From positions 806,001 to 870,000 of the forward strand of contig NZ_CP016594.1 of assembly GCF_001698225.1 (NCBI RefSeq): a stretch of DNA of 64,000 bases, in the 5' to 3' direction. How positions within the stretch are numbered: position 1 is the stretch's first letter; each line of letters begins with the position of its first letter. The notes under the pieces are model-generated. The model did no database searches. It had not been told where the DNA came from and saw only the letters and a program-made list of their open reading frames with translations. Both the position numbers and the translations under genes were made by a program. Positions 1 to 64,000 of this stretch are shown here, in pieces. This DNA is from Gordonia terrae (GTDB lineage: Bacteria; Actinomycetota; Actinomycetes; Mycobacteriales; Mycobacteriaceae).

Positions 1-2
1 AA

Positions 3-272
3 CCGCTGCCGTCGTACGTGGGCGCCTATGCCAACCCGGTGTACGGACCGGCGGAGGTCGTCGAACGCGACGGGAAGCTCGTCCTGGAGATGGGTCCGGG
101 CGGGGTGCGCAAACACGAGCTCGCCCACTGGGACGGCAACACCTTCACCTTCAGGCTGCTCAACGAGAACGCCGAGCCGGGTTCGATCTCGCAGGTCACC
201 TTCGACGGACCGCGGATGACGATCGAGTACTACGACGACGAGGAGAGCAACGGCGAGTTCATCCGCCGGTGA
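3..272 (+). CDS. C-terminal fragment of a serine hydrolase (DUF3471 domain)
   Basis: The gene enters from the left edge, so only about 89 C-terminal residues are visible. The readable frame runs from base 3 to a TGA at 270-272. The sequence (YVGAYANPVYG, then a WDGNTFTF strand motif, then a VTFDG strand) matches the DUF3471 beta-rich domain that follows the catalytic domain of many beta-lactamase/class C PBP-like serine hydrolases. The catalytic SxxK part would lie upstream, outside the window, so the enzyme assignment rests on the domain association alone. Nothing in the visible part suggests damage. Confidence 0.6.
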   Translation, partial: PLPSYVGAYANPVYGPAEVVERDGKLVLEMGPGGVRKHELAHWDGNTFTFRLLNENAEPGSISQVTFDGPRMTIEYYDDEESNGEFIRR

Positions 273-275
273 TGT

Positions 276-772
276 TCAGCGCCCGGTCTTGCCGTCGATG
301 CCTTCGCGGATGATGTCCAGGTGCCCCGCGTGACGAGCGGTCTCCTCGATCAGGTGGGTCAGCGCCCACCTCATCGAGGGTGACGAGCGTCGTCCGCTCG
401 CTCGCGGCGCAGGTGCGGCGAGATCGGTGTAGGACTCGATGACGCGCCGGCCTCGGATACCGCACCTCGGTAGGCATCCTGAACCGATGCCACGGTGTCG
501 GTGTCCGGGCAGGTGAACGTCGCCTGCCAGTCGTCGGCGTCCTCGCCGAGGAAGAAGAACCGTTCCACAAACGTCAGGTGCCGGACCAGGCCGAGGAGGC
601 TGGTGCCCGACGGAACGGCGGGCGCACGGGCGTCGTCTTCGGCGACGCCGTCGAGTTTGGCCACCGCCGACGCCCGCAGATAGTCGAGGAAACCGACGAG
701 CACCTCCTTCTCCGAAGCGCCGGTCGCCGGTGGCGGGGTGTCCTTGCGGCGGCGAGGAGGCATGGGCACCAC
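276..772 (-). pseudogene. DinB/DUF664-family protein, broken by a frameshift
   Basis: The 5' part (start near 772 or 763, beginning with a PPRRRKD stretch) encodes a typical DinB/DUF664 N-terminus: [14 protein letters not shown], then [17 protein letters not shown]. The family's C-terminus lies in a different frame. It reads [20 protein letters not shown] and then [12 protein letters not shown], stopping at 276-278. Adding one base in the GC run at about 447-452 (coding strand GAGGCCGGCGCG) joins the two into one continuous protein of normal length, about 165 aa. Without it the product ends early at 371. DinB-like proteins are four-helix bundles, often metal-binding and thiol-dependent transferases. 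The gene is either truly inactivated or carries a one-base sequencing error; the intact downstream frame favours recent loss or error. Confidence 0.75.
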
Positions 773-773
773 C

Positions 774-2033
774 CTAACGGCCGGCAGTCACCGGGTCGGG
801 GACTTCGCCGGCCCGGATCGGGCATCGGGTGTGCGAGTAGATCGTCGGCATGCAGAGGTTGCAGTGGATGCACTTCGATGTCGTCGTGGGGTCGGCGGCC
901 AGGCGCAGCGGAAGGTCGGGTTCACGCAACAGAGCGCGGCCCATGGCCACGAAATCGAAACCCTCGGCGAGAGCGAGGTCCATCGAGGCCCGGTCGGTGA
1001 CGCCGCCCAGGAGGATCAGCGGCAGATCGACGGCCTTGCGGAGCTCACGCGCAAGGGGCAGCAGGTAGGCATCGTGATAGCGGTAGTGCTTCAGGAAGAT
1101 CGGCGCGAACGCCTTGAGGCCGTACTTCATCGCGCCGGAGAAGGCGTCGGCGAACTCCTTGCGCGGCGCCTCGCCGTGGAACAGATACATCGGGTTGAGA
1201 AGTGAACTTCCGGCCGTCGGTTCGATGGCGTCGAGGTGGCCGTCGGACTCCAGCAGCTGCGCGACCCGGCACGCCTCGTCGACATTGAAACCGCTCAACC
1301 TGGACCGGCCGCGCGCCCGCGCCGCGGGAGAGCGCTCGAGGTCGACCCGGCCGACGCCGTCGAAGGTGTTCAGTTTGACCCAGATCGCCGCCTCGTCGCC
1401 GACCTCGTCGCGCACGGTCTCGACCACCTCGCGTGCGATACGTGCGCGGTTGACGAGGCTCCCGCCGTAGGCGTCGCGACGACGGTTCAGCAGGGGAGAC
1501 AGGAAGCTGGAGATGAGATAGTTGTGGCCGCAATGGATCTCGAGCCCGTCGAAGCCGGAGTCCACCGCGAGCCGGGCGGCCCGACGGAACGTGGTCCGCA
1601 GGTCGGCGATGTCGTCGACGCTGATCGCGCGGGTCACCGACATCCCCATCGGCGCGGGTATCCGTGACGGCCCGAGGGAGGGGGCCCGGTTCGACGCCGA
1701 GTTGGCGACCGCGCCCGCGTGTCCCAGTTGGGCGGCGGCGAGCGCACCCTCGGCGTGGATGGCGTCGGTGAGTCGCTGCAGACCGGGAACCGCCTCCGGG
1801 CGCATCCAGATCTGGTGGCGGTCGGTGCGGCCCTCGGGTGAGATCGCACAGTAGGCGACGGTGCTCATGGCGACACCACCGGCCGCGACCTCGCGATGGA
1901 ACTCGATGAGCTCGTCGGTCACCAGTGCGTCGGGCGTCATCCCCTCGAAGGTGGCGCACTTGATCAGCCGGTTCCGCAGCTGCAACGGGCCCAGCCGGGC
2001 GGGGCTGAACGGTCCGGTGGTGGCGCTGTCCAC
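774..2033 (-). CDS. NADH:flavin oxidoreductase, Old Yellow Enzyme family
   Basis: This is a 419-aa FMN-dependent TIM-barrel oxidoreductase. It starts at a GTG (2031-2033) with AGAGG just upstream; longer in-frame reading only extends into the regulator. Family signs are FSPARLGPLQLRNR at the N-terminus, AAAQLGHAG, the GFDGLEIHCGHNYLISSFLSP core (HxxN substrate motif region) and LLGGVTDRASMDLAL near the phosphate site. The C-terminus has four cysteines (C388, C391, C394, C404) in a C-x2-C-x2-C-x9-C arrangement, like the iron-sulfur motif of 2,4-dienoyl-CoA reductase/trimethylamine dehydrogenase. The protein ends shortly after, without the second flavin/NAD domain of those enzymes. It lies 11 bp after the TetR gene and is probably co-transcribed and regulated by it. 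The substrate is unknown; an enone or enoyl-CoA is plausible. Confidence 0.85.
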   Translation of the reverse strand: MDSATTGPFSPARLGPLQLRNRLIKCATFEGMTPDALVTDELIEFHREVAAGGVAMSTVAYCAISPEGRTDRHQIWMRPEAVPGLQRLTDAIHAEGALAAAQLGHAGAVANSASNRAPSLGPSRIPAPMGMSVTRAISVDDIADLRTTFRRAARLAVDSGFDGLEIHCGHNYLISSFLSPLLNRRRDAYGGSLVNRARIAREVVETVRDEVGDEAAIWVKLNTFDGVGRVDLERSPAARARGRSRLSGFNVDEACRVAQLLESDGHLDAIEPTAGSSLLNPMYLFHGEAPRKEFADAFSGAMKYGLKAFAPIFLKHYRYHDAYLLPLARELRKAVDLPLILLGGVTDRASMDLALAEGFDFVAMGRALLREPDLPLRLAADPTTTSKCIHCNLCMPTIYSHTRCPIRAGEVPDPVTAGR

Positions 2034-2044
2034 GACAGGTCCTC

Positions 2045-2659
2045 TCACTCGTGTCTCGGTGGCGGGGCGGTCAGTCCGGCGGTGACGAAGCCGGCCAGGG
2101 CCGTCACCACGGGGGTGCTCAACGTCTCGGTGCCGCCGAACCGCAGGAGGATGAGCTGGAAGGCGAGGGCCCAGCGCCGGCGCGCCTCGCTCGCGGTCAG
2201 GCCGGAGACGGCCTCGGCGAGCATGTCCGCGAAGGGGTCGAGATCGAACCAGTGCGACGTCCAGCTCGCACCGGGATGGGCGAACACGAACCGGGCGAGC
2301 AGCCGTAGGTGCAGGTGTCCGGTCGGGTCGGCCTGCAGGTCGACGAAAGGGGCCACCACCACGTCGACGACCTGGGAGATCGGCGTGCCGGCCGGGTCGA
2401 GTGAGGCGAGCGGGTCGGCCCACAGCGGACCGAGCCGGGCCTGCAGCAGCGCGATGGTGAGGTCGTCCTTGGTGCCGAAGTGATAGTGCACCGCGGCCGG
2501 GTTGGCGTCGGCGGCCGCGCAGATCGCCCGGACGGACACCTTGTCGTATCCGTCGGCGAGGAAGAGACGTTCGGCGACGGCCAGCAGGGCGTCGCGCGTG
2601 GGCATCGGCGTCGAACCGCGACGCCCGGCACCACGTTCATCTCGGGTGGTCTGGGTCAC
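2045..2659 (-). CDS. TetR-family transcriptional regulator
   Basis: About 204 aa. The N-terminal helix-turn-helix ([19 protein letters not shown], then [20 protein letters not shown]) is a standard TetR DNA-binding domain. The rest is a variable helical ligand domain. I chose the GTG at 2657-2659; an ATG at 2603-2605 is an equally possible start, and neither has a clear Shine-Dalgarno. An ATG further upstream falls inside the palindrome at 2689-2707 and is unlikely. The gene is divergent from lpd and precedes the flavin oxidoreductase by 11 bp, so it probably represses that gene and itself. The inducer cannot be read from sequence. Confidence 0.85.
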
Positions 2660-2688
2660 ACGAGCAGCAAAGCACAGTTCAGTCGGTG

Positions 2689-2707
2689 TTTCAATCAATG
2701 ATTGAAA
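2689..2707. promoter_or_regulatory. Perfect 19-bp palindrome, candidate TetR operator
   Basis: TTTCAATCA-A-TGATTGAAA is a perfect 9-bp inverted repeat around one central base. It lies 30 bp upstream of the TetR start and 72 bp upstream of lpd. AT-rich palindromes of this size are typical TetR-dimer operators, and it is the only strong palindrome in the divergent region. Control of the TetR-oxidoreductase pair is the likeliest role. An effect on lpd is possible. Confidence 0.6.
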
Positions 2708-2778
2708 TCAGGGGGCTGCTACCGGCGAGTAGTGGGACACTCTGCGGCGACGGTCGGACGCGACGTAGGCTGACTGTC

Positions 2779-4164
2779 GTGGCTGAACACTTTCAAACAG
2801 TTGTATTGGGTGCAGGTCCAGGTGGGTACGTAGCCGCGATCCGGTCGGCTCAGCTGGGCATGAAAACCGCCGTCATCGAGGAGAAGTACTGGGGCGGTGT
2901 GTGTCTGAACGTCGGATGTATCCCGTCCAAGGCCCTGCTGCGCAATGCGGAACTCGCACACATCTTCAACCATCAGGCCAAGACCTTCGGCATGAGTGGT
3001 GACGTGACCTTCGACTTCGGGGCGGCATTCGACCGCAGCCGCAAGGTCTCGGACGGCATCGTCAAGGGCGTCCACTACCTGATGAAGAAGAACAAGATCA
3101 CCGAGATCGACGGTTACGGGGTGTTCACCGATGCCAAGACCATCAAGGTGGGCGATCGGGAGATCACGTTCGACAACGTCATCATCGACACCGGGTCGAC
3201 CGTCAAGCTGCTCCCCGGCGTCGAACTGTCGGAGAACGTGGTCACCTACGAGGAGCAGATCCTCACCCGTGAACTGCCCGACTCCATCGTCATCGTTGGC
3301 GCGGGCGCCATCGGCATGGAATTCGGCTACGTCATGGCCAACTACGGCGTGGACGTCACCATCGTCGAGTTCCTCGACCGCGTGCTGCCCAACGAGGACG
3401 CCGACTCGTCGAAGGCGCTCGCCAAGGAGTACAAGAAGCTCGGCATCAAGCTTCTCACCGGCACCCGTGTGCAGTCGGTGACCGACAACGGCGACAGCGT
3501 GACCGTCAGCTACACCGACGCCAAGGACAAGGACGGCGAGCTCACCGTCGACAAGGTCCTCATGTCGGTCGGTTTCGCCCCGCGCGTCGAGGGCTTCGGC
3601 CTCGAGAAGACCGGCGTCGAACTCACCGACCGCGGCGCCATCGCGATCGACGACTACATGCGGACCAACGTCGAGGGCATCTACGCCATCGGTGACGTCA
3701 CCGCCAAGCTGCAGCTCGCCCACGTCGCCGAGGCGCAGGGTGTGGTGGCCGCGGAGACCATGGCCGGCGTCGAGACCATGACCCTCGGGGACTACCGGTT
3801 CATGCCGCGCGCGACGTTCAGCCAGCCCCAGGTCGCGTCCTTCGGACTCACCGAGGCGCAGGCCAAGGACGAGGGCTACAACGTGAAGGCGACGACCTTC
3901 CCGTTCTCGGCCAACGGCAAGGCGCAGGGACTCGGCGAGACGGCGGGCTTCGTGAAGCTGCTCACCAACGCCGACACCGACGAACTCCTCGGCGGACACC
4001 TCGTGGGCGACAACGTCTCCGAGATGCTCCCGGAGATGACGCTGGCCCACAAGTGGGACCTCACCGCCAAGGAACTCGCCCGCAACGTGCACACGCACCC
4101 GACCCTGTCGGAGGCACTCCAGGAGACGTTCCACGGCGCGATCGGGCACATGATCAACCTGTAG
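2779..4164 (+). CDS. lpd: Dihydrolipoyl dehydrogenase (lipoamide dehydrogenase, E3)
   Basis: This 461-aa FAD enzyme reoxidises dihydrolipoamide with NAD+ in the pyruvate and 2-oxoglutarate dehydrogenase complexes. In mycobacteria it also serves the peroxidase/peroxynitrite reductase system. Visible motifs are GAGPGG (11-16) for FAD, the redox pair C42/C47 in [22 protein letters not shown] for NAD, and the C-terminal H440-E445 dyad in [12 protein letters not shown]. It starts at GTG 2779; upstream in-frame codons do not resemble the family. Length and sequence agree closely with the M. tuberculosis Lpd (Rv0462) that I recall. The next gene starts 5 bp downstream. Confidence 0.96.
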
Positions 4165-4168
4165 GCGA

Positions 4169-5053
4169 GTGAGTGCCGCCGAACGTGTCCGCGAGTGGAC
4201 ACCCCCGTGGCCGCTGGACATCGGGGCGACGGTCGGCCTGCACCGGCGCGGTGCGGGCGACCCCGCCTTCGTCTACGGACGAGACAGGTCGGTGTGGCGG
4301 GCGGCGTACACGCCCGACGGGCCGGGCACGCTGACCGTTCGCTCCGATGGTACGACCGTCACCGGACGCGCCTGGGGGCCGGGGGCGGACTGGCTGCTCG
4401 AGCAGATGCCCGATTTCCTCGGGGCGAGCGATGATCCGGACGCGCTGGTCCCACGCCACCCGGTGGTGAGCGAACTCGTCCGCCGCACCGAGGGATTGCG
4501 CCTCGGACGCACCGACCGTGTGTGGGAAGCCCTGGTGCCGGCGATCCTCGAACAGAAGGTCGTGGGCGCCGAGGCGTTCCGCGCTTGGCGGTATCTGTTG
4601 CGCCGCTACGGGACTCCCGCACCCGGCCCGGTTCCGGAGACGATGAGGGTGCCGCCACCCCAGGCGGAGTGGGCCCGCATCCCGAGCTGGGAGTGGCACC
4701 GCAGCGGCATCGAACCGGTCCGGATGCGGACGATCCGCGGGGCGACCGCCCTCGATGTCGAACGCCATGCGGCCAAGCTCACCGTGCTACGCGGCGTCGG
4801 GCGATGGACCGAGGCCGAGACGCTCTCGCGGGCGCTCGGCGACCCCGACGTCGTCAACGTCGGCGACTACCACATCCCGAAGCTGGTGGGGCTCACGCTG
4901 ATCGGCGAGGCCGTCGACGACGCGGGCATGCTCGAGTTGCTCGAACCCTATGCGGGACAGCGACAGCGCATCATCCGGATGGTCACGCGGGGCGGCGTTC
5001 GTCCCGAGCGTCGCGGACCGCGGATGACCATCCGTGACTACCGGTCGTTCTGA
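4169..5053 (+). CDS. HhH-GPD superfamily DNA glycosylase (AlkA-like)
   Basis: This 294-aa protein is likely a 3-methyladenine-type DNA glycosylase for base excision repair. The C-terminal half carries the helix-hairpin-helix (LRGVGRWTEAETL) followed by VNVGDYHIPK, where the Asp fits the catalytic position of the HhH-GPD fold. ALVPAILEQKVVGAEAFRAW is the usual long helix before it. The N-terminal half is the variable AlkA-like sheet domain. The GTG start (4169) follows the lpd stop by 4 bases, so the two are probably co-transcribed, an unusual metabolic/repair pairing. Exact lesion specificity is not readable. Confidence 0.82.
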   Translation: MSAAERVREWTPPWPLDIGATVGLHRRGAGDPAFVYGRDRSVWRAAYTPDGPGTLTVRSDGTTVTGRAWGPGADWLLEQMPDFLGASDDPDALVPRHPVVSELVRRTEGLRLGRTDRVWEALVPAILEQKVVGAEAFRAWRYLLRRYGTPAPGPVPETMRVPPPQAEWARIPSWEWHRSGIEPVRMRTIRGATALDVERHAAKLTVLRGVGRWTEAETLSRALGDPDVVNVGDYHIPKLVGLTLIGEAVDDAGMLELLEPYAGQRQRIIRMVTRGGVRPERRGPRMTIRDYRSF

Positions 5054-5066
5054 AGGGGTCGGGCCC

Positions 5067-5711
5067 CTACGATCCCGTCTTGCGTGCCAGCACGAATTGC
5101 CCCTGGCCGGTGATGGTCTGCTCGACGTCGTCCACTCCGGCGCGACGGAGGCGCTCGACGATCTCGTGGTCGTCGAAGATCCGGTATCCGCTCGCTCCGG
5201 CGAGTGGCCGGACACCCGGGAGTGAGGTGAGCGGGGTGGCCACCGAGGTGAAGACCACGATCTCGCCACCGGGCGCGGTCACTCGCACCAATTCGTCGAC
5301 GACCGGTAGGGGATCGGGGATCAGGTAGAGCGCGGCCAGGCAGGTGACCACGTCGAAGGTGTTGTCGGCGAACGGCAGTGCGTGGGCGTCACAGCGCAGG
5401 AACGCGGCCCGCCCGACAGCGTTGGTCTGCGCGGCCCGCGCCAGCATGGGTGCGGAGAAGTCCACGCCGATGCACCGACCGTCGCCGGTGAGGCCGTCGG
5501 CGATCTCTCGCGTGTAATTGCCGGGCCCACAGGCGACATCGAGCACCAGGCGGTCGCCGGGGCGGGCGAGGTAGGCGCGCAGCGCGCGATCGAAGTCGGC
5601 GGTGGACCGGCCGCCCAGACTGAAGAGCCGCGTGAAAGTCGGTCGCCACAGGTGTTCGTAGATCTCGGCGAAGTACTCGTTGCGCATCAGCCGCTGCGCG
5701 ATCGACTCCAT
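5067..5711 (-). CDS. Class I SAM-dependent methyltransferase
   Basis: A 214-aa Rossmann methyltransferase of the UbiE/Methyltransf_11 type. Motif I is VLDVACGPGNYTREIA and the acidic strand 2 end is IGVDFSAPML. Then follow CDAHALPFADNTFDVV and the ELVRVTAPGGEIVV strand. The substrate is unknown. It begins one base after the stop of the CMD-family gene upstream in the same operon. It ends convergently with the glycosylase, leaving 13 bp between. The N-terminus (NEYFAEIYEHLWRP) resembles small-molecule or quinone-type methyltransferases more than protein ones, but this is weak evidence. Confidence 0.82.
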   Translation of the reverse strand: MESIAQRLMRNEYFAEIYEHLWRPTFTRLFSLGGRSTADFDRALRAYLARPGDRLVLDVACGPGNYTREIADGLTGDGRCIGVDFSAPMLARAAQTNAVGRAAFLRCDAHALPFADNTFDVVTCLAALYLIPDPLPVVDELVRVTAPGGEIVVFTSVATPLTSLPGVRPLAGASGYRIFDDHEIVERLRRAGVDDVEQTITGQGQFVLARKTGS

Positions 5712-5712
5712 C

Positions 5713-6249
5713 TCAGGAGCGGGTGTCGCGCTGGATGCGCAGCGTGTGGATGGTGGTTGCGAGACTGTCGTACTGGCCGACGAGCAAGGTCAAGCCGATG
5801 AGCTTTCGGTCGTCGAGGTGCCGGGACAACGCCTGCCAGGCGATGTCGGAGACGTCCTTTGTCTCGACGAGTTCGTCGACGGCCCGCAGGATGGCGCGTT
5901 CGCGATCGCCCCACCCGGCGTCGGGACCCTCCAGGATGCGGTCGAATTCGTCCGCGGTGATCCCGGCCCGACGGCCGAGGCGTCGGTGATGATCGAGTTC
6001 GTAGTCGCATTTCCGAAGGTGCGCCACCCGGATGATCACCATCTCGGAGTCCTTGCGCGGCAACACTCCGAACGGCATGAGTCGGCTGCTGAAGTGGAGC
6101 CAGCCGCGGAACAGTCCCTTCGCGCGGCCGAGCGTGGAGAAGATGTGCGCGTCGTCCACACCGATCGTGCGCGCGGCTCCCCGTGCGAAGACGAAATTGA
6201 CCGGCCCTAGCTCCCGGAAACCACCCGGTGCGACGCGAGGTGTGCCCAT
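5713..6249 (-). CDS. Carboxymuconolactone decarboxylase/AhpD-like family protein
   Basis: 178 aa, starting at ATG 6249. The motif HLRKCDYELDHHRRLGRRAG is the family's C-x-Y-E-x3-H signature, and RERAILRAVDELVETKDVS is the usual second helix pair. The family includes carboxymuconolactone decarboxylase and AhpD-type peroxidase components. Only one Cys sits at the active site here (no CxxC), so a peroxidase reductase role is less likely. It is translationally close to the following methyltransferase and divergent from the MaoC hydratase, with 25 bp between starts. The function is not known. Confidence 0.78.
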   Translation of the reverse strand: MGTPRVAPGGFRELGPVNFVFARGAARTIGVDDAHIFSTLGRAKGLFRGWLHFSSRLMPFGVLPRKDSEMVIIRVAHLRKCDYELDHHRRLGRRAGITADEFDRILEGPDAGWGDRERAILRAVDELVETKDVSDIAWQALSRHLDDRKLIGLTLLVGQYDSLATTIHTLRIQRDTRS

Positions 6250-6274
6250 GGCCCCACGGTAGACTACGCGGACT

Positions 6275-6739
6275 ATGACGCACAGCACACGGACGTTCAC
6301 CAGTGTCGACGAACTCAAGGCCGCGATCGGCGAGGATCTGGGGTCGGGCGAGTGGCTCGAGATCACCCAGGAACGGGTCGACGCCTTCGCCGATGCGACC
6401 GGCGATCACCAGTGGATTCACGTCGATCCCGAGCGTGCGAAGTCCGGTCCGTTCGGGACGACCATCGCGCACGGGTACCTGACGGTGTCGCTGCTGCCGA
6501 TGATCGCCGGCAAGATCTTCACCGTCGAGGGTCCCAAGTTGGTCCTCAACTACGGGATGAACAAGTTGCGCTTCCCGAATCCGGTGAAGGTCGGCGCCCG
6601 TATCCGGTCCAACGCGGTGATCACCTCGATCGAGGAGACGCCCAAGGGCGTGAACATGGTTGTCACCAACACGGTGGAGATCGAGGGGGAGGCCAAACCC
6701 GCCTGCGTCGCCGAGAATCTCCGCGTCCTCGTCTTCTGA
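6275..6739 (+). CDS. MaoC-like (R)-specific enoyl-CoA hydratase (HtdZ/Rv0130 type)
   Basis: This 154-aa single hot-dog-fold hydratase adds water to trans-2-enoyl-CoA to give (R)-3-hydroxyacyl-CoA. The hydratase-2 motif is clear: DATGDHQWIHVDPERA with the catalytic D and H, and GPFGTTIAHGYLT. The C-terminus EGEAKPACVAE matches the M. tuberculosis Rv0130 family closely. Length is normal. It stands alone, divergent from the CMD/methyltransferase operon. Activity in beta-oxidation or in supplying hydroxyacyl units is likely; the chain-length preference is not readable. Confidence 0.9.
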   Translation: MTHSTRTFTSVDELKAAIGEDLGSGEWLEITQERVDAFADATGDHQWIHVDPERAKSGPFGTTIAHGYLTVSLLPMIAGKIFTVEGPKLVLNYGMNKLRFPNPVKVGARIRSNAVITSIEETPKGVNMVVTNTVEIEGEAKPACVAENLRVLVF

Positions 6740-6762
6740 CCCGGCGCAGAAAGTCCCGGCGC

Positions 6763-8166
6763 TCAGCGGCGGCACTCGTCGACGGCCGGTTCGCCACGAA
6801 GTCGACGATCGAGCCAGTCGAGAGCGGCCGGGAAGCCGAGTAGCGCCGCGGCGACGTGTTCACCGAAGATCTCGCGGTAGGCCGCGGTGGCGCCGTGCGC
6901 ACACTGCTCGCGATAGAGCGCCCGGGCGCCGGCGGCAGGTATCCACCACTCGTGGGTGCCGTGGTAGATCAGCAGCGGAATCGCGGACACGCGATCGGCC
7001 ATCCGGGTCAGCCGGTAGATGCGTTCGGCGGTCGGCGACCGGAACGGATCGGGGTCGTCGGACAGCACCTGCATCGGTAGGAAGGTCCCTCCGGCGATCG
7101 CCTCGGGGATGACGCACACGTTTTTCAACGGCGACGAGGCCAGCCATCGCGCCGGCCGGTTGGCCAGGGCCAGGATCTCCGGATGTTCGCGCGCGATACC
7201 GAAAGTGGCAGCATGGAACAGGCCGGACGCCAGGTTTGCGTTCATGCTCCCGACGAGCATGCGGAAGTCGGCCGGGACACCGCCGAGTGCCGCCCCGACG
7301 ACCTGCTCGGTGAGTTCGGGGGCATAGTCGCCCAACAGTTTCGACGCTCCGTGTGTGGCGATGGCGCCGCCGGAGTATCCGGTCATCGCTATCCGACTGT
7401 CGCGCAGCGTGTCCGGTCGCACCCGAACGGCAGCGCGGATGGCGTCGAGCGTCATGTGGCCGGCGAGTACCGGTTCGGCGTAGGCCATCCGGGGACCCTG
7501 GTGGTCGGGCACGAGAACCGCATGGCCCTGGTCCAGAGCGAGCTGGGTGGCCGGCGGGATGAGGTCCGTGATCCCGGTCGCAATGGAGAACCCGTGCGCG
7601 AGTGTGTATCCGGGCGTACAGGCGGCGCCGAGGGAATCGATCGGGAGGTTGTTCACCAGCATCGGCATCGATGCGCCGACCGCCCGTCGCGGGACCAGCA
7701 GGGTCGCCGTGCCGTAGATCGGTGCCCCGACGGCATCGGTGCTCCGGAACTTGATCAGTGTCGCCGATCGGAGCGGTACCGTCACCACGGGACCGGCGGC
7801 CGCGGTGACATCGCGGGTGGCGATCACGTCGCCCGGCTCGCGGGCGAGCAGGTCCGCCGGCCAGCGGTCGAACATCGGGTCCCCGGTGGGCGAGGGCAGG
7901 ATCGATTCGAGTAATTCGACTGTGCGGTGGTCGAATCCGCCGGCCCGCGCACGCGGTGGGATGACGCCGAGTCGGGGAATCGGCGGCGGGGGCACCGCCT
8001 CGTCGATCGCCCCGACGACAGGCGGCGGCAACGGCATCATGTTCGGTGGGTCGGCGGCCGCGCGTCCGACATGCGACGAAGCGAGGACGGCGGCGAGCAG
8101 GACGCCGACCGTCCACACCGATCGGTGCCGGAGCGGTGACCCGCGGCGGTGTGAGGTAGTCGTCAT
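6763..8166 (-). CDS. Secreted lipase, LIP family (paralogue 1)
   Basis: 467 aa. The basic N-terminus is followed by a hydrophobic run (VWTVGVLLAAVLASS) and an AAA-DPP cleavage region, indicating Sec export. The mature protein is a secretory-lipase (LIP, PF03583-type) alpha/beta hydrolase. The nucleophile elbow is GYSGGAIATHGASK, and VLVPDHQGPRMAYAEP is the family's conserved stretch. A late FGEHVAAALLGFP supplies the probable catalytic His. Conserved cysteines (CTPGY, VCVIPEA, REQCAHG, DECRR) suggest disulfides. The adjacent divergent gene is a clear paralogue. Triglyceride or ester hydrolysis outside the cell is likely. Confidence 0.85.
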   Translation of the reverse strand: MTTTSHRRGSPLRHRSVWTVGVLLAAVLASSHVGRAAADPPNMMPLPPPVVGAIDEAVPPPPIPRLGVIPPRARAGGFDHRTVELLESILPSPTGDPMFDRWPADLLAREPGDVIATRDVTAAAGPVVTVPLRSATLIKFRSTDAVGAPIYGTATLLVPRRAVGASMPMLVNNLPIDSLGAACTPGYTLAHGFSIATGITDLIPPATQLALDQGHAVLVPDHQGPRMAYAEPVLAGHMTLDAIRAAVRVRPDTLRDSRIAMTGYSGGAIATHGASKLLGDYAPELTEQVVGAALGGVPADFRMLVGSMNANLASGLFHAATFGIAREHPEILALANRPARWLASSPLKNVCVIPEAIAGGTFLPMQVLSDDPDPFRSPTAERIYRLTRMADRVSAIPLLIYHGTHEWWIPAAGARALYREQCAHGATAAYREIFGEHVAAALLGFPAALDWLDRRLRGEPAVDECRR

Positions 8167-8477
8167 GACGGTGCCTCCGCTTCACGGGCGCCCCGATGCG
8201 CCCGCCACCTCGTGACGGTAGGACGCGCGACCGGGCCCGGGCGCCCAACGCGTATCGATGGTCGCCACACCGAGACGCAACCGTGATATCAGGTGCCCAA
8301 GGAGTATTCGCGTGTCGCCCGACCGGACTACACGTGCGATCGCCTGCGCCATCGGCACGGCGTGTGCGCCCCGCGCCATCTAGCATTGGCCCACAGGTGA
8401 TCGCTATTCGAGTCGTCAGATGTGCTGCCGGGGGGGCGGGGACTCGACGGTCACCGATGTGAGACGGGAGATCGGCG
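8167..8477. other. Intergenic region between divergent lipase genes
   Basis: These 311 bp hold the promoters of both lipase genes. I see GGGAG about 10 bases before the ATG at 8478 as the ribosome site. No long palindrome or RNA structure stands out, and no supported coding frame is present. Confidence 0.4.
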
Positions 8478-9890
8478 ATGTCGATAAGGGGAGTTCGACG
8501 ATCGGTTCGACGGGCAGCGATCGCAACCACGGCGGTGGCAGCCGCGGTGGCTCTCGTCGCGGGTCCGACCGGGACGAGCGGGACGGCCGACGCCGAACCG
8601 CCCAACCTCACCTCGGTCCCGTCGCAGCTACCAGAGGCAATCGACGCGGTGATCCCGCCGCCGCCGGTCAAGAAGTTGTCAGGCATCCCGGAACGGTCCC
8701 GTATCCCGGGCGCCTCGCAGGAACTGCAAGAACTCCGCGAAGCGCTCATGCCGTCGCCGAGCGGAGACCGATTCTTCGATCACTGGCCGGCGGGGCTGGG
8801 CGCGCGGACACCCGGGGAGATCCTGTCCACACGGTCGGTGACGCGCGTGGCGCAGCCGCTCGTCTTCGTCCCGCTGCGGTCGGCGCGGCAGGTCAAGTTC
8901 CGGACAACCGACGCGAACGACGCACCGATGTTCGGCACCGCGACCCTCCTGGTGCCGGCCAAGGCGTGGACCGGGCGGGGAGCCCGGCCCGTCCTGATCA
9001 ACAATTCGCCGATCGTCGCGTTGGGTACCAGGTGCACGACAGGGTTCACCTACGCGCACGGTTTCACCAACAACACGAACGAGACCGATCTGATCCCGCC
9101 GTTCACCCAGCTCGCACTCGATCGCGGTTATGCGGTGCTCGTGCCCGATCACACGGGGCCCCGGATGGCGTACGCCGAGCCGTATGTCGCGGCACACGTG
9201 ATCCTCGATTCGGTCCGCGCGGCCGCAGACCTCGACCCGACGAACTTCGCGTACGGACCCATCGCGATGGTCGGCTACTCCGGCGGGGCGATCGCCACCC
9301 ACGGAGCGGCCAAGCTCGCCGCCGGATATGCACCCGACATCGCCGGTCGATTCGTGGGAGCGGCCATCGGCGGGGTTCCTGCCGACTACCGGTCGCTCGC
9401 CGGCGCCATGAATGCGAACCTGGCCTCCGGGGTCTTCCACGCCGCGATGCTCGGTGTCGCACGCGAGCGGCCCGAGGTCTTGCGGATGTCGAACAATCTG
9501 GCGAGATGGTTTGCGACGTCGGAGATCCGCAACATCTGCACCGACGACATGGGCAATCTCGGCATCGCCCACCTGCCGACCCAGCTGCTGTCGACCGACC
9601 CGGATCCGTTCCACTCCGCACTTGCCGAGAAGCTGTTCGAGGTCACGGCCATGTCTGATCTCGAGGCGTCGATGCCGTTGCTGATCTACCACGGGCGCTA
9701 CGAGTGGTGGGTCCCGGCGAGTCAGGCACGGGCGCTGTTCGCCCAGCAGTGTGCGCTCGGTGCCACCGCGATCTACCGCGAATACGGGGCCGAGCACGTG
9801 TCGGCGGCCGCACTCGGCTTCCCGGACACCGCGAGATGGCTCGACGACCGGTTGCGCGGGCTGCCGGCACCGAACGGGTGCCGACGCTGA
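8478..9890 (+). CDS. Secreted lipase, LIP family (paralogue 2)
   Basis: 470 aa and homologous over its whole length to the divergent neighbour. The signal peptide is a basic RRSVRRAA start, then TTAVAAAVALVAG, with cleavage near ADA-EPP. Shared motifs are GYSGGAIATHGAAK (nucleophile Ser), VLVPDHTGPRMAYAEP, IGGVPADYRSLAGAMNANLASG, LLIYHGRYEWWVPA and AEHVSAAALGFPDTARWLDDRL (probable His). The two genes probably arose by inverted duplication. Export and esterase activity are likely; the substrates of the two copies may differ. It ends about 110 bp before the convergent ramB gene. Confidence 0.85.
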   Translation: MSIRGVRRSVRRAAIATTAVAAAVALVAGPTGTSGTADAEPPNLTSVPSQLPEAIDAVIPPPPVKKLSGIPERSRIPGASQELQELREALMPSPSGDRFFDHWPAGLGARTPGEILSTRSVTRVAQPLVFVPLRSARQVKFRTTDANDAPMFGTATLLVPAKAWTGRGARPVLINNSPIVALGTRCTTGFTYAHGFTNNTNETDLIPPFTQLALDRGYAVLVPDHTGPRMAYAEPYVAAHVILDSVRAAADLDPTNFAYGPIAMVGYSGGAIATHGAAKLAAGYAPDIAGRFVGAAIGGVPADYRSLAGAMNANLASGVFHAAMLGVARERPEVLRMSNNLARWFATSEIRNICTDDMGNLGIAHLPTQLLSTDPDPFHSALAEKLFEVTAMSDLEASMPLLIYHGRYEWWVPASQARALFAQQCALGATAIYREYGAEHVSAAALGFPDTARWLDDRLRGLPAPNGCRR

Positions 9891-9908
9891 TCGTGGTACG
9901 GCCCTTCG

Positions 9909-10008
9909 TGGCTCGTCGCTTGCGCTCCTCGCACCTCAGGGACCAGGGGTTATGCGGTTCTTTCGGATCAGGGAGCAGTGGTTGTGTGTTTCGTTCGGAT
10001 CAGGGAGC
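9909..10008. repeat. Short intergenic repeats between lipase 2 and ramB
   Basis: TTCGGATCAGGGAGC occurs twice, at 9962-9976 and 9994-10008; the second copy overlaps the ramB stop codon. Just upstream, 9909-9948 (GTGGCTCGTCGCTTGCGCTC onwards) is the kind of sequence I know as a dispersed intergenic repeat in Gordonia-type genomes. It may act in 3'-end formation between the convergent genes, but no uninterrupted terminator hairpin is visible. Confidence 0.45.
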
Positions 10009-11439
10009 GGGACGTGTCTCGGTGAGGCTCATGTACGGCGAGACGCTGCTGGTGTGTTCGTCGATGCGCAGTGAGGCCCCCAGGGCGGGGAATGCACGCT
10101 GGGCGCAGTTGGTCCGCTCGCATACCCGGCAACCGGCACCGATCGGCGTGACATGTGCCTGCGGCCCGATCTCCAGGCCGTCGGAGTAGATGACCCGCGC
10201 GGCATGGCGCAGTTCGCAACCCATGCCGATCGCGAAGGTCTTGCCGGGTTGGCCGTAGCGAGTCGCGCGGCGTTCGACGGTTCGTGCCACCCAGAAGTAG
10301 TTGCGGCCGTCGGGCATCTCGGCGATCTGGGTGATGATCTTGCCGGGGTAGGCGAAGGTCTCGTAGACATTCCAGAGCGGGCACGTCCCGCCGCTCTGCG
10401 AGAAGTGGAAACCGGTGGCGGACTGGCGTTTCGACATGTTCCCCGCGCGGTCGACGCGAACGAACGACCAGGGGATGCCGCGTAGGTTGGGTCGCTGCAG
10501 TGTCGAGAGCCGGTGGCAGATCGTCTCGTACGAAACTGAGTAGAAGGCGGACAGTCGTTCGATGTCATACCGGAAGTCCTCCGCCGCGCCGTGAAACTGG
10601 CTGTAGGGCAGGACGACCGCGGCGGCGAAATAGTTCGCCAGACCGAGGAGTCCGAGCGCCCTGGCGTCCTCGCTGCTGAAATTGGCCTCGTCGACCAGCT
10701 TGTCGAGGAGATCCTGGTATTCGAGATAGCAGAGTTCGCTCGCGAGTTTGAACGTCCGCTGCCCCGCCGACAGCGATGCGGAGAACTCCAGGCGCCGGGC
10801 CTCGCGGTCGAACCGGTGCAGCGTGTAGTCGCCGAGGTCGACGCGTCGCACGATGCTGATGCCGTGGACGCTCTCGATGCGATTCATGATCTCGCGGCGG
10901 ATGTCGGCGGAATGCATCCGCATCCGGGTCGTCATCCCCTCGGCAGCGACGTCGAGTTCGTGAATGTAGTTGCGGCGCTGATAAAAATAATCGCGTACTT
11001 CCTCGTGCGGCGCGCTGATGGTGCCGCGCATGCTGCGATCCCCGCGTTCGTCGGTGGCCGCCGCCAGCTGATCGGTCGCGATCCGGTAGCGGCGGTGGAG
11101 GTTCACCATCGCCTGCGCCATCTCGGGGTGCGACGTGACCATCGCGCTGATCCCCTGTGCGTCGAGCGCGCCGGGGGAGGCCTCGAGATCGTCGTCGAGC
11201 AGGGCCTCCCGCAACTCGGCGACCAGACGGACGTCGTCCTGCGAGTCGAAGAACCCGGCATCGACGCCGAAGGCCTCGGTGATCTTGGCGAGCACCGAGG
11301 CGGTGAGGGGACGCGCATCGTGCTCGATCTGATTGAGATACGACGCCGAGATCGACAGGGTCTGCGCGAGAGCGACCTGCGACAGGCCGCGCTCGGAACG
11401 CAACTGGCGTAGCCGCGACCCCACATAGGTCCTGCTCAT
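10000..11439 (-). CDS. ramB: RamB-type regulator of acetate metabolism
   Basis: 479 aa. An N-terminal XRE helix-turn-helix (VGSRLRQLRSERGLSQVALA, then SASYLNQIEH, residues 6-60) is followed by an IrrE/ImmA-like middle. The C-terminal short-chain fatty-acid regulator domain has the C-x2-C-x4-C cluster in GAGCRVCERTNC. It is near-identical in layout to M. tuberculosis Rv0465c and corynebacterial RamB, which control glyoxylate-cycle genes by carbon source. It starts at ATG 11439 with GGGAGG five bases upstream. An in-frame extension further upstream has no family similarity. The target aceA lies 1.3 kb away with a matching box upstream. Confidence 0.94.
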   Translation of the reverse strand: MSRTYVGSRLRQLRSERGLSQVALAQTLSISASYLNQIEHDARPLTASVLAKITEAFGVDAGFFDSQDDVRLVAELREALLDDDLEASPGALDAQGISAMVTSHPEMAQAMVNLHRRYRIATDQLAAATDERGDRSMRGTISAPHEEVRDYFYQRRNYIHELDVAAEGMTTRMRMHSADIRREIMNRIESVHGISIVRRVDLGDYTLHRFDREARRLEFSASLSAGQRTFKLASELCYLEYQDLLDKLVDEANFSSEDARALGLLGLANYFAAAVVLPYSQFHGAAEDFRYDIERLSAFYSVSYETICHRLSTLQRPNLRGIPWSFVRVDRAGNMSKRQSATGFHFSQSGGTCPLWNVYETFAYPGKIITQIAEMPDGRNYFWVARTVERRATRYGQPGKTFAIGMGCELRHAARVIYSDGLEIGPQAHVTPIGAGCRVCERTNCAQRAFPALGASLRIDEHTSSVSPYMSLTETRPAP

Positions 11440-11499
11440 CGTCCACCTCCCGGACAGGTGCCGCCGCCCTGAGCGTCGCCCCCAGGGTACGGTGACCGC

Positions 11500-12270
11500 G
11501 TGCTCACCCTCCTCGGCCGACGCCGCTCGCCGGCAGCGCTGGCCGTGTCGGTCGCGGCCGTGGCGCTCGGCGTCGCGGGATGTGCAGCCGGTCCGGAGAC
11601 CGCGCCGGCTCCGCGGGGACCCGCCGATCTGGTGCTGTCCGCGTCGGAGCTGCCGCCCGGGTATACCGCCGCTCCGCTGTCCGTGTCCGATCTCGTCGGG
11701 GGGAACCAGGCCGCCATCGATGCGTCCCGGTCGGCGCGTGTCTCGCCCGAGTACTGTCGGCCCACGTCCGATGAGTCGCTCAACAAGCAGCTGACCGCGG
11801 ACAACTCCGCTGTCCTGGCCGCTCGTGACGGCGCCACGGGGACCCTCGTCGAACTCGTCACCACCGCATCTCGCGACATCGACGCCGATCGTCTGACAAC
11901 GACGGGCCGTTGCTCGCGCACCACGACGGAGATCACCACCGGACATCTGTCGGGGAGCCGGGTGCTCACGGTGTACACCGAACTGCCCCAGCCGGATGTC
12001 GACGGGGGGTTGCTGCCCGGTGAGCAGTTGCTGGTCACCCGATCCGACGTCACGACGACGCTTCCCGACGGCGGCGTCCGCCGGCAGATTGGCTTCGCGG
12101 GGTACGCACTGCTCGACCGCCCGGCGTCGGGCCAGGTGACGGTGCAACTCACGATGTCGGGCGCGCCGACCCGCGCGACCGATCCGCCGACCACGCCGGT
12201 CGAGCCGATCGATCCGGCCGCTTTCTCGGCCCTGTTCGACGTCGCTGTCGAACGAGTCACCACACCCTGA
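11500..12270 (+). CDS. Predicted lipoprotein, unknown function
   Basis: 256 aa with a GTG start. Residues 1-28 form a lipoprotein signal: basic RRR, hydrophobic core, lipobox VAGC with C28. The mature part contains SASELPPGYTAAPLS, an EYCRP cysteine and a later GRCSRTT cysteine that could form one disulfide. The overall look recalls the PknH-sensor/DUF5642-like lipoproteins of mycobacteria, but I cannot assign a family firmly. It is divergent from ramB (60 bp) and precedes aceA by 467 bp. M. tuberculosis has the short gene Rv0466 in the corresponding place, and I see no relationship to it. Confidence 0.75.
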   Translation: MLTLLGRRRSPAALAVSVAAVALGVAGCAAGPETAPAPRGPADLVLSASELPPGYTAAPLSVSDLVGGNQAAIDASRSARVSPEYCRPTSDESLNKQLTADNSAVLAARDGATGTLVELVTTASRDIDADRLTTTGRCSRTTTEITTGHLSGSRVLTVYTELPQPDVDGGLLPGEQLLVTRSDVTTTLPDGGVRRQIGFAGYALLDRPASGQVTVQLTMSGAPTRATDPPTTPVEPIDPAAFSALFDVAVERVTTP

Positions 12271-12385
12271 GCCCCGCGGACCGCGATCGACGCGGCTCCG
12301 GATCGTGTGAAGGGCGTCACTCTCGGCCACCTGACCGTTCCCGGCGTCGTGCGGACTGAGAGCGCTTCGGTACCCAGGTGCATTC

Positions 12386-12421
12386 CTACCCGCGAGTAGA
12401 AAATCCCAGTACGGACGTACT
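12386..12421. promoter_or_regulatory. Two small palindromes upstream of aceA
   Basis: CTACCCGCGAGTAG (12386-12399) is a palindrome with one mismatched pair. AGTACGGACGTACT (12408-12421) is a perfect 6-bp inverted repeat with a 2-base centre and is followed by a T run. They lie 320-350 bp upstream of aceA and 35-70 bp upstream of the RamB-like box. They may be operators for another regulator. The region 12271-12737 holds no supported gene. Confidence 0.35.
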
Positions 12422-12456
12422 TTTTGGCGGGCGATGCTTCGCGATTCACAGATCAA

Positions 12457-12475
12457 TATTTGCAAACTTTGCACA
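12457..12475. promoter_or_regulatory. RamB-type operator upstream of aceA
   Basis: The sequence TATTTGCAAACTTTGCACA contains overlapping TTTGCAAA and AACTTTGCA elements. These match the RamB box known from corynebacteria and mycobacteria (consensus around AACTTTGCAAA). A further ATTTGCAG half-site sits at 12499-12505. The box is about 265 bp upstream of the aceA start, so either the aceA leader is long or the binding is distal. The ramB gene itself is 1 kb away. Confidence 0.65.
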
Positions 12476-12737
12476 CCGGTGACGAAAAATAACCCAGATT
12501 TGCAGTGGTCAAGGGTTGGACCTGCAGGTTTGTCTTGTGGCACCCTTGCTGCAGGCACTACCGACACCGAGTCCGCAGGTTCGCAAGTTCGGCCGAGACT
12601 GACGCCGACCGCGAGTCAACACCTTCAGGCGAGGATGTTGGTTGTCTGTCAGCAGAGAGGTTCCGGCGGCGTGCCGGGCCGTCGCCCCGATCCGGCCCCC
12701 GGTCGGGACGAGCAGGACAACGAAAGCGAAGTAGCCA

Positions 12738-14033
12738 ATGAGCAACGTCGGAAAGCCCCGTACCGCCGCAGAGATCCAGCAGGATTGGGACACCAACCCG
12801 CGCTGGAAGGGCATCAAGCGCGACTACACCGCCGAGCAGGTCGCCGAGCTCCAGGGTTCGGTCGTCGAGGAGCACACCCTCGCCCGTCGTGGCGCGGAGA
12901 TCCTGTGGGACGGCGTGACCAAGGGTGACGGCAGCTACATCAACGCACTCGGCGCCCTCACCGGCAACCAGGCCGTGCAGCAGGTTCGCGCCGGCCTGAA
13001 GGCCGTGTACCTCTCGGGCTGGCAGGTCGCCGGCGACGCCAACCTCTCCGGGCACACCTACCCCGACCAGTCGCTCTACCCGGCCAACTCGGTGCCGAGC
13101 GTCGTGCGTCGCATCAACAACGCGCTGCTGCGCGCGGACGAGATCGCCCGTGTCGAGGGTGACGACTCGGTCGACAACTGGGTCGTCCCGATCGTCGCCG
13201 ACGGTGAGGCCGGCTTCGGTGGCGCCCTCAACGTCTACGAGCTGCAGAAGGCCATGATCGCCGCGGGTGCCGCCGGTACCCACTGGGAGGATCAGCTCGC
13301 CTCGGAGAAGAAGTGCGGTCACCTCGGTGGCAAGGTGCTGATCCCGACCCAGCAGCACGTCCGCACCCTGAACTCGGCTCGTCTGGCCGCCGACGTCGCC
13401 GGTGTGCCCACCGTCGTCATCGCACGCACCGACGCCGAGGCTGCGACGCTGATCACCTCGGACGTCGACGACCGCGACAAGCAGTTCGTCACCGGTGAGC
13501 GCACCGCCGAGGGCTACTACCACGTGAAGAACGGCATCGAGCCGTGCATCGAGCGTGCGAAGTCGTACGCTCCCTACGCCGACATGATCTGGATGGAGAC
13601 CGGCACCCCCGATCTCGAGCTGGCGCGCAAGTTCGCCGAGGCCGTCAAGAGCGAGTACCCCGACCAGCTGCTGTCCTACAACTGCAGCCCGTCGTTCAAC
13701 TGGAGCAAGCACCTCGACGACAGCACCATCGCCAAGTTCCAGAACGAGCTCGGCGCCATGGGCTTCACCTTCCAGTTCATCACGCTGGCCGGCTTCCACT
13801 CGCTGAACTACGGCATGTTCGACCTGGCCTACGGCTACGCCCGCGAGCAGATGTCGGCGTTCGTCGACCTGCAGAACCGCGAGTTCAAGGCTGCCGAAGA
13901 GCGTGGCTTCACCGCCGTCAAGCACCAGCGTGAGGTCGGCGCAGGCTACTTCGACAACATCGCCACCACCGTCGACCCCAACACCTCGACCGCAGCTCTC
14001 AAGGGCTCGACCGAGGAGGGTCAGTTCCACTAG
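12738..14033 (+). CDS. aceA: Isocitrate lyase
   Basis: This 431-aa glyoxylate-cycle enzyme cleaves isocitrate to succinate and glyoxylate and is needed for growth on acetate and fatty acids. The catalytic loop KKCGHLGGK (C193, H195) is intact, as are [13 protein letters not shown] around the metal site and YNCSPSFNW with [16 protein letters not shown] in the C-terminal part. Length matches the short actinobacterial ICL1 class (about 428 aa). Codon use is strongly biased to C/G third positions, as in a highly expressed gene. A strong hairpin follows the stop. It is regulated in all likelihood by the neighbouring RamB. Confidence 0.97.
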
Positions 14034-14070
14034 GAACCCGACCGCCTCTGGCGTGATTTGGCAAACCAGT

Positions 14071-14104
14071 CAGGCGGTCCGCGGCTTTCGCTGCGGGCCG
14101 CCTG
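14071..14104 (+). terminator. Hairpin terminator after aceA
   Basis: CAGGCGGTCCGCGG pairs with CTGCGGGCCGCCTG across a 6-base loop, with two non-Watson-Crick positions (14-bp stem). It sits 38 bp after the aceA stop and has no T run, like many actinobacterial terminators. Confidence 0.7.
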
Positions 14105-14196
14105 TTGGCGTATCCCGGGCGTGATCAGTACCTGGGAGTCACCCCTGTTCTCGCGAAATCGGTTGTCGCCAGAACGTTTTTCTCGGAGGAGCCGAC

Positions 14197-15063
14197 ATGA
14201 CAAGCCAGACGATCTCCCGCGTCGGGGTGGTGGGGGCAGGGCAGATGGGCGCCGGAATCGCCGAGGTGTGCGCGCGTGCCCACTCGGATGTGCTCGTCTA
14301 CGAATTCACCCGCGAACTGGCCGCCGCCGGTCGCGATCGGGTCCTCCGATCGCTCGACCGCGGCGTCTCCAGCGGCAAACTGACCGAGCGGGAACGCGAA
14401 CAGGCGTCGCTGCGACTCCGCTTCACCTCGGACCTGGGCGACTTCGCCGACCGTCAACTCGTGTGCGAGGCCGTCGTCGAGGACGAAACGGTCAAGACCG
14501 AGATCTTCACCCAACTGGACAAGGTCGTCGCCGACCCCGAGGCCGTCCTGGCGTCGAACACCTCGTCCATCCCGATCATGAAGCTGGGCATGGCAACTCA
14601 GAATGCCGCTCGTGTCATCGGCATGCACTTCTTCAACCCCGTCCCGGTTCTCCCGCTGGTCGAGGTCGTCACCACCCTGGTGACCACGCCGGCGGTCGTC
14701 GAGCGCGCCGAGACCTTCGCGCACGACGTGCTGGGCAAGCAGGTGGTCCGATCGGCCGATCGGTCCGGGTTCGTCGTGAACGCCCTGCTCGTCCCGTACC
14801 TGCTCTCGTCCATCCGGATGGTGGAGAGCGGCTTCGCGACGGTCGACGACATCGACAAGGCCATGGTCCTGGGCTGCGCCCATCCGATGGGCCCGCTCAA
14901 GCTGGCCGACCTCGTCGGACTCGATACGGTCAAGGCGATCGCCGACAAGATGTACGAGGAGTTCAAAGAGCCCCTCTACTCGCCGCCTCCGCTGCTCCTG
15001 CGCATGGTCGAGGCCGGCCGTCTGGGCAAGAAGGCCGGCCACGGCTTCCACCGATACGGGTGA
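14197..15063 (+). CDS. fadB2: 3-hydroxybutyryl-CoA dehydrogenase (FadB2)
   Basis: This 288-aa NAD(P)-dependent 3-hydroxyacyl-CoA dehydrogenase interconverts 3-hydroxybutyryl-CoA and acetoacetyl-CoA. It has the N-terminal dinucleotide loop GAGQMG (13-18), the VCEAVVEDETVK segment, and the catalytic His in IGMHFFNPVP (H144). The helical C-terminal domain has HPMGPLKLADLVGLDT, and the end LGKKAGHGFHRYG is typical. GGAGG about 7 bases upstream of ATG 14197 supports the start. The position after isocitrate lyase is the same as in M. tuberculosis (Rv0468), fitting joint use during growth on fatty acids. It is separated from aceA by a terminator, so it probably has its own promoter. Confidence 0.95.
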   Translation: MTSQTISRVGVVGAGQMGAGIAEVCARAHSDVLVYEFTRELAAAGRDRVLRSLDRGVSSGKLTEREREQASLRLRFTSDLGDFADRQLVCEAVVEDETVKTEIFTQLDKVVADPEAVLASNTSSIPIMKLGMATQNAARVIGMHFFNPVPVLPLVEVVTTLVTTPAVVERAETFAHDVLGKQVVRSADRSGFVVNALLVPYLLSSIRMVESGFATVDDIDKAMVLGCAHPMGPLKLADLVGLDTVKAIADKMYEEFKEPLYSPPPLLLRMVEAGRLGKKAGHGFHRYG

Positions 15064-15117
15064 TCTGACCGGTCTGTCGGGGCGTACGAGTGACCTCCGT
15101 CACGAGTGTTAGCAGGA

Positions 15118-15150
15118 TGCTTGCATTTGCTAGCACAGCGTGGATACTGG
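15118..15150 (+). promoter_or_regulatory. Promoter/operator of the first HbhA-like gene
   Basis: TGCTTGCA (15118-15125) and TGCTAGCA (15128-15135) form a direct repeat, followed after 7 bases by GATACTGG (15143-15150). The same three elements occur upstream of the XRE-hbhA operon at 23123-23156. The 288-bp gap 15064-15351 otherwise holds only a long leader and AAGGAG before the GTG start. This is the clearest candidate control site; a -10 region may lie within GGATACTGG. Confidence 0.5.
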
Positions 15151-15351
15151 ATATCGGAAACACCAATACCGATGGCGCCGCGGTTCCCCTTTTCTCGCGC
15201 GGTGTGAGCCGGATCGAATCGGCTTGCGACACCGAACGTTTCGAGGCGACAGGCGACGGAATGTTCCGACATGCGCCCGGCGAAGATGCCGAGATGAGCG
15301 AGACCGCATGTGCTGCAGCGCGATTGGTGACCCAACCCGAAGGAGTCCATT

Positions 15352-16125
15352 GTGACCACCACCGAACGCAACTATGCCCCCCTCTACGCCGCAGTCGGCG
15401 CAGGCGACTACGCCTTCGCGCAGGTCACCGAGAAGCTGACCGAACTGCGTGAGCGCACCGAAGCTGCTGCCGAGACCGCTCAGTCGCGTTTCGACGAGGC
15501 CAAGACCCGGATCACGGATCTGCCGGAGACCGCACAGACGCGCTTCGACGAGGCCAAGACCCGCATCGGTTCGCTGTCCGAGGAGGTCCCCGGCGACCTC
15601 GAGGAGCTGCGCGGCAAGCTGACCGCCGACGAGCTCAAGCGCATCACCGATCCGTACGTGGAGAAGGCCTACGGCTTCTACACCTCGCTCGCCGAGCGCG
15701 GTGAGGCCACGCTCGAACGCCTCCGCACCAAGCCGCTCGTCCAGGAGAACCTCTCGCGTGCCGAGAAGGTCTACAACGACGCGGTCGACCTCACCGAGGA
15801 TGCTCTCGGGGTCGTGTCCACCCAGACCCGCCTGGTCGGCGACCGCGCGGCGAAGCTCGCCGGCCGCGCGAGTGAGCAGGTCGAGGACGTCGCCGTCGCC
15901 ATCGAAGAGGCCGGCAGCAACGTCAAGGAGCAGGCCGACGACGCGGCCAAGGAAATCGACGGCGCCGCAGGCACTGTCGAGGCCAAGGGTCGCGCCGCCA
16001 AGTCGTCGCCGGCCACCAAGGTGGCCGAGGCCAAGGACACCCCGGTTCCGGCCGTGAAGAAGACCGCCGCCAAGCGGGCGCCGGCCAAGAAGGCTCCCGT
16101 CAAGAAGCCGACCACCGCGAAGTAA
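15352..16125 (+). CDS. HbhA-like heparin-binding surface protein (paralogue)
   Basis: 257 aa with a GTG start and AAGGAG 8 bases upstream. There is a short N-terminal region, then a long coiled-coil-forming helix (about 20-200). It includes a 20-residue-spaced duplication: ETAQSRFDEAKTRI, then ETAQTRFDEAKTRI. Next come EKVYNDAVDLTEDALG and a Lys/Ala/Pro-rich tail (VKKTAAKRAPAKKAPVKK). This matches mycobacterial heparin-binding haemagglutinin, which has no classical signal peptide and binds heparan sulfate, DNA and membranes through the tail. The syntenic hbhA is the second copy at 23.8 kb; this one has a shorter tail. A strong terminator follows, so it is monocistronic. Confidence 0.83.
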   Translation: MTTTERNYAPLYAAVGAGDYAFAQVTEKLTELRERTEAAAETAQSRFDEAKTRITDLPETAQTRFDEAKTRIGSLSEEVPGDLEELRGKLTADELKRITDPYVEKAYGFYTSLAERGEATLERLRTKPLVQENLSRAEKVYNDAVDLTEDALGVVSTQTRLVGDRAAKLAGRASEQVEDVAVAIEEAGSNVKEQADDAAKEIDGAAGTVEAKGRAAKSSPATKVAEAKDTPVPAVKKTAAKRAPAKKAPVKKPTTAK

Positions 16126-16147
16126 GCTCTCGCACAGTCGCATCCGC

Positions 16148-16174
16148 AACGCCCCCGCCCTCGGCGGGGGCGTT
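16148..16174 (+). terminator. Strong hairpin terminator after the HbhA-like gene
   Basis: AACGCCCCCGCC-CTC-GGCGGGGGCGTT is a perfect 12-bp stem with a 3-base loop, 22 bp after the stop codon. It is followed by GTCGTGTG rather than a T run. Confidence 0.85.
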
Positions 16175-16214
16175 GTCGTGTGTCGGGGTGCCTTTGTCCC
16201 GGACGAGGGCCCTG

Positions 16215-16280
16215 TCCCGCGGTGGTGTTTCCGTCCCGCTGATGAGATCTGATCAGCGGGAGGGAAATGGGACCGCGGGA
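16215..16280. repeat. 66-bp palindrome, copy 1 (downstream of the AbiEi-like gene)
   Basis: Two 29-base arms (TCCCGCGGTGGTG...CGCTGAT and its partner ending in ACCGCGGGA) flank an 8-base centre GAGATCTG, with five mismatches. The palindrome ends one base before the stop codon (16282-16284) of the minus-strand gene. Copy 2 of the same length and sequence type lies just upstream of that gene. The outer arm of this copy (16215-16243) matches the outer arm of copy 2 (17309-17337) at 28 of 29 positions in inverted orientation. Confidence 0.85.
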
Positions 16281-16281
16281 C

Positions 16282-17256
16282 TCAGCTCATCAATTCGAAC
16301 TTCTCCAGCCATGGCCGGAGCAGGCCGATGAAGGACCCGTCCTCGAGCATCGACCAGGTCCAGCGCACGACGACGGGGCCCAGCGCGCGGATCTCGTCCT
16401 CGCGCAACTTCTCCTGCAGCACGACATCGGCCACGGTCTTCCCTGCTGCCCGCAGGCGGCCGTATTTCACCATGCCGTCGAACTCCCCGACTAGCTTCGC
16501 CTCCCAGTCGAAATCGACACGGTAGACGCCGCTCCGCCCACAGAACTCGTGTTGCAGCCCCGGAGCAGGCAGGCCGGCCTCGATCATCTGCGCCCGACTC
16601 CACGATTCGCCGACGCTTTCGGCCGCTCCATCGGCCAGTGCCAGCGCACGCCGCGCCACTCTGCCCCCTTGGCGACGACGCGAGGTCAGGATCCGTCCCA
16701 TGAGCTGACGATCGGCGCCTGCACGAAGTGCCTGGTCGAAGGCGGTGAGCGCCTGTGCGAAGTCGCCCCCGGCCGCCACATCGACGGCGGTTCGCTCGAT
16801 TGTGGTGACAAGTATTCCGTCGACGACGGTGAGCTCGTCCTCCGTCAGGGCGGCTGCGTGAACGTGACGATGCGTCGCGATGAATCCGCCGGCCTTCTTG
16901 CCGCTGGTGACGTGGACGCGGTCGGTGTCGGGCTTCAGCAGTGGAAGGCCGAGCACCGCGGCGGCCGACACGTTGCTCAGCGGCAGCTGCGGTGCGTTGG
17001 CGGGCTGTGACGTGGCGACCGCTACAGATTTGAGGCGGTGCAACTCCTGATCGCCTTCGTGCCCGGCGAAGTCGTCGGATGCCGGCACGAAGACGCCGGG
17101 GATGAGGCGGATCAGGTCGCCGGCGGATACTGCTGCGGCGAGCAGATTGTCGGAGAAGGCCGCATCGAGTGCGGCGCCGCGACGGATCAGACCGTAGCGG
17201 TCCACTGGGTAGCTGGTCATCTCTATTCGACGCAGCGGAGGGCGTTTCGGCTCCAT
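16282..17256 (-). CDS. AbiEi-antitoxin-like protein with PD-(D/E)XK nuclease-like C-terminus
   Basis: 324 aa from ATG 17256, with AGGGA upstream; ATG 17220 (MTSYPVDRYGLIRR) is an alternative. The N-terminal third resembles the winged-helix/AbiEi antitoxin-like domain widespread in actinobacteria (YPVDRYGLIRRGAAL, then LIRLIPGVFVPAS). The middle has VTSGKKAGGF and GILVTTIERTAVDVA. The C-terminus has VYRVDFDWEAKLVGEFDGMVKYGR (D248, E258, K264), which looks like a Vsr/DUF559-type PD-(D/E)XK core. No partner toxin gene is adjacent. The gene is bracketed tightly by two copies of a 66-bp palindrome. Its function is unknown; both a solitary regulator and a nuclease are possible. Confidence 0.7.
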   Translation of the reverse strand: MEPKRPPLRRIEMTSYPVDRYGLIRRGAALDAAFSDNLLAAAVSAGDLIRLIPGVFVPASDDFAGHEGDQELHRLKSVAVATSQPANAPQLPLSNVSAAAVLGLPLLKPDTDRVHVTSGKKAGGFIATHRHVHAAALTEDELTVVDGILVTTIERTAVDVAAGGDFAQALTAFDQALRAGADRQLMGRILTSRRRQGGRVARRALALADGAAESVGESWSRAQMIEAGLPAPGLQHEFCGRSGVYRVDFDWEAKLVGEFDGMVKYGRLRAAGKTVADVVLQEKLREDEIRALGPVVVRWTWSMLEDGSFIGLLRPWLEKFELMS

Positions 17257-17271
17257 CGAGTTTCCCTGGCT

Positions 17272-17337
17272 TCCCGCGGCCCCGCTTCCGTCCCGCTGAT
17301 CGGATCCCATCAGCGGGACGGAAACAGCACCGCGGGA
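17272..17337. repeat. 66-bp palindrome, copy 2 (upstream of the AbiEi-like gene)
   Basis: The arm starting TCCCGCGGCCCCG and its partner ending ACCGCGGGA flank an 8-base centre CGGATCCC. It begins 16 bp upstream of the AbiEi-like start codon and ends 18 bp before the stop of the convergently placed XRE-cupin gene. Together with copy 1 it encloses the gene in a unit of 1123 bp whose ends are near-perfect 29-bp inverted repeats. No target-site duplication is obvious in the flanks. Confidence 0.85.
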
Positions 17338-17355
17338 GAGGGATCCGGCAGGCCG

Positions 17356-17880
17356 TCAGGGCGTCCGGATGGTCAGGACCGCGAGGGCGCCGTCGTCGCT
17401 GCGATAGGTGTGCGGAACGTCGGAAAGCCACTGCAGGGAGTCGCCCGGCCCGGCCGTGTGCTCCTCGCCGGCGCGCCCGGCGCAGAGGTGGCCGCTGACC
17501 ACATGTACGTGTTCGACCACGCCGGGCCCGTGCGCGGGCGACTCCCTGGTTCCGCCGGGGCTGACGCGCAACCAGAAGACCTCGGTGACCGACCCGTCGT
17601 CGTGATGCTCGACGTGGAGCACCCGGGCGGCGAGGTGGGGGCCGGAGCCTTCGACTCCGGATTCTTCGCCCAGGAGGGCGGACAGCGGCACGCCGAGCGG
17701 ACCGGCGATGGCGTACAGCGTGTCGAGGGTCGGGTTTCGTTGTCCACCTTCGAGTTCGGACAGCGAACCCTTGCCGATTCGCGCTTCCCGGGCGAGGCCG
17801 GACAGACTCTTGCCACGTTGCTTCCGAATGGCGGAGATCCGGGCCCCGACGGCTCGTCGTCGGTCATCGCCGTGTGTCAT
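17356..17880 (-). CDS. XRE-cupin transcriptional regulator
   Basis: 174 aa. The N-terminal XRE helix-turn-helix (ARISAIRKQRGKSLSGLARE, then IGKGSLSELEGG, residues 10-65) is joined to a small cupin domain (about 90-170: HGPGVVEHVHVVSGHL, then GPGDSLQWLSDVPHTY). Such regulators sense small ligands and typically control a neighbouring transporter or catabolic gene. It is divergent from the BenE-type transporter with 85 bp between, containing an imperfect palindrome, so it very probably regulates that transporter. The ligand is not readable. Confidence 0.88.
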   Translation of the reverse strand: MTHGDDRRRAVGARISAIRKQRGKSLSGLAREARIGKGSLSELEGGQRNPTLDTLYAIAGPLGVPLSALLGEESGVEGSGPHLAARVLHVEHHDDGSVTEVFWLRVSPGGTRESPAHGPGVVEHVHVVSGHLCAGRAGEEHTAGPGDSLQWLSDVPHTYRSDDGALAVLTIRTP

Positions 17881-17936
17881 CGTCCGGGCCCGCGCTCGTT
17901 TCTCACCTCGTGGACACCGCGCATGCAGTGTTCTGT

Positions 17937-17955
17937 TTACGGAACGATACCGTTA
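17937..17955. promoter_or_regulatory. Candidate operator between XRE-cupin gene and benE
   Basis: TTACGGAACGATACCGTTA is an imperfect inverted repeat (ACGG/CCGT arms with outer matches), ending 10 bp before the benE start codon. It lies where a regulator could block benE transcription. The 85-bp divergent region contains no other symmetrical site. Confidence 0.45.
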
Positions 17956-17965
17956 TGCTCGCGGC

Positions 17966-19156
17966 ATGACCAGTCCCGTCTCGTCGACTCCCAGCGAGCC
18001 GATCATCGCCGGGGTGGTGACCTCCCTGGTCGGGTTCACCTCCTCCTTCGTCGTGGTGGTGACCGGACTGCGTTCGGTGGGCGCCGACCCGCCCCAGGCC
18101 GCGTCGGGTCTGCTCGTGCTGACTGTTCTGTTCGGACTCGGGTCGATCCTGCTGTCACTCCGCACGCGCCGGCCGGTGACGCTGGCGTGGTCCACGCCGG
18201 GCGCCGCACTGCTCGTATCGGCCGGCTCGTCCTACGATGCCGGGTGGCCGGCGGCGATCGGCGCCTTTCTGGTGGTCGGGTTGCTGATCCTCGCAACCGG
18301 ACTGGTGCCGGCGCTCGGCGGGTTGATCGGCCGCATCCCGACGCCGATCGCCCAGGCAATGCTGGCCGGGGTCCTCCTCTCCCTGTGTCTCGCGCCGATG
18401 ACCTCACTGGCCGCCCAACCGTGGTCGACCATTCCGATCCTCGTCGTCTGGTTGCTGGCGATGCGATGGCTCCCGCGGTGGGCACTGCCGCTGGCGCTCG
18501 TCACGGCCCTGATCGTGATCGGGGTGAACCTGGTCCTCGACGATTACAGTGGCTGGGCGGGTGAGTCGTGGTGGCCGCAACTGACCTGGACCACACCGGC
18601 TTTCGATGTGAGCGCGATCGTCGGGCTCGCGGTTCCGCTCTACATCGTCACGATGGCCTCGCAGAATGTTCCGGGGGTGGCCGTGCTCAAGTCCTTCGGC
18701 TACGAGACGCCCTGGCGGCCGGCGATGTTCGTGACCGGGGCCGGAACAGTGCTCGGTGCGCCATTCGGCGGCCACGCGATCAACCTCGCCGCGCTGTCCG
18801 CGGCACTGGCCGCAGGCCCGGAGGCGGGTGCCGACCGGTCGCGCCGGTGGATCGCCGGTGTGGCGACGGGTTCGATGAGTCTCGTGCTCGCAGCGCTGTC
18901 GGGCGCGCTGGTGGTCATCACGGCGATCGCACCGGAGGGATTGCTCGAAGCGGTTGCGGGACTTGCGCTGTTGACCACCTTCGTGGCGTCGATCCTCGGT
19001 GCGTTCGAGAAGGCGGAGGTCCGCATGCCCGCGGCACTGACCTTCGTGACCGCGGCCGCGGGTGTCACCTTCGCCGGGATCGGTGGCGCGTTCTGGGCTC
19101 TCGTCGTCGGGCTGGTGGCGCACTGGGTGCAAGCACGTCGCCCATCTGCTCCCTGA
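17966..19156 (+). CDS. benE: BenE-family benzoate/H+ symporter-like transporter
   Basis: 396 aa, almost entirely hydrophobic with about 11-12 membrane segments. The N-terminus (IIAGVVTSLVGFTSSFVVVVTGL) and LAWSTPGAALLVSAG are characteristic BenE motifs. So are LYIVTMASQNVPGVAVLKSFGY and GAPFGGHAINLAALSAAL. The family imports benzoate or related aromatic acids with protons. The start is ATG 17966; an in-frame reading further upstream crosses the divergent promoter. No benzoate-catabolic genes are nearby, so the physiological substrate may be something else. The XRE-cupin gene next door is the likely regulator. Confidence 0.88.
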   Translation: MTSPVSSTPSEPIIAGVVTSLVGFTSSFVVVVTGLRSVGADPPQAASGLLVLTVLFGLGSILLSLRTRRPVTLAWSTPGAALLVSAGSSYDAGWPAAIGAFLVVGLLILATGLVPALGGLIGRIPTPIAQAMLAGVLLSLCLAPMTSLAAQPWSTIPILVVWLLAMRWLPRWALPLALVTALIVIGVNLVLDDYSGWAGESWWPQLTWTTPAFDVSAIVGLAVPLYIVTMASQNVPGVAVLKSFGYETPWRPAMFVTGAGTVLGAPFGGHAINLAALSAALAAGPEAGADRSRRWIAGVATGSMSLVLAALSGALVVITAIAPEGLLEAVAGLALLTTFVASILGAFEKAEVRMPAALTFVTAAAGVTFAGIGGAFWALVVGLVAHWVQARRPSAP

Positions 19157-19163
19157 GCAGATT

Positions 19164-20015
19164 TCAGTCGGCGGCGGCGAGCCGCTTCTTCTCGGCCTCG
19201 ACGTCGAAATCGGCCGGTGGCCAATCGAGATCGAGACGGGTGAGCGCGTCGATGAGGAGTTCGCACACCGCGAGACGTGCGTACCACTTGTGGTTCGACG
19301 GGATGACCAACCACGGTGCAGAGTCGCGGTCGGTGAGGTCGAAGATCGCCTGGTATGCCTCGAGGTAGGCATCCCAGTGGCCGCGTTCGTCGACGTCGCC
19401 CGGGTTGTACTTCCAGTACTTGTCCGGCCGGTCCAGACGCTGCGCCAGGCGGGCCTTCTGTTCGTCCTTCGACACCACGAGACAGCACTTGAGAACGGTC
19501 GTCCCGCCGGCGACGAGCTCGGACTCGAACTGGTTGATCAGGTCGTAGCGCTTCTCCCACTCCGACTGCGGAACCAGATTGTGTACCCGGACCGGCAGGA
19601 CGTCCTCGTAGTGCGATCGGTCGAAGATCCCGATGCGACCGGCGGGCGGCAGGGCCCGATGGATTCGCCAGAGGAAGTCGTGCTGCAGTTCCTCTTTCGT
19701 GGGCTTGCCGAACCCTTTCACCGACAGGCCCTGCGGGTCCAACAGGCCGCCGACGTGACGCACGATGCCGCCCTTGCCCGCCGTGTCCATGCCCTGTAGG
19801 ACGAGCAACACCGACCGATGATCGCCGGCCCGACCATTGGCGAACAACAATTCCTGCAGGTCGGCGAGTACGTCACCGCGCTGCGCGAGGAGGTCGGTGC
19901 CGGCGGCCTTGTCGCCGTCGAAGCCGGGAGTCGTCTCCGGATCGAACGACGCCACCGGTCCGATTGCCTTGGCGCGCAGGGCCTCGACGGCGGGGGTGGA
20001 CCAACCGGTGCTCAT
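19164..20015 (-). CDS. ppk2: Polyphosphate kinase 2 family protein
   Basis: 283 aa. PPK2 enzymes transfer phosphate between polyphosphate and nucleotides. The P-loop-like Walker A is LQGMDTAGKGG (73-83) and the Walker B region is IFDRSHYEDVL (130-140). NKWYAR-type and DKYWKYNPGD motifs of the lid region are present (NHKWYARLAVCELL). It is a single-domain, short-form PPK2. Its start overlaps the stop of the SDR gene by 4 bp (ATGA), so the two are translationally coupled in a TetR-SDR-PPK2 operon. Direction (ADP or AMP phosphorylation) cannot be told from the sequence. Confidence 0.92.
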   Translation of the reverse strand: MSTGWSTPAVEALRAKAIGPVASFDPETTPGFDGDKAAGTDLLAQRGDVLADLQELLFANGRAGDHRSVLLVLQGMDTAGKGGIVRHVGGLLDPQGLSVKGFGKPTKEELQHDFLWRIHRALPPAGRIGIFDRSHYEDVLPVRVHNLVPQSEWEKRYDLINQFESELVAGGTTVLKCCLVVSKDEQKARLAQRLDRPDKYWKYNPGDVDERGHWDAYLEAYQAIFDLTDRDSAPWLVIPSNHKWYARLAVCELLIDALTRLDLDWPPADFDVEAEKKRLAAAD

Positions 20016-20866
20016 GACGGCGTCCTCTCGGATTCGGATTCGGATTCGGATGCGGGTTCGGGGTCGGTTGCCTGCTCGCCCGGCGGCGGGAAGAGCGGTC
20101 CGCCGCCGAAGGCGGCGCGGTGTGAATCCGGCGGCGTGCCATCGTTATTGACGATCCCGTACTCCCTGCCCAGCTCGGCGGTGACCAGTGTGTGTCCGCT
20201 GAGTCGGGAGAGCCGGGGGTCGGCGGCCAGCCGGGCGATGACGCGGCCGACGAATTCGGGGTCCTCGGCACGCGCGAGTGAGAAACCGGCGAACTCGTCG
20301 AGGCCGAGAGACAACAGCAGCTCGGTGCGGATCAGGCCGAGCCACAACGAGATCGAACTGACGCCGGTGCCGCGTAGTTCCTTCGCCATGTCGGCGGCCA
20401 TCTTGTCCAGGGCGGTCTTGCTCATCCCGTACAGAACCGAATGCAGATGACCGCGCGAGCCGAACGACGAGATGTTCGCGATGAGCCCGCTGCCGGCCTC
20501 CGTCATCACTCGGGCCGCATGCACCGAAGCCACGTAGTGGGCTCGCAGTCCGACGCCGATCAAGGTGTCCCAGTCGTCGACGGGGCGTTCCCAGAACGGT
20601 TCGGAGAAACCGCCGAAACCCTTCGGAGCTGCCCACGCGTTGTTGACGAGCAGATCGAGTCGGCCTGTGTCCGTGCCGATCCGGTCGAACACCGCGGACA
20701 CCGCGGCATCGTCGGCGTGATCACAGGCGAGCGCTCGAGCGCCGTCGGGTCCCGATCCCGCCCGTGAGGTGACGTAGGTCGTCCACCCGTCGTCGATGAG
20801 CGCGCGAGCGATTCCGTGCCCGACGCCGCGGCTGCCGCCGGTCACGAGCGCAACGCGTCCCGTCAT
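20012..20866 (-). CDS. Short-chain dehydrogenase/reductase
   Basis: 284 aa from ATG 20866, overlapping the TetR stop by 4 bp. It has TGGSRGVG (9-16) for NAD(P), NNAW (75-78) and an active site with S133/S134, Y146 and K150 (YGMSK). The C-terminal tail is a low-complexity Ser-Glu run encoded by a hexanucleotide repeat; it probably lies outside the fold and may vary in length between strains. The operon context (TetR upstream, PPK2 downstream) gives no substrate. Confidence 0.88.
   Translation of the reverse strand: MTGRVALVTGGSRGVGHGIARALIDDGWTTYVTSRAGSGPDGARALACDHADDAAVSAVFDRIGTDTGRLDLLVNNAWAAPKGFGGFSEPFWERPVDDWDTLIGVGLRAHYVASVHAARVMTEAGSGLIANISSFGSRGHLHSVLYGMSKTALDKMAADMAKELRGTGVSSISLWLGLIRTELLLSLGLDEFAGFSLARAEDPEFVGRVIARLAADPRLSRLSGHTLVTAELGREYGIVNNDGTPPDSHRAAFGGGPLFPPPGEQATDPEPASESESESERTPS
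20028..20051. repeat. Hexanucleotide tandem repeat (TCGGAT)4
   Basis: Four perfect TCGGAT units lie inside the 3' end of the SDR gene and encode its Ser-Glu tail. Unit gain or loss keeps the frame, so length variation would be tolerated. Confidence 0.9.
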
Positions 20867-21690
20867 TCGCCTGCGGTTCCGGCGGTGGGATCGGTGGGCA
20901 GGGGATCGGTGGGCAGGGAATCGAAGAGCGCAGGCGGCGCCGCGAGAAACTTCTCCCGCGATCCGTTGACCTGCCACACACCCACGACCGCGCTCCAGAC
21001 CATCATGGTCAGATAATCCACCACCTCGTCCGCGCTGAGGGTGCGTTTGGTCATCCACCAGTCGACGACGTGCTGGATACCGCCGACGAGGGCATGTGAC
21101 CAGAGTTCGGCTCCCGTGGTGTCCGCGCCGCGCTCGGCCATCCGCATCTGGATGCTGCCCATGACCAGTTGGGTGACCAGTCGCACGGAATCCGCCGGCG
21201 CCGGCGACGACGTCGGCGAACTCGCCAGCGCGAATCGGTACAGCTGCGGTTCGTCGTCGACGGCGTGGACGTACACCCCGATGATGGTGTGGGTGAGGGT
21301 GTACTCGTCGAGATCGTCGGCGATCGCCTCGGTCAGCCGCGGGTAGATCGTCGTCTCGAAGAATCGCACCGTCGTCGCCACGCCGAGGTCGCTCTTGTCG
21401 GCGAAGTAGCGGTACAGCACCGTTTTCGAGACACCGATGTGCGCGGCGATCTCATCCATCCCGACGTCGGCGCCCAGGTCGCGGACCGCGGCGATGACGC
21501 CGTCGGTGAGTTCGGTGCGTCGAGCGAGCTTGTGTTTCTCCCAGCGCTGTTTGCGACCGTCGGGTTTGGCGCCGGTCTCGGCGACCGACTCGGTGACGGT
21601 CGTCAGGACCTGTTCGAGCCCGCGCGTCACGTTGGCCGCGGCCGCCACTGCTGCGCGCGCCGCGGCGGCGGGATTCGGGCGGTTGGCCAT
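20863..21690 (-). CDS. TetR-family regulator (Rv0472c-like)
   Basis: 275 aa from ATG 21690 (MANRPNPAAAAR). It has an unusually long N-terminal arm of about 60 residues before the HTH (LTDGVIAAVRDLGADVGMDE, then IAAHIGVSKTVLYRYFADKS). The C-terminal helical domain contains SHALVGGIQHVVDWWM. The position beside the DUF445 gene corresponds to M. tuberculosis Rv0472c/Rv0473. It heads the SDR-PPK2 operon with ATGA overlaps and is divergent from the DUF445 gene with 41 bp between starts, so it could control both. The ligand is unknown. Confidence 0.88.
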   Translation of the reverse strand: MANRPNPAAAARAAVAAAANVTRGLEQVLTTVTESVAETGAKPDGRKQRWEKHKLARRTELTDGVIAAVRDLGADVGMDEIAAHIGVSKTVLYRYFADKSDLGVATTVRFFETTIYPRLTEAIADDLDEYTLTHTIIGVYVHAVDDEPQLYRFALASSPTSSPAPADSVRLVTQLVMGSIQMRMAERGADTTGAELWSHALVGGIQHVVDWWMTKRTLSADEVVDYLTMMVWSAVVGVWQVNGSREKFLAAPPALFDSLPTDPLPTDPTAGTAGE

Positions 21691-21731
21691 CACGCAGCCA
21701 GCGTAGTCGCTCGATGGGTGACACTGGTCCC

Positions 21732-23072
21732 ATGGCATCGACAGTCATCCCGGGAGTCGCCGGTCAGCACGAGGGCCCGCCGGCCAAGTCGTCCTCGCCC
21801 GGATTCGGCGGGAACAGCGCCGGAGACGAGGGCAGGCGCAGGGATCTGCGCAAGATGAAAGCCGTGGCCACGGGCTTCCTGGTCTTCGCGGCGATCGTGT
21901 ATCTGTTCACCCGCTACCTCGAGCATCGCGACGGCGCCGAGGTGGCGGCATGGGTCGGCTATGTCCGCGCGGCCTCGGAAGCCGGGATGGTGGGCGCGCT
22001 CGCCGACTGGTTCGCGGTGACCGCGCTCTTCCGCCATCCGCTGGGTATCCCGATCCCGCACACCGCGCTGATCCGCAAGAAGAAGGACGACATCGGCGAC
22101 CAGCTGGGCGGCTTCATCGAAGAGAACTTCATGACGCCCGACGTCGTGGTCTATCGCGCCGAGCAACTCGATCTGCCGCGGCGCCTGTCGACGTGGGTCG
22201 CGGACCCGCGCAACGCACCGCGGGTCAGCGGTGAGGCCGCGCGCGCGATCAAGCTCGCCGCCGAGATGCTGCGCGACGAGGACGTCGAACAGCTCATCCA
22301 GGCGGCGCTGAAGTGGGCGGCCGAACCGCAGTGGGCGCCGCCCACCGGCCGCATCCTCGAACAACTCATCGCCGAGGATCGGCTGGAACCGGTGTTCCAG
22401 CTGCTGTGTGATCGGGCACACGAGTGGGCGGTCGGCAGTCAGGACCTCGTCGACCGGGTGGTCGACCGGGACGGACCGCAGTGGACGCCGAAGTTCGTGA
22501 ACAACCTGGTGGGTGACCGGATCTATCGCGAACTCGTCGATTTCACCTACAAGGTGCGGATGGATCCCGACCACGAATTGCGCCGCGCCATGCACCAATT
22601 CGTGGAGAAGTTCGCCGACGACCTGCAGAACGACCCCGACATGATCGCGAAGTTCGAGGCTCTCAAGCTCGAACTGGTGGGGCGCGACGAGGTGACCGGC
22701 GCGGCGTCGACGGCATGGCAGACCGGCAAGGCCGTGATCGAGGAGATGCTGTCGGACCCGAACAGCACCCTGCGGAACACGCTGTCGGACTCGATCATCC
22801 AGCTCGCGCAGCGAATCCGTGACGATCGTCCGCTGCAGGAGAAGATGAACGGCTGGGTGGCGAGGGTCGCACACCACGTCGCCGCGAACTATTCACAGGA
22901 GATCATCTCGGTCATCACCGAGACCGTGCGCGGGTGGGATGCCGACGACACCAGTCGCAAGATCGAACTCCAGGTCGGCCGGGACCTGCAGTTCATCCGC
23001 ATCAACGGCACCGTTGTCGGCGCACTCGCCGGACTCGTCATCTACTCCACGTCGGTGCTGATCTTCTCCTGA
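21732..23072 (+). CDS. DUF445 family membrane-associated protein
   Basis: 446 aa. A Gly/Ser-rich cytoplasmic start is followed by one hydrophobic segment (VATGFLVFAAIVYLF), the family motif AASEAGMVGALADWFAVTALF with HPLGIPIPHTALI, a long charged helical region and a C-terminal hydrophobic segment (VVGALAGLVIYSTSVLIF). This layout is that of DUF445 (YjiN-like) proteins, anchored at both ends. ATG 21732 is preferred over an earlier in-frame ATG at 21714, which lies too near the divergent TetR start. It matches Rv0473 in position. The function is unknown. Confidence 0.85.
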   Translation: MASTVIPGVAGQHEGPPAKSSSPGFGGNSAGDEGRRRDLRKMKAVATGFLVFAAIVYLFTRYLEHRDGAEVAAWVGYVRAASEAGMVGALADWFAVTALFRHPLGIPIPHTALIRKKKDDIGDQLGGFIEENFMTPDVVVYRAEQLDLPRRLSTWVADPRNAPRVSGEAARAIKLAAEMLRDEDVEQLIQAALKWAAEPQWAPPTGRILEQLIAEDRLEPVFQLLCDRAHEWAVGSQDLVDRVVDRDGPQWTPKFVNNLVGDRIYRELVDFTYKVRMDPDHELRRAMHQFVEKFADDLQNDPDMIAKFEALKLELVGRDEVTGAASTAWQTGKAVIEEMLSDPNSTLRNTLSDSIIQLAQRIRDDRPLQEKMNGWVARVAHHVAANYSQEIISVITETVRGWDADDTSRKIELQVGRDLQFIRINGTVVGALAGLVIYSTSVLIFS

Positions 23073-23122
23073 CGGGTCGTGGGGCGGTCGGCCGCGGCGT
23101 CGACACCGGGCAGTTTGCTGTG

Positions 23123-23156
23123 TGCTTGCACGGGTTAGCAGTCGTGTTGATACTGG
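23123..23156 (+). promoter_or_regulatory. Promoter/operator of the XRE-hbhA operon
   Basis: TGCTTGCA (23123-23130), GGTTAGCA (23133-23140) and GATACTGG (23149-23156) repeat the arrangement found upstream of the other HbhA-like gene at 15118-15150. Element order and spacing agree to within one base, although the surrounding sequence differs. The obvious candidate binder is the XRE protein encoded just downstream. Confidence 0.5.
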
Positions 23157-23236
23157 GGGAACGGGCCTGAAGTCGGACACCTCGCCGAGCGTCCCGACCG
23201 ACGACACCGGAACAGGTCCCGGGGAACGGAGCGTTG

Positions 23237-23752
23237 ATGCAACCCGAGAAGGACGACGCGTCTCCCGACGCCGACGACGCCTCGGTCGCAGACGCCGTCC
23301 CGGTCACGGGATCGTCCACTGCCGCAGCCGGTTCGGAGGTCGCCGACGAAGGGGACGACGGGTCGACGCCGATCGCCGTGGAGGCGGTGGAGGCCGTGGC
23401 CAACGCGGCCCAGGACATCGGCGCCTTCATCCGATCGCAACGCGTGGCGGGCAAGGTCTCGCTGCGTCAGCTCGCGGAGCGGGCCGGCGTGAGCAATCCC
23501 TACCTCAGTCAGATCGAGCGTGGACTGCGGAAACCGTCGGCGGAGGTGCTCGCCCAGATCGCCAAGGGGCTCCGCGTGTCGGCCGAGGTCCTGTATGTGC
23601 GGGCGGGGATACTCGAAGAACGGCCCGCGAGTCCGGTCCGTGATGCTCTCATCGCAGATGACTCCATCAACGAACGCCAGAAGCAGATGTTGCTGGAGAT
23701 CTACGAGTCATTCCGAAAAGAGAACACGCTCGAGTCGACCGGCAAGGAGTAG
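23237..23752 (+). CDS. XRE-family regulator upstream of hbhA (Rv0474-like)
   Basis: 171 aa. A disordered acidic N-terminus of about 55 residues precedes an XRE helix-turn-helix (FIRSQRVAGKVSLRQLAERA, then GVSNPYLSQIERGLRKPSAE, residues 61-118). Then come a short helical tail with LYVRAGILEE and MLLEIYESFRKE. ATG 23237 follows GGAG by 5 bases; an overlapping TTG at 23234 is less likely. It is the positional equivalent of Rv0474, reported as a copper-responsive regulator in M. tuberculosis. Its stop is 3 bp before hbhA, so the two form an operon. Confidence 0.88.
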   Translation: MQPEKDDASPDADDASVADAVPVTGSSTAAAGSEVADEGDDGSTPIAVEAVEAVANAAQDIGAFIRSQRVAGKVSLRQLAERAGVSNPYLSQIERGLRKPSAEVLAQIAKGLRVSAEVLYVRAGILEERPASPVRDALIADDSINERQKQMLLEIYESFRKENTLESTGKE

Positions 23753-23755
23753 TTG

Positions 23756-25015
23756 ATGAGCGAGAACCCGTTGACCACAGCCGTGGGGCAGGTGGCTGCT
23801 CTGCTCGCAGACGTGCGCGAGCGCGGCGAGGCCGCGAGCGAGCAGGCCCAATCCAAGCTCGTCGAGACCGTCGGTTCGACCCAGGCGAGGGTTGCCGACG
23901 CGCAGTCCAAGATCGCGGAAACCGTCGAGAACACCCAGTCCAAGCTCGTCGAGACCGTCGGTTCGACACAGTCGAAACTCGAGGCACGGCTGACGGAGTC
24001 GCGGGATGACGCGCAGGCGCGGATCGACGAGGCGCTCGCGACAGCTCTGGCGCTGTTCGAGGAGGCCAGGACCAAACTGTCGGCTCTGCCGGTCGAATTG
24101 CCCGCGGAGATAGAGGAATTGAAGACCAGGTTCTCGCCGGAGGAGTTGCGGAAGGTCGCCGAGGCGTACCTGGCGGTCGCCGCAGGCCTGCTGACCGCCC
24201 TGTCGGAACGACGGGACGAGGCGGTGGAGAAGCTGAAGTCGCAGCCGCTCCTCGGGGAGAATCTGCCGAAGCTCGAGAAGGTGTACAACGACGCGGTCGG
24301 CCTCACCGAAGACGCGCTGGGCTCGATCTCCGAGCAGACCCGTGCGGTCGGCGAGCGTGCGCTGAAGCTGGCGAACCGTTCCGATGCCGACACCGAGGCG
24401 TCGGCGAACACCCCGCGGTCCGGTCAGGCAACGCCCGAAGCGCAGGCTTCGCTCTCGCCGAAGGCGGCGGCGAGGGTCGCCGAGGCCAAGGCGGCGGTCG
24501 ACCGGGCCCCGGTGAGCACGCCACCCGAACCGCCGGCCGAGACCCGGAAGGCCGCAGCGAAGAAGTCTCCCACCGCGAAGGCGGCCGCGACGAACGCCCC
24601 GGCGAAGAAGACCCCGGCGAAAAAGGCCCCGGCGAAGAAGGCCCCGGCGAAGAAGACCGCCGCAAGCACGGCGGCGCCCGCCAAGGCCGCCACCAAGAAG
24701 GCCGCGGCCGTCCGAGGCGCCGCCGAACGGGCCGCCGCCAAGAAGACGGCGGGGGCCAAGAAGACAGCGGGGGCCAAGAAGACGGCGGGGGCCGAGAAGA
24801 CGGCGGGGGCCAAGAAGGCTGCCGCGACGAAGGCCCCGGCCGAGACGCCCGCGAAGAAGACGCCCGCCAAGAAGACGCCCGCGAAGAAGGCCCCGGCCAC
24901 GAAGGCCGCGGCGAAGAAGGCTGCAGCCAAGAAGACCCCGGCCACGAAGACCCCGGCCACGAAGACCCCGGCCAAGAAGACGCCCGCGAAGAAGGCGTCT
25001 CCCGGCGCGGAATGA
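23756..25015 (+). CDS. hbhA: Heparin-binding haemagglutinin with extended Lys/Ala/Pro tail
   Basis: 419 aa, about twice the mycobacterial length. AAGGAG lies 7 bases before ATG 23756. Residues 1-210 form the HbhA helical body, with the repeated segments SKLVETVGSTQ at two places and EELRKVAEAYLAVAAGLL, then EKVYNDAVGLTEDALGSISEQTRAVGERALKLA. From about 250 to the end the protein is a basic histone-H1-like tail of KKTPAKKAP and KKTAGA-type repeats, which should bind heparin, DNA or polyphosphate. The position (XRE upstream, DUF2516 downstream) is that of Rv0475. The tail repeats are prone to length change. Confidence 0.9.
   Translation: MSENPLTTAVGQVAALLADVRERGEAASEQAQSKLVETVGSTQARVADAQSKIAETVENTQSKLVETVGSTQSKLEARLTESRDDAQARIDEALATALALFEEARTKLSALPVELPAEIEELKTRFSPEELRKVAEAYLAVAAGLLTALSERRDEAVEKLKSQPLLGENLPKLEKVYNDAVGLTEDALGSISEQTRAVGERALKLANRSDADTEASANTPRSGQATPEAQASLSPKAAARVAEAKAAVDRAPVSTPPEPPAETRKAAAKKSPTAKAAATNAPAKKTPAKKAPAKKAPAKKTAASTAAPAKAATKKAAAVRGAAERAAAKKTAGAKKTAGAKKTAGAEKTAGAKKAAATKAPAETPAKKTPAKKTPAKKAPATKAAAKKAAAKKTPATKTPATKTPAKKTPAKKASPGAE
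24737..24817. repeat. 18-bp tandem repeat in the hbhA tail
   Basis: Four copies of GCCAAGAAGACGGCGGGG and a partial fifth, each encoding A-K-K-T-A-G; copies 2 and 4 differ from the consensus by one base. Shorter degenerate AAGAAG-based repeats continue from about 24580 to 25005. Confidence 0.88.
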
Positions 25016-25083
25016 CGCCGAACGGGGCGGGTGACGGCTCCGCATCGTAGGGTGTCGCAGCAAACCCGACTCGCGCGACTACA

Positions 25084-25407
25084 GTGTTCGACGTGGACTT
25101 CTTCAGCGTATTGGCCTACGGCCAGAGTCTGATCATGTTGACCCTGACGTTGGTCGCGGGCATCGCCTCGACCCTCGCGCTGATCCATGCGGCCATCCAA
25201 CGGCCCGACGCCTTCCCGGCGGTGGACCGGCAGAGCAAGGTCATCTGGGTCTCGATCCTCGCAGCCGCGACCCTGTTCATCTGGTTCTTCGGGGCGGTGA
25301 ACTTCCTGGGCATCATCGGGGTGGTCGCCATGCTCGTCTACCTCGTCGACGTGCGCCAACGTGTCGACGACATCCAGGGCAAGTCCTGGTTCAGCAAAAG
25401 GGCCTGA
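25084..25407 (+). CDS. DUF2516 family small membrane protein
   Basis: 107 aa with a GTG start (a second GTG at 25093 is possible). Three hydrophobic segments are visible: LIMLTLTLVAGIASTLALIH, VIWVSILAAATLFIWFF and FLGIIGVVAMLVYLVDV. The loop AIQRPDAFPAVDRQSK is the conserved DUF2516 part. It corresponds to Rv0476, always downstream of hbhA in relatives. The MerR gene begins 6 bp after its stop. The function is unknown. Confidence 0.87.
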   Translation: MFDVDFFSVLAYGQSLIMLTLTLVAGIASTLALIHAAIQRPDAFPAVDRQSKVIWVSILAAATLFIWFFGAVNFLGIIGVVAMLVYLVDVRQRVDDIQGKSWFSKRA

Positions 25408-25413
25408 CCCGTC

Positions 25414-26232
25414 GTGGCGGAATATCGGATCAACGACCTGGCCGAGGCGTCCGGGGTCAGCGTGCGCAACATCCGGGTCTACCAGGACCGCGGACTGCTG
25501 CCGCCACCCACCATCCGTGGTCGCGCCGGCTGGTACTCCGACCAGCACCTCGTCCGGTTGAATCTCATCTCGCGCATGCTCGAGCGCGGGTACACCTTCG
25601 CCACCATCAGTGAGCTGTTGCACGCGGCACATCACGGCATGCGGGTCGAGCAGATCCTCCGTGGCACGCCGAAGGGCGGCCGGTTCCGCAACTTCAAGCG
25701 TGCCGCGACGATCACCATCACCGAGCTCCGCAAGACGCTGAACGCCAGCGACCGGTCGATCGCACTCAGTCAGAAGCTCGGGTTGCTGGCGAAGGACGGC
25801 GCGCACTACGCCATCCGCAACCCGGAGTTGCTCGAGGGTGCCGAGATCCTGGTCAAGAGCGGGGTCGACATCGACGTGCTGCTCGACCGGTGGGTACGCG
25901 TCCAGGAAGACCTCGAAGACGTCGCCACCAGCTTCGTCTCGATCATCACCGACAAGTACTTCGACGAGAATCTCCCCGACCTGGGCGAGGCCGGGGTCAG
26001 CGAGATGGCCGACCTCATCCAGACCGTGCGGCCGATCGCCCACGAGATCGTCGAGACCACCTTCCGCAAGGCGCTCGACGAGCAGATCTCGAAGGCCATC
26101 GGTCAGGCGGCCACCTACTTCGACGCCGAGGTTCCCGCGCCGGTCATACCCGCTGACGACGAGCCAGAGCAGGCACAGCCGAACTATGAGACAACGGACA
26201 TTGGTACATTGAACCCCGAGACGGGGCGCTGA
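25414..26232 (+). CDS. MerR-family transcriptional regulator
   Basis: 272 aa with a GTG start. The N-terminal winged helix (YRINDLAEASGVSVRNIRVY, then QDRGLLPPPTIRGRAGWYSD, residues 3-70) is classic MerR. The coiled dimerisation helix and a long C-terminal helical domain (80-240) contain no cysteine cluster, so metal sensing is unlikely; the ligand may be organic. It lies between DUF2516 and an alpha/beta hydrolase (58 bp to the next start), possibly in one operon. Two serial ITDKYFDENLPDLGEAGVSE-type acidic helices end the domain. Confidence 0.87.
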   Translation: MAEYRINDLAEASGVSVRNIRVYQDRGLLPPPTIRGRAGWYSDQHLVRLNLISRMLERGYTFATISELLHAAHHGMRVEQILRGTPKGGRFRNFKRAATITITELRKTLNASDRSIALSQKLGLLAKDGAHYAIRNPELLEGAEILVKSGVDIDVLLDRWVRVQEDLEDVATSFVSIITDKYFDENLPDLGEAGVSEMADLIQTVRPIAHEIVETTFRKALDEQISKAIGQAATYFDAEVPAPVIPADDEPEQAQPNYETTDIGTLNPETGR

Positions 26233-26290
26233 GCCGGATTCGGTGCCTCGCAGTGGACCGGTGAGGTCCTCCAGAGGTGAGGGGTGCCGA

Positions 26291-27406
26291 GTGAACACGA
26301 AATCATTGGCCAGTGCGGGCGGTGTCGCCACCGCGATCGGTGCCGGCGCGGTTGCGGTGGGGATCGGAACGATCTTCACGCGCCTCGCGCGTGAAGCGCT
26401 ACACGCCGACGCCGCCGTCGACGACGGACCGGATGATCTGCTCACCCGGCCGGACAACGCCCCACGGCGCCTCGAGGTCCGCACCGCGGACGGGACGCAG
26501 CTCAATGTCGAGGTCTACGGGGACGCGCCCGACTCCGACGTCGACGACACGGGCGACGTCATCGTGATGGTCCACGGCTGGACCTGCAACACCGCCTACT
26601 GGTACCCCCAGATCAATCACCTCGCCGCCACCGAGGGCGGCTCCCGGCGGGTCGTCGCCTACGACCAGCGAGGTCACGGTCGGAGTGAACGTGGCCGCCG
26701 CAGACCGACCGTGGCGATGCTCGGCCAGGATCTCGACGCGGTGCTGGAAGCCGCGGTGCCCGCGGGGCGTCGCGCGATCCTGGTGGGACACAGCATGGGT
26801 GGCATGACCATCATGTCCTGGGCGGCCCAGAATCCCGAGAAGGTCGGGTCGCGGGTGTCGTCGGTGGTGCTGGTGTCGACCGCGGCCAAGGCGGTCATGG
26901 ACAACCACCTGCTGATCCCCGTCGATCTGCCCGTGTACGCCAAGCCGTTCGCCCCGGCGGCAGCGAAGATGATCACCTCGGTCCCCGTGCCCATCCCGAA
27001 GACGTCTTACGGTGTGCGCTTCTCGCACTACATCGCGCTGGGGCCGAACGCCCGCCGGGCACACGTCGAGTTCGTGGACGAGATGATCGGGGCGTGCCCA
27101 CCCCGCGCTCGCGCCGGGTGGGGATCGGCGATGGGGAAGCTCGACGTCACCGCCGGACTCGCGGCACTGTCGGTGCCCACCACGGTGGTCGTCGGCACCG
27201 AGGACCGGCTCACTCCGCGACTGCACGCCGAGCAGATGGCGGAGGTGTTGCGGCGCAACGGCTCCCTGCGCGACTTGGTGGTCTACGAGGGTGTCGGACA
27301 CATGTCGAGCATCGAGGCCGCCGAGCGCTTCAACGCCCTTCTCGACGAGGTCGTCGCAGAGAGCTCGCGGGCGACCGAGGAGCGCAAGGACGTCCAGTCG
27401 GTCTGA
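26291..27406 (+). CDS. Alpha/beta hydrolase, membrane-anchored or exported
   Basis: 371 aa from GTG 26291, with AGGGG upstream. The N-terminus has a hydrophobic stretch (AGGVATAIGAGAVAVGIGTI) that could be a signal anchor. The hydrolase core has VMVHGWTCN (oxyanion region), DQRGHGRSERG and the nucleophile elbow VGHSMGGM (S168). It also has VVVGTEDRLTPR (Asp region) and EGVGHMSSIE (His). It belongs to the broad lipase/epoxide-hydrolase-like group. Stops of this gene and murB lie 9 bp apart in convergent orientation. Confidence 0.85.
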   Translation: MNTKSLASAGGVATAIGAGAVAVGIGTIFTRLAREALHADAAVDDGPDDLLTRPDNAPRRLEVRTADGTQLNVEVYGDAPDSDVDDTGDVIVMVHGWTCNTAYWYPQINHLAATEGGSRRVVAYDQRGHGRSERGRRRPTVAMLGQDLDAVLEAAVPAGRRAILVGHSMGGMTIMSWAAQNPEKVGSRVSSVVLVSTAAKAVMDNHLLIPVDLPVYAKPFAPAAAKMITSVPVPIPKTSYGVRFSHYIALGPNARRAHVEFVDEMIGACPPRARAGWGSAMGKLDVTAGLAALSVPTTVVVGTEDRLTPRLHAEQMAEVLRRNGSLRDLVVYEGVGHMSSIEAAERFNALLDEVVAESSRATEERKDVQSV

Positions 27407-27420
27407 CGGTCCTCGTCAGA
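27402..27420. terminator. Small hairpin shared by convergent hydrolase and murB genes
   Basis: TCTGACG-GTCCT-CGTCAGA is a perfect 7-bp stem that spans both stop codons (hydrolase 27404-27406, murB 27416-27418). It could work as a bidirectional terminator. There is no T run, and the stem is short. Confidence 0.4.
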
Positions 27421-28510
27421 GACTGCAGTTGACCAGGACCGGCTCCGGTCGCAGCGTCACACCGAATGCATCGGCGACCCCGTCGCGCACCTCGCGGGCG
27501 AGGTCGAGTAGTTGCGTGGTGGTCGCTGAGCCCCGATTGGTCAGTGCCAGAGTGTGTTTGGTCGACAACCTGACCGCCGCGTCCGGGCCCGGGTGGCCGC
27601 GGTGGAATCCGGCCCGTTCGATCAGCCACCCGGCCGACAACTTGATCGCCCGGTCGGCGTCGTCGGAACCGGCGGGATAGGTCGGGATCGCGACATCGTC
27701 GCCGACGCGCGCCGCGATCCGTTCGAGTACCGCCGGGGCCTCGGCCCCCGGCACGATCGGATTCGTGAAAAACGATCCGGCACTCCAGGTGTCGAAGTCC
27801 GCGGCGTCGAGGACCATGCCCTTGCCGGCGCGCAGGCCCAGGACGGCCGCGCGGACCTCTGCCGCGTCGACACGATCATCCGGTTCGACGCCCACACGGG
27901 TCGCGAGTTCGCGATAGCGGATGGGCTGGCTCGCGCGATTCTCGTTGAGCCAGAACGACACCGCGACGACCACGAAGTCGTGACGGTGCTTCAGATTGCT
28001 GGTCCGATACCCCAGGCCCAGCTCGGCGGGGGAGACCCACCGCAGATTTCCGGAGCGTCGGTCCAGGACCTGGACCGACCGCAGGATGTCGGCCACCTCG
28101 ACGCCGTAGGCGCCGACGTTCTGAACCGGCGTCGCCCCTGCGGCGCCGGGGATTCCGGACAGGCACTCGAGCCCGCCGTAACCTGCGTCCACCGTCGCGG
28201 CGACCAGTTCGTCCCAGCCCACCCCGGCGTCGGCGACGACGTGCGCGCGACCCGACTCGCGCCCGGAGCCGAACTCGACGCCGTCGCTCGCGAGGACGAC
28301 CGCGGTGCCGTCGAAGCCGGCATCGCCGATGACGAGGTTCGAACCGCCGCCGACCACGAGCACCGGCTCGGATCGTTCATCGAGGTCGAGGATGGTCTCC
28401 ACGATGGTGCGGGTGTCGGCGCATCGGATGATCTCGCGCGCGGGTCCGCCCAGACGCAGGGTGGTCAGCTCGGCGAGGGGCGCGCTCAGCGGCGCCTGCG
28501 TGTCGGTCAC
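27416..28510 (-). CDS. murB: UDP-N-acetylenolpyruvoylglucosamine reductase
   Basis: 364 aa. MurB reduces UDP-GlcNAc-enolpyruvate to UDP-MurNAc with NADPH and FAD in peptidoglycan synthesis. Visible signs are LTTLRLGGPA, the FAD-binding VVGGGSNLVIGD, GLECLSGIPGAAGATPVQNVGAYGVE, the catalytic Ser in AGSFFTNPIV and the C-terminal Glu in RPEPVLVN. SAGWLIERAGF is also typical. The YRTSNLKHR arginine is present. Synteny with Rv0482 supports it. It is transcribed opposite to both neighbours. Confidence 0.96.
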   Translation of the reverse strand: MTDTQAPLSAPLAELTTLRLGGPAREIIRCADTRTIVETILDLDERSEPVLVVGGGSNLVIGDAGFDGTAVVLASDGVEFGSGRESGRAHVVADAGVGWDELVAATVDAGYGGLECLSGIPGAAGATPVQNVGAYGVEVADILRSVQVLDRRSGNLRWVSPAELGLGYRTSNLKHRHDFVVVAVSFWLNENRASQPIRYRELATRVGVEPDDRVDAAEVRAAVLGLRAGKGMVLDAADFDTWSAGSFFTNPIVPGAEAPAVLERIAARVGDDVAIPTYPAGSDDADRAIKLSAGWLIERAGFHRGHPGPDAAVRLSTKHTLALTNRGSATTTQLLDLAREVRDGVADAFGVTLRPEPVLVNCSL

Positions 28511-28548
28511 GTCCTCAACGTTAACCGGCGAGCGGTAGCGTTCTCTCC

Positions 28549-29055
28549 ATGGCGAGCAAGCTGCAGCACACGGTGTCCTATCCCTTCTCCACCGCGCGAC
28601 TGTGGGCGATCTACACCACCGAGAAGTACTGGCACGACCTCGTCGAGCGCATGAACTCCGGACACGGTCATGTCGAGAAGGTGACCATCGCCGGTGACAC
28701 GGTGACGGTGGAGATCCAGCAGGGCATCCCCGCGGACAAGCTGCCCTCGGCGGTCACCAAGGTGATGCCGGGCGACCTCCGCATCCCGCGCAAGAACACA
28801 TACCGCCTGGTCGGCGACCGGATCGAGGGGGAGACCCATGCGACGGTCGACGGGGCGCCGGTACCGGTCGACGTCACCGGCACGACGCTGACGACCGGCG
28901 ATCCGGCGACCACCGACAATCGCGCCGAGGTGACGGTGAATCTGCCACTCTTCGGCGGCAAGATCGAGAAGTCGGTGGTCAGCGAGTTGTCGGCGCTGCT
29001 CGACGCGGAGCGCGGACACACCGTCGAGTGGGAGAGCGAAAATCCGCTGACGTAG
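28549..29055 (+). CDS. DUF2505 family protein (copy 1)
   Basis: 168 aa. The start LQHTVSYPFSTARLWAIYTT and EKYWHDLVERMNSGHG, with an alternating beta-strand pattern ending in ELSALLDAERGHTVEWE, fit the DUF2505 group of SRPBCC/START-like lipid-binding folds. It is 10 bp upstream of a second, diverged DUF2505 gene of similar size. In M. tuberculosis a single such gene (Rv0481c) sits beside murB. The ligand is unknown. Confidence 0.82.
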   Translation: MASKLQHTVSYPFSTARLWAIYTTEKYWHDLVERMNSGHGHVEKVTIAGDTVTVEIQQGIPADKLPSAVTKVMPGDLRIPRKNTYRLVGDRIEGETHATVDGAPVPVDVTGTTLTTGDPATTDNRAEVTVNLPLFGGKIEKSVVSELSALLDAERGHTVEWESENPLT

Positions 29056-29065
29056 CCTGGGCTGC

Positions 29066-29578
29066 ATGGCACGACGGCTCAGCTACTCCGCTCGGTACAC
29101 ACACCCCGCGGAGAAGCTCTATCAGGCCCAGAGCACCAAGCAGTACTGGGACGACATGATGGCAGGCTTCCAGATGATCTCCCCGCACTGCGAGGTCGAC
29201 TCCTTCGTCTCCGACGAGACGGGCATCCGGGTGGTCCTCAAGCAGACTATCGGCAGCGATCAACTGCCTCCGCTCGCGAAAACGGTGATGAAGAAGGACA
29301 TGGTCATCACCCGCGAGGAGACCCTGGGGCCCTTCGATCCGGACAACACCAAGGGCACGTACAACGCGTCGATCCCCGCGGGACCGGGCAGTCTCAACGG
29401 CTGGCAGGAGCTCTTCCCCACCGACAACGGCGGCTGCACCATCCGCCGGACCAGCGAGGCCAAGGTCTTCGTCCCCTTCGTCAACGGCAAGCTCGAGCAG
29501 ATGATCCTGATCAACCTCGTCGACCTCTTCCGCGCCGAGGCCGAGTACGCCAAGGACTGGGTCGCCAAGAACTTGTGA
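29066..29578 (+). CDS. DUF2505 family protein (copy 2)
   Basis: 170 aa. It is homologous to the preceding gene: SYSARYTHPAEKLYQAQSTK, then QYWDDMMAGFQ against EKYWHDLVERM in the same place. The C-terminus ILINLVDLFRAEAEYAKDWV is the amphipathic lid helix of START-like folds. The TGA overlaps the GTG of the next gene (29575), indicating translational coupling with the methyltransferase-like gene. Tandem duplication followed by divergence is likely. Confidence 0.82.
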   Translation: MARRLSYSARYTHPAEKLYQAQSTKQYWDDMMAGFQMISPHCEVDSFVSDETGIRVVLKQTIGSDQLPPLAKTVMKKDMVITREETLGPFDPDNTKGTYNASIPAGPGSLNGWQELFPTDNGGCTIRRTSEAKVFVPFVNGKLEQMILINLVDLFRAEAEYAKDWVAKNL

Positions 29579-30369
29579 GCCGTCCTGGCCGAATAAGACC
29601 CGGTCACAGACCGCAGGGCCGGGTCACCCGGGGTACGACGAACATCAACCGGCTTCGGCGCGTCGACCGATGGATGGTGCACTCGCCGCTGGTTCGATCC
29701 GCGCTATACACCCCGCGCCCCCTCGTCGTCGACCTCGGTTACGGTGCGCGCCCGGACACGACCGTCGAGATGGCCGTGCGGCTGCGTTCCGTCGCGGCGG
29801 ATCTGGAGATGGTCGGCCTCGAGATCGACCCCGAACGCGTCGTCGAGCCGCGCGCGGGTGTCCGGTTCGGATTGGGCGGCTTCGAGCTGGGTGGCCTGCG
29901 GCCGCGCCTGGTGCGCGCGTTCAACGTCCTGCGCCAGTACGACGAGGACGAGGTCGATGATGCGTGGGCGCGGATGCGCTCGGCCCTCGCTCCGGGCGGG
30001 GTCATCGTGGAGGGCACCTGCGACGAGATAGGCCGGCGGTGCAGTTGGGTACTCCTCGACTCCGATGGTCCGGTCAGCCTGACGCTCAGTTGGGCCCCGG
30101 AGCATTCGGACCGTCCGTCGGAACTGGCCGAGCGTCTGCCCAAGGCGTTGATCCATCGCAATGTCCCGGGTGAGCGGATTCATGCGCTGCTGGCCCTGGC
30201 CGACCAGTGCTGGGACGTCGCCGCCCCGCTGGCGCCGTACGGCCCGCGGGTCCGGTGGATGCATGCGCTGGGTCTGCTCCGCGAACGCGGGATCGACTGC
30301 GAGGTGCCGAGGCGTCGCCTGTCGGACAACGTGCTGACGGTTCCGTGGGAGGCGGTCTCGCCCAAGTAG
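29575..30369 (+). CDS. SAM-methyltransferase-like protein
   Basis: 264 aa with a GTG start overlapping the previous stop. VVDLGYGARPDTTVEMAVRL resembles methyltransferase motif I (D-x-G-x-G). VGLEIDPERVV gives the acidic residue after strand 2, and ALAPGGVIVEGTCDE looks like the post-motif strand. The protein-binding or substrate part is not typical of a named subfamily. It sits in a run DUF2505-DUF2505-this-nitrilase-DUF2993 with tight spacing (14 bp to the nitrilase start), so it is part of one operon. Confidence 0.72.
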   Translation: MSRPGRIRPGHRPQGRVTRGTTNINRLRRVDRWMVHSPLVRSALYTPRPLVVDLGYGARPDTTVEMAVRLRSVAADLEMVGLEIDPERVVEPRAGVRFGLGGFELGGLRPRLVRAFNVLRQYDEDEVDDAWARMRSALAPGGVIVEGTCDEIGRRCSWVLLDSDGPVSLTLSWAPEHSDRPSELAERLPKALIHRNVPGERIHALLALADQCWDVAAPLAPYGPRVRWMHALGLLRERGIDCEVPRRRLSDNVLTVPWEAVSPK

Positions 30370-30383
30370 ATACTGTGGCCGCT

Positions 30384-31259
30384 ATGCGTGTGGCGATGGC
30401 CCAGATCAGTTCGACCGACGACCCGACCGCCAACCTGGCGACGCTGCGTTCGGCCACCGAGGAGGCGGCATCCCGCGGCGCCGAGCTCGTCGTGTTCCCG
30501 GAGGCCACGATGTGCCGGTTCGGCGTGCCGTTGAAACCCGTCGCCGAGGACATCGACGGTCCGTGGGCACGCGGGGTGTCCGAAGTCGCCGCGGCGTCGG
30601 GCGTCACGGTGGTGGCCGGTATGTTCACCCCCTCCGGCGACGGCCGCGTCCGCAACACCCTCGTCGTGGCCCATCCGGACGAAACCCGTCTGGAGTATCA
30701 CAAGATCCACCTCTACGACGCGTTCGGTTTCACGGAGTCGAAGAACGTGGCCCCGGGCTCGGAACCACTGACGTTCGAGGTCGGGGGCGTCACCGTCGGT
30801 GTCGCCACCTGCTACGACATCCGTTTCCCGGGGCTGTTCACCCATCTGGCCCGGTTGGGGGCCCAGGTGATCGTGGTCCCCACGTCGTGGGGTGCCGGCC
30901 CGGGCAAGCTCCGTCAGTGGGAGGTGCTCGCCGCGGCCCGAGCGCTGGACTCGACGACCTTCGTGGTGGCCGTCGACCAGGCAGTTCCCACCGACGACGA
31001 GGCCGCGTCGTCGAGTGCGCCCACCGGAATCGGACACAGCCAAATCACAGACCCGTTCGGTACGTTGGTCGCCGCGTATCCGGATAGCATCCGGGTGGAC
31101 GTGCACGACCTCGACCTAGCACTGGTCGAGAAGGCCCGTACGCAACTGGCAGTCCTCGCCAACGAGCGGCCCCTGCCGGTCGGCGGTGGAACGGACAACG
31201 ACGTGACGCCGGCCCACGCGCGGCTCCGCGAGTCAGACGACCCAGGACGGAACCCATGA
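30384..31259 (+). CDS. Carbon-nitrogen hydrolase (nitrilase superfamily)
   Basis: 291 aa from ATG 30384. The Glu-Lys-Cys triad is intact: E40 in LVVFPEAT, K107 in YHKIHLYDAF and C143 in GVATCYDIRFP. The type resembles Nit1/Nit2 omega-amidases, which hydrolyse deaminated glutathione or alpha-ketoglutaramate. It is the equivalent of Rv0480c. Its last bases overlap the start of the DUF2993 gene (ATGA), giving coupled translation. The C-terminus is extended by a polar tail without known motif. Confidence 0.92.
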   Translation: MRVAMAQISSTDDPTANLATLRSATEEAASRGAELVVFPEATMCRFGVPLKPVAEDIDGPWARGVSEVAAASGVTVVAGMFTPSGDGRVRNTLVVAHPDETRLEYHKIHLYDAFGFTESKNVAPGSEPLTFEVGGVTVGVATCYDIRFPGLFTHLARLGAQVIVVPTSWGAGPGKLRQWEVLAAARALDSTTFVVAVDQAVPTDDEAASSSAPTGIGHSQITDPFGTLVAAYPDSIRVDVHDLDLALVEKARTQLAVLANERPLPVGGGTDNDVTPAHARLRESDDPGRNP

Positions 31260-32437
31260 GCGACAGCAACACGCCCCGCCCCGATTCCTCATCCGGGGAG
31301 CCCGCCGACGAGACCGGGAAGCTCGATCCGCACGCGGGTGACCCCACCCACACCGATCCCGCGGCCGGCGAGACGACTCCGGCCGAACGAGGCGGCGAAT
31401 GGCAGCCGGTCCCCGGCGCAGGTCACGGTGAGCCTCCCGCGACCGAGCAGTTCGCGACCGAGCCGATCGTCCCGGGTGGGCAGGCGTACTCCGCCATCCC
31501 GCCGTCGGACGGCGACACCACGGATCTCGGCGGTACCAAGCCGCCGACGTCCCAGTTCGCACCCGGCGAGGATCCCTACGGCCCCGCCGCGGCGTCGGGA
31601 CCGATCACCCCGGGTCCTGCCGACCCCACCGGCAGCGGGCCGGTCTTCACCTCACCGCGCAAGAAGCGCAGCACGGGCAAGATCGTGGCCTTCAGCCTGG
31701 TCGGCGTGCTGCTCCTGGTGGTGATCGGCGCGGTCGGCAGCGAGCTGTACCTGCGCAACAAGGTCACCAACTGTCTCGAGGAGTCCTTCAGCGGACTCAC
31801 CGGCGTGCCCACCGAGGTGTCGCTGAGCCGCAAGCCGATCATCCTGCAGGGCAGCGGTGACATCCCGTTCGTCCAGGTCGACACCGATGACAGTGCCGGG
31901 GGCGTCCGCCTGCACATGCGCGCCGACGGTATCTCCGGCACCGAGAACTCCACCGACATCCGCAGTCTCAACGGCACGGGCTTCATCCCGTACGAGCGGA
32001 TCGTCGAATTGAGCAAGGAGCAGGCGTCCGGCGCCGGGACCGGCACCGGAACCGGGGCGGGCGGTGTCGGCGCGGTCGAGCAGATCACCGGCAACGCCGC
32101 CGACGGCACCTTCGAGGTCCAGGCCGCGTTCCCGGTCATGGTCTTCCAGGTGCCGGTGTCGGCGACGATCAAACCCGTTCTCAAGGACGGCCGGGTCGAC
32201 TTCGAGGTCGTCAAGGCCAGCGCGCTGGTGTTCGGCATTCCGCCGGACTTCGCGCAGCAGATCGTCGATCAGATCACGACCTCGTCGCTCGGACCCTTCT
32301 TCGACGAGGTGCAGGTCGACTCGCTGAAGGTCACCGACACGGGCCTCGAGTTCGGGGTCAGCGGTTCGGACGTGCAGTTGACGAGTGAGATGACCGGCAC
32401 GTCGTCGCAGGGGCAGTCGGGCGGCTGCTCGGTCTGA
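31256..32437 (+). CDS. DUF2993 membrane-anchored envelope protein
   Basis: 393 aa. A Pro/Thr/Gly-rich cytoplasmic region of about 135 residues is followed by one transmembrane helix (about 142-163, IVAFSLVGVLLLVVIGAVG). The extracytoplasmic part has the DUF2993 layout: SELYLRNKVTNCLEESFSGL, then a long beta-rich region and a final QSGGCSV. DUF2993 proteins are predicted lipid-binding tubes facing the envelope. The two cysteines at the ends could bond. It is the equivalent of Rv0479c, overlapping the nitrilase by 4 bp. Confidence 0.85.
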   Translation: MSDSNTPRPDSSSGEPADETGKLDPHAGDPTHTDPAAGETTPAERGGEWQPVPGAGHGEPPATEQFATEPIVPGGQAYSAIPPSDGDTTDLGGTKPPTSQFAPGEDPYGPAAASGPITPGPADPTGSGPVFTSPRKKRSTGKIVAFSLVGVLLLVVIGAVGSELYLRNKVTNCLEESFSGLTGVPTEVSLSRKPIILQGSGDIPFVQVDTDDSAGGVRLHMRADGISGTENSTDIRSLNGTGFIPYERIVELSKEQASGAGTGTGTGAGGVGAVEQITGNAADGTFEVQAAFPVMVFQVPVSATIKPVLKDGRVDFEVVKASALVFGIPPDFAQQIVDQITTSSLGPFFDEVQVDSLKVTDTGLEFGVSGSDVQLTSEMTGTSSQGQSGGCSV

Positions 32438-32459
32438 CCGGTCGCGCACCCGCCGGGGG

Positions 32460-33086
32460 CTAGACGACGGTTCCGGGTGGGTCGACTCTCAGGAACCAGA
32501 CCGTCGGCCCATCCGTCAGGGTGAACTCGTCGTAGACCCGGCCGCGCCATTTGCGGGCATACACGTCGATCATCTGCGCATCCGCGGTGCTGGCGGTGAC
32601 CGGCGATCCCGCGTCGAGAGCTTGTCGCAGAACCGGCTCGAGGAGCGCTGCGAGCGTTCCGTGTCGTCGATGGTCCGGGTGGACCAGTGCGAAGACGATG
32701 CTGTGTGCACCGCCGACCGCACGTGCCCGGGACTTCTCCTGCAGTTCGCGGAAGCGAGCGATGAAACCGTCGATGGCGATCACGAAATGGCGCGAGCGCG
32801 CCATCAATTCGTCGTCGACGGGTTGGGTGTGGTGGTCGGGGCCGGCGACGGCCATCAGGGCGACCATTTCGCCCTCGGGCGTGAACATTCCCTGCGCCCC
32901 CGGCAGGTGGTCGGTGAAGAGAATGTCGCCGTACCAGCGAAACGCCTCGACGGGGGCCGCCTCGCCCAACAGCCAGCGGTACACGGGGACTTCGCGAATC
33001 CCGTTTTCGAGGAGATCGAGTGCGCGGTCACGGTCATCGGTGATGAGGGGGCGCACCCGCACGTCGGCCGTCTGCACCTCTGTCAT
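32460..33086 (-). CDS. GNAT-family N-acetyltransferase
   Basis: 208 aa. The acetyl-CoA binding part is FALVHPDHRRHGTLAALLEPVL (R/Q-x2-G-x-G/A loop variant) in the C-terminal half. The region before it (RWYGDILFTDHLPGAQGMF, then EMVALMAVAGPDH) forms the sheet. The substrate is not readable. It is convergent with the DUF2993 gene and is followed upstream by the AT-rich region that precedes the small peptide genes. Confidence 0.75.
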   Translation of the reverse strand: MTEVQTADVRVRPLITDDRDRALDLLENGIREVPVYRWLLGEAAPVEAFRWYGDILFTDHLPGAQGMFTPEGEMVALMAVAGPDHHTQPVDDELMARSRHFVIAIDGFIARFRELQEKSRARAVGGAHSIVFALVHPDHRRHGTLAALLEPVLRQALDAGSPVTASTADAQMIDVYARKWRGRVYDEFTLTDGPTVWFLRVDPPGTVV

Positions 33087-33202
33087 TCCGCCATATCAGC
33101 ACACGGGTGTGCTTTTCGGGGGTCCATTCGAACTGTCGGACATCGATTGCACGTTTGTTAGATCATCATTTGATAAGGCAAACCATCAATTATTCATATC
33201 GG

Positions 33203-33231
33203 AGGACGTTTCCGTGATCGGTCTGTAACGT
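33203..33231 (+). promoter_or_regulatory. Promoter of small peptide gene 1
   Basis: A candidate -35 (AGGACG, 33203-33208) and -10 (TAACGT, 33226-33231, preceded by CTG) are 17 bp apart. TTTCCG and ATCG in the spacer are at the same positions as in the promoter of peptide gene 2. About 60 bp of AT-rich DNA lies directly upstream (33145-33200), unusual for this genome, and may be an UP-like or nucleoid-protein site. Confidence 0.6.
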
Positions 33232-33252
33232 CGCCGTCAGGTCGTTCCGCGA

Positions 33253-33287
33253 GATGAGACGTGCGGCCGAAGACGAGAGATCTCATC
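33253..33287 (+). promoter_or_regulatory. Leader hairpin of small peptide gene 1
   Basis: GATGAGA (33253-33259) pairs with TCTCATC (33281-33287) around a 21-base loop, ending 6 bases before the AAGGGAG ribosome site. The second peptide gene has the same hairpin with GGTGAGA/TCTCACC: the A-T pair is replaced by G-C, a compensatory change. It may control translation or mRNA stability. Confidence 0.6.
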
Positions 33288-33306
33288 ACCATCAAGGGAG
33301 ACGGAT

Positions 33307-33435
33307 ATGGCAGGCATTGTCGAGGGCGGTATCGCTGGTGCGATCGGTGGAGCCGTCGAGGCGATTCTCGGCGGTCTCGGAGACGCGGGTTCGATCGGCG
33401 GCGGATCGATCGACGGCAGTGATTCCGGGGCCTGA
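33307..33435 (+). CDS. Small amphipathic peptide gene 1 (42 aa)
   Basis: This 42-aa peptide begins MAGIVEGGIAGAIGGAVEA. AAGGGAG lies 7 bases upstream of the ATG, and a hairpin terminator follows the TGA. Residues 4-24 form an amphipathic helix with I/V/L on one face (I4, I9, I13, V17, I20/L21, L24) and Gly/Ala spacing. The rest is a Gly/Ser/Asp-rich tail. There is no signal peptide and no positive charge. It is homologous to the 34-aa peptide 472 bp downstream; the block EGGIxGAI is shared. I do not recognise a family. The small, acidic, signal-less helical porins (PorA/PorH) of corynebacteria are a formal analogy only. Regulatory or membrane-active roles are also open. Confidence 0.72.
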   Translation: MAGIVEGGIAGAIGGAVEAILGGLGDAGSIGGGSIDGSDSGA

Positions 33436-33451
33436 TCAGACGGAATACGGT

Positions 33452-33488
33452 TCAGCGGTTGGTGACGCGCGGCGCCACCAGCCGCTGA
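33452..33488 (+). terminator. Terminator after small peptide gene 1
   Basis: TCAGCGGTTGGTG pairs with CACCAGCCGCTGA (one G-T pair) around an 11-base loop, 16 bp after the stop. CCTCTTTCT follows. Confidence 0.75.
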
Positions 33489-33675
33489 CCTCTTTCTGGG
33501 TCAGATCAAGAACGGCGACAACGCGCAGTACGTTGCATTGTCGATGCATCGAGAAAATGTTCGGATTCTGTTTACGTTGATTTCAATCAATGTGTCTTCG
33601 GCAGCTCACCTGCGGCAATGCCGGCCCTTCGCCCCTGTTTTCTCGGAGTTCCGGTAATTGATCTCGACGGTAGGG

Positions 33676-33704
33676 GAGACATTTCCGAAATCGATATGTA
33701 ACGT
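33676..33704 (+). promoter_or_regulatory. Promoter of small peptide gene 2
   Basis: GAGACA (33676-33681) and TAACGT (33699-33704) are 17 bp apart, with TTTCCG and ATCG in the spacer exactly as in the promoter of gene 1. Upstream, 33574-33587 (TTGATTTCAATCAA) is a palindrome with 6-bp arms in AT-rich DNA. The intergenic stretch 33489-33675 holds no supported gene. Confidence 0.6.
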
Positions 33705-33724
33705 CGGCAACGAGCCGACGCACG

Positions 33725-33760
33725 GGTGAGAGCGGACGGTGATCTACGAACAATCTCACC
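33725..33760 (+). promoter_or_regulatory. Leader hairpin of small peptide gene 2
   Basis: GGTGAGA (33725-33731) pairs with TCTCACC (33754-33760) around a 22-base loop, 7 bases before AAGGAG. It is the counterpart of the gene 1 hairpin, at the same distance from promoter and start, with one compensated base pair. Confidence 0.6.
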
Positions 33761-33778
33761 GATGACGAAGGAGTAGAT

Positions 33779-33883
33779 ATGTCAGACGCAATCGAAGGCG
33801 GCATCTCCGGCGCTATCGAGGAGATCCTCGGCAATGTGCTCACCGGTTCGCTCGGCAACGACGACGCCGGCACCGGCGAGTAG
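33779..33883 (+). CDS. Small amphipathic peptide gene 2 (34 aa)
   Basis: This 34-aa peptide begins MSDAIEGGISGAIEEIL. AAGGAG lies 5 bases upstream of the ATG, and a perfect hairpin terminator follows the TAG. Residues 4-21 give an amphipathic helix (I5, I9, I13, I16/L17, V20/L21), then an acidic tail LGNDDAGTGE. Aligned with peptide 1 it keeps EGGIxGAI, then E-x-ILG, with a four-residue gap. It is acidic, without signal peptide or Cys. Promoter, leader hairpin and ribosome site are also shared with gene 1, which makes chance translation of noise unlikely. The function is unknown. Confidence 0.74.
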   Translation: MSDAIEGGISGAIEEILGNVLTGSLGNDDAGTGE

Positions 33884-33903
33884 CCATTCGGCACAGACTC
33901 GGC

Positions 33904-33935
33904 CACCGCCCCGCGACGAAAGTCGCGGGGCGGTG
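33904..33935. terminator. Strong hairpin after small peptide gene 2, facing purU
   Basis: CACCGCCCCGCGAC-GAAA-GTCGCGGGGCGGTG is a perfect 14-bp stem with a GAAA tetraloop. It is placed 20 bp after the peptide stop and 16 bp before the purU stop on the other strand, so it can serve both convergent units. Confidence 0.9.
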
Positions 33936-33951
33936 TGCTGTATCGGGGTCG

Positions 33952-34863
33952 TCAGTTGAAGACGACGGTCTTGCGGCCGTGGACCAGGACGCGATCCTCG
34001 AGGTGCCAGCGCAGACCACGAGAGAGCACCAGGGTCTCGATGTCCCGACCCTGACGGACCATGTCGGCGACCGAGTCGCTGTGGTCGACACGGATCACGT
34101 CCTGCTCGATGATCGGTCCGGCGTCGAGATCTGCTGTGACGTAGTGGCAGGTGGCGCCGATGAGTTTCACACCTCGAGCAAAGGCCTGATGGTAGGGCCG
34201 GGCGCCGATGAAGCTGGGCAGGAAGCTGTGATGGATGTTGATGGCCCGGCCGGCCCACGCATCACACAACTGCGGCGGCAGGATCTGCATGAACCGCGCC
34301 AGCACCACCGCGTCCGGTTGATAACCGTCCACGATCCGTCCCACCTCGGCGAACGCCTCGGCCTTGCGTTCACCCGCGAACGGCACGTGGTGGAACGGGA
34401 TGCCGAACCTGGTGGACAGGTCCTCCAGTTCGCGATGATTGCCGATGACGGCGCGGATGGCGGCAGGGAGTTCACCCCGATGGGCGCGGCCCAGGAGGTC
34501 GACGAGGCAATGGCTCTCCTTGCTCACCAGCAGCACCGCGGACTTGGTCTCCCGCGAATCGGTGAGGCGCCAGTCGGTTTCGGGGCCGAGCTCGGCGGCC
34601 ACCTCGGCCGCGAAGCGCGCACGTAGTTCCGCCGCGGTCGACGACACCGAATCCACGCGGATGGCCTGGCGGGTGAAGAACCAGCCGGTCTCCTCGTCGG
34701 AATGGTAGGCGGCCTCGGTGATCCAGCCGCCGACCTCGGTCAGGAAGGTCGAGATCCGGGCCACGATGCCGGTGCGGTCGGGGCATCCGAGCGTGAGTAC
34801 ATAGCGGTGCTCGGTCTGATCTGTCTGGGTTCGACCTGTCGGGGTCGTCTGTCCGGGGGCCAC
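33952..34863 (-). CDS. purU: Formyltetrahydrofolate deformylase
   Basis: 303 aa from GTG 34863. PurU hydrolyses 10-formyl-THF to formate and THF, balancing the one-carbon pool. The N-terminal ACT domain ([20 protein letters not shown]) is followed by the formyltransferase fold: [15 protein letters not shown], then [16 protein letters not shown] and the active-site [20 protein letters not shown]. The C-terminal [18 protein letters not shown] includes the expected Asp. An in-frame stretch before the GTG is not conserved. It is divergent from deoC. Confidence 0.95.
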
Positions 34864-34890
34864 GACAGTCAGTGTGCCAAGCTCGTCGGT

Positions 34891-35568
34891 GTGACGAACA
34901 CGGACCTGCGACGCGGCGACGTCGCCGCCATCATCGACCACACACTGCTGAAGCCGGAGGCGACCCGGGCCGACGCGGAGGCCACGGTGGCCGAAGCGGC
35001 GCGGCTCGGGGTGTTCGCCGTCTGCCTGTCACCGTCGATGCTCCCGATCGACACCGGGGAACAGCGGACCTGCGTCGTGGCCGGATTCCCGTCGGGCAAA
35101 CATCACTCGCTGGTCAAGGCGGCAGAGGCGCGTCTGGCCGTCGACTCCGGCGCCGACGAGGTCGACATGGTGATCGACGTGGGCGCGGCCGTCGACGGCC
35201 GGTTCGACGAGGTGTTCGCCGACGTCCTCACGGTCCGTGAGGCGGTCGGGGACGAGACCCTCCTCAAGGTGATCATCGAGTCGGCGGCGCTGCTGCAGCT
35301 CGCGGGACCCGACACCGTCACCGAGGTGTGCCGCCGCGCCGAGCGGGCCGGTGCGTCGATGGTGAAGACCTCGACCGGTTTCCATCCGGCGGGCGGCGCG
35401 AGCGTCGAGGCGGTGCAACTGATGCGTGCCGCGGTGAGCGACCGGGTCGGAGTGAAGGCGAGTGGTGGAATCCGGACCGCCGACTTCGCGGCCGAACTCG
35501 TCGCCGCAGGCGCAACCCGGCTCGGGTTGTCCGCGTCGGCCGCTGTCCTCGAGGGTTTCCCCGAGTAG
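34891..35568 (+). CDS. deoC: Deoxyribose-phosphate aldolase
   Basis: This 225-aa class I aldolase splits 2-deoxyribose-5-phosphate into glyceraldehyde-3-phosphate and acetaldehyde. The Schiff-base lysine is K159 in MVKTSTGF, with K189 in GVKASGGI and D92 in [23 protein letters not shown] at the N-terminus is typical. GTG 34891 leaves 27 bp to the divergent purU start. It is equivalent to Rv0478. Confidence 0.95.
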
Positions 35569-35598
35569 GCGGCCGACGGCGGTGCGGATGGTCGGCCG

Positions 35599-36582
35599 TC
35601 AGGCCGGCGCGGCGACCGTGGCGTGCAGGTCCGCGATGACCAGGCTCGCGTTGACCGCTGCGCCGGCCGAGAGTCCCTCGCCCATGGCCACGGTCACCAT
35701 CGCGTTCAGGGTCGTCGTGTTGCCGGCTGCCCACACACCGGGTAGCGCGGTCTCGCCCATCGGGCCGGTTCCGACGACGCCGCCCATGCCCATCGGACCC
35801 TCGGCGAGTTCTCCGCCCAGACGCTCGTAGAGCTCACCCCGGACCACGAACCTCGGTGAGACGACCACCGCGTCGGCGTCGACCAGGGTGCCGTCGGACA
35901 GGAGGACGCCGTCGAGGCGGGCCGATCCGTCGTCGTCGCGCGTCCGGACGCGCTCGACGCGGGCATCCACGACGTCGATGCCGGTGACCGCGAGATGCCG
36001 CCGGTCATCCGCGGACAGGGCGGTCGGATCGTGCGCGATCACCGTGACCTGCTCGGTGAGCTGGCGGAACATGAGCGCCTGATGCGCGGACATCGGGCTC
36101 GTCGCGATCTGGACGATCCGGGTGCCGCGGACCTCGTAACCGTGGCAATACGGACAGTGCAGGACATCGTGCCCCCACAGCTCGGCGACTCCGGGGATCT
36201 CCGGGAGTCGGTCGACCAGTCCGGTCGCGAGGATGAGGCGCTGGGCCACCACGACCTCGCCCGACGAGAGGTGCAGCGTGAAGTCGTCGATGGAGCCGGT
36301 GGCGTCGACGACGGTGCCCGACCGGATCTCCGCCCCGTATCCCGTCGCCTCCGCGCGGCCACGCGCGAGCAGGTCGAGGGGGGAGATCCCGTCTTGTCCG
36401 AGCACGTTGTGGGCTGCCGCTGCCGGCGCGTTGCGCGGTTGCCCCGCATCGATCACCACGACCCTGCGCAGCGAACGCGCCAGTGCTGTTGCGGCACTGA
36501 GTCCCGCAGCTCCGCCGCCGACGATCGCGACGTCGTATCCGTTTGCGGTTGAATCTGTTTCGGTGGTCACGGAATCGGTCAT
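35599..36582 (-). CDS. Thioredoxin-reductase-like FAD/NAD(P) oxidoreductase
   Basis: 327 aa. FAD loop VGGGAAGLSAA (21-31), the redox-type CPYC (C143, C146) in HCPYCHGYE, and GVWAAGNTTTLNAMVTVAMGEG near the C-terminus place it among the TrxR-like proteins. The typical NADPH-binding GGGDSA is replaced by a region reading VQIATSPMSAHQALMF. This suggests a changed cofactor site, as in the ferredoxin/bacillithiol-type or secondary-metabolite TrxR relatives. Its start overlaps the methyltransferase stop by 4 bp. An XRE-cupin gene is divergent from the pair and probably regulates it. Confidence 0.85.
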   Translation of the reverse strand: MTDSVTTETDSTANGYDVAIVGGGAAGLSAATALARSLRRVVVIDAGQPRNAPAAAAHNVLGQDGISPLDLLARGRAEATGYGAEIRSGTVVDATGSIDDFTLHLSSGEVVVAQRLILATGLVDRLPEIPGVAELWGHDVLHCPYCHGYEVRGTRIVQIATSPMSAHQALMFRQLTEQVTVIAHDPTALSADDRRHLAVTGIDVVDARVERVRTRDDDGSARLDGVLLSDGTLVDADAVVVSPRFVVRGELYERLGGELAEGPMGMGGVVGTGPMGETALPGVWAAGNTTTLNAMVTVAMGEGLSAGAAVNASLVIADLHATVAAPA

Positions 36583-37478
36583 CGGTCACTCGCTCTCGGG
36601 GTGGGGGTTGCGGTCGTGCGCGGTCGGGCGATCCAGAGGAGCCGCCCAGCGGACAGGGTCAGGTCATCCAGACGCTGTGCGTCGGAATCGGATTCGTCGG
36701 TCAGGTGATCGAGCACGGCCAGGTCGGCCGAATCGAGGGAGTCGGCCAGCCGGTGCCGGAACTGGGCGAACCAGTGACGCGCGTAGCGCGCGACCGACCG
36801 GCTCGGTTCGCTCCGCTCGACGTGGATGGTCTCGAAACGGAGGACGTCGTACCCGGCGTCGTCGAACGTGTCGGTCCAGTCCACGAGCGCCTCCCACCCG
36901 GCCCCGGCCGCCGCGGCTCCGCAGCGGTCCTGCAGGCCGCTCAGCTCGGTGTCCTCGTGTGCGGGGACGAAACGCGGGACCCCTGCCATCTCGGTGATCA
37001 CGACGACCCCGTCCGGTCCGAGCGACGTCGCAGCCTCTCGCAGCAGGCGCTGCGGATCGGCGACGTGGTGCAGCGACATGGCCGCCCACACGACATCGGG
37101 CGATCCGAGCGGCGGCAACCCGTCGTCGAGATCGGCGACGACGGCGGTCACCCGATCGTCGAATCCGCCGTCCCGCGCCCGGCGATCGACGAGCGCGACC
37201 ATGTCGGGCGAGCCGTCGACCGCGACGATCCGCGCATGCGGGAAGTGGCGGGCGAGTGCCTCGGTCCCGGTCCCGGTGCCTGCGCCCAGATCCGCGATGC
37301 GCACCGGCGCGTGCCCCAGCGACTCCGCGATCAGGCGTGCGGCGTCGTCGAGGTGGTCGGCCATGAGTTCGGCGTCGAGGTCGAGGACCGCGGCGAGGCG
37401 GGCATGGTCGTGGTGGTCGGCGTGGTTCGCGTGAGCGTGGTGTCCGGTGGCCGGTTGGTGGTGGTGAGTGCTGGACAT
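36579..37478 (-). CDS. Class I SAM-dependent methyltransferase with His-rich N-terminus
   Basis: 299 aa. The first 27 residues hold eleven histidines (SSTHHHQPATGHHAHANHAD onwards), suggesting metal binding. The Rossmann core has motif I ADLGAGTGTGTEAL (about 62-75), VAVDGSPDM, then VWAAMSLHHVADP and LGPDGVVVITEM. It forms a coupled operon with the TrxR-like flavoprotein. The pair looks like a small detoxification or thiol/metalloid-modifying unit, but no substrate can be named. Removal of the His-rich part would not affect the core fold. Confidence 0.82.
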   Translation of the reverse strand: MSSTHHHQPATGHHAHANHADHHDHARLAAVLDLDAELMADHLDDAARLIAESLGHAPVRIADLGAGTGTGTEALARHFPHARIVAVDGSPDMVALVDRRARDGGFDDRVTAVVADLDDGLPPLGSPDVVWAAMSLHHVADPQRLLREAATSLGPDGVVVITEMAGVPRFVPAHEDTELSGLQDRCGAAAAGAGWEALVDWTDTFDDAGYDVLRFETIHVERSEPSRSVARYARHWFAQFRHRLADSLDSADLAVLDHLTDESDSDAQRLDDLTLSAGRLLWIARPRTTATPTPRASDR

Positions 37479-37507
37479 GACTCCACGGTAGCGGCATCAT
37501 GCCCCGA

Positions 37508-37525
37508 TGGCATACAGTCTTGCCA
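37508..37525. promoter_or_regulatory. Operator abutting the XRE-cupin start codon
   Basis: TGGCA-TACAGTCT-TGCCA is an inverted repeat ending at the base before ATG 37526. TACAGT (37513-37518) inside it fits a -10 element, so the transcript would begin at or near the ATG and be leaderless; no Shine-Dalgarno is visible. Binding here would block both directions of the 47-bp divergent region. Confidence 0.55.
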
Positions 37526-38137
37526 ATGACGCAAGAACTCGATGCAGTCGTCCGTCAGCGCATCCGTGGGCTCCGGATCGCGCGGGGCTGGACGCTCGAT
37601 GCCCTCGCCGCCCGGTGCTACTTGTCGCCGTCCACCCTCAGCCGGATCGAGACCGGTCACCGCCGGGTCGCTCTCGACCAGCTCGTGCCGATCGCGCGCG
37701 CGCTGGGCACCACCCTGGACCAGTTGGTCGAACCCGCCGACGACACCGACGTCGTCATCCGGCCCCAACCGCACACGGTGGAGGGGATGACGATGTGGTT
37801 GCTCTCCCGCGAGAACGCGCCGCAGGGCGTGACCGTGGCGAAGATGCGCTTCGACCGCGAGCAGCCCGTCGGTGATCTGCGCGTTCATCCCGGTTACGAG
37901 TGGTTCACGGTGCTGTCCGGAACGGTGAAGCTGTGGCTGGGCGACCGAACGATCCTGGTACCCGAGGGCGACGCCGCGGAGTTCTCGACGATGATCCCGC
38001 ACGCGATCTGCGCGTATCAGGGCCCCGCGGAGGTGCTGTCGATGATGGATCACGCCGGTGAGCGCGCTCATCTGCCGTCCGTGCGGACCGCACCCGCGGC
38101 GCACGGTGATGACCCCGCGGGCGCCCCGGACGCCTGA
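37526..38137 (+). CDS. XRE-cupin transcriptional regulator
   Basis: 203 aa. HTH ([20 protein letters not shown], then [14 protein letters not shown], residues 8-62), then a linker and a C-terminal cupin ([20 protein letters not shown], then [20 protein letters not shown]) with conserved His/Glu positions. It is divergent from the methyltransferase/flavoprotein operon. The start ATG 37526 is directly preceded by a palindrome and a possible -10, pointing to a leaderless, autoregulated transcript. Confidence 0.87.
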
Positions 38138-38199
38138 CCACCCGACTCCGCGGCCCGCACACCACCGATGCGGGGCGGCGCATCGGTACTGTTGTTGCG

Positions 38200-39459
38200 G
38201 TGATGACTCCTCAGACCTCGGTGAACCGACGCTCCGTGCTCGCCGCGGCCGGGGTCGGCGCGCTCGGGGTCGCGGTGGCGGCCTGCTCGGGCTCCGGCCT
38301 CGGTCCCGGCGGGGACACCCCGGCCGACCCCTCGGTCCGTCTGACCTTCACCCCGGCACTCGACGCCGAACCGGCCGGCCCGACCGCCGAGTTCTCGGTG
38401 AAGGCCACAGACGGATTTCTCAACCCCGACGTGAAACTGACCAATCCGCGCGGAGTCGTGGTGAAGGGCCAGTTGTCGGAGGACCGGACGACCTACACGA
38501 TCAGCGAACCGCTGGGCTACGGCACCGAATACACCTGGAGCGGAACGGCGGTGGGAATCGACCGCAAGGTCGTGCCGGTCGCCGGGACGTTCACCACGCT
38601 CACCCCGTCGAGTCAGGTGAACGTCGTCGTCAACATCGGCGACGGGCAGGAGGTCGGCATCGCGGCGCCGATCATCCTGAAGTTCAACGGCACGGTCGAG
38701 GACAAAGAGGCCGTCGAGCGTGCGCTGACGGTCACCACCACCCCGCCGACCGAGGGGTCGTGGGCGTGGCTGGGGGAAGACAACGGCTCCCGCGTGCACT
38801 GGCGGCCGCGCGAGTACTACGCGCCCGGCACCAAGGTCAGCATGGCGGCCAAGCTGTACGGGCTCGACCACGGTGGCGGAGCCTACGGAGCCGCCGATGT
38901 CACCAGCGACTTCTCCATCGGGCGCGCGCAGGTGGTGAAGGCCGAGGAGTCCTCGCACCGGATCGTCGTGCTCCGCGACGGCGCCGAGCTCATGAGCCTG
39001 CCGTGTAGCTACGGCGGCGGCGACCTGGACCGGAACGTTACTCGCTCGGGAATCCACGTGGTGACCGAGAAGTACGAGGAGTTCTTCATGAGCAACCCCG
39101 CCGCGGGCTACTTCAACATCCGCGAGCGCTGGGCCGTGCGGATCTCCAACAACGGCGAGTTCATCCACGCCAACCCCGAGACCGTGAACGTGCAGGGCTC
39201 GGCGAATGTCACCAACGGGTGCATCAACCTGTCCGAGTCCGACGCCGAGCGGTACTTCGGGGTCGCCGTCTACGGCGACCCGGTGGAGGTCACCGGCACC
39301 CGGATCGCGTTGTCGGAGGCCGACGGCGACATCTACGACTGGATCTACGACTGGGAGACGTGGCAGGGCATGTCGGCCATCAAGGGCGAGGTCCGCGAGA
39401 CCTCGGTGCCCGCGACCCCCAGCGGGGCGCCCACCTCGAACGCCCCGGCACCGCGTTAG
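38200..39459 (+). CDS. L,D-transpeptidase, lipoprotein (LprQ/LdtMt-type)
   Basis: 419 aa from GTG 38200, or 418 from ATG 38203. The signal contains [21 protein letters not shown] with lipobox Cys29, so it is lipid-anchored outside the membrane. Two Ig-like domains (about 45-240) precede a YkuD catalytic domain with H323 and C341 in [10 protein letters not shown]. These enzymes form 3-3 cross-links in peptidoglycan. It is the equivalent of Rv0483 (lprQ). The C-terminus carries a conserved aromatic stretch ([15 protein letters not shown]) and a Pro/Thr tail. It ends 12 bp before the convergent SDR gene. Confidence 0.93.
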
Positions 39460-39471
39460 CGAGCCACACCA

Positions 39472-40236
39472 CTAGCCCGTCTTGATGTTCCGTCGGGCGG
39501 AGGCCTGGTCGCGTGGCTTGAGGATGATCTGATCCAGGTTCACGTGCGGCGGGCGGGACGCGACGAACCCGATGACCTCGGCCACGTCCTCGGCGACCAG
39601 CGGCGTGAGGCCCTCGTAGACCCTGTCCGCGCGTTCCTGGTCGCCCTCGAAACGGACGAGGGAGAAGTCGGTCTCGACCATGCCCGGGGCGATCTCGGTG
39701 AGCCGTACCGGCTTCCCGAGCAGTTCGTAGCGCAGTGTCCGGTGGGTGACACCCTGGGCGTGTTTCGCCGACGTGTACCCCGCGCCGTTGTCGTAGGCCT
39801 CGAACGCCGCGATCGAGGTGACGGAGACGATCAGACCGTCACCCGAGGCGATGAGCGCCGGCAGCAGCGCCTTGGTGACCCGCAGACTGCCCAGGACGTT
39901 CGTCTCCCACATCCAGCGCCAGTCGTCGAGGTCGGCGGTCGACACCGGGTCCAGGCCCTTCGCACCGCCTGCGTTGTTCACGAGCACATTCACCGTGTCG
40001 AGTCCGGCGACGAATGCGGCCACCGACTCGTCGTCGGTGACGTCGAGTTGCCTTCCCGTGCCCCCGATCTCGTCGGCGAGCGCCGTCACCCGATCGAGGC
40101 GGCGGGCGCCGAGGACCACGTGGTAACCCTGCGTGGCGAGCCGGCGCGCGGTGGCCGCGCCGATACCCGAACTCGCGCCGGTGACCACGGCGATCGGTCG
40201 GTTGTCCGTCGACTGAGAGGTGGTGTCGGTGCTCAT
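39472..40236 (-). CDS. Short-chain dehydrogenase (Rv0484c-like)
   Basis: 254 aa. Cofactor loop TGASSGIGAATARRL, NNAG with DTVNVLVNNAGGAKG, and a catalytic S-Y-K set (VSVTSIAAFEAY, then GYTSAKHA). This classical SDR matches the position of Rv0484c. It is divergent from the ROK regulator with 86 bp between starts and convergent to the L,D-transpeptidase. The substrate is unknown. Confidence 0.9.
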   Translation of the reverse strand: MSTDTTSQSTDNRPIAVVTGASSGIGAATARRLATQGYHVVLGARRLDRVTALADEIGGTGRQLDVTDDESVAAFVAGLDTVNVLVNNAGGAKGLDPVSTADLDDWRWMWETNVLGSLRVTKALLPALIASGDGLIVSVTSIAAFEAYDNGAGYTSAKHAQGVTHRTLRYELLGKPVRLTEIAPGMVETDFSLVRFEGDQERADRVYEGLTPLVAEDVAEVIGFVASRPPHVNLDQIILKPRDQASARRNIKTG

Positions 40237-40322
40237 GGGCTCAACCTTACGGATGCCCGCAAGGCGGCCGTAGGGCCCGTCGGCCGGGCTCGGCGACCTC
40301 GCCGCGCTGCTACATTCATCGC

Positions 40323-41450
40323 ATGCGTGGGGGAGTGATCCCGGCGGCGCTGCAACTGACCTCCACTCCGGCGGCGGCGGTTCTGCACGCGATCCGGGTC
40401 AATGGGCCGGTGACCCGGGATCAGCTCGCCTCGACGACGGGTCTGTCGCCGGCGACCATCAACCGTCAGGTGCATGCGCTGGCCGCGCACGGCCTCGTCG
40501 TCGAACGTCCCGATCTCGCTGGACCGAAATCGATTGGCAGACCCAAGAATCCGCTGACCATCGACCATGACTCGCTGTGCGTGGCAGGTATGCACATCGG
40601 CGCGCGCCGGACCGTTCTCGCCATCGCCGATCTCGGCGGGCGGACGCTGCACAGCCACGCCGTGCTGACGCCGACCGGCGATCAGGAAGACGCCCTGCGG
40701 CATCTCAGCGGACTGCTCGCCGAACTCGCCGCGCGCTTCAGCGGGCGTCGGGTGCTGTGGGGTGGGGTAGCGGTCGGCGGGGCGGTCGACGCCGAGACCG
40801 GAGTGGTGAACCACCGGGTCCTGGGTTGGCATCAACTCACCGTGGGCGCAACACTTGCCGAGTACCTCGACACACCGGTATCGGTGTGCGAGCACGTCGA
40901 GGCGATGGCGGCCGCGGAGCTGCTCCTGTCCCACCCGCGGGACGACGGGGGTTCCGGTCTGTTCTTCTATGCTCGCGAAACAGCGGGGATGGCAATGACT
41001 CTCGACGGCCGGGTGCACGTACCCGAACGAGGGGCGGGCACCATCGCCCACCTGCCGGTCACCGCGCCCGTGCTTGCTCCCGGGCTCACCCGGGTCCGGC
41101 TGCAGAACGTCATCGGCAACGACGCCGCGGAGGTCGCGGCGCGTCGGCTCGGGATCAGTCCCACGTCGGCTCGGATCGTCGACGAACGAGCCCGCGTCCT
41201 GGGGGAGTCGGTAGCGCTCATCCGGGACGTGATCAATCCCGACGCCATCGTCGTCGCCGGTGATGCCTTCGCCGCGCACCCGCACGGACTCGCTCCCGTG
41301 CAGGCGGCGTTCGACGAAGCGACCACGCTGTCGTGGCCGCTGGAGATCGCCCCCTCGAGATTCGGTGTGCGCGTCCAGGAGAGCGCGGCGGTCGTGGTCG
41401 CACTCAGCGTCATCTACGCGGACCCGGTCGCCGCGATGGCGACGCTGTAG
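40323..41450 (+). CDS. ROK-family transcriptional regulator (Rv0485-like)
   Basis: 375 aa. The N-terminal winged helix (VLHAIRVNGPVTRDQLASTT, then GLSPATINRQVHALAAHGLV) is joined to an ROK sugar-kinase fold. The ATP-site D-x-G-G-T is degraded to ADLGGRTL, and the zinc motif CxCGxxGCxE of active ROK kinases is missing. It should therefore be a regulator only. Equivalent to Rv0485, described as a regulator of a PE/PPE operon in M. tuberculosis. No mshA follows here, unlike in M. tuberculosis. Confidence 0.88.
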   Translation: MRGGVIPAALQLTSTPAAAVLHAIRVNGPVTRDQLASTTGLSPATINRQVHALAAHGLVVERPDLAGPKSIGRPKNPLTIDHDSLCVAGMHIGARRTVLAIADLGGRTLHSHAVLTPTGDQEDALRHLSGLLAELAARFSGRRVLWGGVAVGGAVDAETGVVNHRVLGWHQLTVGATLAEYLDTPVSVCEHVEAMAAAELLLSHPRDDGGSGLFFYARETAGMAMTLDGRVHVPERGAGTIAHLPVTAPVLAPGLTRVRLQNVIGNDAAEVAARRLGISPTSARIVDERARVLGESVALIRDVINPDAIVVAGDAFAAHPHGLAPVQAAFDEATTLSWPLEIAPSRFGVRVQESAAVVVALSVIYADPVAAMATL

Positions 41451-41507
41451 CGGCCCCCGGTACTGCCTGCCGCTGCCGTCGTGGCGCGCATCCCCTACGG
41501 TGAGCCC

Positions 41508-42317
41508 ATGACGCTGCCCCGCGATGTGTCCGCACGGCTCGAGGTGCGGGTCGACGACCCCACCGAACTGGAGATGCAGATCACCGTCGCCCGATTGCCC
41601 GGACTCCAGCTCGAGGAGGAACTCAAGGTCGAGTTCGACGGGCGGCCGGTGACGCCGGAGGAGATGATCGGGTCGCACGGATCCCGGATTCACCGGTTGC
41701 AGCTCGAGCGCGGCCTCCTGACGATCGACTACCGGGCATCGGTCCTCACCCCCGCCGATCCGATACCCGTCGACCTCACCGACCGCTCCACGTATCTGCG
41801 TCCGAGCCGATATGCCGAGTGCGACAAGTTCTTCGGATTCGCCGCGGGTCAGTTCGACTCGTCTCTGCCTGACGGCGAGATCCTGGATCAGGTCGCCGCC
41901 TACGTGTCGGACCGGCTCAGCTACATCCCCGGGACGAGCGACCCCATCGACGGCGCCGCCGACACCCTGCTCGCCGGTGCGGGGGTGTGCCGCGACTACG
42001 CGCATCTCGTCGTCGCGCTCCTGCGGGCTCTCAACATCCCCGCCCGCCTCGTCGCGGTCTACGCGCCGGGCTGTTCGCCGATGGATTTCCACGCCGTCGC
42101 CGAGGCGATCGTGGACGGCGAGTGGGTGGCGGTCGACGCGACCGGACTGGCCCCGCGGCAGAGCCTCGTGCGGATCTCGACCGGTCGTGACGCCGCCGAC
42201 ACCGCATTCCTCGACAACCACCGCGGCTCGATCAACCTCAACTCCTACGAGGTGACGGCAACGGTGCGCGGGGCGCTTCCGATCGACGACGGGAGCTCGC
42301 GCATCCGGATAGGGTGA
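41508..42317 (+). CDS. Transglutaminase-like cysteine protease domain protein
   Basis: 269 aa from ATG 41508. The N-terminal beta domain is followed by a transglutaminase core with C161 in AGVCRDYAHL, H195 in MDFHAVAEA and D210 in VAVDATGLAP, the complete triad. There is no signal peptide, so it is cytosolic. The last 4 bp overlap the start of a zinc metallopeptidase gene. Members of this group work as peptidases or amide-bond-modifying enzymes. The close pairing suggests a shared protein-processing task. Confidence 0.88.
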   Translation: MTLPRDVSARLEVRVDDPTELEMQITVARLPGLQLEEELKVEFDGRPVTPEEMIGSHGSRIHRLQLERGLLTIDYRASVLTPADPIPVDLTDRSTYLRPSRYAECDKFFGFAAGQFDSSLPDGEILDQVAAYVSDRLSYIPGTSDPIDGAADTLLAGAGVCRDYAHLVVALLRALNIPARLVAVYAPGCSPMDFHAVAEAIVDGEWVAVDATGLAPRQSLVRISTGRDAADTAFLDNHRGSINLNSYEVTATVRGALPIDDGSSRIRIG

Positions 42318-43447
42318 GCTGCGTGCACGCGCTCACCTGTCCGGTCTGCAATGCGTTGTCCGGCTTCGATCGCCAGACCTGCCCGAACTGCGGGACGACC
42401 GTCGGCGTGCACCTCCCGTCGCGGTCGTTGTACGCGGTCGCGGCGGACGGGGTCGAGATCGGCGGTCTCCGGTGGGTCAGATGCTCGTTGTGGGACCGGA
42501 CGCATTGCAACTGGCTGACCCCGGCCGAGGTTGCCGAGGACAGCATCGGCCTGCGGGGGCGCTGTTTCCCGGAGTCGCTGATCCGTCGTCAGCCCGACGC
42601 CGAGGACACCATCGCCCTCGAGAAGCTCGCGTCGGCGTCGTTCGATCTGCGGCTGCTCGTGTATCAACTCGTCGACCTGGGGCTGCCGGTGGAGCCGTTC
42701 TGGCGCACCGAGGGTGGCCTGGCGTTCGACCTGTTGTCGAGTCAGACCCTCGGTCGGCCGGTGACGATCGGTCATGCGGGTGGAGTGGTCACCATCGACC
42801 TCGCCGAGACCCAGGACGCGTATCGCGAGCGGCTCCGGGTCGACCTCGGTGAGCAGTACCGCACGATGCTCGGTCACTTCCGGCACGAGACGGGTCACTA
42901 CTACCAACATGTCCTCGTCGAGACCGATCCGGGCGCTGAGCGGTACCTCGATCGGTGCCGGAACCTGTTCGGCGACGAGCGCGTGAGCTACGCCGATGCG
43001 ATCACGCGGCACTACCGGTTCGGGGCACCCGAGAACTGGCACGAGTCGTTCATCTCCGAGTACGCCACGATGCACCCGTGGGAGGACTTCGCCGAGTGTT
43101 TCGCGCATTACCTACACATCACCGGAACCATCGACACCGCACGGGAATCCGGACTCAACCTCGATGCCCAGCAGGTCCGGTTCACGATGGAGCGTGACAT
43201 CGTGCCGCTCCGGTCGTATGCCGACGAGCCGATCGAACGGTTGCTCTACGACTGGAAGTGGTTGTCGCTCATGTTGAATCGGGTGAACGTCGCGATGGGC
43301 CGCCGGCCGCTGTACCCCTTCACCATCCCCGAGCCGGTCGTGCGCAAACTCGGTTTCGTGCACGAGGTCATCCGCGAGAGTGCCCGCCGGGCGGTGACGA
43401 CGGACCCGCTCGTCGCGGCGCCGGCCCAGGAGGGCGTCGCTCCCTAG
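42314..43447 (+). CDS. Zinc-ribbon metallopeptidase (putative zinc-binding peptidase family)
   Basis: 377 aa with a GTG start overlapping the transglutaminase stop. An N-terminal zinc ribbon (C9-x2-C12, C23-x2-C26) is followed by a conserved domain with the HExxH site H191-E192-T-G-H195 in GHFRHETGHYYQ. A downstream WEDFAECFAHYLHITG contributes a probable third ligand (Glu or His). This matches the actinobacterial/proteobacterial family often annotated as putative zinc-binding metallopeptidase, seen next to transglutaminase-like genes. Its stop overlaps the otsB stop on the other strand by 3 bases. Confidence 0.85.
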   Translation: MSCVHALTCPVCNALSGFDRQTCPNCGTTVGVHLPSRSLYAVAADGVEIGGLRWVRCSLWDRTHCNWLTPAEVAEDSIGLRGRCFPESLIRRQPDAEDTIALEKLASASFDLRLLVYQLVDLGLPVEPFWRTEGGLAFDLLSSQTLGRPVTIGHAGGVVTIDLAETQDAYRERLRVDLGEQYRTMLGHFRHETGHYYQHVLVETDPGAERYLDRCRNLFGDERVSYADAITRHYRFGAPENWHESFISEYATMHPWEDFAECFAHYLHITGTIDTARESGLNLDAQQVRFTMERDIVPLRSYADEPIERLLYDWKWLSLMLNRVNVAMGRRPLYPFTIPEPVVRKLGFVHEVIRESARRAVTTDPLVAAPAQEGVAP

Positions 43448-44232
43448 CCGACCGACGCCGTGCGCGCCCGCTGTTCGGCCACGAACGCGAGAACTGTTGC
43501 CACGTCGCCGGTGTCGGCGATGCGGAACTCCGCGGCGGTGTCGCCCTCGCCGACCTTGATGCCGATGTCGCCGTCCTCCGGTCGGAGGTGGGCGAAGGCC
43601 TTCTCGTCGGTGACGTCGTCACCGAGGTAGATGACCGCGTCGGCGCCGATCCGGTCGCGCAGGGTGTCGAGCGCATGCCCCTTGCTGGTCTCGATCACCG
43701 CGAGTTCGAGAACGGCCTTTCCCTCGGTGGTGTGCACACCGGGCCAGGAGGCCGGACCGGTCCGGACACGGTCGAGTGCCGCGACGGCGTCGGCCTCCGA
43801 CGCGTTGCGCACGTGCAACACGGTGCTGGCCGGTTTGACCTCGACCGTGCTGCCCGGGAAATCGGCGGCGATCGAGGACAACTCGTCGATCAACCGGTTC
43901 AGCAGGGCACGGGCATCGTCGGTGATCTCGACCGCGAACCCGGACTCGAACTCGCTGCCGTGGCTGCCGACCAGTACCACCGGGGCGTCGAGGCCGGACA
44001 GCGCAGCGAGCACGGCGCGCTCGCGACCGGACACGACGGCGACGACGGTGTCGGGCAGTGCGGCCGCAGCGACGAGAGCGTCGATCGACGCGGGGTCGGG
44101 GACGGCGTCCTCGGGACGCGCGACGATCGGTGAGACACATCCGTCGTAGTCGCTGGCCAGGAGCAGCACCCCCACGCCGGCGGCCCGCGTCAGCGCCTCG
44201 GTGAGCTCTTCGGGAATCCCGTTGTCGCTCAT
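43444..44232 (-). CDS. otsB: Trehalose-6-phosphate phosphatase
   Basis: This 262-aa HAD-family enzyme dephosphorylates trehalose-6-phosphate. It has DxD (D28, D30) in [55 protein letters not shown] and the terminal [10 protein letters not shown]. The start ATG 44232 overlaps the otsA stop by 4 bp, so synthase and phosphatase are made together. This is the short single-domain form. Trehalose also feeds mycolate transfer in this group of bacteria. Confidence 0.94.
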
Positions 44233-45752
44233 TCCGCTTCGTCCACCAGATGAACACCCCGGTTGGGTGACAGCTCGGTGTCGGAGTCGGCGCCGAGGGT
44301 GCCGAGGAAGCTCTCCGCCCACTTCGCGACATCGTGTGCGAGGACCTGTCTCCGCAGTGCGCGCATCCGCCGCCTGCCCTCGTGTTCGCTCTGTTCGACG
44401 GCGGCCTCGATCGCGTCTTTCACGCCGTCGAGGTCATACGGGTTGGCCTGGTAGGCCGAGCGCAGTTCGGCTGCGGCACCGGTGAACTCGCTGAGCACGA
44501 GCGCGCCGCCCAGATCGCCCCGGCAGGCGACGTACTCCTTGGCGACGAGATTCATGCCGTCGCGCAGGGGAGTGACCAGCATGACGTCGGCCGCCACGAA
44601 GAAGGCGAGGAGTTCCTCGCGGGGGACCGGTCGGTGCAGGTACTGCACCACGGGATGTCCCACGGTCGCGTACGTGCCGTTGATGTTCCCGACGAGCTGC
44701 TCGATCCCGGCGCGCATCTGCTTGTAGCTGTCGACGCGTTCCCGGCTCGGCGTCGCGAGTTGCAGCATCACCGTGTCGGCGGGGTCGAGGCGCTTCTCGG
44801 CCAGCAGCTCCGAGATGGCCTTGAGCCGGACGTCGATGCCCTTGGTGTAGTCGAGCCGGTCGACGCCGAGCATGATCGTCTTCGGATTGCCGAGTTCACG
44901 GCGGATCTCGGCGGCGCGCTCCCGGATCTTGCGGGTCTTGGACTGCGCGTCGAGCTCGCCGGACTCGATGGAGATGGGGAAGGCGCCGACGCGCACGGTC
45001 CGGAATCCGACCTGGACCACGCCGAAACGTGACCGCACGCCGACGGTGCCCTTGCTCGTCGCCTGACCGGCGAGGCGCCGGGCCAGGAAGAGGAAGTTCT
45101 GCGCCCCGCCCGGCAGGTGGAATCCGATGAGGTCGGCGCCCAGGAGGCCCTCGACGATCTCGGTCCGCCACGGCATCTGCATGAACAGTTCGACCGGCGG
45201 GAACGGGATGTGCAGGAAGAAGCCGATCTTGACGTCGGGCCGCAGCATCCGCAGCATCTTGGGCACCAGCTGCAGCTGGTAGTCCTGCACCCACACGACG
45301 GCGCCCTCGCCCGCGGCCCTCGACGCCGCCTCGGCGAACCGCCGGTTCACCTCGACGTAGGTGTTCCACCACTCGCGGTGGTACTCGGGTTTGACGATGA
45401 CGTCGTGGTAGAGCGGCCACAGCGTGGCGTTGGAGAAGCCCTCGTAGTACTCGGCGATCTCCTGCGTCGACAGGGGGACCGCGTGGATGTCGATGCCCTC
45501 GATGTCGGGGTTGTCGTCGGAGTCGGGAATTCCCGACCATCCGACCCAGGCGCCGGTGTTGGCGCGCAGGATCGGTTCGAGCGCGGTGACGAGCCCACCC
45601 GGGCTCCGCTTCCAGTTGACGGTGCCGTCGGGGAGGACTTCTTTGTCGACGGGCAGACGGTTCGCGACGACCACGAACTCCGCCCCGTCGTGGGCGGCCC
45701 GGTCGGTGCCGGTCACGCCCTCGGGGTGGGTTTCTCCTGCTCGCGGAGCCAC
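44229..45752 (-). CDS. otsA: Alpha,alpha-trehalose-phosphate synthase
   Basis: This 507-aa GT20 glycosyltransferase joins UDP- (or ADP-) glucose and glucose-6-phosphate. Typical motifs are [63 protein letters not shown] and [18 protein letters not shown]. It uses a GTG start at 45752, 4 bases after the stop of the small upstream gene. The N-terminus has a short unconserved extension. First enzyme of the OtsAB route. Confidence 0.95.
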
Positions 45753-45756
45753 CTGG

Positions 45757-45918
45757 TCAGGCGTTCTCGCCCGGCGCGATCCCCAGCATGGCGAACAGCA
45801 TCCGGCACTCGTCGGCGTCGGTCGCGTATGCGGCGACGACGCGGCGCGCCGAGTTGGCGGTCTCGTCGGCCACCGGTTCCAGTTCTTCGTCGGCGATGTC
45901 GGTCGTCTTCGCGGGCAT
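45757..45918 (-). CDS. Small acidic protein upstream of otsA (53 aa)
   Basis: This 53-aa protein starts [19 protein letters not shown] from ATG 45918. GAGGGGA is 6 bases upstream, the best ribosome site of the operon. The C-terminal half contains the helix-like [19 protein letters not shown] with one Cys. The stop lies 4 bases before the otsA start, so it should be translated in the same operon. I do not recognise a family. A regulatory or chaperone-like role for OtsA is only a guess. The 168 bp further upstream to 46086 carry no clear gene. Confidence 0.6.
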
Positions 45919-46086
45919 GTGAGTCCCCTCGTTGTGCGGCATGTGTGCGTTCGGTGCGCGATGGTCAGGCGGCGCGGTGGTGCGGTGTCTCGGACGATTC
46001 GCCCGGTGGCGAAGTGGCCGTCGACGGCACGCCCGACTCCCTATTCTACCCGGGCATCGCCGGTGCTCACGGCCAGCCGCCTCGGG

Positions 46087-47583
46087 TCAGCGCCGCGGTG
46101 GTGGTGGACGCCATCGGTTCGCGCGGGCCCGGCGTCCGGCGGCGTGCGCCTGGCGTGCCTCGCGATCCTCGCGCAGGGCGATCCGGCGGCGGAGTCGCCA
46201 GTCCGGACGGGGCGGCAGTTGGGGACGGCGCAGCGACCGGGCGACGAACTCGCCCAGGGTGACACCCGCGGCCAGTGCGCAGCCGATGGCCAGCGCGTTC
46301 GCGATCCAGGTGAACCCGTCGAGCGTCTGGTCCCCCAGGATGCCGTAGAGCCCGCGATAGACCGCGAGACCGGGTAGCAGCGGGGTGATTCCGGCCACGG
46401 CGACGACGAGCGGAGGCGTCAGCGCACGGCGTGCGAGCAGACCGCCGATCAGCCCGACGAACGCCGCCGCGAGACCGTTCGCGATGACGTCGCCGATGTC
46501 GGTGAACGTCGACGCGGCCGCCACGGCGGTGCCGATGAAGCCGCCGAGGAACGCCACGCCCAGCGCCCGCGTCTCGGCGTAACTCGCGAGGGCGTACGCG
46601 CACGCGGCCACCGCACCCGCGACCACGCGGATCGGGAGTTCGACGACCTCGAAGCTGGTCGTCGTGGTGATCGTCGGCAGGAAGATGCCACCCGCCTCCA
46701 GAATCCGGATCGCGACACCGACGCCGGCGATGATGCCGCCGGTCATCAGCAACAGTTCGAAGAACCGGGCGACCCCGGTGATCGGTGCCCCGGTGATCGC
46801 GTCCTGGACCGACCCGACCAGCGACAGCCCGGACAGCAGCACGACGATGCCGGCCGCGATGACCTGCGACGGCGCGATCTGGACACCGAGCCGCTCGGCC
46901 GCGGCGAAGACGAGGGCGGCCGGGACGACCGCGATGAAGCCGCCGGTGAGCTGCTGGAAGAAGACGGGGGTCCTGATGCGGTTGAGCCAGCGGTTCACGG
47001 TGACCGTCACGACGGTGGTCAGGAAGGCGAGTGCGGCGACGAGGTACTCGCCACCGAGCAGGACCGCGATGCCCGACGCCATGATCCCCCAGGCGGTGGT
47101 CGCCAGCCAGTGCGGATAGGGGTGGGGTGCCGTGATGATCTCGTCGACCATCTGGTGCGCCGTGGACGGACTGATGAACGAATCGCGGATCCGACGGACG
47201 AGCCGGTCGACCTGCGCGAGTCGCGTGAAGTCCATCGAGCGGTAGTAGACCTGCTCCATGGTCGTGATGGGCGGGAGCGTCGCGCCGCGCCGGGCGCTCA
47301 CCACGATCGTGTTGTAGGTGACGTCGACGTCCACGTCCTCGAGGCCGTAGACGCCGGCGACGAACTTGATCTGGGTCTGGGTGTCGATGGCCCCGGTGCC
47401 CGAGTCGAGCAGCACCGCACCGATCTTCGTGGCGAGGTCGAGGACCTCGGTGATGGCCGCGACGTCGAACGGTTCGATCGGCTTGCGCGGCGACACCATG
47501 ATGCTGCCGGGTTCGATGGTGTCGATCGTCGCCTGCCGGCTGCCGCTGAGCCGACGCAGTACACGGCCGATCTGTTCGCGCAC
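46087..47583 (-). CDS. Threonine/serine exporter (ThrE) family protein
   Basis: 498 aa from GTG 47583, with GAGGAGG upstream. The N-terminal cytoplasmic ThrE domain (VLDLATKIGAVLLDSGTGA, then YNTIVVSARRG, PPITTMEQVYYRSMDFTRL) is followed by about ten membrane helices in two halves, as in corynebacterial ThrE. The C-terminal tail is basic (RPQLPPRPDWRLRRRIALRE). The family exports threonine and serine with the proton gradient. The gene is divergent from the RidA-like gene. An in-frame continuation upstream of the GTG is not family-like. Confidence 0.9.
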   Translation of the reverse strand: MREQIGRVLRRLSGSRQATIDTIEPGSIMVSPRKPIEPFDVAAITEVLDLATKIGAVLLDSGTGAIDTQTQIKFVAGVYGLEDVDVDVTYNTIVVSARRGATLPPITTMEQVYYRSMDFTRLAQVDRLVRRIRDSFISPSTAHQMVDEIITAPHPYPHWLATTAWGIMASGIAVLLGGEYLVAALAFLTTVVTVTVNRWLNRIRTPVFFQQLTGGFIAVVPAALVFAAAERLGVQIAPSQVIAAGIVVLLSGLSLVGSVQDAITGAPITGVARFFELLLMTGGIIAGVGVAIRILEAGGIFLPTITTTTSFEVVELPIRVVAGAVAACAYALASYAETRALGVAFLGGFIGTAVAAASTFTDIGDVIANGLAAAFVGLIGGLLARRALTPPLVVAVAGITPLLPGLAVYRGLYGILGDQTLDGFTWIANALAIGCALAAGVTLGEFVARSLRRPQLPPRPDWRLRRRIALREDREARQAHAAGRRARANRWRPPPPRR

Positions 47584-47751
47584 GCAAGGCCTCCTCGGGT
47601 CGATGGTGGAGTGCTCGCGGGGTAACCGACACCCGGCCGGTTCAACCCTGACAGGAGACTGGATACACCTCCACCGTCCGGGCATCACGGGCAGGGTCGG
47701 TGCAGGAGTCGGCAGCGGTGGTGGCCGGGGCCGCTCGTCTACGATCGCGGC

Positions 47752-48138
47752 ATGTCCTCCGTGCAGATCAACGGTCCCCGAGACGGTCACACCCGCAGCG
47801 CCACGGTGAGTCCCGGAAGTCTCGTCTTCACCGCCGGCGCGGCGCCCATCGACGCCGACGGCGCGACCGTCGCTCCCGGGAACGTTCGCGAACAGGCCGT
47901 GCAGTGCATGAAGAATCTCGAGGCCGCACTGGTCGAGTCCGGCGCCACACTGCGCGACGTCGCCAAGATCACCGTCTTCGTCGCCGAGCACCTGCAGGCC
48001 GATCTGGAGGTCGCGTGGGACGCGGTGACCGAGGCCTTCGGCGACCACAAGCCGGCAGGCAGCCTGCTGGGCGTCTCGGTCCTCGCCTACGACGAACAGC
48101 TGGTGGAGATCGAGGCGGTCGCCGCGATCCGGGGCTGA
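47752..48138 (+). CDS. RidA/YjgF family protein
   Basis: 128 aa. The first strand (ATVSPGSLVFTAGAAPID), the NVREQAVQCMKNLEAAL helix and VAKITVFVAEHLQADLEVAW are typical. GVSVLAYDEQLVEIEAVAA is the conserved last strand pair, where the family's catalytic Arg would be expected (AAIRG may provide it). RidA hydrolyses enamine/imine intermediates from amino-acid metabolism; several subfamilies have other tasks. It is separate from its neighbours and sits 68 bp upstream of the tRNA gene. Confidence 0.86.
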   Translation: MSSVQINGPRDGHTRSATVSPGSLVFTAGAAPIDADGATVAPGNVREQAVQCMKNLEAALVESGATLRDVAKITVFVAEHLQADLEVAWDAVTEAFGDHKPAGSLLGVSVLAYDEQLVEIEAVAAIRG

Positions 48139-48206
48139 TCCGGCGGCCCGTGCCGGCCGGGTGCCGGTGAACCGGATGGCGGTCCGGCGGATATACTCGC
48201 TCGCGC

Positions 48207-48278
48207 GCCTCCTTAGCTCAGTGGTAGAGCACTCGCCTTGTAAGCGAGCGGTCGTCGGTTCAATCCCGACAGGGGGCT
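48207..48278 (+). tRNA. tRNA-Thr (anticodon TGT)
   Basis: The acceptor stem GCCTCCT pairs with AGGGGGC (48271-48277), with a D-arm GCTC...GAGC. The anticodon loop CTTGTAA gives TGT, and the T-arm is GTCGG-TTCAATC-CCGAC. Discriminator T at 48278; CCA is not encoded. The cloverleaf is complete without mismatches apart from one G-T pair. No integrase or attachment duplication is next to it. Confidence 0.95.
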
Positions 48279-48351
48279 CCGAGGACGAACGCCGCGCACC
48301 GATCCGGTGCGCGGCGTCGTCGTTTCACGAGCCCCGCTCGCCGGGGGTCGG

Positions 48352-48705
48352 CTACCAGATGACCGCGAGGCCCGCGGCGAGGAGGGACAGGGCACCGACG
48401 GCCCAGAAGAGGGGACGCGGGACGGGCTCGCCGGTGCGCTTCTGCCGTGCGCTCCCGATACCGAGAATCGCGCCGAGGACCACCAGGATCACCAGTTTGA
48501 TGCCGATCTTGGGGTAGTTCAGGTCGATTCCGGCCGGCCACGGCGCCGCGAGCGCGAGCCCGGTGAGCAAGGAGAGCAGGATTCCGTAATCCATCACGCG
48601 GGTGACGCGGAACTCGCGCGCCACGAGCTGGGTGACCCAGGCGCCGAAGGTGACGGCGAAGCCGATGATGTGCAGGAAGATTACGACGTTGCGTAGTAGC
48701 TCCAT
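48352..48705 (-). CDS. Small four-helix integral membrane protein
   Basis: 117 aa with four hydrophobic segments: VVIFLHIIGFAVTFGAWVTQ, YGILLSLLTGLALA, IKLVILVVLGAILGIG and LFWAVGALSLLAAGLAVIW. The His in FLHIIG and the overall size recall CopD/SirB2-like small membrane proteins, but no heme or metal motif is conserved clearly. It is divergent from the carboxylesterase gene, 72 bp apart. No function can be assigned. Confidence 0.75.
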   Translation of the reverse strand: MELLRNVVIFLHIIGFAVTFGAWVTQLVAREFRVTRVMDYGILLSLLTGLALAAPWPAGIDLNYPKIGIKLVILVVLGAILGIGSARQKRTGEPVPRPLFWAVGALSLLAAGLAVIW

Positions 48706-48777
48706 GGGGTCACCCTACCCAGCAGACGCACCGGAGTTCTGGACAACCGGAACAGGTTCACGGTGCACGATGGACTG

Positions 48778-50412
48778 ATGAAGCACGACGAACCGGGCAC
48801 GCCCACGACTCCGCCCGTCTTGGCGGGAGACGCAACGACCGGCCCACGCCCGCTGGCCGAGACCCGCGTCGGGACCTACCGTGGCGTCGTCGGCGAACGG
48901 GCCGACGTGTGGCGGGGGATCCGGTACGCGCGTCCGCCCGTGGGCGGATTGCGGTGGCGTCGTGCGGTTCCGCTGGAGGAGAGCGACGCGCCCGAGGAGG
49001 TCGTGGACGCCGTCACCTTCGGTGCGGTGTGCCCGCAGCAGTTGAACCCCGCGGTCCGCCTCGGCCCGGACGTGGTGATGGACGAGGACTGTCTGTTCCT
49101 CAACGTGTGGACCCCGCCGGGCGCCTCCGAGCATGCCGACGAGGCGGTCGGACTCCCGGTGATGGTGTGGCTGCACGGCGGCGCCTACGTGCTGGGGTCC
49201 GGGGCCCAGCCGTTCTACGAGGGCTCGAACCTCGCCGCCACCGGCGACGTCGTCGTGGTGACGCTCAACTACCGACTCGGGGTGCTCGGCTTCGCCGACC
49301 TGTCGTCGATCGACGAACGGTTCGAGTCGAACGCGGGACTCAGCGATGTGCTGACCGCACTGCGCTGGGTGCGTGACCACATCGCCGCCTTCGGTGGCGA
49401 TCCCGACAAGGTGACGGTGTTCGGCGAATCGGCCGGGGCGGGTCTGGTCACCGCGCTGCTCACCATGCCGGCCGCGGCGGGGTTCTTCGGCCGCGCGATC
49501 GCGCAGAGTTCCCCGGTGACATCGATGTACGGGGCCGACCGGGCGGCGCGGGTCGCGACGCAGTTGCTCGAGGTCGCCGGAATCGACGCCGGTGAACTCG
49601 ATACCGCCGAGATCGTCGAGCGGCTCGACGAACTCGACGGCATGACGTGTTCGGCGATCACCACCACCCTGTTCGAGAAGATCCCCGGCGAGACCCCGGG
49701 GACGATCGCGTTCGCTCCGGTCATCGACGGCGATCTGTTGCCCGAGCACCCCCTCGACGTCTATCGCGCGGGTCGCGCGCATCCGGTGCCGCTGATCATC
49801 GGGACAAATCGCGACGAGGCAAACCTGTTCAAGTACATGAAGTCTCCGCTCATGCCGATCACCACCGCCGACATCGAGCGGATGTTCGCGGGGATGGCGA
49901 AGGAGTATCCGGACGTCGTCCTGCCGGAGCGTGCGCAAGTGCTCTCGGCCTATTCGGGCCTGCGGCCCAAGGTCACCGGGCTCGGTGTGGCCCGCGATGT
50001 GGCGTTCCGGATGCCCACGTTGTGGCTCGCCGAGGCGCACGCACGCTCCGCGCCGGTCTATGTGTACCGGTACGACTGGACGACGCGGATGTTCCGGCTC
50101 CTCGGGCTCGGCGCCGCCCACGCGACCGAAGTTCCTTATGTGTGGGGCAATCTGGGCTCCGGGCCCCGCGACGTCACCTTCTTGCTCGGCGGCCGTAAGC
50201 AGGGAGAAGCCGTGTCGGAGAGGATGGTTCGACGCTGGACCGCCTTCGCGCACGGGCAGGAGCCGGATGCCGGGACGCTCGGCGATCCCTGGCCCACCTA
50301 CGACTCCGGTCATCGCCCGGTGCTGCGCATCGATGCCGAGGATCGGGTCGTACAGAATCTCGACGGCGACATCTGGGAGGCGTGGGGCGACGAGGTGCTC
50401 GGCTTCCGCTGA
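48778..50412 (+). CDS. Carboxylesterase/lipase family protein (type B)
   Basis: 544 aa from ATG 48778; a GTG 15 bases earlier is an alternative. Type-B carboxylesterase signatures are GIRYARPPVGGLRW, EDCLFLNVWTP, the oxyanion WLHGGAYVLGSG and the nucleophile FGESAGAG (S218). DRDEANLF-like GTNRDEANLFKY holds the acidic region, and AAHATEVPYVWGN supplies the probable His. There is no signal peptide. It acts on carboxyl esters; such enzymes often hydrolyse p-nitrobenzyl or xenobiotic esters. Confidence 0.92.
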   Translation: MKHDEPGTPTTPPVLAGDATTGPRPLAETRVGTYRGVVGERADVWRGIRYARPPVGGLRWRRAVPLEESDAPEEVVDAVTFGAVCPQQLNPAVRLGPDVVMDEDCLFLNVWTPPGASEHADEAVGLPVMVWLHGGAYVLGSGAQPFYEGSNLAATGDVVVVTLNYRLGVLGFADLSSIDERFESNAGLSDVLTALRWVRDHIAAFGGDPDKVTVFGESAGAGLVTALLTMPAAAGFFGRAIAQSSPVTSMYGADRAARVATQLLEVAGIDAGELDTAEIVERLDELDGMTCSAITTTLFEKIPGETPGTIAFAPVIDGDLLPEHPLDVYRAGRAHPVPLIIGTNRDEANLFKYMKSPLMPITTADIERMFAGMAKEYPDVVLPERAQVLSAYSGLRPKVTGLGVARDVAFRMPTLWLAEAHARSAPVYVYRYDWTTRMFRLLGLGAAHATEVPYVWGNLGSGPRDVTFLLGGRKQGEAVSERMVRRWTAFAHGQEPDAGTLGDPWPTYDSGHRPVLRIDAEDRVVQNLDGDIWEAWGDEVLGFR

Positions 50413-50679
50413 GACGCGCGCTCTGCCGCCGCGTCGAGGTCACCAAGTGGCTTCGACTCGGCTCCTCGCTCCGCTCGGTGCCGGCTCAACCAGCGGTTGG
50501 GGCGTCCCCCTGCGCCGGCCGAGCCGCGTCCCCCTGCGCCGGCCGAGCCGCGTCCCCCTGCGCCGGCCGAGCAGCGCCGTCTCCCTGCTGGCCGAGCCGC
50601 GTCCCCCTGCTGGCCGAGCCGCGTCGACCGAGCGCAGCGAGGACGCCGCGTGTCGAGGTCGCCTGTCGGTGAACGACAT
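50413..50679. repeat. Tandem GC-rich repeats downstream of the carboxylesterase
   Basis: Three direct 24-bp units (GCGTCCCCCTGCGCCGGCCG plus AGCC/AGCA) run from 50502 to 50573. Shortened copies with CCCTGCTGGCCGAGCC follow to about 50625. The preceding 50430-50500 (CGAGGTCACCAAGTGGCTTC, then CTCCTCGCTCCGCTCGGTGC) and following CGACCGAGCGCAGCGAGGAC are further segments of the same dispersed-repeat style, partly inverted. No supported gene lies here. It separates two convergent genes. Confidence 0.8.
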
Positions 50680-53600
50680 TCAGTCCCGGCCACAGTTCGC
50701 GCGCACGTCGACGTGTGGGAGATAGGCGTCGCGCTGCGCGTCGGTGAGGGGTGCGGTGCTCGCGCAGATCCAGTCACGGGCCACGTCGAGATCGAGCGTG
50801 TGCCGGTAGACGTTCCCGGTCGTGTCGCCGCCGGCGATGATCTCGTCGTCGGACGGGAGCCGGACCGGTAGCTGCCAGGTGGTGGTGGTGTCGGTGGTGG
50901 CGAGCAGGGTCCCGACCGGTTGGCGATCGCCGAGCCGCCCGTCGTCGCCGAGCGCGAAGCTGATCAGTTCGTGCGTGGCGGTGCCCACCGCGATCCGGTT
51001 CGGCGCCATCGACACCGTGGAGGCGAACATGTCCTCCCGGCGGTCGAGGAGTTCCGGCTCGGCGTCCGTGCCCGTCGGGGGCAGGCGCCAGGTGGAGAGG
51101 TCGCGGGAGGCGACCACCAGCACCTCGCCGTCGTCGTCGAACGCGGCCTGGGCGATCGGCGCGTCGTCGGTGATGACGTCGATCGGGTCCGGACTCGGCG
51201 ACGTGAGGTCGTACAGGTAGACGCGTTTGTCGTCGGAGGTCAGTGCGAGCCGCGTGCCGTCAGGGCTGAAGGCGGCGTTGCGGATGAGGTCGGTGGGCCC
51301 GCGGAGCGGGGCACCCACCCGCCGTGGGGCGCCGGGCACCGACGTGTCCCACAGGGCGACGGTCGTATCCGTGTCCCCGGTCGCGAGCAGGTTCCCCGAG
51401 GGCGCGAAGACGACCGGGAAGGAATAGCGGGTGGCGACGTCGAGGGCCGCGGCGCGGCGCGGGGCCGCGGTGTCGGTGATGTCCCACAACTCGACGAGCC
51501 CACCGTTGTTGTTCGCCGTGGCGGCCAGGGTGCCGGGGCCGTTGAGGCTGACGCGCGGATGGTCGTTGACCCGACGCTGGATCGGGGTTCGTGAACGCAG
51601 CGTGAGACCGCCCGACGTCGTCCACAGGTTCAGGGTCGTGTCGGAGCCGACGGTCGCCAGGACCCGTTGTGCGGCATCGGTGCCCAGTCCGGTGATCGTT
51701 CCGCCGCGGTCGGGTTCGGTCCGGCCGGGCAGGCTCCAGACATCGATGGTGCCGTCGGACCGACCGGACACGAGCTGTTCGCCGCTCGGGTCGAACCGGG
51801 CGGCGAAGGTGCGTACCGAGCCCTGCTCGGAGGTGGTCTGCAGCGCCCACTGCAGGGTCGGCGAGGTCGGATTGGCGGTGTTCCAGACCCGCACGAGACC
51901 GTCGGCGCGGGCCGAGGCCAACTGCGCGCCGGAACCGTCGAAGCCGATGGACCACGAGCCCGCGGTGCTGTTGGGCAGGGACGTGCTCAGCGGGCGGGGT
52001 GCGAGCGGGTCGGCGACATCCCAGAGTTGGGTGTTGGGGCTGTCGCCGGTGACCGCGAGCGAGCGACTGTCGGGGCTGAAGGCGACGGCATGGGTGATGC
52101 TGGGGAAGCCGGTGAGCGGCGGGCCGAGCGGCCGGGGTGCCTCGCCGGTCGTCCACAGTCGCACGGTGCGGTCGTCGCCGCCGCTGGCGAGGACGCGTCC
52201 GTCGGGGCTGAAGGACAGGGTCCGCGCCGCGGCGGTGTGCCCGCGCAGAACGGCTGTCTCCCGGATCGATCCGGCCGGGGACACCGCGTAGACGGTGATC
52301 GTGCCGTCGTCCGACGACGCGGCCAGCGTGCGGCCGTCGGCGGCGAACCGCACCATGTAGACCGTGCCGTGACCGGGGGACACCGTCGTCGCCAGTCGGG
52401 GTCTCGACACGTCGGTCAGATCCCACATGCGGACGGAGCCGTCTCCACTGCTGCTCGCCAGCAGCTGTCGGGTCGGATGGAAGTCGGTGCTGGTGACGTA
52501 GTTCCCGAAGCCGCGCAGGACGGCGGTCTCGCGATAGTCCGACGCCTCGGACCTTGTCCAGACCCGTACGGTCCGGTCGCCGCCGGCCGACGCCAACCGG
52601 GTGCCCGTCCGGTCGAAGGACAGGTCGTAGACCGGGCCGGTGTGGCCGGTCAGCGACGTCACGAGCGGCGTCGTCGCGGCCCCGCGCAGCCGGCTCGCCA
52701 CGGTCGGGTCGTCGGGATAGAGGTGGTGCGCGACGAGCAACAACCGCGCCGCCAGCGACGGGTTGGAGTACTGCATGCTGTCGATGTGGGACAGCAGTGC
52801 CGACCGTTCGGCGGCGTTGCGCTGTTGCCGGAGGTCGTGCGCCTGCCGGAACCCGATCGCCGCGGTGATGGACGCGGCGATGGCCAGCACCACGATGACC
52901 GACACCGCACCGAGTCGGGTCAGGTGCCGCTGCCGCTGCATGGCGACCGCGGCATCGAGGAAGGCGTCGTTCTCTCTGCTCAACAGGTGCAGATAGTCAC
53001 TGCGAAGGGTCCGTCGGCGGCGCTGTGCGTCGTCGAGGCGCGACCCGGTGTAGAGGAAGGACCTGCCTCGACCGTTGGCCAGCCAGGCGGCGCTGTCGGC
53101 GTCGACCTGCTGGCGCCACAGGTGGTTGTCGGTGTCGTCGGCGATCCACTCGGCCAGACGTGGCCACGCGGTCAGCACGACGTCGTGCACGAGCATCACC
53201 GAGTCGGTGGACACGGTGAGCAGCCTGGCCTGGGCGAACTCGTCGATGACGGTGGCGACCTCGGGCGGGAAACGGTCGGCGATGGTCGCGGTGGACAGCG
53301 GCACGCGCAGCGCGATACCGGCCGGACCGACGTGCACGAGGGCGAGCAGAACCGCCCGTGCGAGGTCCCGATGCCGCGGATCGATCGCCGCCCAGGCGGC
53401 CTCGGCGGTGTCGGCGACGGCGCGGGCGATGCCGCCGGTGGCCCGGTAGCCGGACAGGGTCATCCGATTGCCGCTGCGGCGTGCCCAGGTCGCCTGCAGA
53501 ACGTGTGCGAGCAACGGCAGGCGGCCGGCCCGGTCGCCGCCCGTCGAGGCCTCGTACAGCTCGGCGATCATCACGTCGGCGAGTCCGGTCTCGATCCGGC

Positions 53601-54486
53601 CGCCGGCGAGCCGCACGGGCGCGGTGATCACCTCGCGCAACTGTGTGCGGGTCATCTCCGAGACGATCACGCAGCGGTGTTGCCACGCGTCGGCGAGAAA
53701 CGGGTGCTCGACGCACTGACTGAAGAAGTCGGCTCGCACGCCGACCACGACGACGGTGTCGGACGCGAGGTCCTCGACCCGTCGCAGCGTCTCGGCCCGG
53801 AGCGAGTCCTCGAGAGAGAAGACGTTCTCGAACTGGTCGATGACGATGACCGCGTCCTCGGTCGTCGTCTCCGTGGCCTCCGCCGTCTCGGGGTCTTCCG
53901 TTGCCTCGGTGGTCTCCGGATCCGGCGGGTCCGCGATGACGAGACCTTCCGGGGTGATCTCGCCGAGTCGGGGCGCGGGCAACCGGGCGTCCCGGGCCAG
54001 GCCGGCGCGCAGCAGCGACGACTTGCCGGACCCCGACACCCCGGTGACCACGACGAGCCGAGACGCGGGGGCAAGGGGCGGCGGGCCCGTACGCGCCGCC
54101 AGGATCGCGTCGACCAGGGTGCCGACGACGTCGTCGCGCCCGAAATACATCTGACTGTCGGCCGCGGTCAGGGTGGCCAGTCCGGGAAACGGGCGCGCGT
54201 GCTGCGGCGCGGACGGCTCGGCGCCGGTGGTCTCCTCCGGCGTCCGACGGTCCCACATCTCTCGCCACTGCGGGATGGTCAGCGCGTCGTCGGCACCGGC
54301 GGCGACGGCGCGCGCCGTCAGCCAGACGAGCAGCGGTTCGACGGTCGCGAAGTCCCGGGGGAGATGCCGGCCGTTGCGCCAGTCGCTGATCCGCTGCGCG
54401 GACACCCGAGCTCGGGACGCCGAGGCACGCAGGGTGGGACGTCCTGCTTGCACGAACAGTCGCGCGAGTGCCTCACCGAAATCCAC
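50680..54486 (-). CDS. HTH-nSTAND NTPase with transmembrane helix and WD40 propeller
   Basis: 1268 aa. Residues 1-80 hold a helix-turn-helix-like domain (LARLFVQAGRPTLRASASRA, then RVSAQRISDWRNGRHLPRDF). The NTPase has a P-loop GVSGSGKSS (149-157) and Walker B DAVIVIDQFENV (211-222), preceded by an acidic Thr/Glu-rich insert (185-210). A winged part around 370-440 is followed by one transmembrane helix (about 526-546). The C-terminus has roughly 13 WD40-like blades, ending in DWICASTAPLTDAQRDAYLP. This is the STAND signalling layout: a repeat domain senses, the NTPase oligomerises, the N-terminal domain acts. Related proteins occur in signalling and in phage defence. No partner gene is adjacent. 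Codon use resembles the neighbourhood. Confidence 0.85.
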   Translation of the reverse strand: MDFGEALARLFVQAGRPTLRASASRARVSAQRISDWRNGRHLPRDFATVEPLLVWLTARAVAAGADDALTIPQWREMWDRRTPEETTGAEPSAPQHARPFPGLATLTAADSQMYFGRDDVVGTLVDAILAARTGPPPLAPASRLVVVTGVSGSGKSSLLRAGLARDARLPAPRLGEITPEGLVIADPPDPETTEATEDPETAEATETTTEDAVIVIDQFENVFSLEDSLRAETLRRVEDLASDTVVVVGVRADFFSQCVEHPFLADAWQHRCVIVSEMTRTQLREVITAPVRLAGGRIETGLADVMIAELYEASTGGDRAGRLPLLAHVLQATWARRSGNRMTLSGYRATGGIARAVADTAEAAWAAIDPRHRDLARAVLLALVHVGPAGIALRVPLSTATIADRFPPEVATVIDEFAQARLLTVSTDSVMLVHDVVLTAWPRLAEWIADDTDNHLWRQQVDADSAAWLANGRGRSFLYTGSRLDDAQRRRRTLRSDYLHLLSRENDAFLDAAVAMQRQRHLTRLGAVSVIVVLAIAASITAAIGFRQAHDLRQQRNAAERSALLSHIDSMQYSNPSLAARLLLVAHHLYPDDPTVASRLRGAATTPLVTSLTGHTGPVYDLSFDRTGTRLASAGGDRTVRVWTRSEASDYRETAVLRGFGNYVTSTDFHPTRQLLASSSGDGSVRMWDLTDVSRPRLATTVSPGHGTVYMVRFAADGRTLAASSDDGTITVYAVSPAGSIRETAVLRGHTAAARTLSFSPDGRVLASGGDDRTVRLWTTGEAPRPLGPPLTGFPSITHAVAFSPDSRSLAVTGDSPNTQLWDVADPLAPRPLSTSLPNSTAGSWSIGFDGSGAQLASARADGLVRVWNTANPTSPTLQWALQTTSEQGSVRTFAARFDPSGEQLVSGRSDGTIDVWSLPGRTEPDRGGTITGLGTDAAQRVLATVGSDTTLNLWTTSGGLTLRSRTPIQRRVNDHPRVSLNGPGTLAATANNNGGLVELWDITDTAAPRRAAALDVATRYSFPVVFAPSGNLLATGDTDTTVALWDTSVPGAPRRVGAPLRGPTDLIRNAAFSPDGTRLALTSDDKRVYLYDLTSPSPDPIDVITDDAPIAQAAFDDDGEVLVVASRDLSTWRLPPTGTDAEPELLDRREDMFASTVSMAPNRIAVGTATHELISFALGDDGRLGDRQPVGTLLATTDTTTTWQLPVRLPSDDEIIAGGDTTGNVYRHTLDLDVARDWICASTAPLTDAQRDAYLPHVDVRANCGRD

Positions 54487-54965
54487 TCAGCCGTTCCCAT
54501 GCTCGCCCCGACAGTTCGACCGCACCATCATGCGGTAGCCGAACCCCCTGCGCCACCATCGACGACCCGATGTGGCGACGGCCACATCCGCGCCTCGCGT
54601 GCCCGTGCCCGCCGGCGGAACAGCCGCCGGATCCGGAGCCGGTTCTGTCCGGTCCGGATAGTCCGTTAGCGGCGTGAGCTGCGCTTTCGCGCGCTGTTTC
54701 GGCTCGGGGGTGGATTGGGCCGCGTTCGTGGGGTCTGCTGGTGGGGCGCAACCCGACGGGGGTCGGGAAGCGCACAGGTTGCGTCGGTCGAAGGACACAC
54801 GGAAAGTGTCGCGAACACTGCCCGTCGGGGGCTGTGTGTCGTTCGGCCCACACGACCGCGCGGGTGCCGGACACCGGGTCGACGGGGTCGGCGGTCTCCG
54901 GCACCCGCGTCCCCTCCTCGCGCCGGGCCACTTCTCTTGTCAGCACGGCTCACTACGATCTCTCC
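54487..54965. other. Intergenic region with one perfect hairpin
   Basis: These 479 bp separate the NTPase gene from the winged-helix gene. GATGTGGC-GACG-GCCACATC (54569-54588) is a perfect 8-bp stem, 83 bp upstream of the NTPase start, and may be an operator. Frames here are open by G+C content alone and lack family similarity, so I call no gene. Confidence 0.4.
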
Positions 54966-56150
54966 ATGCTGATCACCGACGCCCAGCGTCGCGCACGCCT
55001 CATGCGCCGGGCCCACCTCGATGCGTGGTCGCGCGCTGCCGACGCGGTCGAGGCGGCCGCCACCATGGTCGGTCTGCACGCCACCACACCGTCGACGGTC
55101 CATCTGGCCGCATGGGCTCGCGTCGGTCCGGGCCTCACCCGCGACTCCGTCGACGCCGCCCTGTACGAGGATCGGACGCTCGTCAAGCACCTCGCCATGC
55201 GACGCACACTGTTCGTGTTCCCGCGCGACGTGCTGGCCGAGTCCGTCGGCGCCCTGGGGCCGCGGATCTCGGCGTCCGAACGCACCAACATGTTGCGGGA
55301 CCTCCGGCGCAGTCCCGACTTCGACGACCCGGAGGGCTGGATCGAGACCGCCCGGCAGGCAGTCTTGGCCGAACTGGCCGGCGGGGAGTCGCTGACGTCC
55401 ACCGAACTGCGGGAGCGGTTGCCGGCCCTCGACGGGTACATCACCCACGGTGCGGGCACCTCCTGGGCGGGACGCGCCCCGATGGGCCCCCGGGTGCTGA
55501 ACATGCTGGACGCCGAAGGTGCGATCGTGCGTGGGCCCAACCGACTGGGCTGGCATCTGTCGCGGCCGGCGTGGACGTCGATGCCGCTCTGGCTCGGTGA
55601 GGAGCTGCCGCCGATCAGCGTCCACGACGGGCATTGCGCACTGATCGGGCGTTGGTTGCGAACGTACGGACCCGGTACGGAGACCGACCTGGCGTGGTGG
55701 CTGGGCTCGACCAAGACCGCCGTCCGCGCGGCCCTCGCCGAACTCGAGACGATCCAGGTCGACCTGGAGGGCGGCGGCGTCGGTCATGTCCTGCCCGACG
55801 ACACCGGTGACGACGGCATAGGGGACGAGCCGGTCGAGCCGCAGGCCGTGCTCCTGCCCGAACTCGACCCGGCCACCATGGGTTACAAGGAGCGCGGCTT
55901 CTATCTCGGCCCCCACACCGCGCAGGTCTTCGACTCCGCGGGCAACGGCGGTCAGACCGCCTGGTGGGACGGCCGCATCGTCTGCGGCTGGTATCGCGGG
56001 CCCGACTCGTCGATCGACATCATCCCGCTGGAGCCGCTGTCCCGGGATGCGCGTCGAGCGCTCGACGCCCGGGCCGAGGAACTCGCGGCGTGGTTGGGCG
56101 ACGAGCCGTTGAAGACCGGATATGCGGCGCCTTATGCGCGGGGGTTGTGA
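54966..56150 (+). CDS. Winged-helix DNA-binding domain protein (HTH_42/AlkZ-like)
   Basis: 394 aa from ATG 54966. The start MLITDAQRRARLMRRAHLDA, then VGLHATTPSTVHLAAWARV and LVKHLAMRRTLFVFPRDVL, is typical of the HTH_42 family. So are WLGEELPPIS, LRTYGPGTETDLAWWLGSTK and WWDGRIVCGWY. Members include AlkZ/AlkX DNA glycosylases, which use a Q-x-Q/D motif. The equivalent place here reads GLHATTPS rather than a Gln motif, so glycosylase activity is doubtful. An earlier in-frame extension to 54741 lacks family similarity. It ends 43 bp before arsR. Confidence 0.85.
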   Translation: MLITDAQRRARLMRRAHLDAWSRAADAVEAAATMVGLHATTPSTVHLAAWARVGPGLTRDSVDAALYEDRTLVKHLAMRRTLFVFPRDVLAESVGALGPRISASERTNMLRDLRRSPDFDDPEGWIETARQAVLAELAGGESLTSTELRERLPALDGYITHGAGTSWAGRAPMGPRVLNMLDAEGAIVRGPNRLGWHLSRPAWTSMPLWLGEELPPISVHDGHCALIGRWLRTYGPGTETDLAWWLGSTKTAVRAALAELETIQVDLEGGGVGHVLPDDTGDDGIGDEPVEPQAVLLPELDPATMGYKERGFYLGPHTAQVFDSAGNGGQTAWWDGRIVCGWYRGPDSSIDIIPLEPLSRDARRALDARAEELAAWLGDEPLKTGYAAPYARGL

Positions 56151-56167
56151 GGTGGCCGGTTCGGGTT

Positions 56168-56203
56168 GAATCGACATATGTCAATATTGACGAATGTCGA
56201 ATC
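56168..56203. promoter_or_regulatory. ArsR operator overlapping the arsR start codon
   Basis: A 36-bp region is centred on GTCAATATTGAC. CGACAT (56172-56177) and ATGTCG (56194-56199) are symmetric around it, with outer GAATC bases also near-symmetric. The arsR ATG (56194) is inside the right arm. CATATGTCAATA recurs upstream of the second arsR gene at 59766-59777. Typical ArsR-SmtB operator shape; repression would block transcription directly. Confidence 0.75.
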
Positions 56204-56556
56204 AGAACCTGTTGTCGGCGGTTCCCCGCGGATTGACGGCCGGCGAGGCGGAGACCGCCGCGCCGGTGTTGAAGGCGCTCGCGGATCCGGTCCGGTTGCG
56301 GTTGTTGTCCGAGATCGCGGCACATCCGGGAGGTGAGGCGTGCGTGTGCGACATCTCCGGACCGTTCGACGTCTCGCAGCCGACGATCTCGCACCATCTC
56401 AAGGTGCTGCGAGAAGCCGGGCTGGTGACGAGTGAACGGCGGGCCACCTGGGTGTACTACCGCGCGAACACCGATGCGCTGCACAGCCTCTCGGTCCTAC
56501 TGGGCGATCTCTCGTCGGTGGTCGGCGAGTCCCGTACGTGCGAGCCGGGCCGATGA
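56194..56556 (+). CDS. arsR: ArsR-family metalloregulator (arsenic operon)
   Basis: 120 aa. The winged helix has LKALADPVRLRLLSEIAAH, then FDVSQPTISHHLKVLREAGL. The DNA-recognition helix is preceded by EACVCDIS, the CxC pair that binds As(III)/Sb(III) in this family. WVYYRANTDAL follows, with one further Cys in the tail (RTCEPGR). It starts within its own operator, and its stop overlaps the acr3 start by 4 bp (ATGA). First gene of arsR-acr3-arsC. Confidence 0.92.
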   Translation: MSNQNLLSAVPRGLTAGEAETAAPVLKALADPVRLRLLSEIAAHPGGEACVCDISGPFDVSQPTISHHLKVLREAGLVTSERRATWVYYRANTDALHSLSVLLGDLSSVVGESRTCEPGR

Positions 56557-57653
56557 GCACGGTCGATACCGGGGTGGCGGGCAAGTTGTCGGTGCTGGAT
56601 CGGTTCCTGCCGGTGTGGATCGGTGCGGCCATGGTCGTCGGTCTGCTGCTGGGTCGCACCGTTCCGGGCGTGGGGGACGCGCTGGCGTCGGTGGAACTCG
56701 ACGGCATCTCGCTGCCGATCGCTCTCGGATTGCTGATCATGATGTATCCGGTGCTGGCCAAGGTGCGCTACGACCGACTCGACTCGGTCACCGGCGACCG
56801 TCGCCTGCTGCTCGGCTCACTGGTGTTGAACTGGATCATCGGGCCTGCGCTGATGTTCGCGCTGGCCTGGCTTCTGCTCCCGGACCTGCCGGAGTACCGG
56901 ACCGGCCTGATCATCGTCGGCCTGGCGCGCTGTATCGCGATGGTCATCATCTGGAACGACCTGGCGTGCGGTGACCGCGAAGCCGCTGCCGTCCTGGTCG
57001 CGCTGAACTCGGTGTTCCAGGTGATCATGTTCGCCGCGTTGGGCTGGTTCTACCTCTCGGTGCTCCCCGGGTGGCTCGGGCTGGAACAGACGATCATCGA
57101 CACCTCGCCGTGGCAGATCGCGAAGTCGGTGTTGATCTTCCTCGGCATACCGCTGATCGCCGGCTACCTCACCCGCCGCATCGGTGAACGGACCAGGGGC
57201 CGCGACTGGTACGAGTCCGCGTTCCTGCCGCGCCTCGGACCGTGGGCGCTCTACGGGTTGCTGTTCACCATCGTCGTCCTGTTCGCCCTGCAGGGTGAGC
57301 AGATCACCTCGCAACCCTGGGACGTCGCGCGTATCGCGCTTCCGCTGCTGATCTACTTCGCGGTGATGTGGGGCGGCGGTTTCCTCCTCGGCGCCGCGAT
57401 GGGACTGGGTTACGAGCGGACCACCACACTGGCGTTCACCGCCGCCGGCAACAACTTCGAGCTCGCGATCGCCGTCGCGATCGCCACCTACGGTGCGACC
57501 TCCGGTCAGGCTCTCGCCGGAGTCATCGGACCGCTGATCGAGGTCCCCGTTCTCGTCGGCCTCGTGTACGTGTCTCTCGCGTTGCGGAAGCGATTCACCG
57601 CCCCTGCCGCTGTCGGACCAGATGTGTCGAAGGAGCCTGCTCGCGATGTCTGA
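56553..57653 (+). CDS. acr3: ACR3-family arsenite efflux transporter
   Basis: 366 aa with about ten membrane helices. The family cysteine is C127 in GLARCIAMVIIWNDLACGD. FLPVWIGAAMVVGLLLGR at the N-terminus and TAAGNNFELAIAVAIATYG in the second half are classic ACR3. ATG 56553 overlaps arsR; the C-terminus overlaps arsC by 8 bp. It exports arsenite (and possibly antimonite). An upstream in-frame ATG lies inside arsR and is not needed. Confidence 0.95.
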   Translation: MSTVDTGVAGKLSVLDRFLPVWIGAAMVVGLLLGRTVPGVGDALASVELDGISLPIALGLLIMMYPVLAKVRYDRLDSVTGDRRLLLGSLVLNWIIGPALMFALAWLLLPDLPEYRTGLIIVGLARCIAMVIIWNDLACGDREAAAVLVALNSVFQVIMFAALGWFYLSVLPGWLGLEQTIIDTSPWQIAKSVLIFLGIPLIAGYLTRRIGERTRGRDWYESAFLPRLGPWALYGLLFTIVVLFALQGEQITSQPWDVARIALPLLIYFAVMWGGGFLLGAAMGLGYERTTTLAFTAAGNNFELAIAVAIATYGATSGQALAGVIGPLIEVPVLVGLVYVSLALRKRFTAPAAVGPDVSKEPARDV

Positions 57654-58056
57654 TCGTCTCGAGGTGCTGTTCGTGTGTGTCAGCAATCGCGGCAAATCCG
57701 TGATGGCAGAGCATCTCACGCCGACGGTCACCGACCGGATCGCGGCGTCGTCGGCCGGAACGAGCGCCAAGATCGGCGGCGAGGTCAACGAACTGTCCGC
57801 GCACGTGCTCGCCGAGATCGGCGTCGACGCCGTCGGACATCAGCCGCGGCAGCTGACGGATGACCTGATGCAAGCCGCGGATCTGGTCGTGGTCGTCGGC
57901 ACTGCCGAGGTCACCCCGCCCGACGGAGTGAGTATCGAGGTGTGGAACACCGTCGAACCCGCTGACCGCGGCGTCGATGGCCTCGAGCGGATGCGGCTGA
58001 TCCGCGACGACATCACGACTCGTATCCGCGACCTCACCGACCGTCTGCAGCGGTGA
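57646..58056 (+). CDS. arsC: LMW-phosphatase-type arsenate reductase
   Basis: 136 aa. The P-loop is FVCVSNRGKSVMAEHL: C11 is present, but the usual CX5R arginine is a lysine (K17). The GKS version is known from corynebacterial and mycobacterial low-molecular-weight phosphatase-like arsenate reductases. The DP-type acid region is replaced by VEPADRG. It starts inside the acr3 end (ATG 57646), so it is coupled to efflux. Reduction with mycothiol/mycoredoxin is likely by family. It ends 4 bp before the decayed HNH gene on the opposite strand. Confidence 0.85.
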   Translation: MSDRLEVLFVCVSNRGKSVMAEHLTPTVTDRIAASSAGTSAKIGGEVNELSAHVLAEIGVDAVGHQPRQLTDDLMQAADLVVVVGTAEVTPPDGVSIEVWNTVEPADRGVDGLERMRLIRDDITTRIRDLTDRLQR

Positions 58057-58060
58057 GCAT

Positions 58061-59190
58061 TCAGAACGGTGGTGGGTTGGCGGCGTTCCACGCGTCAATC
58101 TCGCGACGGTGGGTGATGGTGCGGGTTTCGCGCTGATCGGCGAGCGTGCTGCGGGCCGGATGGTCGGGTGGGCGGCCGGGTACGAGGTAGCCGAACAGGT
58201 CGCGGCCGTTGAAGGCGTTGCCGACGAAGGTGTGTCCGGTCGGGGACTGGAACCAGGCGGTCAGGTACTCGTCCTGGTAGTCCCGCCACATGCCGAAGGT
58301 CTTGATGCGGTGGTGGAACCGGCACAGCGGTTTGAGGTTGCGCTGGGTGGTCGCGCCACCGGTCGAGGGTGAGTGGTGGTCGAACGGGGTGGTGTGGTCG
58401 AGATCGGTGGTCCACACCGGCTGATTACAGCCGGGGAAGGTGCAGCACAACTCGCCGCAGCGCACCAGGTTCTGGAGTGTGCGGCTCGGGGTGTAGCGGG
58501 ATTCGGCTTCCGCATCGGCATGAATGCCGGTGGTGACGAAGGAACGACGCGCATCGGCGAGCAGTGAGCGCATGGTGTCGTCGGATTCCACTGCTGCCGA
58601 CGGTCTTCCATCTCCGGCTCGTTGACGGTGTCGTCGAGGTCGACCGGTTTGGGCACCGGAGCGCAGTGTGGGCAGCGGCACGGCAGGGTGTCGAGGTGGG
58701 CGGCGAGGGCGATCATCGCGTCGACGCGTCGCTGCCTTTTGTTGCGGGGGTCGTCGGGGTGCACGGAGGCGGCCATCGCGTCGAGTTGGGCGTTGCACGC
58801 GGCGGCGTCGGTGACCGGGAGGCTGCCGGTGATGCGGGCTTGGCCGGGCTGGAATCGGTCGGGTGCGATGGTGATGTGGCGATCGCGGGTGGCGCGCTCG
58901 CGGCGGCGGCGGACCGCGTCAGGGGCGTGTCTGGCGACGATCGCGTCGACCAGGGTGGTGAACTGGGTCGTCGACATCGGGGCGCGGGCCAGGATCGCCT
59001 CGGCCAGATGGGCATCGACGGTTTGCATGTCGCTGTCGGAGACGTAGTCGGTGCGTTTCATGGCGATGGTGAAGCGGCGTTGGTCTAACCGTCCGCAGGC
59101 CAGCGTGTTGCCGGTGAGCATGAGGCGGTAGCGCAGGACGTCTCCGGTGCGGATGAGGTCACGGGCTTGCGCGGCGGGGATCATCACCCA
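58061..59190 (-). pseudogene. DUF222-HNH endonuclease gene, 5'-truncated and frameshifted
   Basis: DUF222-domain sequence (VLRYRLMLTGNTLACGRLDQ, then MKRTDYVSDSDMQTVDAHLA) occupies 58620-59187. The C-terminal HNH motif (ELCCTFPGCNQPVWTTDLDH, then TTQRNLKPLCRFHHRIKTF) continues in another frame from about 58600 to the TGA at 58061. The change lies near 58575-58620. The N-terminal part of DUF222 (about 60-100 residues) is also missing, because cadI begins 24 bp upstream. Family members are abundant in actinobacteria and are linked to mobile elements. It lies between arsC and cadI, so it probably inserted into the arsenic cluster and then decayed. Confidence 0.8.
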
Positions 59191-59213
59191 CCGACAAGAA
59201 CGACGACGCTCGG

Positions 59214-59699
59214 TCAGCAGCAGGTTGTGCGAGCGTCGGCGGGGTCGGTGGCGCTACCGCCGCAGCAGACCGAACCTGTGCCGGATTCGTCGACAGCGTT
59301 CTCGGCCAACAACTTCGGGCTCGTGCCGAACGTATCCGAGTCCGCGAGCACGGTGTAGATCTCCCACTTCTCGTCGCTCGGTCCGGTCACCCACACCTTG
59401 TCCTGGGTCGCGAAACAACAGGTGGAGTCGATCTCCTCCTGCGTGAACAGCCCCGCGCCGGAGAGTCGGTCGATCTCGGCATGCACGGTGTCGCTCGACT
59501 CGACTTCGACGCCGAGATGGTTGATCGTGCCGCCCCGGCCCGGGTTCTCCAGAAGGACCAGTTTCAGGGGTGGCTCGACGATCGCGAAGTTGGCATAACC
59601 GGGCTTGCGTTTGGCCGGGGCGGTGTCGAACAGCGTGGAGTAGAACTCGATTGCTGTATCGAGATCATCGACGTTGAGCGCGAGCTGTATACGGGTCAT
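59214..59699 (-). CDS. cadI: CadI/ArsI-type VOC family protein (cadmium/arsenic-induced)
   Basis: 161 aa from ATG 59699. RIQLALNVDDLDTAIEFYST, then AKRKPGYANFAIVEPPLKLV and LENPGRGGTINHLGVEVESS match mycobacterial CadI (Rv2641) almost residue for residue. TCCFATQDKVWVTGP is the shared Cys pair region. The C-terminal tail has further Cys pairs (SVCCGG, TTCC). ArsI members cleave the C-As bond of organoarsenicals; CadI is induced by cadmium. It is divergent from the second arsR. Confidence 0.9.
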   Translation of the reverse strand: MTRIQLALNVDDLDTAIEFYSTLFDTAPAKRKPGYANFAIVEPPLKLVLLENPGRGGTINHLGVEVESSDTVHAEIDRLSGAGLFTQEEIDSTCCFATQDKVWVTGPSDEKWEIYTVLADSDTFGTSPKLLAENAVDESGTGSVCCGGSATDPADARTTCC

Positions 59700-59720
59700 G
59701 ACGAACCACCTCACCTGTGA

Positions 59721-59777
59721 GACATATATCGAAATAGGGGCACCTGCAGGATCCCACCTTTTCGGCATATGTCAATA
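59721..59777. promoter_or_regulatory. ArsR-type operator region between cadI and arsR2
   Basis: CATATGTCAATA (59766-59777) is identical to part of the first ArsR operator. GACATATATCGAAATA (59721-59736) near the cadI start is a diverged copy. They flank the 97-bp divergent promoter, suggesting regulation of both genes by one of the two ArsR proteins. Confidence 0.6.
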
Positions 59778-59796
59778 GCGAGGGTATGGTCGGGTC

Positions 59797-60159
59797 ATGC
59801 CGAAGACGTTGCCGATGGTCGACATCAGTGCTCCCATCTGCTGTGCACCCGTGTCCGCGGCGCCGCTCGACGACGCGACTGCGCTCGAGATCGCCCTGAG
59901 GCTCAAGGCTCTTGCCGACCCGGTGCGGATCAAACTCGTCTCGATCCTGCTCGCCGATGGAGGCGATGGGATCTGCACGTGCGACCTCGCGACCGCGGTC
60001 GGCCTCACCGAGGCGACGACGAGCCATCACCTGGGTCAGCTGCGCAAAGCCGGGATGGTCTCGCCCGAGCGTCGCGGGATGAACGTCTATTACCGGTCGA
60101 GGCCGGAGTCCTTGGAAGCTCTACGCAATGTTCTCAGCGCGACCACCGGATGCTGCTGA
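59797..60159 (+). CDS. ArsR/SmtB-family metalloregulator (second copy)
   Basis: 120 aa. The winged helix has LKALADPVRIKLVSILLAD, then GLTEATTSHHLGQLRKAGMV. Metal ligands include GICTCDLA (CxC), an N-terminal PICCAP pair and a C-terminal TGCC pair, more thiols than arsR1. This resembles Rv2642 beside cadI, or CmtR-like Cd/Pb sensors. RRGMNVYYRSRPE follows the wing. Its operator candidate lies 20 bp before the ATG. Cadmium, arsenic or both may be sensed. Confidence 0.9.
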   Translation: MPKTLPMVDISAPICCAPVSAAPLDDATALEIALRLKALADPVRIKLVSILLADGGDGICTCDLATAVGLTEATTSHHLGQLRKAGMVSPERRGMNVYYRSRPESLEALRNVLSATTGCC

Positions 60160-60196
60160 CCCCGGGGACCACGCGTCGAGTGTCGGCCTGGCCGGA

Positions 60197-60436
60197 TCAT
60201 TCCCCCCCGTGCGGCGGGACGGCAGTCGGATCGGCCATCACGTCGGTGCCGCCCAGGGTCTTGTTCGCGCGGCGTTCCACGAGCAGCGGCACGAAGTCGC
60301 GGACCTCGGTCCCCTCGAAGTGCTTGTACGCCGTCTCGACCGCGGCAGCGACGTCGTCGGGCGACCGGTGCGAGTAGAGGCCGATGAGCCGGTGCTGGAC
60401 TTCACTGATCTGGCGAAGTTCGTCATTCGCATCCAT
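60197..60436 (-). CDS. Small three-helix-bundle protein (79 aa)
   Basis: 79 aa starting MDANDELRQISEVQHRLIG. Three helices are predicted: residues 3-22, 29-44 (VAAAVETAYKHF) and 48-60 (EVRDFVPLLVERRA). This looks like the three-helix bundle dimerisation domain proteins I know from mycobacteria, frequently near ArsR genes. The C-terminus is polar and unordered. It is convergent with the second arsR, 37 bp apart. Its role is unknown. Confidence 0.7.
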   Translation of the reverse strand: MDANDELRQISEVQHRLIGLYSHRSPDDVAAAVETAYKHFEGTEVRDFVPLLVERRANKTLGGTDVMADPTAVPPHGGE

Positions 60437-60622
60437 GCACACAATTTAGAGCGTGCGCAGCACTTCGGACCGTTCGCACCGATGGATTCACCGACCGTTC
60501 ATCCCGCCGCTATCGGTGCTCAACCTCGCGTGACGGCCTGCGCCCGACCCGCCTCCCGGTGTCTTGCTTCCCCCATGGACATCGATGGTGATGGTCAGCG
60601 GTTAACAGTGAGAGAACCTACG

Positions 60623-60841
60623 ATGACACCCATGGTTCAGTCGCGACGACAGGTCGATCCCGTCGCACAGGCGCAGGCTCGGGTGCTGGTGGACGAGTTG
60701 GAACGCGTCGCCGATTCACTCGTCGACAGCTTGCAGATCGGCCGCGGCGGCGAGAAGGCGCTGCGGACGGCGCGCCGGGAACTCTACGAGGTCCGCGAGC
60801 ACGTGCGCCGGCTCCAGGCGACGTACGAACTCTTCGGATAG
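60623..60841 (+). CDS. Small helical protein, unknown (72 aa)
   Basis: 72 aa from ATG 60623 (MTPMVQSRRQVDPVAQAQA). It consists nearly entirely of two charged helices (VLVDELERVADSLVDSL, then GGEKALRTARRELYEVREHV). Only GAGAG-like AGTGAGAG is found as a ribosome site, 8-15 bases upstream. The frame is open far upstream, but that part has no protein character. No family is recognised. It is isolated between the arsenic cluster and DUF899. Confidence 0.55.
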   Translation: MTPMVQSRRQVDPVAQAQARVLVDELERVADSLVDSLQIGRGGEKALRTARRELYEVREHVRRLQATYELFG

Positions 60842-60932
60842 ACGGACGCCGCGCCGATGTTCCGATGAATTCGGGAACGACGTCGGGTCTGACCCGGTGA
60901 ACTGTTGTCATCACCGAGCGAAAGGCACCGTC

Positions 60933-61619
60933 ATGAGTACCGCACTCCCACCCGTGGCCGACCGCGACACCTGGGCGGCGGCGCTGGCCGACCTACGGCG
61001 CCGTGAGAAGGCGGCGACCCGCGAACTCGACGCCGTGGCCGCGCAGCGTCGTCGGCTCCCGATGGTCGAGATGGACGACTACGTCCTCACCGGGCCCGAC
61101 GGTCCGGTTCGACTGGTCGACATCTTCGACGGGCGCGCACAGCTGATCGTCTACAACCACATGTGGACCGACCGCGCGCGCTTCCAATGCCCGGGTTGTA
61201 CCGGCTTCACCACGCAGTTCAGCCGGCTCGACTATCTCGCCGACTACGACGCGCGATTCGTCATCATCACGCCCGGGCCCATCGACGAGGCCCTGGCGTA
61301 CCGGGAGCGCGTCGGCAATCGCATGGACTGGTACTCCTCGGCGGGCACCACCTTTTCCGCCGACGTCGACGCCGCGCCGGGGGAGGGATTCGCCCTGAAC
61401 GTCTTCCTCCGGGACGGGGACACCGTGTATCGCACCTGGCACTCGACGGGACGCGGTACCGAACAGCTCGGCTTCACGTTCGGGCTCCTCGACGTCCTGC
61501 CCTACGGGCGTCAGGAGGAGTGGCAGGATTCACCGGACGGATGGCCCCAGAGCCCGACCTACTCGCGATGGCGCGGTTCCGAGGAGATCGCCGCGGCGTA
61601 CGGTGACCCCGACGCGTGA
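60933..61619 (+). CDS. DUF899 thioredoxin-fold protein
   Basis: 228 aa from ATG 60933, with AAAGG upstream. RREKAATRELDAVAAQRRRL, then FDGRAQLIVYNHMWTDRARF and QCPGCTGFTTQFSRLDYL show the DUF899 pattern with a CxxC (CPGC) in the thioredoxin-like fold. GNRMDWYSSAGTTFSADVD and EEWQDSPDGWPQSPTYSRW are also typical. It is thought to be a thiol-redox protein; its partner is unknown. It stands alone, 95 bp before the two-component system. Confidence 0.88.
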   Translation: MSTALPPVADRDTWAAALADLRRREKAATRELDAVAAQRRRLPMVEMDDYVLTGPDGPVRLVDIFDGRAQLIVYNHMWTDRARFQCPGCTGFTTQFSRLDYLADYDARFVIITPGPIDEALAYRERVGNRMDWYSSAGTTFSADVDAAPGEGFALNVFLRDGDTVYRTWHSTGRGTEQLGFTFGLLDVLPYGRQEEWQDSPDGWPQSPTYSRWRGSEEIAAAYGDPDA

Positions 61620-61714
61620 CCCCTCGCTCGTCGCAGAATCCGCTGGTCAGCGTTCACAGGAACCTCCCAGCATGCCGACAGTGAGGTACCAGGCCGTGCT
61701 GGGAGGGTGGTCGT

Positions 61715-62437
61715 GTGAGTGAAGCGGCGAAACAGAACAGCACACGCGGCGCGAAGGTTCTCGTGGTCGACGACGAGGAGAACATCCGCCAATTGTTGTC
61801 GGTGTCCCTGAAGTTCCAGGGATACGAGGTCGAGACCGCTGCCGACGGTCCGGCGGCCCTCGACCGGTGCCGCGTCGCCAAACCCGACGTCCTCGTCCTC
61901 GACGTGATGATGCCGGGGATGGACGGGTTCGGATTGTTGCGACGCCTACGCGCCGACGGCGTCTCGGCTCCCGCGCTGTTCCTGTCGGCGCGCGACACGG
62001 TGGAAGACAAGATCAACGGTCTGACCATCGGTGGCGACGATTACGTGACCAAGCCGTTCAGCCTCGAGGAGGTCGTGGCCCGCCTGCAGGTATTGCTGCG
62101 GCGCAGCGGTTTCGACGAGCAGCAACGTACGTCGTCGAAGATCACCTTCGCCGACATCGAACTCGATGACGAGACCCACGAGGTGTTCAAGGCGGGCGAG
62201 CTGGTCGCGCTCTCGCCGACGGAGTTCACCCTGCTGCGGTACTTCATGGTCAACGCGGGCACGGTCCTGTCGAAACCCCGTATCCTCGACCATGTCTGGA
62301 ATTACGACTTCGGCGGTGAGGTGAACGTCGTCGAATCCTACGTCTCATACCTGCGGCGCAAGCTGGACACCGGGGACAAGCGGCTCATCCACACCCTGCG
62401 CGGCGTCGGCTACGTGATGCGTGAGCCCCGTGACTGA
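61715..62437 (+). CDS. OmpR/PhoP-family response regulator
   Basis: 240 aa with a GTG start and GGAGGG upstream. The receiver domain has DD (19-20), the phospho-acceptor D63 in LVLDVMMPGMDG and K113 in DYVTKPFS. The C-terminal winged helix is complete (LSPTEFTLLRYFMVN, then SYVSYLRRKLD, IHTLRGVGYVMREP). It overlaps the sensor kinase gene by 17 bp. Close relatives in mycobacteria include TrcR, TcrA and PrrA types; I cannot say which. The signal is unknown. Confidence 0.93.
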   Translation: MSEAAKQNSTRGAKVLVVDDEENIRQLLSVSLKFQGYEVETAADGPAALDRCRVAKPDVLVLDVMMPGMDGFGLLRRLRADGVSAPALFLSARDTVEDKINGLTIGGDDYVTKPFSLEEVVARLQVLLRRSGFDEQQRTSSKITFADIELDDETHEVFKAGELVALSPTEFTLLRYFMVNAGTVLSKPRILDHVWNYDFGGEVNVVESYVSYLRRKLDTGDKRLIHTLRGVGYVMREPRD

Positions 62438-63905
62438 TCCGACGGCGACGAGCGCAGGTCGAAAGACGCGCAAGTGCGGTGTCCCACTGCAGATCTCGCT
62501 GGTGGCCCTGACCGTGTTGCTCGTCGTCCTCGGGCTGCTCGCCTCCGGTGTGGCGGTGACCTCGTCGATGCGCCAGGATCTGATCGCCCGCGCCGACGAC
62601 GGGTTGGAGAATGCCGTACGGACGTGGGCCGAGCCCCGTGGATTCCTCGGCGACGGTCCGGGCCCACCCGGCCCGCGCAGGCCGCCGTCGCCCTACTACG
62701 TCGAGTCCGTGGTCTACGGGCCCGGAGGGGTGTCGGCCGACAATGTCTACAACCAGTTCGACGACGCCCCCGACCTCGGTGGCTTGACCGACGACGACGC
62801 CGGACCCGTCACCGTCCCGTCCGTCGACGGCGACGGGCCGCAATGGCGGGTCATCACACGCAGCAACAGCTTCGGAAGATCCGTCGTCGCCACACCGATG
62901 TCCGACATCGACGACACGGTGAGCAGGCTGATCTGGCTGCAGCTCGCGATCGGCGCGCTGGTCGTCCTGCTCATCGGGGTGCTGAGTTATGTCCTGGTGC
63001 GCACGAGTCTGCGCCCGCTCCGTCGTGTCGAGGAGACCGCCCACGAGATCGCGGAGGGAAATCTGACGCGACGCGTGCCACCGGCGCCGCCGAACACCGA
63101 GGTCGGCAGCCTGTCGGACTCGCTGAACCGGATGCTCGGGCAGATCCAGCACGCCTTCGCCACGACCGCGGCGTCCGAACAACAGGCACGCGCCTCCGAG
63201 GAGCGGATGCGCCGCTTCGTCGCCGACGCCAGCCACGAATTGCGGACTCCGCTCACGTCCATCAAGGGTTTCGCCGAACTCTATTCGCAGGGCGGAGTTC
63301 CCGACGTGACCGACGCGATGCGACGCATCGACGACGAGGCCGGTCGGATGAACCTGCTGGTCGAGGACCTGCTGATGCTCGCGCGACTCGATGCCGCGCG
63401 TCCCGTCGATTCCGCGCCCGTGGACCTCCTCGGTCTGGCCGCCGACGCCGTGCAGAGCGCACGTGTCGCCGCGCCCGAACGCGAGATCCGGCTCGACGTC
63501 GTTCCGGGCGACCGGCCGCCGGTCGTCCTCGGGGACGGGCCGCGTCTCGTGCAGGTGCTGCGGAATCTCATCGGCAACGCCGTGAACCACACACCGCCAG
63601 ACGCCTCCATCACGGTCGGGGTGGCAGTCGACGACGGTACCGACTACAGGACGAACGCCGGTGAGGCGGTGCTCACCGTCGCCGACACCGGTCCGGGAAT
63701 CTCGGCGGAGGATGCCGAGCACGTCTTCGAGCGCTTCTACCGCGGTGACTCCTCGCGGCACCGGGGCTCCGGCGGTGGCAGCGGTCTCGGCCTGTCGATC
63801 GTCGCCGCCCTGGTGGCGGCGCACGGGGGCCGAGTGGGTGTCGACACCAGTCCCGGTGCGGGAGCGACGTTCTGGGTACGGTTGCCGCTCGCGGACGCCG
63901 TCTAG
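62421..63905 (+). CDS. Sensor histidine kinase of the same two-component system
   Basis: 494 aa. Two transmembrane helices (about 24-47 and 171-193) enclose a Pro/Asp-rich extracytoplasmic sensor of about 120 residues with a Pro-rich loop (GPGPPGPRRPPSP). A HAMP domain (194-246) follows. The dimerisation box is ADASHELRTPLTSI with H272. Then come N-box RNLIGNAVNHT, G1 VADTGPGIS, F-box FERFYRGDSS and G2 GSGLGLSIV. GTG 62421 or GTG 62430 are possible starts, both overlapping the regulator. Its stop codon overlaps that of the convergent last gene. Confidence 0.93.
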   Translation: MSPVTDPTATSAGRKTRKCGVPLQISLVALTVLLVVLGLLASGVAVTSSMRQDLIARADDGLENAVRTWAEPRGFLGDGPGPPGPRRPPSPYYVESVVYGPGGVSADNVYNQFDDAPDLGGLTDDDAGPVTVPSVDGDGPQWRVITRSNSFGRSVVATPMSDIDDTVSRLIWLQLAIGALVVLLIGVLSYVLVRTSLRPLRRVEETAHEIAEGNLTRRVPPAPPNTEVGSLSDSLNRMLGQIQHAFATTAASEQQARASEERMRRFVADASHELRTPLTSIKGFAELYSQGGVPDVTDAMRRIDDEAGRMNLLVEDLLMLARLDAARPVDSAPVDLLGLAADAVQSARVAAPEREIRLDVVPGDRPPVVLGDGPRLVQVLRNLIGNAVNHTPPDASITVGVAVDDGTDYRTNAGEAVLTVADTGPGISAEDAEHVFERFYRGDSSRHRGSGGGSGLGLSIVAALVAAHGGRVGVDTSPGAGATFWVRLPLADAV

Positions 63906-64000
63906 ATCAACCGGCGCAGCTTGGCGAACTCGGTGACGTCGTCGCGGAATCGGTCGAGTCCGACGAGCGTGTACATCCCGTCGATCTGGCGCGTGACCCA
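63902..64000 (-). CDS. C-terminal fragment of an unidentified protein
   Basis: Only 32 C-terminal codons are inside the window, ending VGLDRFRDDVTEFAKLRRLI with TAG at 63902-63904. The stop codon overlaps that of the kinase gene on the other strand. The upstream part would lie to the right. The fragment is too short to identify. Confidence 0.5.
   Translation of the reverse strand, partial: WVTRQIDGMYTLVGLDRFRDDVTEFAKLRRLI

Follow-up and report, generated by a model that had tools for sequence, protein, structure and literature searches.

Tiny peptide genes of Gordonia terrae and their linkage to a GNAT-fold protein, an ABC transporter pair and a MytC-like mycoloyltransferase

Two tiny genes, here called p1 and p2, lie in a 64,000-nucleotide stretch of Gordonia terrae DNA (contig NZ_CP016594.1, positions 806,001 to 870,000; hereafter the window, in whose coordinates positions are given). 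They belong to a family of short peptides whose genes are linked, in Gordonia and Jongsikchunia, to genes encoding a GNAT-fold protein, the two halves of an ABC transporter and a secreted mycoloyltransferase. On this gene context, it is reasonably probable that the peptides are signal-less products exported by the ABC pair, O-mycoloylated on Ser or Thr in their tails and lodged in the outer mycomembrane. The preliminary description of this stretch had listed membrane-active, porin-like, regulatory and signalling roles as alternatives; the ABC pair and the MytC-like gene favour the envelope end of that list.

The tiny genes and their upstream regions

The features discussed below, in order along the stretch and as read from the sequence, are as follows.

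32460-33086, minus strand: gene for a 208-aa GNAT-fold acyltransferase, read away from p1; it belongs to the GNAT subfamily that accompanies the peptides
33209-33231, plus strand: p1 promoter-like block, TTTCCG-N11-TAACGT; four other p1 copies have a similar block that differs in some bases
33253-33287, plus strand: p1 leader hairpin, GATGAGA/TCTCATC (arms 33253-33259 and 33281-33287)
33307-33435, plus strand: p1 peptide gene, 42 aa, MAGIVEGG...GSDSGA, Shine-Dalgarno (SD) sequence AAGGGAG; pN/pS 0.21 over four species
33470-33487, plus strand: terminator-like hairpin after p1
33676-33704, plus strand: p2 promoter-like block, GAGACA-N17-TAACGT, which includes TTTCCG at 33682
33702-33720, no strand assigned: perfect inverted repeat CGTCGGC-N5-GCCGACG over the TAACGT (-10-like box) of p2, a candidate operator
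33725-33760, plus strand: p2 leader hairpin, GGTGAGA/TCTCACC (arms 33725-33731 and 33754-33760), from direct comparison of the arms
33779-33883, plus strand: p2 peptide gene, 34 aa, MSDAIEGG...TGSLGNDDAGTGE, SD sequence GAAGGAG; pN/pS 0.27 over 26 codons and four species
33905-33934, plus strand: 13-bp GC-rich hairpin after p2, with no T run; a similar one follows p2 in five other genomes (L066-L070)

The two open reading frames, of 42 and 34 aa and 472 bp apart from start to start, are present as first described, and so is their kinship (12 of 24 residues identical, E 2e-4 as a single comparison). They lie in locally AT-rich DNA: GC content is 52% in the gap ahead of p1 and 54% in the one separating p1 from p2, against 68% for the window. 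A search for homologues and a comparison of synonymous with nonsynonymous change both came out in favour of the genes. Orthologues of p1 and p2 occupy the same place in G. lacunae (G068), Gordonia sp. 'Campus', G065 and G073, and in G067 the genus profile search matched p2 alone. Per site, synonymous changes outnumber replacements by a factor of about four to five, and pooled pN/pS is well below 1; the exception is p2 between G065 and G073 (1.8), one of 12 pairwise comparisons. The start codons and SD sequences are conserved. Because orthologues with a similar promoter block and stem share the place in other Gordonia, and because synonymous changes dominate, the observation stands above chance, and by these sequence comparisons p1 and p2 are real genes. 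The earlier claim of two real, separately transcribed genes thus stands in so far as it concerns real genes with promoter-like blocks of their own. Two of its other parts fare less well. The peptides had been called amphipathic, yet by helical moment p1 and p2 do not stand out from shuffled sequences, 16% of which reach the same value. They had also been called too short for usual gene calling, which does not hold for some relatives, annotated in Gordonia as hypothetical proteins. In the AlphaFold2 model of p2 (pLDDT 72), a helix spanning residues 2-23 is followed by an unordered tail. With Met removed, the calculated average masses are 3426.7 Da for p1 and 3132.3 Da for p2.

The equal promoter layout proposed for the two genes is evident, with TTTCCG at 33209 and 33682, ATCG 8 bases on and TAACGT 17 bases on (33226 and 33699). 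From TAACGT to the ATG there are 81 bases in p1 and 80 in p2. A block like that of p2 also precedes the p2 orthologues and the exporter-linked peptides in L109-L113. Neither the p1 nor the p2 block passed a strict scan for sigma-70 promoters. Both leader stems are 7 bp long and start 54 bases ahead of the start codon; MAFFT left them out of register, and the arms were therefore compared directly. The covarying hairpin of the preliminary description survives in part: the stems are there and differ by one compensated pair, but a 7-bp stem alone is common, with 12% and 34% of shuffled sequences equalling it for the two leaders of the window. Support for the stem comes instead from its recurrence at one position with changes that keep the pairing. 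The GGTGAGA/TCTCACC arms occur in three of four other p1 leaders, and in L109-L111 the stem is short or was not found. The p1 leader folds no better than shuffled sequences (z 0.5); that of p2 has a z-score of -3.8, but this value counts an arm overlapping TAACGT, that is, upstream of the expected transcript start. The CGTCG...CGACG core of the p2 inverted repeat is kept in five other p2 leaders and was not seen in p1. The repeat lies over the expected -10; it may be an operator rather than an RNA structure. Of the terminator hairpin claimed for each gene, what remains is a single terminator-like site, after p1, a number near chance (0.5 expected); the hairpin after p2 lacks a T run. The only match to known RNA families in the window is a tRNA.

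A peptide family and the genes that accompany it

With a profile built from six family members, 28 places in 59 genomes of the genus score E≤1e-3. Statistics refer to 58 distinct Gordonia and Jongsikchunia peptides, several of which came to light with profiles built from the rest; a further seven, weaker and one of them net neutral, were left out (E 0.005-0.7; L164 twice, L167, L169, L177, L180 and L219/L221). The peptides are 23-42 aa long, and all 58 have a negative net charge and no Cys. Lys and Arg together number at most one in 56 of them, and 50 have no Lys. Position 2 is occupied by Ala, Ser or Gly in 57/58, and the last 15 residues are rich in Gly, Ser, Thr and Ala (mean fraction 0.58). 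By eye, they lack the basic N-terminus and long hydrophobic core of a signal sequence. At least six are encoded in this genome: p1, p2, three at a second locus (locus B) and one at a third (locus C).

The statement that no family was recognised holds for Pfam and NCBIfam, where neither p1 nor p2 has an entry: at E≤10 there is no Pfam match for p1, p2 and two relatives, and no NCBIfam match for p1, p2 and seven relatives. In a search of 5.8 billion proteins, all organism-named matches are hypothetical or uncharacterised proteins from Gordonia. Over 301 genomes of the taxonomic family, the peptide profile has solid matches in this genus only. A match in G088:C24 (3.6e-4) was dismissed as a low-complexity repeat and one in G314 as antisense to a longer reading frame, and weak matches in G130, G132, G161, G185, G302 and G307 (E 0.02-0.05) were left out of the assessment.

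One peptide copy, beginning MAEAIVGAI, has a mobile look. It occurs as near-identical DNA in five Gordonia genomes (L118 9140-9235; G019:C63, G022:C36, G034:C78 and G075:C70), and in L118 it sits amid what by eye are transposase-like genes, away from any of the gene sets described below. Here the peptide gene alone has apparently spread horizontally. A PLSDB search with this copy found two Gordonia plasmids, with matches of just 44-45 bases.

The GNAT gene had been mentioned as a mere flanking landmark. It does adjoin p1, but its subfamily travels with the peptides, and the unit thus starts at 32460. Its Pfam matches are below the cut-offs; the AlphaFold2 model has a pLDDT of 94.4 and its best PDB match is puromycin N-acetyltransferase (7k09, TM 0.75-0.81), so that the product has, in prediction, a GNAT fold. 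A single-sequence search of this genome with the GNAT finds it at three sites (the window, locus B and locus C), each with a tiny peptide alongside. Across the genus, 22 of the 28 peptide matches have a member of this subfamily at a distance of 5 kb or less, a count that is partly by construction because GNATs already known to lie next to peptides were used to build the GNAT profile (A4). The count takes peptide matches at E≤1e-3, excludes weaker ones and covers 23 of 59 GNAT places; the peptide search predates the discovery of the GNAT link. The other six matches are the five near-identical mobile copies and one locus A without a GNAT. Conversely, nine GNAT loci have no peptide match by this profile (L165, L168, L173, L182, L215, L216, L217, L218 and L222). 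Strong relatives of the GNAT (E≤1e-32, 401 genomes of the taxonomic family) occur only in Gordonia and in Jongsikchunia kroppenstedtii (G093), the next match being at 7e-16.

Two GNAT copies have an in-frame stop within the match (G065:C1:2605098-2605658 and G071:C1:3879996-3880520), probably through decay or sequencing error. The third peptide and GNAT locus of this genome is L172 7548-8275 (G000:C1:2735547-2736274), with the peptide MAEGPIELEIDFLGPILETLSTGS...; it has no ABC match nearby, and orthologue-like peptides occur in several Gordonia.

Genes were mapped at 38 loci and the window and then at 11 further loci. The full set in relatives reads GNAT, ABC half 1 (ABC1), ABC half 2 (ABC2), tiny peptide or peptides and secreted mycoloyltransferase. 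The GNAT and both ABC halves map together in 21 Gordonia and Jongsikchunia genomes; within the stretch fetched, the transferase is present in 17 of the 21 and a peptide match likewise in 17, one of these (L167) at E 0.6 only. The ABC/GNAT loci with no transferase in the stretch fetched are L116, L176, L177 and L178. In five sister species (L109-L113), the set GNAT-ABC1-ABC2-peptide-transferase fills the interval between the homologue of the 31256-32437 gene and purU, the position taken in the window by the GNAT, p1 and p2.

No ABC or transferase gene is present at the window locus. The ABC pair and transferase of this genome are at locus B (L108 6702-11402, equal to G000:C1:1661701-1666401), together with three peptides, a second GNAT, two MspA porin genes and a gene that we take to encode an MscL-like protein. 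The reverse arrangement is found in G. alkanivorans (G014) and G. amicalis (G019), where locus B (L104, L105) has the peptides, GNAT and MspA pair without ABC or transferase, and the ABC pair and transferase occupy the window's position (L109, L113). In each of these three genomes, then, a single exporter set was seen along with two or more peptide loci, and this would account for the lack of these genes in the window; the rest of its unit likely lies outside the window, at G000:C1:1661701-1666401. Copy numbers of ABC1 go with the GNAT: in the list of 30 genomes from the same genus, every one of the 14 with the GNAT has two or more ABC1 matches at E≤1e-110, and every one of the 16 without it has exactly one (Fisher p 7e-9).

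Several neighbouring features were recorded. The two MspA-family porin genes of locus B (L108 3216-4662, PF09203 match) are accompanied by a further ABC gene (4806-6761), and the MspA pair also occurs in L104, L105, L117 and L258. The 393-aa protein encoded at 31256-32437 of the window has no Pfam or NCBIfam match and keeps its syntenic place next to the peptide locus in L101, L102, L109-L113 and L116. In G. paraffinivorans (G023), L116 142-9925 is a tandem pair of GNAT-peptide-ABC2-ABC1 units; the 15 kb fetched there showed no transferase. In L110 8129-9887 (G018), the ABC1 match is split into two overlapping pieces in different frames, possibly by a frameshift or a sequencing error.

The linked transferases match C. 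glutamicum Cmt1 (MytC) best among solved structures, at 248-249 bits, followed by PS1 (132-142) and Ag85A (103-110). PF00756 matches were found in five relatives. The locus-B copy aligns to Cmt1 over most of its length and keeps the residues at S189, E310 and H341, the Ser/Glu/His triad of MytC/Cmt1 named in the relevant part of PMC11927696; by sequence, the linked gene carries an Ag85-type esterase domain with this triad. It is one of 15 transferase-family matches in this genome, and an unlinked paralogue scores 250 bits against Cmt1 and another 228. What singles out the transferase of the module is thus its linkage and not its score, and we do not claim orthology.

The ABC pair and transferase in other genera

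In the genus labelled g31 (seven of seven loci fetched) and in G088 (genus g28), ABC1 and ABC2 are found with a transferase 60-71% identical and with tiny Gly/Ser/Thr-tailed peptides, one or two of them upstream of ABC1; there is no GNAT. The g31 sample comprises seven of the nine genomes listed, three of which were picked because the enzyme had already been seen there, and the g31 and G088 peptides were chosen from a list of open reading frames by strand, SD and tail, with no trained profile. G088 shares with locus B the order MspA-MspA-transferase-ABC2-ABC1-peptide and the MscL-like gene, with one extra esterase-family gene before the latter.

ABC1 alone was rejected as a marker: 250 of 301 genomes match at E≤1e-110, at about 41-46% identity outside the genus among the matches listed. 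Control ABC1 homologues, 11 from other genera and 10 from g24, had neither a transferase nor a tailed peptide beside them in any case; in L268 a transferase match of 45% lies about 6.7 kb off, and L267 has one acidic short open reading frame without such a tail. In g24, a genus of small genomes, each of the 10 genomes searched has one ABC1 homologue, with no transferase or tailed peptide within 1.5-kb flanks, which left no way to connect these loci with PorA/PorH. The Gordonia ABC halves share 43-46% identity with their counterparts in g31 and G088, which are no closer than the control homologues. It is thus not established that the module descends from a common ancestor in these genera, and like loci may have been assembled independently.

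A possible envelope pathway and known systems

We propose the following model for the p1/p2 family. The ABC pair would carry the peptides across the plasma membrane, with p1 and p2 using the exporter of locus B. The locus-B transferase would then add a mycolate, possibly at the Ser of a TGS motif or in the tail. Known mycoloylation sites are described in part of PMC11066868 as Ser or Thr amid Ser, Gly and Ala, and ProtX, according to a section of PMC5310785, is modified at S37, its penultimate Ser. Before export, the GNAT may acylate the N-terminus bared by removal of Met, a step suggested by the Ala, Ser or Gly that follows Met in nearly all the peptides. Finally, and this is the weakest step, paralogues could assemble into helical pores like PorA/PorH; by analogy, surface coat or receptor roles like those of ProtX, which portions of PMC9671496 present as a phage receptor, are equally open. 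More broadly, these loci may represent a dedicated pathway for outer-membrane peptides of mycolata, with ABC export, a GNAT-added N-terminal cap beforehand in Gordonia and MytC-type mycoloylation by a same-locus enzyme on arrival; we hold this wider reading tentatively, at somewhat short of even chances.

It is unlikely that the peptides are exported by the ABC pair only to be released as surfactant, spreading or signalling peptides, with the transferase as a chance or ancestral envelope neighbour. Staphylococcal phenol-soluble modulins, small acidic peptides that lack a signal and occur in tandem with their ABC exporter, Pmt, are a model for this. The family here is likewise small, acidic, without an evident signal and often in tandem copies beside such an exporter; the likeness is to PSM-beta. 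However, the transferase stands beside the ABC genes and peptides in most Gordonia and Jongsikchunia genomes mapped (17/21), in g31 and in G088, and beside none of the 21 control ABC homologues. The peptides also differ from the modulins in their mycoloyltransferase and GNAT partners, their Gly/Ser/Thr tails and the lack of a Pfam match (E≤10; p1, p2 and two relatives), and their helical moment is unremarkable against shuffled sequences.

A little less likely again is that the peptides are small membrane subunits tuning the ABC pair, whose true cargo would be a lipid or mycolate derivative. Their position just upstream of ABC1 in many loci would suit such a role, as would the best NCBIfam match of ABC1, which is MsbA-like, though far below the cut-off. 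Yet a single exporter goes with several distinct paralogues, and some loci have peptides but no ABC gene (the window, L172, L104 and L105); the Gly/Ser/Thr tails and the MytC-like enzyme are better suited to a modified cargo. The predicted GNAT fold raises a third alternative, a lipopeptide natural product, antibiotic-like or signalling, that receives a fatty acyl group from the GNAT and leaves the cell through the ABC pair. There is precedent for lipopeptide maturases of the GNAT type in the selidamides. This we consider improbable, since neither a leader/core architecture nor a protease gene caught the eye in the gene maps, most of the peptides (50/58) have no Lys and the g31 and G088 loci have no GNAT. 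It is very improbable that the peptides act inside the cell, as regulators or toxin components with no relation to the envelope genes: the peptide genes do have their own promoter-like blocks and a leader stem, but they are linked to an exporter and a transferase, and no long hydrophobic span or antitoxin-like partner was noticed. That p1 and p2 are spurious reading frames in a promoter-rich gap has next to no probability, short and without a Pfam or NCBIfam name as they are, given the pN/pS values, the conserved starts and SD sequences and the peptide matches in 17 of 21 ABC/GNAT genomes.

If the wider reading of a dedicated peptide pathway is right, it would be the first candidate export route for proteins like PorA, PorH and ProtX. 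The linkage makes the question of signal-less export testable by a few deletions, and at least six such peptides in one genome would, if located in the envelope, bear on permeability, phage adsorption and drug entry.

The MspA family, outer-membrane porins of mycolata, adjoins the peptides at locus B with two genes and has no match to p1, p2 and two relatives in Pfam (PF09203); its members are treated in part of PMC9233653 as large proteins with signal peptides. Rhodococcus PorA/PorB were rejected as relatives, being MspA-type products of 540-702 bp genes with signal peptides in the same partial source. In the literature, as far as the portions retrieved go, we found no paper tying Gordonia tiny peptides, the peptide-linked GNAT or an ABC pair to mycoloylation; for the pore protein of Gordonia jacobaea, only a genome note (PMC4559739) was to the point among the matches listed.

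The closest likenesses are with C. glutamicum. PorA and PorH (45 and 57 aa) are, like p1 and p2, tiny and predicted to be helical, with two peptide genes together; they have no signal sequence, and none is evident by eye in p1 and p2. To our knowledge, no exporter or GNAT is linked to them. By sequence, p1 and p2 are not members of the PorH family: the PorH model NF033938 has no match in this genome and was positive in a C. glutamicum control. ProtX (38 aa), by description, resembles p1 and p2 in its size and has no classical signal sequence; we know of no ABC or GNAT link for it. Parts of PMC12632848 and PMC5310785 portray PorA, PorH and ProtX as tiny, signal-less and mycoloylated with MytC, and call their export route unclear; the former holds PorH to be independent of the type VII system. 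In sections of PMC9671496, PMC11927696 and PMC5310785, mycoloylation of PorA and ProtX depends on MytC, and in PMC11927696 and PMC12632848, likewise in part, PorA and PorH depend on Cmt1/MytC for their modification or level. There the tie to Cmt1 is one of dependence; here it is a Cmt1-like gene that is linked, aligning with its counterpart over most of its length and keeping the triad. In Gordonia, and more loosely in two other genera, a peptide class resembling PorA, PorH and ProtX is thus linked by its genes to an ABC pair and a MytC-like enzyme.
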